A DNA stretch of 20,101 nucleotides, taken from positions 1 to 20,101 of IMG/VR virus record IMGVR_UViG_3300036652_002318; one strand, given 5' to 3'. A model generated the notes under the pieces. That model had not been told where the DNA came from. It was given only the letters and a program-made list of their open reading frames with translations, and searched no databases. Every line of letters starts with the position of its first letter. Position 1 is the stretch's first letter. Shown here in pieces: positions 1 through 20,101 of the stretch. The position numbers and the translations under genes were made by a program. Source of the stretch: a virus.

Positions 1-1184
1 TCGGTGCATCTGGTATCGGTGACGGCAGCCCGGCTATCAAGATGACCGGTAACAGCAACGTTATGGTCCGGCCGCCGCCGCTGATTCCACCAGCCGGGAA
101 CTTGCCGTTGATCAAACCATCGTTCACGCTCGAGGTTTGGGCACTGCTCGATGATCTCAATCAGAACGCCAGCATTTGGGACCTTGCTGGTTACGGCGAC
201 TATGGTTGGGTCATTCGTACTTGGGGCGGCGAGGCCGAATGGTGCTCGCACCAGACAGGCAACCCTTCGATCCGTCCGGCGTTGAACACGCCCGGCTGGC
301 ACCACTATGCCTTCACCTGGGACGGCGACCTGCTCGCCGCCTACCTCGACGGCTCGCAGGTGGGCACACTCAACAACACGGACAACACGCCGGCCATCTA
401 CACCCTAGTCGCCGGAGCTGGTCAGGCTCTCGGTTGGGGTTCATTCGTCGGGTCCATCGCTAAAGCCGCGCTCTACGACCATGCGTTGACACCAGCGCAG
501 ATCGCCACGCACTACAAGGCAGCGTTCCCGGCTCCCGCTCCTTCGTCATACGACCTGGCTGTCCTTTCGGACAGTCCGGTCGGCTACTGGCCGTTGAGCG
601 AAACAGCCGGTGGATTGGCGAATGACACGACTGGCAATGCTCACGACGGATTGTTCTCGGGTGGTGTTACGCTAAGCCAACCTGGGATCGGCGACGGCAA
701 GTCCTCTGTCCTGCTCGACGGTACAAGCGGTCAAGTAGTCATACCGCATTCCGCACAGCTGGAACCGACCCAGCTGTCCGTCGAATGTTGGATCAACTTC
801 ACTGCGACGCCTACCGGTTACCCGATGTTCGTTTGTAAGAACACCGGTCACGGTTACGTCCTCTACTGGAACGGTGGTTCTGGTGCGGTCGTCAACTGGC
901 AGTTTGACGGTTCTCCCATTCTCGATAAGTCACCAGTCAACAGCGGGAATTGGTACCACCTTGTTGGAACCTTCGACGGCACGCTGATGAATCTGTACCG
1001 CAACGGCGCTCTTGTTTCTGGACCCAACGCGTTCGGCCACTACACGCCAAACGGCGGTACGTTGAACATCGGTTCACAAGCAGGTACTTACTTCTTGCCA
1101 GGCAAGATCGCCAAGGTCGCCGTCTACGATCATGCACTCACTCCAACGCAAATCCTCGCTCATTACCAGGCGGCTACAGGATAA
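1..1184 (+). CDS. Tandem LamG/concanavalin A-like jelly-roll protein, 5' truncated by window edge (probable minor tail or receptor-binding protein)
   Basis: The reading frame is open from base 3 with no stop, and an in-frame ATG at 42 falls inside a domain, so the gene begins upstream of the window. Two LamG-like domains are visible. The first is cut at its N terminus (its GIGDG motif is at about 15-29 and it ends near 525); the second is complete (about 545-1176). Both carry the elements GIGDG, a strand near EVW or ECW, and WHHYAFTWDG or WYHLVGTFDG, and both end with the near-identical motif YDHALTPxQIxxHY. LamG/concanavalin folds bind carbohydrate or protein, and such domains are common in phage minor tail proteins. 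Its place next to other virion genes fits a host-surface binding role. The exact ligand and whether it is a tail fibre, spike or head ornament are unknown. Confidence 0.8.
   Translation, partial: GASGIGDGSPAIKMTGNSNVMVRPPPLIPPAGNLPLIKPSFTLEVWALLDDLNQNASIWDLAGYGDYGWVIRTWGGEAEWCSHQTGNPSIRPALNTPGWHHYAFTWDGDLLAAYLDGSQVGTLNNTDNTPAIYTLVAGAGQALGWGSFVGSIAKAALYDHALTPAQIATHYKAAFPAPAPSSYDLAVLSDSPVGYWPLSETAGGLANDTTGNAHDGLFSGGVTLSQPGIGDGKSSVLLDGTSGQVVIPHSAQLEPTQLSVECWINFTATPTGYPMFVCKNTGHGYVLYWNGGSGAVVNWQFDGSPILDKSPVNSGNWYHLVGTFDGTLMNLYRNGALVSGPNAFGHYTPNGGTLNIGSQAGTYFLPGKIAKVAVYDHALTPTQILAHYQAATG
472..1176 (+). repeat. Tandem LamG module duplication (C-terminal motif copies at about 472-525 and 1123-1176)
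   Basis: The two domain ends encode YDHALTPAQIATHYKAA and YDHALTPTQILAHYQAA about 650 bases apart. The DNA is also similar (tctacgaccatgc against tctacgatcatgc). This is seen directly and indicates an internal duplication of one LamG unit within the gene. Confidence 0.75.
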
Positions 1185-1196
1185 AGTGACATAACC

Positions 1197-1466
1197 ATGT
1201 ACGGTCCCATCCTCACCCCGCAAGAATACGACAATCTGCTCACCGATGTCGAACGCGCTCAGCTCGCACAAATCACTCGCCAACCATACTTCGACAAACA
1301 CCCTGCCTCTTATCGCCATCGGTTCGGCGCTTATCGCGCTGGCACTATCCAAGGCGATCCGGTCGTTTCGCAAGTGGTTGGTTATGGGCAGTTCCCGCCA
1401 CCAGTACTCCCAAGCGTCGTACCGGTCACTCCTGTCTACGGAAATGGACCTGGAACTCATCCTTAG
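1197..1466 (+). CDS. Small hypothetical protein between LamG protein and terminase
   Basis: An 89-codon frame begins with ATG 12 bases after the LamG stop and ends 20 bases before the terminase start. I do not recognise the product. The N-terminal third looks helical and charged (LTPQEYDNLLTDVERAQLAQ), the middle is rich in Tyr, Arg and His, and the last 25 residues are Pro/Val/Gly-rich and probably disordered. There is no membrane segment and no helix-turn-helix that would argue for a small terminase subunit, although the position just upstream of the large subunit makes that worth testing. No strong Shine-Dalgarno is visible; translation may be coupled to the upstream stop. An overlapping frame at 1246-1671 runs into the terminase and looks like a shadow. 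Confidence 0.55.
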   Translation: MYGPILTPQEYDNLLTDVERAQLAQITRQPYFDKHPASYRHRFGAYRAGTIQGDPVVSQVVGYGQFPPPVLPSVVPVTPVYGNGPGTHP

Positions 1467-1486
1467 CATTACCCTTCCACCCTGCA

Positions 1487-3019
1487 ATGGCCGCTACCAC
1501 CCGTACCAATTCCGATTCTTCAGCTCACCTGCCCGAAGGCACAGCCAATCGTGTCCTGGAGAAACTGTTTCCCACACCGAGTCCATACGCTACCGATCCG
1601 ACTGCATGGATCGAGGACAAACTTGGTTGGGTTTGGTCAAAGCAAGCAGACATCGCGGACAGTGTCTGTGATAACCGACATACCGCAGTGCCAGCATGCC
1701 ACGGTCCCGGCAAGTCATGGATCGCTGGCGCTCTCTGCGGCTGGTGGATCGACACTCATCCTCTTGGTGACGCGTTCGTGGTAACCACTGCTCCTACGCA
1801 GCCGCAGATCGAGGCCATTCTTTGGCGAGAGATTGGTAGGATGCACCGCAAGTGCTCGTTGCCTGGTTACATCACCATCGGGAATCAGCCCATGTGGAAG
1901 CTACCTGGTGGTGAGATCGTTGGCTTCGGGCGCAAGCCGGCTGACTACATTGACATTGAACAGGCAAAGGCAGCGTTCCAGGGCATTCATGCGAGATACG
2001 TACTGATTATCATTGACGAGGCAGCAGGCATTCCTAAGTGGCTGTGGGATGCCGTAGAAAGCTTGATCACCAACGAGAACGCTCGCATCCTCGCTATCGG
2101 TAACCCTGATGACCCTGCGAGTCAGTTCGCCAAAATCTGCGCTCCTAACTCTGGTTGGAACACCATCCAGATCGACGCTTTCGACACACCGAACTTCACT
2201 TCAGAAAAGGTACCGCCTTATCTGTCCGAACTACTTACCAGCCCAACTTGGGTTGAGGAACGTCGCACCAGATGGGGTGAAGGTACGCCGCTATGGGAGT
2301 CCCGTGTCCGTGGTCGGTTCCCGTCCAAGTCAACCGATGTTCTCATTCAGCAGGACTGGGTTGATCGAGCTAAGCTTTTCACTTACCACCCGCTCCCAAC
2401 CGATATGGAGCAGTACGGTGTGGATGTGGCGCGTGCTGGTCAAGATGCCAGTGTCATCACTCACCGCGCTGGTCTCAGATATCGTATTGTCTTCTCTGAG
2501 ACAGGAATCGGCGACACCATGAAGCTCGCCAGTCAAGTCCGTTCTCTTCTCGCACTTCGTGGCTCTAGCCAAGCGTACTTGATCCCAGTATTCGTGGACT
2601 TGATCGGCGTTGGTGCTGGTGTCTATGACCGATTGAACGAGCAAGGGTTCAACATCGGTGGTTTCAACTCCAGTCAGCGCCCGTTCGACACAAAGCGCTT
2701 CGCTAATCGCCGTGCTGAGCAATACTGGCACTTGCGCACTCTCTTCCGCGATAACTTGATTGACATTGATCCTGAGGATGAGGAACTTGCCACCCAGTTG
2801 GTCAGCATGAAATGGAAAGTCAATCCTTCCGGCAAGATTCAGGTGGAGTCAAAAGAAGACATGAAGAAGCGCGGCATGCCATCGCCGGACCGCGCTGACT
2901 CCATTATGATGGCAAGTGTCGATGAACCTGCTTGGCCAGAAGACGCGTTTGGAGGCAATTCAGCTAATCTGAATGGCGCTGAATCTCTGACCGGCGACTT
3001 GATGGGCAAGGAATGGTAA
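1487..3019 (+). CDS. terL: Terminase large subunit (packaging ATPase and nuclease)
   Basis: A 510-residue protein with the full two-domain terminase layout. The N-terminal ATPase has a Walker A-type loop CHGPGKSW at residues 71-78, Walker B YVLIIIDEA at 171-179 with D177 and E178, and a coupling motif ILAIGNP at 201-207. The C-terminal RNase H-like nuclease offers acidic residues D313 in YGVDVARAG, D371 in FVDLIGVG, and D468/D471 in SPDRADS. The enzyme powers DNA into the prohead and cuts the concatemer. ATG 1487 is the first start in this frame but has no clear Shine-Dalgarno, so initiation may depend on upstream translation. The next gene in most phages would be the portal; here it lies 6.6 kb away, past the lysis and fibre genes. 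The small subunit is not recognised in the window. Confidence 0.96.
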   Translation: MAATTRTNSDSSAHLPEGTANRVLEKLFPTPSPYATDPTAWIEDKLGWVWSKQADIADSVCDNRHTAVPACHGPGKSWIAGALCGWWIDTHPLGDAFVVTTAPTQPQIEAILWREIGRMHRKCSLPGYITIGNQPMWKLPGGEIVGFGRKPADYIDIEQAKAAFQGIHARYVLIIIDEAAGIPKWLWDAVESLITNENARILAIGNPDDPASQFAKICAPNSGWNTIQIDAFDTPNFTSEKVPPYLSELLTSPTWVEERRTRWGEGTPLWESRVRGRFPSKSTDVLIQQDWVDRAKLFTYHPLPTDMEQYGVDVARAGQDASVITHRAGLRYRIVFSETGIGDTMKLASQVRSLLALRGSSQAYLIPVFVDLIGVGAGVYDRLNEQGFNIGGFNSSQRPFDTKRFANRRAEQYWHLRTLFRDNLIDIDPEDEELATQLVSMKWKVNPSGKIQVESKEDMKKRGMPSPDRADSIMMASVDEPAWPEDAFGGNSANLNGAESLTGDLMGKEW

Positions 3020-3022
3020 TGC

Positions 3023-3277
3023 GTGAACGCGGGCGAAATCATCGCACTGATTACCGCTGCTTGTGGCATCGGCGGTCTGGTGTTCACTGCGCTCAGGTAC
3101 AACCGAGATTCGACTTCCACAGCAGTTGCTACTCAGTCGCAGATTGTCCACGATATGAAGGTTCTGAACGACGAGTTACAGGCTTCCCGCGACCAGCTCA
3201 GGTCAGAAGTGGATCGTTTGCGTGGAGAAATAGACAGGTTGAATCTCGAATTGCAGATTCTCCGAAACCATGAGTGA
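3023..3277 (+). CDS. Small membrane protein with coiled coil (lysis-cassette member)
   Basis: An 84-residue product from GTG 3023, three bases after the terminase stop, with an AAGGAA-type ribosome site near 3008-3013. Residues 5-24 (IIALITAACGIGGLVFTAL) form one membrane segment. R25 and R28 follow it and no basic residues precede it, which predicts N-out, C-in topology. Residues about 44-80 form a heptad-rich coiled coil (LRSEVDRLRGEIDRLNLELQ). Its last 8 bases overlap the start of the collagen-like gene, so the two are probably translationally coupled. Single-TM coiled-coil proteins are common near phage lysins, where they are often called holin-like or membrane proteins. Its exact role is not shown by sequence. 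The cytoplasmic coiled coil could pair with the cytoplasmic N terminus of the next product. Confidence 0.75.
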   Translation: MNAGEIIALITAACGIGGLVFTALRYNRDSTSTAVATQSQIVHDMKVLNDELQASRDQLRSEVDRLRGEIDRLNLELQILRNHE

Positions 3278-4184
3278 TGAACTTGCCAAACCGACATTCG
3301 ATGAACTGTACGCGCAAGTTACCGAGCTTGATCGCAAGCGACGACATCGTGACCGCCGGTTCTACTATACTTGGGTGGCGATTGCCTTGCTAGCGATCAT
3401 CTCTTCAACAGCGATCATTCTGGCGCAGCGCGCAAGCAACCAAGTAACCAAGGAAGTTCAAGCCACAGCCACTCATGCAGTGGAACAGAATGATCAGATT
3501 GTGGCCTACATGCGTGGTGAGCAAGGCATCCCTGGTGTACCTGGTTCGAACGGTCAAGATGGTTCACCAGGACTTCCTGGTTCAACAGGCACGCCAGGAG
3601 CTACGGGTCCGCCCGGTCCTAAAGGACCAACTGGTTCTGCTGGTGATACCGGTCCTGCTGGTGGAATTGGACCATCAGGTGCGAACGGCGAAGTGGGAAC
3701 TCCTGGTACTAATGGTCAAACAGGACCAGTCGGCGTTGCTGGTTCAAATGGTGCGACTGGCGAGAAAGGTGATACTGGTGCAAAAGGAAACACGGGAAAA
3801 GAAGGAGCGGCCGGAACTGTCGGTCCCATCGGACCCGCTGGACCTACTGGACCGCAAGGCGTTCAAGGTCCGCCAGGACCAGTTGGCGCAACAGGCGTTG
3901 CGGGTCCGTCGCAACCGATCACAATTCAGACAGTCAGTGCCGCGTCACCGAACGATGTCTCACAGGACAAGAGTGTGACAGCGACTTGTCCTGCTGGTTC
4001 AGTGTTGCTTGCAGGTGGTTATCACTGGACACCCGCGACACCAGGGATTACTGCCATCGCTGATGAACCTGACGCTGCAAACGGTTGGCATGTTGAAGCT
4101 ATCCCAGACACGTTTCCTGGAAACTCTCTTTGGCAGCTGACAGTGTACGCTTTGTGCAATATTCCTTCTGCAGCGCCGAGGTAA
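3270..4184 (+). CDS. Membrane-anchored collagen-like protein with C-terminal Cys-containing domain
   Basis: A 304-residue protein in four parts. Residues 1-30 are cytoplasmic and strongly basic at 22-30 (RKRRHRDRR). Residues 31-53 form one membrane helix. Residues 54-82 are a short linker that may form a coiled coil. Residues 83-214 are 44 uninterrupted Gly-X-Y triplets, many with Pro at X or Y (GPP, GPK, GPT). Residues 215-304 form a compact non-collagenous tail with C240 and C296, possibly a disulfide. The positive-inside rule puts the collagen and tail outside the membrane. Collagen-like tracts are usual in phage fibres, but an N-terminal membrane anchor and a place between two lysis-type membrane genes are not. 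It may act in lysis, as a surface trimer or as a spanin-like connector; function is inferred only. The start ATG lies inside the preceding gene. Confidence 0.85.
   Translation: MSDELAKPTFDELYAQVTELDRKRRHRDRRFYYTWVAIALLAIISSTAIILAQRASNQVTKEVQATATHAVEQNDQIVAYMRGEQGIPGVPGSNGQDGSPGLPGSTGTPGATGPPGPKGPTGSAGDTGPAGGIGPSGANGEVGTPGTNGQTGPVGVAGSNGATGEKGDTGAKGNTGKEGAAGTVGPIGPAGPTGPQGVQGPPGPVGATGVAGPSQPITIQTVSAASPNDVSQDKSVTATCPAGSVLLAGGYHWTPATPGITAIADEPDAANGWHVEAIPDTFPGNSLWQLTVYALCNIPSAAPR
3516..3911 (+). repeat. Collagen Gly-X-Y tract, 44 triplets without interruption
   Basis: Every third codon from 3516 encodes glycine for 132 residues. Pro occupies many X and Y positions and charged triplets (GEK, GDT, GAK, GKE) cluster in the second half, a pattern that in bacterial collagens substitutes for hydroxyproline in stabilising the triple helix. 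The nine-base periodicity (ggt/gga recurring) makes the DNA itself repetitive and prone to slippage. Confidence 0.95.
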
Positions 4185-4186
4185 CC

Positions 4187-4456
4187 ATGGCAAAGCTTTC
4201 ATCAGACAAACCGGTTTTCACAGCGATGGTACTGGCGCTGGTGTTGATCGTGGTAATTGCCGGTGCTGTGGTCACCATCACCAATCCCAATACTCTTTCC
4301 TTCCACCAGTACGTTACGGATGTAACGACACTCGCCGGCGCTATTGGTCTTGGTGCCGGCGTTGGTCGTGGAATCGAAGCTTACGGAAACGCTCAAGTAA
4401 CGAAGACCGAATCACCTTACGACACTTCTGCTCCTGAGAACACTCCTGATGCCTGA
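4187..4456 (+). CDS. Holin-like small membrane protein
   Basis: An 89-residue product starting at ATG 4187, preceded by GAGG at 4178-4181. The frame extends upstream to 4130, but that part overlaps the collagen gene and the 4187 start has the ribosome site. Residues about 10-31 (VFTAMVLALVLIVVIAGAVV) are a strong membrane helix. Residues about 47-62 (TLAGAIGLGAGVGRG) form a weaker, Gly-rich second hydrophobic segment, followed by a hydrophilic acidic tail. Size, two hydrophobic segments, a charged C terminus and a position directly before the muramidase fit a class II-like holin that would time membrane permeabilisation. The last 8 bases overlap the lysozyme start. No family is recognised with certainty. 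Confidence 0.7.
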   Translation: MAKLSSDKPVFTAMVLALVLIVVIAGAVVTITNPNTLSFHQYVTDVTTLAGAIGLGAGVGRGIEAYGNAQVTKTESPYDTSAPENTPDA

Positions 4457-5222
4457 CACACGTCTAGCTGATATCTCTGAGTTCCAAGCGAACTTTGACG
4501 CACCGGTGTACCTTGCTGGTGGTTACAAGTGCATCATCGTTCGCGCTCACAACGGTTACCGTCCTGACCACAAGTGGCCACAAAGACGCGACTACGTTCG
4601 CCGTCATCCGTTCATCGCAGTCGGTTACTACCAGTACCTCGCTCATGACCGCGATGCTGCTCAGCAGGCACGCGAGTTCATCGGCGCAGTTGGGAATCTG
4701 GCACCGAACGAGTTTCCGATACTTGACTTAGAGGAAGGGTCGGGCAATCAAACGGTCAGAGCAAACGCTTGGTTCAAGGTTGTAGATCCTTGGTTCGGTT
4801 CTCTAGCTACGCTGTACGCAGGTTTGTCCTTCGGTAAGTCAAACCTCGGTGGTTGGTCACATTGGTCGCCGCGTACACGGTGGATCGCTGCTTACCAGTC
4901 ACGTGAACCTTCTGATCCTCACGAACTGTGGCAGAACACAAGTAGTGCCCATTTCCCAGGATTGACAGGTGGTGTCGATGGCAACATCTTTCATGGTACC
5001 GCTCAGCAGTTCCTTCGAACCTTCCGGCACGTTTCAACACCAACACCGTCACCTGGACCCGCACATTCGCAAGCTCAATCGCAAGTCACGGTTCTCAAGC
5101 ACGACGGTAGGATCGAAACGTTTGTGGAGAAGGCGTCTGGTGAGGTAGTTCATCAGTGGCAAGTCAAGGAGAACGACGGTTGGCAATCCAGCTGGTCGTC
5201 ACTCGGGAATCCTGGGAGGTAG
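4449..5222 (+). CDS. Endolysin: GH25 (Chalaropsis-type) muramidase with C-terminal PLL-like repeat
   Basis: A 257-residue lysozyme that should cleave the MurNAc-GlcNAc bond of peptidoglycan. The GH25 signature runs in order: ADISEFQANFD at 7-17 with D8, GYYQY at 59-63, the catalytic ILDLEEG at 91-97 with D93 and E95, WIAAYQ at 145-150, and ELWQNTS then GGVDGNIFHG to close the barrel at 159-183. A Pro/Ser/Gln-rich linker (about 194-212) leads to a 45-residue C-terminal module with the pattern HDGRIETFVEK, VVHQWQ, GWQSSW and SLGNPG. This resembles one blade of PLL-type beta-propeller lectins and recurs in the M15 peptidase two genes on. There is no signal peptide, so export should depend on a holin. 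The start overlaps the holin-like gene by 8 bases. Confidence 0.93.
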   Translation: MPDTRLADISEFQANFDAPVYLAGGYKCIIVRAHNGYRPDHKWPQRRDYVRRHPFIAVGYYQYLAHDRDAAQQAREFIGAVGNLAPNEFPILDLEEGSGNQTVRANAWFKVVDPWFGSLATLYAGLSFGKSNLGGWSHWSPRTRWIAAYQSREPSDPHELWQNTSSAHFPGLTGGVDGNIFHGTAQQFLRTFRHVSTPTPSPGPAHSQAQSQVTVLKHDGRIETFVEKASGEVVHQWQVKENDGWQSSWSSLGNPGR

Positions 5223-5940
5223 GGAATGAGACACGATCCGTTGTACGTACTGATTTACTTTATCTTGGCACTTATTCTGCTCGCGATTTTGCTCAGAGTC
5301 ATCTCGGTTTATTAGCGTGCCCACTTACACCAACGGTCAGTTGCCGCCCAACGCGCTTGCTCCCATCGCAAATGGGCAGCTAGCTCGTGCTGACTTTTGC
5401 GTGGCTAGTTGGAATGCTATGAACGTCGAAGCTCGTTCCCGTGGCTTGCAGATAGTTCCGACAGGCAGCAAGTCCTCCTACCGGACGTATGCTCAGCAAC
5501 AGGAACTGTATCGTGCTTACTTGAGCGGAATGGGCAACTTGGCGGCCAAGCCAGGAACGAGTAATCACGGTTGGGGACTCGCAGTGGATGTGGCGTCACA
5601 AGCAATGAGGGCGATGATCGACAGAATTGGCGGTAAGTACGGTTGGGCAAAGAAATGGTCAGATGCTCCTACTGAATGGTGGCACATAAAGTACGCTGCC
5701 GGCATTTGGTCAGGCATTGACCCTGGTCCTTTTGGTGTCATCAAACCGCCGGCACCATTACCGATAACGGAGGCAGATATGATCGCCGCAGTAGTGAAGA
5801 AGAACGGTGCTATTGAAGTGTTCGTGGAGAAGCCAGACGGTCAGGTTTGGCACACTTGGCAAAACGCTGAAAACAGCGCCTGGTGGGGTTCCAAGCCAGG
5901 ACAAAATGCGGCATGGCAATCGCTCGGGAACCCCGGTAAG
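5085..5940 (+). repeat. Shared C-terminal PLL-like blade, copies at 5085-5219 and 5785-5940
   Basis: Both lysins end in the same module: VxxxxGxIExFVEKxxGxVxHxWQ, then a Trp-containing segment and SLGNPG before the stop. The second copy has a longer loop (SAWWGSKPGQNAAW). DNA near the ends is also close (tcactcgggaatcctgg and tcgctcgggaaccccgg). It indicates duplication or exchange of one cell-wall-binding cassette between two catalytic domains. Confidence 0.8.
5226..5315 (+). CDS. 29-residue membrane miniprotein between the two endolysins
   Basis: A very short frame from ATG 5226 to TAG 5313-5315, preceded by GGGAGG at 5214-5219 with a six-base spacer, one of the best ribosome sites in the window. 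The product begins MRHDPLYVLIY and continues as one hydrophobic helix (LIYFILALILLAILLRVISV). It fills the 94-base space between the GH25 gene and the GTG of the M15 gene exactly, leaving one base before the next start. A single-helix peptide in a lysis cassette could be an accessory holin, pinholin or regulator. The function is inferred from position and hydrophobicity only. Confidence 0.7.
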   Translation: MRHDPLYVLIYFILALILLAILLRVISVY

Positions 5941-5943
5941 TAA
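5317..5943 (+). CDS. Endolysin: M15 (VanY/D-Ala-D-Ala carboxypeptidase-like) peptidase with C-terminal PLL-like repeat
   Basis: A 208-residue zinc peptidase starting at GTG 5317, one base after the miniprotein stop. The M15 signature is complete: SSYRTYAQQQELY at 53-65, TSNHGWGLAVDV at 81-92 giving zinc ligands H84 and D91, and EWWHIKY at 120-126 giving catalytic E120 and ligand H123. Phage members of M15 cut the peptide stems or crossbridges of peptidoglycan. A linker rich in Pro (143-149) joins it to the PLL-like repeat at about 157-208, shared with the GH25 enzyme. Together the two enzymes attack both the glycan and the peptide part of the wall. No signal peptide is present. It is the last gene of the lysis cassette, followed by the only real intergenic gap. 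Confidence 0.92.
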   Translation: MPTYTNGQLPPNALAPIANGQLARADFCVASWNAMNVEARSRGLQIVPTGSKSSYRTYAQQQELYRAYLSGMGNLAAKPGTSNHGWGLAVDVASQAMRAMIDRIGGKYGWAKKWSDAPTEWWHIKYAAGIWSGIDPGPFGVIKPPAPLPITEADMIAAVVKKNGAIEVFVEKPDGQVWHTWQNAENSAWWGSKPGQNAAWQSLGNPGK

Positions 5944-6029
5944 AGACACTAAGCGAAAACCTGACGTAACGAACCAGCGCGCATTCGAAACGCATGACAC
6001 GTCGAATCGACCAGTCAGTCTCGTTAGAG

Positions 6030-6058
6030 GTCAGTATGTTCTCAGATAAAATACTGAC
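6030..6058 (+). repeat. Inverted repeat GTCAGTAT/ATACTGAC, 13-base loop
   Basis: The two 8-base arms match perfectly and enclose a possible -10 element (TAAAAT) in the loop and right arm. It could be an operator or an RNA hairpin; sequence alone does not decide. Confidence 0.5.
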
Positions 6059-6074
6059 GGATTCGTCCTATTCG

Positions 6075-6091
6075 AATGTCGTCGCGACATT
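6075..6091 (+). repeat. Hairpin AATGTCG-TCG-CGACATT
   Basis: A perfect 7-bp stem with a 3-base loop ending 15 bases before the fibre start codon. It would form in the mRNA leader and could affect initiation of the fibre gene, which has no obvious ribosome site. Confidence 0.55.
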
Positions 6092-6106
6092 GAACGTCAA
6101 ATCCGC

Positions 6107-9100
6107 ATGAGTGTAATAGCGCCACCGAGAGTCATCGTCGCCACTGACGACCCTGGTCAGGGTTACGGTTTCTGGCGCTGGACGATTGACATTACTGGTG
6201 TCGAAGATGGCGAAGTGGGTGTCAATGCTGCTAGCTGGTCAGCAGTCACTCAGATTTTCGTAGCTCGTATCAACGGTCGCGGTGTCGATGTTAGCAACAT
6301 CATGCCTGAGATCAAAGTTGGCGAGACAATGTACGTTCAGGCATCAGTTGATCGAACAGCGTTCGGGCATTTTCAAGTGAAAAGTGCGCCAGTTGCTGAC
6401 AATGGTTACTTCACAATTCCCGTAACCTTCGTGGCCGGCGGACTTGCAATGCCCGGTAACGCTCAGGTGATGTCCGTCGATCCTATTCCGAGTGGCGGCA
6501 GTGGCAGCGCAGGTCCGCAGGGACCACCAGGCCCAACAGGACCATCGGGCGCCAACTCAACCGTTCCTGGTCCACAAGGACCAATTGGTAATGCTGGTCC
6601 ACAAGGAACTCCAGGAGTGCCAGGAGCTGCGGGGCCGACAGGCGCAACCGGCCAGTGGTTCACGTACATCGGAACAGGAACTCCCGCCGCGGGCACTTTC
6701 CCTGGCGAGAAGGATGGTGACATGTGCGCCCGGTCCTCGGACTCGGAGGTTTTCAAACGCGTTGGCGGTGTTTGGGTGGACCAGGGTTACGCACTCGGCT
6801 ACGCGATGCAAACCGCAGCTCGGATGTACCGCAGCTCGGGAACCGTCCTGTCGTCACCAGGATTTATGAAGATTCCGCTCGACACGGCCAGCTACGACGC
6901 GGGCAGCAACCTCCAGATCGCCAACAATCGCTATGCCTGCCCAGTCGGTGGTTACTACCAGGTAAACGGACTCGTAGCAGGAAACGAGAGCTCCTCCGAC
7001 ACGATGATGGCGTCCGTCTACGTCAACGGTGCTGAGCGCGTGCGAGGAAGCCACGTTAGTACTCCCAGCCAGTCCATAGCGATCGAAGTGAACGACATCA
7101 TCAGTTGCAATGCCGGTGACTATATCGAGCTGTGGGTCTACACGAGCACTGCGGACACGATCGCATCCGGCGCGCTCGGCGGACCATTCCTGTCCGTCGT
7201 AAAGGTGGACGTCGGCGGCCGTCCTGGAGCTCCCGGGGTGTCTGGCACGAGCTGGAAGCAGTACACCGGCGCGGGCACCCCGTCGCTCGCCGCTGTCCCC
7301 GGCAACGTCGGCGACTCGTGCGTTCGCACCGCCGACGGCGAGGTGTTCCAGCAGGTCGGCGGCGTCTGGGTCGACCAGGGCTGGTCGTTACAGGGCGCGA
7401 ACATGAACGCGACTTGCGTGGCGCGGGCGTGGTACTCGCTTGGAGCCAACACGTCGGCGAACACGGCGATGAAGATCCCCCTGAACATCGTGGACTTCGA
7501 CCCGGGGAACCACCTGATCATCGGCAGCAGCCGGTACGTCGCGCCCGTGGCCGGCTACTACCAGGTCGAGGGCCAGACGATGCACGCCGCCACGGCCACG
7601 GGACTTGTGTCCGTAGCCCTGATCTATGTGAACGGTGTCGAGCGCAGCTCGGGTGTACGGGCTCCAATCGGTGACCCGCAGAACTTCACGAGCTCTGTCG
7701 TGACCGACATCCTCAAGCTCAACGCCGGAGACTATGTCGAGCTGTGGATCTACGCGTCCGTCTCTGGCGCGCTGTACTCGAACCACGACTACAACTTCCT
7801 CGCCGTCTCACTGGTCGCTGCGACGGCGATCCAGCAGCAGCCGCTCCAGGTGGCGTCGCAGGCAAGGGCGTATCGCAGCGCGGCGCTCACCCTCACCGCG
7901 GCCGCCTTTACGAAGATCGCGATCGACACCGTCGACTACGACGCCGGCGGCAACCTCGCGATCGCGAACGGTCGCTACGTCTGCCCGGCCGGCGGCTACT
8001 ACCAAGTCAACGGGGTTCTGCCAGTCTCGTCCGGGATATCCGGCGGAGCTGTCATCGCCTCGATCTACGTGAACGGCGTAGAGCGCAGCCGTGGCGGCCG
8101 TGACGTAGGGGTTGGCAGTAGCCAGAATCTCACCGTCGAAGCCAGCGATGTCATTCGGTGTAATCCCGGCGATTACATCGAACTATGGGGCTATTCAACG
8201 ACGGCAGACCCTGTCACGACCGGTGCGACCCTCGGCGCGTCGTTGTCCGTCTCGCTTGTGGGTACGCAGCCGACCGCCGCACCGGCGAACGCGGCGAGGG
8301 CGTACCGTAATGCCGCGCTGACTCCGGCTGCGAGCACTTGGACGAAGGTTCCTCTCGACACGGTCAGCAGTGACGCAGGCGGAAACTTCTCGATCGCGAA
8401 CGGCAGGTACGTCTGCCCGGTGGCCGGAACCTACGATGTCATCGGTCAGACGTTCAGCGCCATGTCCGCGACTGGCACGTATACGAATTACGCGACCGCA
8501 ATTTACAAGAACGGTGCGATGTGGTCGTACAGCGGGCCGTACGCGGCCGTTCAGCAAGGTACGTCGTGCATGGTGGCAGACAAGATCCCGTGTAACGCTG
8601 GCGACTATCTTGAATTGTGGCTTTTCAACACGCAGGGAACTGCGTTGACTGGTACGTCTGGCAGTAACTTTATGTCCGTATCGCTGCTCACGGCCGCGCC
8701 CGCGTCGCTGCCGGTCACGACACCGCAAGTCGTCACGACCGCGCTGCCGTCGAACCCGGTCGACGGGCAGGAGTGCTACTTCGTCGCGGAACCGGCGAAC
8801 GGCGTCGTGTGGCATCTGAAGTACCGGGCGGCCGATCCCTCGCCGCACAAGTGGCAGTTCGTCGGCGGCGGATCAGTGATGTCCTATTCGGCGGCCAGTA
8901 CAACTACCAGCTCGACTACCTGGGTTCCAGTGGCCGGCCCGTCGGTCACGGTGCCGCTACCGGGTGATTACGAGGTTGAGAACGGCATGGCCATACAAGC
9001 CATGCAAGCCACGGCGGTCAATGCGTACGGCGGCGTCGCGGTCAACGGAACAGAAGCCGGGCAGAGCATGTTTTTCGTGAACGCCGGGATCTACAACGGC

Positions 9101-9241
9101 GCAAGCGTGGCCGGTGTAGCTCAACGGTTCCTCAACCTGCCCGCGGGGGCTGTTCTGACGCTGGTAGGCGAAGTAGCCGCAGCGCTGAGCACCGCGTTCT
9201 CCAGTGGTTGGCTCAAAGTGAAACCGATCCGATTGGGATGA
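6107..9241 (+). CDS. Large tail fibre: collagen stalk plus tandem C1q-like jelly-roll domains
   Basis: A 1044-residue protein. Residues 1-130 form an N-terminal beta-rich domain, probably for virion attachment. Residues 136-184 carry two collagen blocks (five and about ten Gly-X-Y triplets) split by STVP. A linker module ending GGVWVDQG occurs at about 185-230 and again at 381-430. Four homologous domains follow at about 238-368, 438-571, 586-719 and 729-862, each with RYxxPxxGxYxV, a VNG-type turn, NxGDYxELW and a final LSV strand. This order resembles C1q/TNF jelly rolls. A linker with VDGQECYFVAE leads to a fifth, diverged jelly roll at 923-1041. It probably trimerises through the collagen and binds the host surface. 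GC content is patchy and very high at 7200-8090. The ATG has no clear Shine-Dalgarno. Confidence 0.88.
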   Translation: MSVIAPPRVIVATDDPGQGYGFWRWTIDITGVEDGEVGVNAASWSAVTQIFVARINGRGVDVSNIMPEIKVGETMYVQASVDRTAFGHFQVKSAPVADNGYFTIPVTFVAGGLAMPGNAQVMSVDPIPSGGSGSAGPQGPPGPTGPSGANSTVPGPQGPIGNAGPQGTPGVPGAAGPTGATGQWFTYIGTGTPAAGTFPGEKDGDMCARSSDSEVFKRVGGVWVDQGYALGYAMQTAARMYRSSGTVLSSPGFMKIPLDTASYDAGSNLQIANNRYACPVGGYYQVNGLVAGNESSSDTMMASVYVNGAERVRGSHVSTPSQSIAIEVNDIISCNAGDYIELWVYTSTADTIASGALGGPFLSVVKVDVGGRPGAPGVSGTSWKQYTGAGTPSLAAVPGNVGDSCVRTADGEVFQQVGGVWVDQGWSLQGANMNATCVARAWYSLGANTSANTAMKIPLNIVDFDPGNHLIIGSSRYVAPVAGYYQVEGQTMHAATATGLVSVALIYVNGVERSSGVRAPIGDPQNFTSSVVTDILKLNAGDYVELWIYASVSGALYSNHDYNFLAVSLVAATAIQQQPLQVASQARAYRSAALTLTAAAFTKIAIDTVDYDAGGNLAIANGRYVCPAGGYYQVNGVLPVSSGISGGAVIASIYVNGVERSRGGRDVGVGSSQNLTVEASDVIRCNPGDYIELWGYSTTADPVTTGATLGASLSVSLVGTQPTAAPANAARAYRNAALTPAASTWTKVPLDTVSSDAGGNFSIANGRYVCPVAGTYDVIGQTFSAMSATGTYTNYATAIYKNGAMWSYSGPYAAVQQGTSCMVADKIPCNAGDYLELWLFNTQGTALTGTSGSNFMSVSLLTAAPASLPVTTPQVVTTALPSNPVDGQECYFVAEPANGVVWHLKYRAADPSPHKWQFVGGGSVMSYSAASTTTSSTTWVPVAGPSVTVPLPGDYEVENGMAIQAMQATAVNAYGGVAVNGTEAGQSMFFVNAGIYNGASVAGVAQRFLNLPAGAVLTLVGEVAAALSTAFSSGWLKVKPIRLG
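6512..6658 (+). repeat. Collagen Gly-X-Y tracts in the fibre stalk
   Basis: Five triplets (G136-N150) and about ten triplets (G155-W184) are separated by a four-residue break. The tract is much shorter than the one in the membrane-anchored protein at 3516-3911. Placement between an N-terminal domain and jelly rolls is the usual trimeric stalk arrangement. Confidence 0.9.
6818..8692 (+). repeat. Four tandem C1q-like domain repeats in the fibre gene
   Basis: The units begin near 6818, 7418, 7862 and 8291 and run about 390-400 bases each. The first two are preceded by a duplicated linker module. Units 3 and 4 share RAYRxAALT and SIANGRYVCP or AIANGRYVCP. This points to growth by unit duplication, with later divergence in the loops. 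Confidence 0.85.
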
Positions 9242-9243
9242 CC

Positions 9244-9585
9244 ATGACACTTATCGCGCAGTTCGATCTCGAGCAGGACCCGCCCGTCGTGGTCACGCTT
9301 TACGACTACGGAGACGACGACGTGCCCAAGCACTACAAGCCGCCGGAGTACGTGGACGTGACCGAAAAGGACCCGCGCCCGCAGCCTGGCTCGACTTTGC
9401 ATCCTGTTGACGGTTGGGTACATCCACCACCACCAGAGGATGTCCAAGGCTGGGCAGCGGAAATAGTTGCTGCGAACGAGACTTTTCTTTTAGACAAGAA
9501 TCCGACTGCACTGGAGACTGAACATCAGTGTCAGGCACTCACTAGACAGATCAATGGCATGCTTCAGAGGCAATACGGTCTGTAA
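9244..9585 (+). CDS. Small acidic protein after the fibre gene (unknown; possible fibre companion)
   Basis: I place the start at ATG 9244, two bases after the fibre stop, because GGGA at 9235-9238 gives a five-base spacer; ATG 9238, which overlaps the stop as ATGA, is the alternative. The product is about 113 residues: MTLIAQFDLEQDPPVVVTLYDYG, a Pro-rich acidic middle (EKDPRPQPG, VHPPPPEDVQGW), and a helical C-terminal third (LETEHQCQALTRQINGMLQ). No family is recognised. Small genes directly after fibre genes are often assembly chaperones, which is the best guess here. Its first 140 bases share the high GC of the fibre gene and the remainder has the lower GC of the head genes. Confidence 0.65.
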   Translation: MTLIAQFDLEQDPPVVVTLYDYGDDDVPKHYKPPEYVDVTEKDPRPQPGSTLHPVDGWVHPPPPEDVQGWAAEIVAANETFLLDKNPTALETEHQCQALTRQINGMLQRQYGL

Positions 9586-9600
9586 GGAAGCGAGTAAGCG

Positions 9601-11829
9601 ATGAGCATTGGACCAATGGACATAGTGCAGCGCGATTTCTTCGGTACACAGTCGCAGCAAAAGTTGCCGACGGGTCCGCCGACCGATGAAATCGGCAGCA
9701 CCAACATGTGGTCAGTCAATGTCCCTGGTTGGTACTCATATGTCTCTGACTACCTCGAACGCTCACCGGAACTTCAATGGCCACAAAGTATTCTCACTTA
9801 CTCAGATATGCGCCACGACGCACAGATCCAAGGACTTTATCTCGGTACTTCGCTCCCACTTCGACGTTACCACTGGTTGATTGACCCCAATGGCTGCAAG
9901 CCCAAAGATGTTACGAAACTTGCCAAGGACTTGAGCCTGAACATCAAGAACCTCGAGCCACTTCCAAGGCAGAAGTACCGTAATCGGTTCGACTTCGGAA
10001 AGCACTTGCAAGACGCACTTGTGTCTTTGCTCATGGGACATTATCCATTCGAGCAAGTCGGAGAGATTGGTGACGATGGTTTGTGGCACTTGACCAAACT
10101 TGCACCGCGGCCACCCGAGACAATCACAGCCATCAACATCGACAAAGTCGGTGATTTGGTTGGCTTCCAGCAAATGTTCTCTAACCAGATGATTCCTGCG
10201 AATCGTGTCACTTGGTACTCGTGGATGATGGAGGGCGCTAACTGGACAGGGCGTTCAATGTTGCGTGCTTGTTACCGAAACTGGTTGCGGAAGGATCGTC
10301 TGCTGCGAGTGGACGCGCAGAAGCAAGAGCGTAACGGCATCGGTATTCCTATTGCTGAAGCACCTCCAGGTATGGGTGGTGCCGGTTTGCTTCGACTGGA
10401 CATGCTGATGCGGAAGATGCGTGCTGGCGACACTTCTGGTGGTGCAGTTCCTAATGGTACGACGGTCAAACTAATTGGTACAACTGGTTCGTTGCCTGAC
10501 ACTATTGCTTCCATTCGACTGGACAATGAAGAGATGTCTCGTGCTTGGTTGGCAATGTTCATGCAGTTGGGACAGACAGAGACAGGAAGTCGAGCGCTCG
10601 GCAGTGAGTTCATTGACTTCTTCAGCGACGCCATTGACGAGATGGCTAACTGGTTCTGCACGACATTCACCGCTAGTGTCATCGAGAATTGGTGGGGTTG
10701 GAACATAGATCCTGAGGCTGATCAAACGCCGCAGCTGATGTACACACGTAATCCTGACAGTGCCTTCACTGGTCGTGAGTTTGCGTGGCTCGTTGAGCGC
10801 GGTGCTATTACCATGGATCCTGAACTTGAGAATGCAATTCGCGAGCGCTATGGCTTGCCTGCTCGCCTTCCAGGACTTCCCAAACCATCGCTACCGGCGC
10901 CACCTGGTTCTGAGCCGTGGCCTCCAGGGGAGGATGGTGGAACCGCGTCTACACCTTCTCCCGCCGGTCAAGGACCAATGTCTGACGTTCCGGTGCATGG
11001 GAGTAGGAAGAGTGAGCGGTCGGTTCAGGCGCAAGCGGCAGGCTCCCCTGTGTCGCTGCCTGACCGGCCGCTCCGTAGAAACTTGTACCAGCACGAGATT
11101 CAGGCGGCGGTCGATTGGCGTCACATTGATTTGGCGTGGCAGCAGGCACGTGATCAGCTGGTAACTTCTGTTCGTCCTGCACAGTTGCGACAGATTGATG
11201 ACTTGCACGATCAGATTGTTGAAGCTGGTAATGATCTGGACTTGCTCAATGCCATTCAAGCCAGCCCTGAACTTGAGGACTTGGTATTCACAGCTATGAG
11301 TAACATGGCAGTGCAAGGCGCTCACGACGCGCAGTTGGAGGCAAGTCGTCAAGGCACTACAGCGCAGCTGCCCGACTTGACTTCGCTCAGTCAAGGACAG
11401 CGCAATCGTGCCCAAGTCATGGATCTTTTCCTTTCCAATACGTTGTCCTCTTCTGCTCGTTCGAGTGCGTTGCGGTACGCTGGTGGATCGCTGAGTGGTG
11501 CGCAGATTGCAGACAAAGTCAAGGAAGACTTGGTCAATTTGTCATCAGCGTACTTGAACGATCAGCTTGGTGGTGCACTGACTGCTGCGATGAACAGTGG
11601 CCGACGAGCGACGATAGCAGGAGCAGAACCGACAGCGATCTATGCTAGCGAGATTTTGGACAACAATACCTGCACTGAGTGTATCGCCGAGGATGGAACA
11701 CAGTTTATTTCCCTTGACGACGCCGAAGGCCACTACCCGTCCGGTGGATTCGTGGACTGTGCTGGAGGATCTCGCTGCCGAGGTACTCTGGTGGCAGTAT
11801 ACGGCGAGTCTGTCGCCACGATGGAGTAA
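9601..11829 (+). CDS. Portal protein (DUF935/Mu gp29-like) fused to MuF-type minor head protein
   Basis: A 742-residue protein preceded by GGAAG at 9586-9590. Residues about 60-420 are portal-like, with DAQIQGLYLGTSLPLRRYHW near 73-92, a long-helix region, TWYSWMMEG at 204-212 and a LGSEFIDFFSDAIDEMANW helix at 333-351. The portal is the dodecameric ring through which DNA is packed and ejected. A Pro/Gly/Ser-rich linker at about 423-490 joins it to a MuF-like C-terminal domain, ending with CTECIAEDG at 691-699 and CAGGSRCRG at 720-728 (C691, C694, C720, C726 as a probable metal site). In phage Mu these are separate genes (gp29 and gp30), so here they are fused. The portal family assignment rests on pattern, not on a search. 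Confidence 0.88.
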   Translation: MSIGPMDIVQRDFFGTQSQQKLPTGPPTDEIGSTNMWSVNVPGWYSYVSDYLERSPELQWPQSILTYSDMRHDAQIQGLYLGTSLPLRRYHWLIDPNGCKPKDVTKLAKDLSLNIKNLEPLPRQKYRNRFDFGKHLQDALVSLLMGHYPFEQVGEIGDDGLWHLTKLAPRPPETITAINIDKVGDLVGFQQMFSNQMIPANRVTWYSWMMEGANWTGRSMLRACYRNWLRKDRLLRVDAQKQERNGIGIPIAEAPPGMGGAGLLRLDMLMRKMRAGDTSGGAVPNGTTVKLIGTTGSLPDTIASIRLDNEEMSRAWLAMFMQLGQTETGSRALGSEFIDFFSDAIDEMANWFCTTFTASVIENWWGWNIDPEADQTPQLMYTRNPDSAFTGREFAWLVERGAITMDPELENAIRERYGLPARLPGLPKPSLPAPPGSEPWPPGEDGGTASTPSPAGQGPMSDVPVHGSRKSERSVQAQAAGSPVSLPDRPLRRNLYQHEIQAAVDWRHIDLAWQQARDQLVTSVRPAQLRQIDDLHDQIVEAGNDLDLLNAIQASPELEDLVFTAMSNMAVQGAHDAQLEASRQGTTAQLPDLTSLSQGQRNRAQVMDLFLSNTLSSSARSSALRYAGGSLSGAQIADKVKEDLVNLSSAYLNDQLGGALTAAMNSGRRATIAGAEPTAIYASEILDNNTCTECIAEDGTQFISLDDAEGHYPSGGFVDCAGGSRCRGTLVAVYGESVATME

Positions 11830-11832
11830 GGA

Positions 11833-14049
11833 GTGAACGTGCGAGGACAAGCAGTCATAGCTAAAGTGTTGACAGCGCCAGGTATCGGCGAGCTTGTCAC
11901 CGTGTCGAACGTTCCAATGGTCAGCACGGGTATCGACTATCCGACTAGTACCGGTCTGATCACCTTTACTGAACAACATCTGAGTGACTTGGTTGCCAGT
12001 CAGGATGATCCGGCGATTCATTCGCCACGAACGAAGATTGGTCACTCCGACCCGCGATTCAACGGGAAGTTCACCAAAGACGGTGAGATGTTGGATGGTG
12101 AACCATCGTTGGGCACGTGGAAGAACCTTCGACTGAGTGACAATAACCAAACAGTAGTCGGTGACGTTATTGGTGTTCCTCTTTGGTTTGCTGCCATTGT
12201 CTCGACCGCTTATCCGTCGCGATCCATTGAGGGTAACTTTGATGTCACTACAGTCACAGGCCACAAGTGGTCACTCATTGTGGATGCTGTGGCGATGCTT
12301 GGTGTTATAGGACCAGGAGTGACGACACTTGATGACTTGCCGCTTCTGTTCAGTGAGGAAGGACCTTCAGGCGTCAAGGTAATTGAGTCGAAGGAAGGTG
12401 AGCCTATGTCGGTCATTCGCTCCAGCAAGAAACCGGCTGTCAAGGCCACAACGGTTGATGACCAGAATGCCATTCCTGGTTACGCCGAAGGTACAGACAC
12501 AGCGAACTGCGGTCTATGTGTCTACTTCAATAACGGCAACTGCATGCTGTACGCCAGTGCTGAAGTTGAACCAGACATGTGGTGCCCGCGTTTCGTTGAA
12601 GGAACTTACTCGCCGCCGCCAGGTGAAGGTGACACCGGTGATGACGTCTCTTCGAGTCAACCGGTCGTTGCTGAAACGGTCAGTAACACGGCATGGTCGA
12701 ACTTCAAGGACTCGGATTATGACGACGCGCAGTACGCTCGTGCCGCAGTCTATGATCGTGGTAAGTGTGGAAGTACCGCGACGGCAAAGGAACGGTATTC
12801 CTTGCCTGTGCGCGAACCAAGCGGAACACTGAACAAGAACGGTGTCCACGCTGCTGCAAGTCGACTTGGGCAGGTGACCGGCGGTTGTGAAGCTGCGAAG
12901 AAGGCAGCAGCGACTACGCTGGTGAATATGTACAAGAACTCGCTCAAGGAGGATCCACCACAAAGCTTGCTCGACGCCGCTGCGTCGGCAATCGTTACTG
13001 TCACACTCGACGGAAGGGAGCTTGCTAACGCAGTGGCCAAGAAGGTAAACGCACAGGCCAACCTTGACGACGTTCGGCGTCAATACTACGATGGCCTGGA
13101 AAATACGCAGACTTGGTGGTGGATTCGTGCTATCTACCTCGACCCGAACGAACTGATCGTAGACGATGACGAAGGAGGACTCTATCGAGTAGGATTCGAC
13201 ACATCTGGTGACACGATTACTTTCAATGATCCGACACCAGTACAGATCCAGTATGTTGATCAGCCGACAACCGCTGCGGCTCGTGCTATTCGAGCATCAG
13301 TCGCTGACTCATTGGTTTCGAAGCCGGCAGAAGCAACGTACACTATTCGTGCTGACTCAAGACCAGGAGGCTGTATGACTCCCGAGGAAGCCGCAGCGGT
13401 GCGCGAGAGGCATGGTCTGACTCCTGAGCAACTACCGGACGACGCAGACGACGCTACGGTCGCTCGGGTAGTCATTCAGGCAAGCAGCGCTTCTCCAGCA
13501 GTGCCAGCGGAAGGTGAGAAGCCGGCAGAAGGAACTGCACCGGCAGAAGGAAAAGGTAACGGCAAAGTGGCCGCCACTGGAATCACCAGCACTGAGGAAG
13601 CAGGACGCGTTCCTCAGACTACAGCCATGACTCTGCCTGACGGCACCATCATGGTTGACAAGGCGACTTGGGATGAAGTCGCCGGTCAGGCACGACAGGG
13701 TGCCGAACTCGCCGCAAGGACTCGGGACACCGAGCGCGACGAGTACTTGAACCACGCGATCAAGGCGGGCAAGTTCCCGCCGTCAAGAAAGGAACACTGG
13801 CTGACGGCATGGAAGGCCGATCCTGAAGGAACTCGCGGTGTCATCGAGTCACTCGCACCAGGACTGGTGCCTGTCGAAGCTCGCGGCACTGCCGGAACGG
13901 GCAAGAATGAGTCTATCGCTGGCGTCACTTCTCCGGATGTGTACGATCAGTCCTGGCTCACTCCTGCAGAACGGCATCGCGTCAAGTCGTCGGCTGCTAT
14001 GCAGCAGGGTGACGTGGCGGCCCCTATGATTGTTCAAGGAGGTGACTGA
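11833..14049 (+). CDS. Capsid maturation protease fused to scaffold (Mu gpI-like) with Cys4 insert
   Basis: A 738-residue protein. GTG 11833 has GGAG at 11823-11826; GTG 11839, two codons later, has AAGGAG at 11828-11833 and may be the true start. Residues 1-170 look like a gpI-type serine protease, with H71 in IGHSDPR and S131 in YPSRSIEG as catalytic candidates. Residues 213-255 contain a Cys4 cluster (C226, C229, C237, C251) resembling small iron-sulfur or zinc domains. Residues 287-375 hold a helical domain with YSLPVREPSG and GVHAAASRL. Residues 411-476 form a Trp-rich beta segment. The C-terminal part (515-738) is scaffold-like, with MTPEEAAAVRERHG, an acidic Ala/Pro/Glu linker and EYLNHAIKAGKFPPSRKEHW. 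The scaffold guides capsid assembly and is then degraded by the fused protease. Confidence 0.85.
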   Translation: MNVRGQAVIAKVLTAPGIGELVTVSNVPMVSTGIDYPTSTGLITFTEQHLSDLVASQDDPAIHSPRTKIGHSDPRFNGKFTKDGEMLDGEPSLGTWKNLRLSDNNQTVVGDVIGVPLWFAAIVSTAYPSRSIEGNFDVTTVTGHKWSLIVDAVAMLGVIGPGVTTLDDLPLLFSEEGPSGVKVIESKEGEPMSVIRSSKKPAVKATTVDDQNAIPGYAEGTDTANCGLCVYFNNGNCMLYASAEVEPDMWCPRFVEGTYSPPPGEGDTGDDVSSSQPVVAETVSNTAWSNFKDSDYDDAQYARAAVYDRGKCGSTATAKERYSLPVREPSGTLNKNGVHAAASRLGQVTGGCEAAKKAAATTLVNMYKNSLKEDPPQSLLDAAASAIVTVTLDGRELANAVAKKVNAQANLDDVRRQYYDGLENTQTWWWIRAIYLDPNELIVDDDEGGLYRVGFDTSGDTITFNDPTPVQIQYVDQPTTAAARAIRASVADSLVSKPAEATYTIRADSRPGGCMTPEEAAAVRERHGLTPEQLPDDADDATVARVVIQASSASPAVPAEGEKPAEGTAPAEGKGNGKVAATGITSTEEAGRVPQTTAMTLPDGTIMVDKATWDEVAGQARQGAELAARTRDTERDEYLNHAIKAGKFPPSRKEHWLTAWKADPEGTRGVIESLAPGLVPVEARGTAGTGKNESIAGVTSPDVYDQSWLTPAERHRVKSSAAMQQGDVAAPMIVQGGD

Positions 14050-14477
14050 TGAGTCCGAGCAATCTGGCACAGGAGTATTACGAGGACGCTGACGAGATTA
14101 CATGTTTCGCCACGGCAAACGTCGTCGGCAAGACATTCGTCGGCATCTCTGCTGCTCGGCAGCTCGGCGGACCGAACCTTGTCGGTGGTGGAATCACTGA
14201 TTCCATTACCGGCGGCAACGTGTCCGTTGCAACAGCGGCTGCTGGCGGCAAGGTATTCGGTGTCGCCATGTACGACGCTCCGCAAGGAACGTTGGTGCCG
14301 GTGTACCGATACAGTCACGTCATGCCAGTAACGGCTGGCGCGGCAATTACTGCTGGACAGGAAGTCCAGTCAGACGCAAGCGGAAATGCAATTCCACTGG
14401 CGGCAGGGAAGCCGGCAGGTCTCGCCATCGACAGCTGTGCGTCAGGTGCCGACGCGCAGATCTCACTCTACCCCTAG
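14049..14477 (+). CDS. Head decoration protein (DUF2190-like capsid cement)
   Basis: A 142-residue protein whose ATG overlaps the preceding stop by one base (TGATG), behind a canonical AAGGAGG at 14036-14042 with a six-base spacer. It is small, rich in Gly, Ala and Val, with TAGAAITAGQEVQSDASGNA at about 95-114 and AGKPAGLAIDS near 118-128. This pattern matches DUF2190-type decoration proteins, which sit between the protease and the major capsid gene and stabilise the expanded shell. The strong ribosome site fits a product needed in hundreds of copies. Confidence 0.8.
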   Translation: MSPSNLAQEYYEDADEITCFATANVVGKTFVGISAARQLGGPNLVGGGITDSITGGNVSVATAAAGGKVFGVAMYDAPQGTLVPVYRYSHVMPVTAGAAITAGQEVQSDASGNAIPLAAGKPAGLAIDSCASGADAQISLYP

Positions 14478-14489
14478 GAAGGAGTTACA

Positions 14490-15506
14490 GTGACGAAAAA
14501 CAGGCACCTAGTACTCGCTGGCAAGCGAGTTGAAGCGCGTCACGAGGCAGTGCAGATTGCTGCCACGAATGACTTGGGCATTGGTGTCCAAGCTGCAACT
14601 CCGCCGCCGACCACTATTGCGCCGGCTTCCCATCCACTGGGACCGCCGACGTTGGCCGGAACATTGATCACCGTGGATCTGATGCTCAATCAGCCGACGA
14701 GGATCACTCGCATGATCATGGATTTGACACTCCAGCGTTTCGTCGCTGACCGAATCTTTGCTTCGGCCGGCGGTGTCACCGGTGGTGCAGTGGTCTACGA
14801 TCAGGCAACATGGAATGAGCTATACGCTGCTCGCGACGTTGAGCGAGTGGCTCCTGGTGCGGAGTTCCCAGTCCTCACCGGCGTGCAGCTCATCCCGAAG
14901 GTCGCCTCTGTGGAGAAGTGGGGCGGCAAGGTGTTCATCACCGACGAAGCCAGGGACAGGAACAACACGGTGTTGTTCATGCGACTCATGCGTCAGGTGG
15001 GTAACACCATCGTTCGAAAGATCAACGCTCGGGCGATTGCGGAGATGAACGCCGCGGTCACTTCGTTTGCCCGTACATTCGTTGGCCGTTCGTGGTCAGC
15101 AGTCGTCACTGCTGGTACAAACGCCAGCACCGCACAGCAGTACCCGCTGCGTGACTTCGCGCAAGCGGATCTGATCGCTGAGCAGGACGAGTTGGGCGTG
15201 GTATTCAATCTCGTGCTGCTCAATCCGCAGGAGTACGCAACTCTGACCACCGTTTACGGTGCAACGAGTCTCGCTCAGTTCCTGCAGTTCATCGGCAAGC
15301 AGATCTACGTGACGAACCGCGTGCCAGCTGGTACTGCGTACTTCGTTCAGGAAGGTCAAGTCGGTGAAATGCGTATCGAGAAGCCACTCGGTACGGAGAC
15401 ATGGCGCGAACCGGAGACGGAGCGGACGTGGTCACAGTCGAGCGTTCGACCGGTCATGTACGTGACTAACCCGTACTCCATTCTGCAAGCAACCGGCCTG
15501 ACCTAA
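14490..15506 (+). CDS. Major capsid protein (HK97 fold expected)
   Basis: A 338-residue protein starting at GTG 14490 with AAGGAG at 14479-14484, five bases before the start. It follows the protease/scaffold and decoration genes, the usual place for the shell protein. Features include a long helix near 105-117 (TWNELYAARDVER), a FITDEARDRNN segment at 149-159, the spine-like helix RLMRQVGNTIVRKINARAIAEMN at 165-187, and VLLNPQEYATL with VTNRVPAGTAYFVQEGQVG at 242-292, typical of the A-domain end of HK97-fold shell proteins. The N terminus (1-50) could act as a scaffold-like arm. No cleavage site can be pinned down, but the nearby protease suggests processing. Confidence 0.88.
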   Translation: MTKNRHLVLAGKRVEARHEAVQIAATNDLGIGVQAATPPPTTIAPASHPLGPPTLAGTLITVDLMLNQPTRITRMIMDLTLQRFVADRIFASAGGVTGGAVVYDQATWNELYAARDVERVAPGAEFPVLTGVQLIPKVASVEKWGGKVFITDEARDRNNTVLFMRLMRQVGNTIVRKINARAIAEMNAAVTSFARTFVGRSWSAVVTAGTNASTAQQYPLRDFAQADLIAEQDELGVVFNLVLLNPQEYATLTTVYGATSLAQFLQFIGKQIYVTNRVPAGTAYFVQEGQVGEMRIEKPLGTETWREPETERTWSQSSVRPVMYVTNPYSILQATGLT

Positions 15507-15537
15507 GTCAAGTCGACTCAATCAAGGGGAGATCGTT

Positions 15538-16065
15538 ATGCCACAAGCTACTCGGAAAGCGAAGGCGACAGGCCACAGCGTGGTTGTGGAGGACGCCGGT
15601 ACCTCGCTTTCTGGAAAGGATCTAAAAAAGGTGACCGTCGCGGTCAGGGCATTTCCTTACCGCGTCGAAACGGAGCATCCATACGAGCCCGGAAAGATCA
15701 TCGCTGAAGATCGGACCGCGCTCGTCGGTGAAGTCATTGAAGTGCTGCCGCCAGAGTATGTTCGTGGTGTCACTCTCAATGCCTTCTTGAAGGAAGATCA
15801 GAACATTGCCATTCTGACTGGCTCAGAAGTTCCAGTCGAGACCGGTACGGATCTTCAGTTCAGTGCCATGGACGCGACGGACACCGAACTCATCAATTGG
15901 ATCAAGGACAAAGGACCGAAGGTCCAAGAAGTCATCGACGCGTCGGAAGGTGATGCCGAGACAGCAGCACGGTTGCTTACAGCGGAATCGGCAGCGACAG
16001 GCAATGACCCTCGCAAGGGAGTTATAATGGGTCTTGAGGCAGTAGTAAGGCGTAGTCAGGAGTAA
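15538..16065 (+). CDS. Head-region protein after major capsid (unknown)
   Basis: A 175-residue protein with AAGGGGAG at 15524-15531 before ATG 15538. The N terminus is basic (RKAKATGHS), followed by a beta-rich middle with RAFPYRVETEHPYEPGK and VIEVLPPEYVRGV, then a helical, acidic C-terminal half (DTELINWIKDKGPKVQEVIDA, EGDAETAARLLTAE). The C-terminal half looks like a small helical binding domain of the kind seen in head fibre or neck proteins. I do not recognise the family. Its position between capsid and head-tail adaptor suggests a head completion or decoration role. Confidence 0.65.
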   Translation: MPQATRKAKATGHSVVVEDAGTSLSGKDLKKVTVAVRAFPYRVETEHPYEPGKIIAEDRTALVGEVIEVLPPEYVRGVTLNAFLKEDQNIAILTGSEVPVETGTDLQFSAMDATDTELINWIKDKGPKVQEVIDASEGDAETAARLLTAESAATGNDPRKGVIMGLEAVVRRSQE

Positions 16066-16068
16066 CTC

Positions 16069-16536
16069 ATGCCGGCCTCTGATTACACTCCGAGTGTGCA
16101 AGACATTGCACTGATGCTGCGCGCTCGGACGAGGGATGCAAACGGCGATCTGGTGAGTGATTTTACCAGTGACACGATACCTACTGATCTGGATGTCACG
16201 GGCCTAATTCAGTCGGCAGTTGACGACGTGAGTGGTGCGATAGGCCCTGACATCGACTCTGGTTACTTCGACACAGCGAAGGTCTGTTGCGTTTACTTGG
16301 CGTCGGCGAACGTGGAACTGAGTTACTTTCCTGAACAGGCGGTGGCGAATCAGTCCATGTACGACAAACTGATGACACGGTACAACGCCAAGTTGACTCA
16401 GCTGCTCGAGGATCTAGAGATGGATGTTGGAAGCGGAGGTGGTGCTTCAGACGGAGAAATGCCAGGCGCAGGTGCCTGGAACACTATCGGCGGTGGTTTC
16501 CCTGATCCCTACTGGTGGCGTTACGCAAACTGGTAA
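16069..16536 (+). CDS. Head-tail connector (adaptor)
   Basis: A 155-residue protein with CAGGAG at 16057-16062 and a six-base spacer. The N-terminal half (SVQDIALMLRARTRDANGDL, then DVTGLIQSAVDDVSGAIG) is helical and matches the pattern of the gp6/gp15-type adaptor proteins of actinobacterial phages, where the first helices bind the portal. Residues 80-118 form further helices, and the C-terminal 35 residues are Gly/Trp/Tyr-rich and probably flexible. It should dock under the portal and connect to the neck. Confidence 0.75.
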   Translation: MPASDYTPSVQDIALMLRARTRDANGDLVSDFTSDTIPTDLDVTGLIQSAVDDVSGAIGPDIDSGYFDTAKVCCVYLASANVELSYFPEQAVANQSMYDKLMTRYNAKLTQLLEDLEMDVGSGGGASDGEMPGAGAWNTIGGGFPDPYWWRYANW

Positions 16537-17063
16537 TGGCTAGACGAGTAAAAGCCGATCCGACTTTCCACACTGGAGTCAGTGTTGTCATCGAGTGTTT
16601 TGGTGACATTCAGATCTCTCGCGACTTGCTGCGTTTTGGTGAGCGAGCGATCCGTGCGACGCCGTTGTGGAATGCGATCTACCGTGACTTACTGCTCATT
16701 GAAAAGGTGCAGTTCCTCACCGAAGGAGAGCACGGTTCCGGTGGTTGGCCAGAACTCGCTCAGTCAACACTCAATGCCAAGGTCAGCAGAAGACAGCAAC
16801 CTTGGATCTTGCGAGCGTCGCAGAGTTTGTTCAGATCACTTACTCGTTCAGGAGCACCAGGAAACATCAGGGAAGTTGCTCCCACATGGATGCGCTTCGG
16901 TTCAGACATACCGTACGGTATTCATCATCAGACTGGAACGTCGCACATGCCACAGCGTAAACCCATTGAGTTGACTGAAACGGAACGACGGATGATCGTC
17001 AAAAGTGTTCAGTTGTACATACTCAGAGGAGCGCCACCGAGTGAGTTCGGAGTTGGAGTATGA
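16536..17063 (+). CDS. Virion morphogenesis protein (Mu gpG-like, Phage_tail_S type)
   Basis: A 175-residue protein from ATG 16536, which overlaps the previous stop by one base (TAATG); a GTG at 16515 in the same frame would add seven residues but lies inside the connector gene. The pattern is WPELAQSTLNAK near 73-84, then ILRASQSLFRSLT near 92-104, then MRFGSDIPYGIHHQTGT near 122-138, then a QRKPIELTETERRMI segment. This is the classical gpG-like series. The family acts in tail completion or head-tail joining. The stop overlaps the next start as ATGA. Confidence 0.83.
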   Translation: MARRVKADPTFHTGVSVVIECFGDIQISRDLLRFGERAIRATPLWNAIYRDLLLIEKVQFLTEGEHGSGGWPELAQSTLNAKVSRRQQPWILRASQSLFRSLTRSGAPGNIREVAPTWMRFGSDIPYGIHHQTGTSHMPQRKPIELTETERRMIVKSVQLYILRGAPPSEFGVGV

Positions 17064-17719
17064 GTATCGTTGATCCCACAGCTACGCTGTATGGTGATGA
17101 CAGCCCACTAATCACCCGTGGTTACGTGGAAAAGAATATGCTCGCGCACTTGCAGGCTCAACTAGAGAGTTATCTTGCGCGGGTCGAACGACTGGAGGGT
17201 TTGCTACCAGGAACAATCAGCACGCCAAAGTCATGGGAAGTCATCAACGAGTTCACACGGTACCCGGAAGAGATGATGCCGTTCGTAGCTGTTATTTCTC
17301 CTGGTATCAATCCTGGTCGGCCACCGTATCGTGAAGGTGACGGTTCGGTAAAAGCGTGGTGGATGCTTGCAATAGGAGCTGTCGTGTCCACAAGAAAGGA
17401 ACGTGAATCCAAGGATTTGGCCGGTTACTACGGAGCAGCAATTCGTGGTGCGGTCATGGAGCAACCAGAGTTGGGTGGGTGGGCAAGTGGCGTCGATTGG
17501 GATGATGAGAAGTACGATGACTTTCCTAGAGTAACTGAACGTACAATCGCAGCGGTGCGTTTAGTGTTCACTGTTGAAGTAGAGAACGTAGTGAACGTCT
17601 TTGGAGCCCCGAGGCACTATGATGGTTCGTTGATGATTCCTGGTGATCCTTATGCTCCTCAGACACCGTATCCAGAAGTTGTTTCAGCGGAAGCTGATGT
17701 AACTGAGAACGGAGGTTAG
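17060..17719 (+). CDS. Tail terminator-like protein
   Basis: A 219-residue protein starting with the ATGA overlap. It lies between the morphogenesis protein and the sheath, the normal location of the terminator that caps tail growth. Residues 27-46 look like a coiled helix (MLAHLQAQLESYLARVERLEG). After it come EEMMPFVAVISPG, WWMLAIGAVVSTRKERESKDLAGYYGAAIRG and a Val-rich strand (VRLVFTVEVENVVNVF), the alternation of strand, helix and strand typical of the small alpha/beta terminators. The assignment rests on order and fold pattern. Confidence 0.65.
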   Translation: MSIVDPTATLYGDDSPLITRGYVEKNMLAHLQAQLESYLARVERLEGLLPGTISTPKSWEVINEFTRYPEEMMPFVAVISPGINPGRPPYREGDGSVKAWWMLAIGAVVSTRKERESKDLAGYYGAAIRGAVMEQPELGGWASGVDWDDEKYDDFPRVTERTIAAVRLVFTVEVENVVNVFGAPRHYDGSLMIPGDPYAPQTPYPEVVSAEADVTENGG

Positions 17720-17721
17720 CG

Positions 17722-18843
17722 TTGCCACTTCCTGGTTATGTGGTTGAGATTGTTGATTCGCCGCCGAATCCGTCGGCGTTCAACATGATTGGGACGTGGT
17801 TCCCAATCGGATTCTCAGAACAAGCAGCATCAGGATGGGTTTACTCGATTGACCAGTTCATTTCGATGGCTGGTGCTCGGGATCCCGCCTGTCCGATCTA
17901 TGACTCGGTACAAGAGTTCTTCCGTGAAGGAGGCTACCGCGCCAAGGTCAACACTGCAGTGAAAGGTGGAACAGACATCGAGTTGGTAGCGCTTCTCGAT
18001 GGCATTCTCAACGAGGATGGTCCAGGTGCAGTTTCAGCGCCTGGTGTTACTACCGTTTCGCTGCAGGTTTCTGTCGCTCAGTTCGTGGATGACACTGCTC
18101 GAATCGGAATCCTCGATGCGCCGAATGATCCTGTTCCAGCGAACCTGGTGACAGCAGCGAACGCAGTCACTGGACAGCCGGGTGATTGGCGGTGCGGCAT
18201 GTTCGCACCGTGGGACATTATTCCCGGTATAGTTTCAGGGACGACGAGAACAGTGCCTCCTTGCGGTCGGATTGCCGGAAACTTGGCACGCAACGACGGT
18301 CAAGGTTACGGTGCGGATGATCCGGCAGCCGGTGCACTTGGTGTCGCGCAGTACGCCAATGATCTCAGTCAGCCAGCATGGAATGACGGTGATCGGACAG
18401 TTCTGAACGGCGCCGGTGTCAATGTTACTCGGTTGATCTATGGCGTGCCGAGGACGTATGGCTTCCGGTCACTGGCTGACCAGCTTCTCAAGACTGACTG
18501 GTCGGAGTTCGGAAGTTCACGGACGATCATGTCCGTTGAGTGGGCACTCAGCATCGTCGCTGAGAACTTCGTTTTCAGCAAGCTCGATGGTCTAGGATTC
18601 ACGCTCAACCGGTGGAAAGCTGCACTTACCGGTGCGCTGAATCCGTTCTACCTGAACGGTGATCTGTACGGCACTACGCCACAGGAGGCTTACTCCGTCG
18701 GCATCGGTCCCGATGTCAACACCGCTCAGACATTCGCGAATGGACAGTTGTTCGCGAAGGTCGGTCTCCGTACCAGCTCGATGGCAGAGCAGGTGTACGT
18801 GATGATCGCGAAGATTCCTATCACTGAATCGTTGGCCGCGTAA
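17722..18843 (+). CDS. Contractile tail sheath protein
   Basis: A 373-residue protein starting with TTG 17722 behind GGAGG at 17711-17715, six bases away. Sheath features are a PGYVVEIVDSP N terminus for the linking arm, GMFAPWDIIPGI at 159-170, TRTVPPCGRIAGNLARND at 175-192, ALGVAQYANDLSQPAWNDGD near 205-224, and GVNVTRLIYGVPRTYGFRS at 232-250, the strongly conserved core. The C-terminal region (about 265-373) should form the inner domain facing the tube. The protein polymerises around the tube and contracts on infection. It makes the phage a myovirus. At 373 residues it is among the smaller sheaths, so outer protrusion domains may be reduced. Confidence 0.93.
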   Translation: MPLPGYVVEIVDSPPNPSAFNMIGTWFPIGFSEQAASGWVYSIDQFISMAGARDPACPIYDSVQEFFREGGYRAKVNTAVKGGTDIELVALLDGILNEDGPGAVSAPGVTTVSLQVSVAQFVDDTARIGILDAPNDPVPANLVTAANAVTGQPGDWRCGMFAPWDIIPGIVSGTTRTVPPCGRIAGNLARNDGQGYGADDPAAGALGVAQYANDLSQPAWNDGDRTVLNGAGVNVTRLIYGVPRTYGFRSLADQLLKTDWSEFGSSRTIMSVEWALSIVAENFVFSKLDGLGFTLNRWKAALTGALNPFYLNGDLYGTTPQEAYSVGIGPDVNTAQTFANGQLFAKVGLRTSSMAEQVYVMIAKIPITESLAA

Positions 18844-18857
18844 AAGGAGGGAAAGAA

Positions 18858-19283
18858 ATGCCAGACGGCACTCGCGAACAACTATTCCTAGTCACGCTGA
18901 TCATTGATGGCGTTGACTTGGGAACCTGGGACAAGTGGGACGGAGGTGACAAGGACTCAACATCAACGAAATACCGTTCGGGCGGTGACGACGCTGAAGA
19001 GGATCTGGGTGGATCAGTGACTTACTCGGATCTGACTCTGACTAGGAACTATCGTCTGAGTCGCGACGCGCCGATTCTCGGTTTCCTACTCAACAAGGTA
19101 GGGATCGGCAACTGCATTGCGTCGAAGTACCCGCTCAATCGTGACTACACAGTTTTCGGCCCGCACATTCAAGCGGCCGGACCGCTCAAGACAGTCACGG
19201 ATCCAAAGGTCGATTCCAACGCTGCTAACGCGGCACTCTTGGCTATCGTCGTCTCGGTCAACTCACTGACCGCCTACCCATAG
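18858..19283 (+). CDS. Tail tube protein
   Basis: A 141-residue protein with AAAAGGAGGG at 18842-18851 and a short AT-rich spacer. The N terminus (LFLVTLIIDGVDLGTWDKWDGG) and EEDLGGSVTYSDLTLTRNYRLSRD in the middle give the strand pattern of myophage tube proteins (phage T4 gp19/Mu gpM-like fold). It directly follows the sheath, as expected, and precedes the tail-assembly chaperone. The protein forms stacked hexamers through which DNA passes. Confidence 0.85.
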   Translation: MPDGTREQLFLVTLIIDGVDLGTWDKWDGGDKDSTSTKYRSGGDDAEEDLGGSVTYSDLTLTRNYRLSRDAPILGFLLNKVGIGNCIASKYPLNRDYTVFGPHIQAAGPLKTVTDPKVDSNAANAALLAIVVSVNSLTAYP

Positions 19284-19304
19284 TAAAACCGCAAGGGGAG
19301 AATC

Positions 19305-19895
19305 ATGGAAAGTTCAGAACTACCGGCTGATGTTGCCACACAGCACGGTTTGCTGAGTCAAACCGCTTCGTTGGATTTGCCTGAGACAGACGAAGAAGTG
19401 GTGATCGACGAGAACGGCGAAGTTCCTGCCGATTTGCTTGAGACCATTCGCGAGGCACAAGCAGAAGTGCGGCCTTTCGGAAGGACTAAGGTCATGGAAG
19501 TACCTGGTTATCACGGTTTGCTTGCTGTGGAATACCAGTACGTCGGTTCGGAGGTCACTGAAGCCATTGCTCGGAAAGTCCGACGCGAGACTCGTCCGGT
19601 GGACGGAAAAGGAACTGCTTTGTTGAGTTCCATTGACACGTTACGTGCTGCTTGTAAGCGCGTCCTGTGCCGTCGAGCAGTCACTGATGATTGGATGAGT
19701 GTTGGCGGTAGCAACATGCCGGTAGTTCGTTTAGACTCGAAGTTGGCGCGGTTACTGAACTTCGACGCAGACAATGGTCGTGAGACAGTGCTCGGTTTAT
19801 TCGGAAGTGAGCATGCGATCATTCAGTCTAACGTGATCCTGAGTAACTGGATGTCTGATAAGACAAGAGAATCAGACGAAGATTTTTTACTCTGA
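19305..19895 (+). CDS. Tail assembly chaperone, zero-frame product (G-like)
   Basis: A 196-residue protein with AAGGGGAG at 19293-19300. It is acidic at the N terminus (PETDEEVVIDENGEVPADLLE) and then mixed (YHGLLAVEYQYVGSEVTEAIARKVRR), with a helical end. It sits between the tube gene and where the tape measure gene should be, the standard place for the chaperone that holds the tape measure during tail assembly. The stop TGA (19893-19895) lies just after a slippery heptamer, so a longer fusion can be made (see the 19305-20101 entry). Confidence 0.85.
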   Translation: MESSELPADVATQHGLLSQTASLDLPETDEEVVIDENGEVPADLLETIREAQAEVRPFGRTKVMEVPGYHGLLAVEYQYVGSEVTEAIARKVRRETRPVDGKGTALLSSIDTLRAACKRVLCRRAVTDDWMSVGGSNMPVVRLDSKLARLLNFDADNGRETVLGLFGSEHAIIQSNVILSNWMSDKTRESDEDFLL

Positions 19896-20101
19896 TTCAA
19901 GATGACCCGAGCATTGTCGAAGCAGCGAAGGCGCAACTAGTAGGACTGTCAGGATGGGATCTACTTCACCCCACTGACCACCTGCAACTGGTAATCATGC
20001 AAGCAGTCACTCAAAGAACAATCCGACTGATGGAAGAGCGCGATGAAGCACTCGCGGTCAGGATTGCCAACGCTGTTGCTCGGTCGTTGGGAGGTAAGTG
20101 A
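19305..20101 (+). CDS. Tail assembly chaperone, -1 frameshift fusion (GT-like), joined at 19889
   Basis: Slippage at T TTT TTA (19883-19889) moves the ribosome from frame 19305 into the -1 frame, reading ACT CTG ATT from 19889. The extension encodes about 70 residues (TLIQDDPSIVEAAKAQLVGL and on to VANAVARSLGGK-like helices) and stops at TGA 20099-20101, the last bases of the window. Total length is about 265 residues. The extension has no ATG in frame until 19997, which supports expression only by frameshift. This is the well-known arrangement of long-tailed phages, where the long form is made at a low ratio. Confidence 0.85.
19883..19889 (+). promoter_or_regulatory. -1 programmed ribosomal frameshift site T TTT TTA
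   Basis: The heptamer has the X XXY YYZ form in the right phase: in the zero frame the codons are TTT (19884-19886) and TTA (19887-19889). The zero-frame stop follows four bases later at 19893, and the -1 frame is open to the end of the window. No clear downstream stem or pseudoknot was spotted by eye. Confidence 0.85.

Follow-up and report, generated by a model that had tools for sequence, protein, structure and literature searches.

The virus fragment analysed here (20,101 bases, hereafter the window) encodes, within a putative lysis operon, a protein that joins a predicted membrane anchor to a long uninterrupted collagen tract and to a C-terminal domain otherwise found mostly in exported proteins of Actinomycetota. 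We tentatively read this protein as an outward-facing, late-expressed, membrane-tethered trimer that has an accessory function in the terminal envelope step, working in a manner similar to the corynephage lysis protein LysZ. Each of its components has a precedent, but judged from sequence the combination of a transmembrane (TM) helix, 44 collagen triplets and an actinobacterial cap in a lysis operon appears to be new, and it was not found in phage records, IMG/VR or the open literature. It is possible, although we regard it as still rather doubtful, that the protein represents a class of its own among the lysis or surface components of phages of monoderm bacteria, namely a membrane-rooted, trimeric, wall-spanning collagen rod with a host-derived cap. 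The question touched is how lysis by Gram-positive phages ends after peptidoglycan has been cut and whether an equivalent of spanins is needed; if confirmed, a collagen rod that is anchored in the membrane and encoded in a lysis operon would be a rod-like answer, testable by deletion. The analysis of the collagen protein is based on one fragmentary genome and on surveys of capped extent.

Anatomy of the collagen protein

The collagen protein (304 aa) is encoded by an intact open reading frame at positions 3270-4184 (Table 1). Its Gly-X-Y run comprises exactly 44 triplets without interruption, as an earlier note on this DNA had counted, and the longest run in 1000 codon shuffles of the gene was 7 triplets. 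Pro accounts for 24% of the X and Y positions, and Y is most often Thr. A DNA repeat artefact was rejected as the source of the run, the underlying DNA not being a simple tandem repeat. At 0.286 nm per residue, the 132 residues give a rod of 37.8 nm, in agreement with the previous estimate of about 38 nm; the proposed match to the thickness of a Gram-positive wall is arithmetic only.

The single TM helix claimed earlier was recovered as a strong segment, with Kyte-Doolittle hydropathy peaking at residues 34-52. The 15 residues ahead of it (ELDRKRRHRDRRFYY) are strongly basic, and an N-in/C-out orientation is therefore predicted, in keeping with the earlier description of a membrane-anchored protein pointing outward. 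Calling the entire cytoplasmic end basic was too broad, since residues 1-33 are nearly balanced (8 K/R versus 7 D/E) and the term holds only for the juxtamembrane part. In a single-sequence AF2 model of residues 1-87, one helix spans residues 10-85 (pLDDT 88.7, pTM 0.46) and is unbroken from the TM segment up to the collagen tract. The 33-residue N-terminus, the strong TM segment and the modelled helix continuing to residue 85 lead us to favour a signal anchor rather than a cleavable signal peptide, although cleavage after the hydrophobic segment, releasing the protein, is possible. Family searches with residues 1-82 returned no match below E 0.1.

The two cysteines noted previously (Cys240 and Cys296) are the only ones in the protein, and both lie within the C-terminal 90-aa domain, which AF2 modelled as all beta (pLDDT 89.6, pTM 0.77). 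Trimerization and a disulfide bond are, like the topology, predicted. An LPXTG anchor of the SclA/SclB type was rejected, as the C-terminus (...ALCNIPSAAPR) lacks a sorting signal. A canonical spanin was likewise rejected, because the translations of the collagen protein and its two TM neighbours contain no canonical lipobox.

Table 1. Features of the putative lysis operon and segments of the collagen protein
Feature	Position	Strand	Evidence
84-aa protein (GTG start): TM at the N-terminus leading into a charged coiled coil; N-out/C-in orientation predicted	3023..3277	+	hydropathy peak 2.29; PHROGs without function; LysF1b-like topology
Collagen protein, residues 1-33: cytoplasmic segment (predicted), juxtamembrane part basic	3270..3368	+	sequence
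Collagen protein, residues 34-55: one TM helix (predicted)	3369..3434	+	mean hydropathy 2.27; AF2 of residues 1-87
Collagen protein, residues 56-82: helical stalk running into the collagen tract (predicted)	3435..3515	+	AF2
Collagen protein, residues 83-214: 44 perfect Gly-X-Y triplets	3516..3911	+	sequence; Pfam Collagen E 2.8e-20
Collagen protein, residues 215-304: two-Cys beta cap domain (Cys240, Cys296)	3912..4181	+	alignment A4; AF2; 32/396 Actinomycetota genomes
89-aa holin-like protein, two hydrophobic segments	4187..4456	+	sequence; hydropathy 3.06
GH25 muramidase (endolysin)	4449..5222	+	PF01183 E 6.2e-13; phrog_291 endolysin
VanY-type peptidase (second lysin)	5317..5943	+	PF02557 E 1.5e-9

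The lysis operon and its surroundings

The operon encodes, in order, a TM and coiled-coil protein, the collagen protein, a two-TM holin-like protein, a GH25 muramidase and a VanY-type peptidase. The collagen gene shares 8 bp with the preceding gene, and the holin-like gene begins 2 bp past its stop codon, so that the lysis-cassette setting proposed earlier is borne out by two recognizable lysins downstream, a holin-like gene in between and overlaps of a few bases. The holin-like and the TM and coiled-coil genes were assigned by anatomy only: the former yielded no family match, and the latter matches phrog_1009 and phrog_6664, neither of which has an annotated function.

Within the window, a LamG fibre gene, a small gene and the large terminase subunit gene (TerL) precede the operon, and a collagen/C1q-type fibre, a Mu-like portal, a protease and further structural genes follow VanY; family searches of window genes extended as far as the protease. 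Two fibre genes (42-1184 and 6107-9241) thus lie near the collagen gene. In the product of the second, a short collagen tract precedes several tandem C1q/BclA_C-like head domains (phrog_15750, four stretches). No integrase or immunity genes were noticed in the window. Between GH25 and VanY, a micro-ORF of 29 aa with one TM segment (MRHDPLYVLIYFILALILLAILLRVISVY, 5226-5315) possibly encodes an extra holin or a releasin-like peptide. Furthermore, GH25 (5090-5219) and VanY (5781-5940) have a Trp-rich C-terminal module in common (DGRIE.FVEK..G.V.H.WQ...W.SLGNPG), probably a wall-binding blade, which is also present in the lysin relatives L082 and L170.

The TerL relatives are foremost an unassigned phage, Streptomyces phages and Arthrobacter phages. 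Together with the actinobacterial type of the cap, this sequence evidence suggests an actinobacterial host with a Gram-positive-type cell. A host prophage, sought via the portal in genome contigs, was not found.

A cap domain shared with exported actinobacterial proteins

The C-terminal domain carries the motif C-P-A-G..L.GG...W...A.C and has no model in Pfam. The motif was first exposed by weak matches in Streptomyces plasmids and in PilV, a conjugative pilus tip adhesin, where it sits at the C-terminus. Used alone, the window cap matches 21 of 396 Actinomycetota genomes at the weak threshold of E <= 0.01 per genome, whereas a profile (A4) of nine members, the window cap among them, matches 32 of the 396 sampled genomes at E <= 1e-6. 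Matches to the actinobacterial collagen-cap proteins have per-genome E-values of 1.3e-5 to 1e-4, which is weak across 396 genomes; the invariant columns C, G, GG, W and C are all aligned in the window cap. Cap carriers in Actinomycetota are mostly exported proteins. Collagen stands directly ahead of the cap in about nine of some 40 distinct collected proteins, each with at least 14 triplets, the count being approximate because several gene models are partial ORFs. The tract has 159 triplets in L107, 35 in L108 and 22 in L119, and is likewise long in L117. Some proteins from Streptomyces and from other Actinomycetota carry three or four tandem copies of the cap (L088, L112, L118 and others).

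The cap defines an actinobacterial family that has no name so far and merits a Pfam entry; it recurrently terminates collagen tracts and is common to phages and a conjugative pilus adhesin. On present sequence evidence, the window protein can be described as a membrane-tethered version of this actinobacterial exported collagen-plus-cap design, and the phage probably fused a host surface module of collagen and cap to a membrane anchor. A PDB sequence search gave chance antibody matches only, and Foldseek with the cap model returned nothing at E <= 1e-3. Fold similarities to the PCSK9 C-terminal domain and resistin (Z 7-8) fall in a range that the comparison program rates as common, and no fold family is claimed.

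Relatives in phages and viral contigs

The earlier note had proposed searching phage genomes for a TM segment, collagen and this cap beside lysins; no second case was found in 50,697 phage records or IMG/VR. By tblastn, neither the whole protein nor its N-terminus or cap matched any of the phage records, and protein searches of IMG/VR with the N-terminus and cap confirmed nothing. The TM and coiled-coil protein, the holin-like protein and the collagen proteins of L003 also had no usable match in the phage records. A DNA-motif scan of IMG/VR identified one more viral cap carrier, a 163-aa protein of L173 (5183-5671, minus strand) in which an export-like hydrophobic N-terminus is followed by four triplets and by the cap (profile E 1.4e-9). 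Its gene lies in the tail module of a 72-kb contig, with a group of virion structural protein, Dit and tape-measure genes on one side and further genes of the tail region on the other.

The closest terminase relative (L002, TerL 78%) encodes two small TM proteins and an amidase between TerL and portal, and L004 (TerL 61%) combines a membrane protein with a VanY-like protein and a GH19 enzyme in this interval, which these relatives show to be a lysis locus of exchangeable content. L002 contains no collagen gene, nor do the closest lysin relatives (L082, L083, L084 and L170), of which L082 and L170 lack TM genes as well; this type of cassette evidently does not need the collagen gene. L083, whose GH25 is 66% identical to that of the window, encodes in the place of the collagen gene a 97-aa single-TM N-in/C-out protein with two cysteines outside, followed by holin-like, GH25 and VanY genes. 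This 97-aa protein has no sequence similarity to the collagen protein.

The sister phage L003 (TerL 65%) encodes a 123-aa protein (9205-9576) with an export signal, 16 collagen triplets and two cysteines, the gene of which overlaps a TM-coiled-coil gene. The pair lies about 0.4 kb upstream of TerL, and no lysin was recognized nearby. The TM-coiled-coil proteins of the window and L003 look related (shuffle z 4.9), whereas the N-termini of the two collagen proteins are unrelated (z -0.5). A second exported collagen protein of L003 (8126-8803), with a clear signal peptide, 21 triplets and a C-terminal two-Cys domain, is encoded beside this pair, also upstream of TerL. Given these genes upstream of TerL in L003 and the one in the tail module of L173, an exported collagen in a phage need not belong to lysis.

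Possible functions

In the reading that we tentatively prefer, the collagen protein would be made late, together with the lysis genes, as a homotrimeric type II (N-in/C-out) protein, with three TM helices holding the rod in the cytoplasmic membrane. The helical stalk would run into a 38-nm collagen triple helix bearing three disulfide-closed beta caps at its outer end, within or just past the cell wall. The rod would extend from the membrane through the wall, where the cap would grip a wall or surface polymer, and the envelope would give way after GH25 and VanY have cleaved the peptidoglycan. The sequence itself shows the anatomy of the protein, the operon and the family of the cap; late expression, a cap ligand and a role in lysis are what we infer here, and the LysZ-like action would consist in an N-in/C-out, envelope-directed function.

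Several lines of evidence argue for this role: the collagen gene is wedged between the TM and coiled-coil and holin-like genes with two lysins next; the TerL-portal interval is a lysis locus in L002 and L004; L083 encodes an outward TM protein at the same place before its holin-like, GH25 and VanY genes; LysZ, as reported in PMC13056207, provides a precedent; the strong TM segment has its basic flank on the predicted cytoplasmic side and continues into the collagen tract as an unbroken helix in the model; and the cap comes from a domain of mostly exported proteins. Against it stand the absence of the collagen gene from L002 and the closest lysin relatives, the L003 pair upstream of TerL with no lysin recognized nearby, the tail-gene setting of L173 as the only other viral cap protein found, and the fibre genes close by in the window. 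No whole-protein homologue was found, and hence no conserved link to lysins, which also counts against a role in lysis, as does the possible release of the protein by cleavage.

A close second, itself doubtful, is a surface coat, in which the membrane-tethered rod is shown on the infected cell and the lysis operon supplies only late co-expression. Such a coat might mask receptors and thereby exclude superinfection, or it might glue infected cells and progeny to surfaces or to neighbouring cells. Against it, proteins for exclusion are as a rule produced early or during lysogeny, and integrase or immunity genes were not noticed in the window fragment. The close packing of the gene between two holin-like neighbours and the outward TM protein in a similar place in L083 also count against a coat. 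Cap and collagen are nevertheless an exported design in Actinomycetota, the cap motif ends the adhesin PilV, and the exported collagens of L003 and L173 outside lysis cassettes keep a surface coat alive. Phages moreover offer precedents for superinfection exclusion by a protein exposed at the cell surface, for example the lipoprotein Ltp (PMC3952083).

A virion fibre, with the hydrophobic N-terminus packed into the tail instead of a membrane, seems improbable. Nearly all annotated PHROG matches are tail proteins, most phage collagens are fibres, as are the EPcl proteins (PMC3368898), the L173 cap protein is encoded between Dit and minor tail genes, and the cap weakly resembles R-pyocin fibre heads in fold (Z 5.1). 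However, the TM segment is strong and has a basic flank, a fibre attachment domain is absent, with residues 1-82 matching no family usably, and the collagen fibre encoded further on in the window (6107-9241) is laid out as fibres usually are, lacking a TM segment; the L173 protein likewise starts with an export-like hydrophobic segment.

Least probable is a holin regulator, whose TM helix would act on the holin or the TM and coiled-coil protein to set lysis time, its bulky rod restraining the helix or sensing the state of the wall by a logic like that of the T4 T-holin and antiholin: known holin regulators are small and a 44-triplet rod exceeds what a regulator needs, although the TM-coiled-coil/collagen overlap recurs in L003 and the neighbours topologically resemble LysF1a/LysF1b (PMC13056207).

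Comparison with known systems

The earlier note knew of no phage lysis component of this design. This holds for collagen, no collagen-bearing lysis protein of a phage having been found in the published open literature, but not for the topology: LysZ of corynephages CL31 and Cog is reported to be a 177-aa Gram-positive phage lysis protein with a single TM segment and N-in/C-out orientation that is required for efficient lysis and linked to surface lipoglycan (PMC13056207). The window protein shares this layout (a single TM segment, predicted N-in/C-out topology, location in a lysis cassette and extracellular bulk, the host class being inferred), whereas LysZ is not described as collagen; the likeness is one of described layout. 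The genes flanking the collagen gene resemble, by topology only, the holin-like pair LysF1a/LysF1b, given in the same paper as a two-TM protein and an N-out/C-in single-TM protein with a charged tail (PMC13056207). For mycobacteriophages and for Gordonia phages, too, lysis cassettes with multiple TM proteins are on record (PMC13056207, PMC9671378).

The EPcl prophage collagens are similarly phage-borne and combine collagen with a C-terminal globular domain, but they are side-tail fibres with phage fibre and trimerization domains, and no TM anchor is described in the available part of the report (PMC3368898). The actinobacterial collagen-cap proteins (L107, L108, L117, L119, L151) share with the window protein a collagen tract followed by the same two-Cys cap, and an export segment is present in most of those with a complete N-terminus. 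Their N-termini are signal-peptide-like, in contrast to the long N-in segment and basic-flanked TM helix of the window protein, and they are not known from phages or lysis operons. Both L003 proteins are, like the window protein, exported collagens with a Cys-containing end from the same phage lineage, and the gene at 9205-9576 also overlaps a TM-coiled-coil gene; its product differs in a more cleavable-like signal, only 16 triplets, a different cap and no adjoining lysin. Finally, animal class A scavenger receptors and transmembrane collagens are built in the same order, with a cytoplasmic N-terminus, TM segment, helical stalk, collagen and C-terminal globular domain. These proteins are eukaryotic, and the likeness to the window protein is one of layout only.
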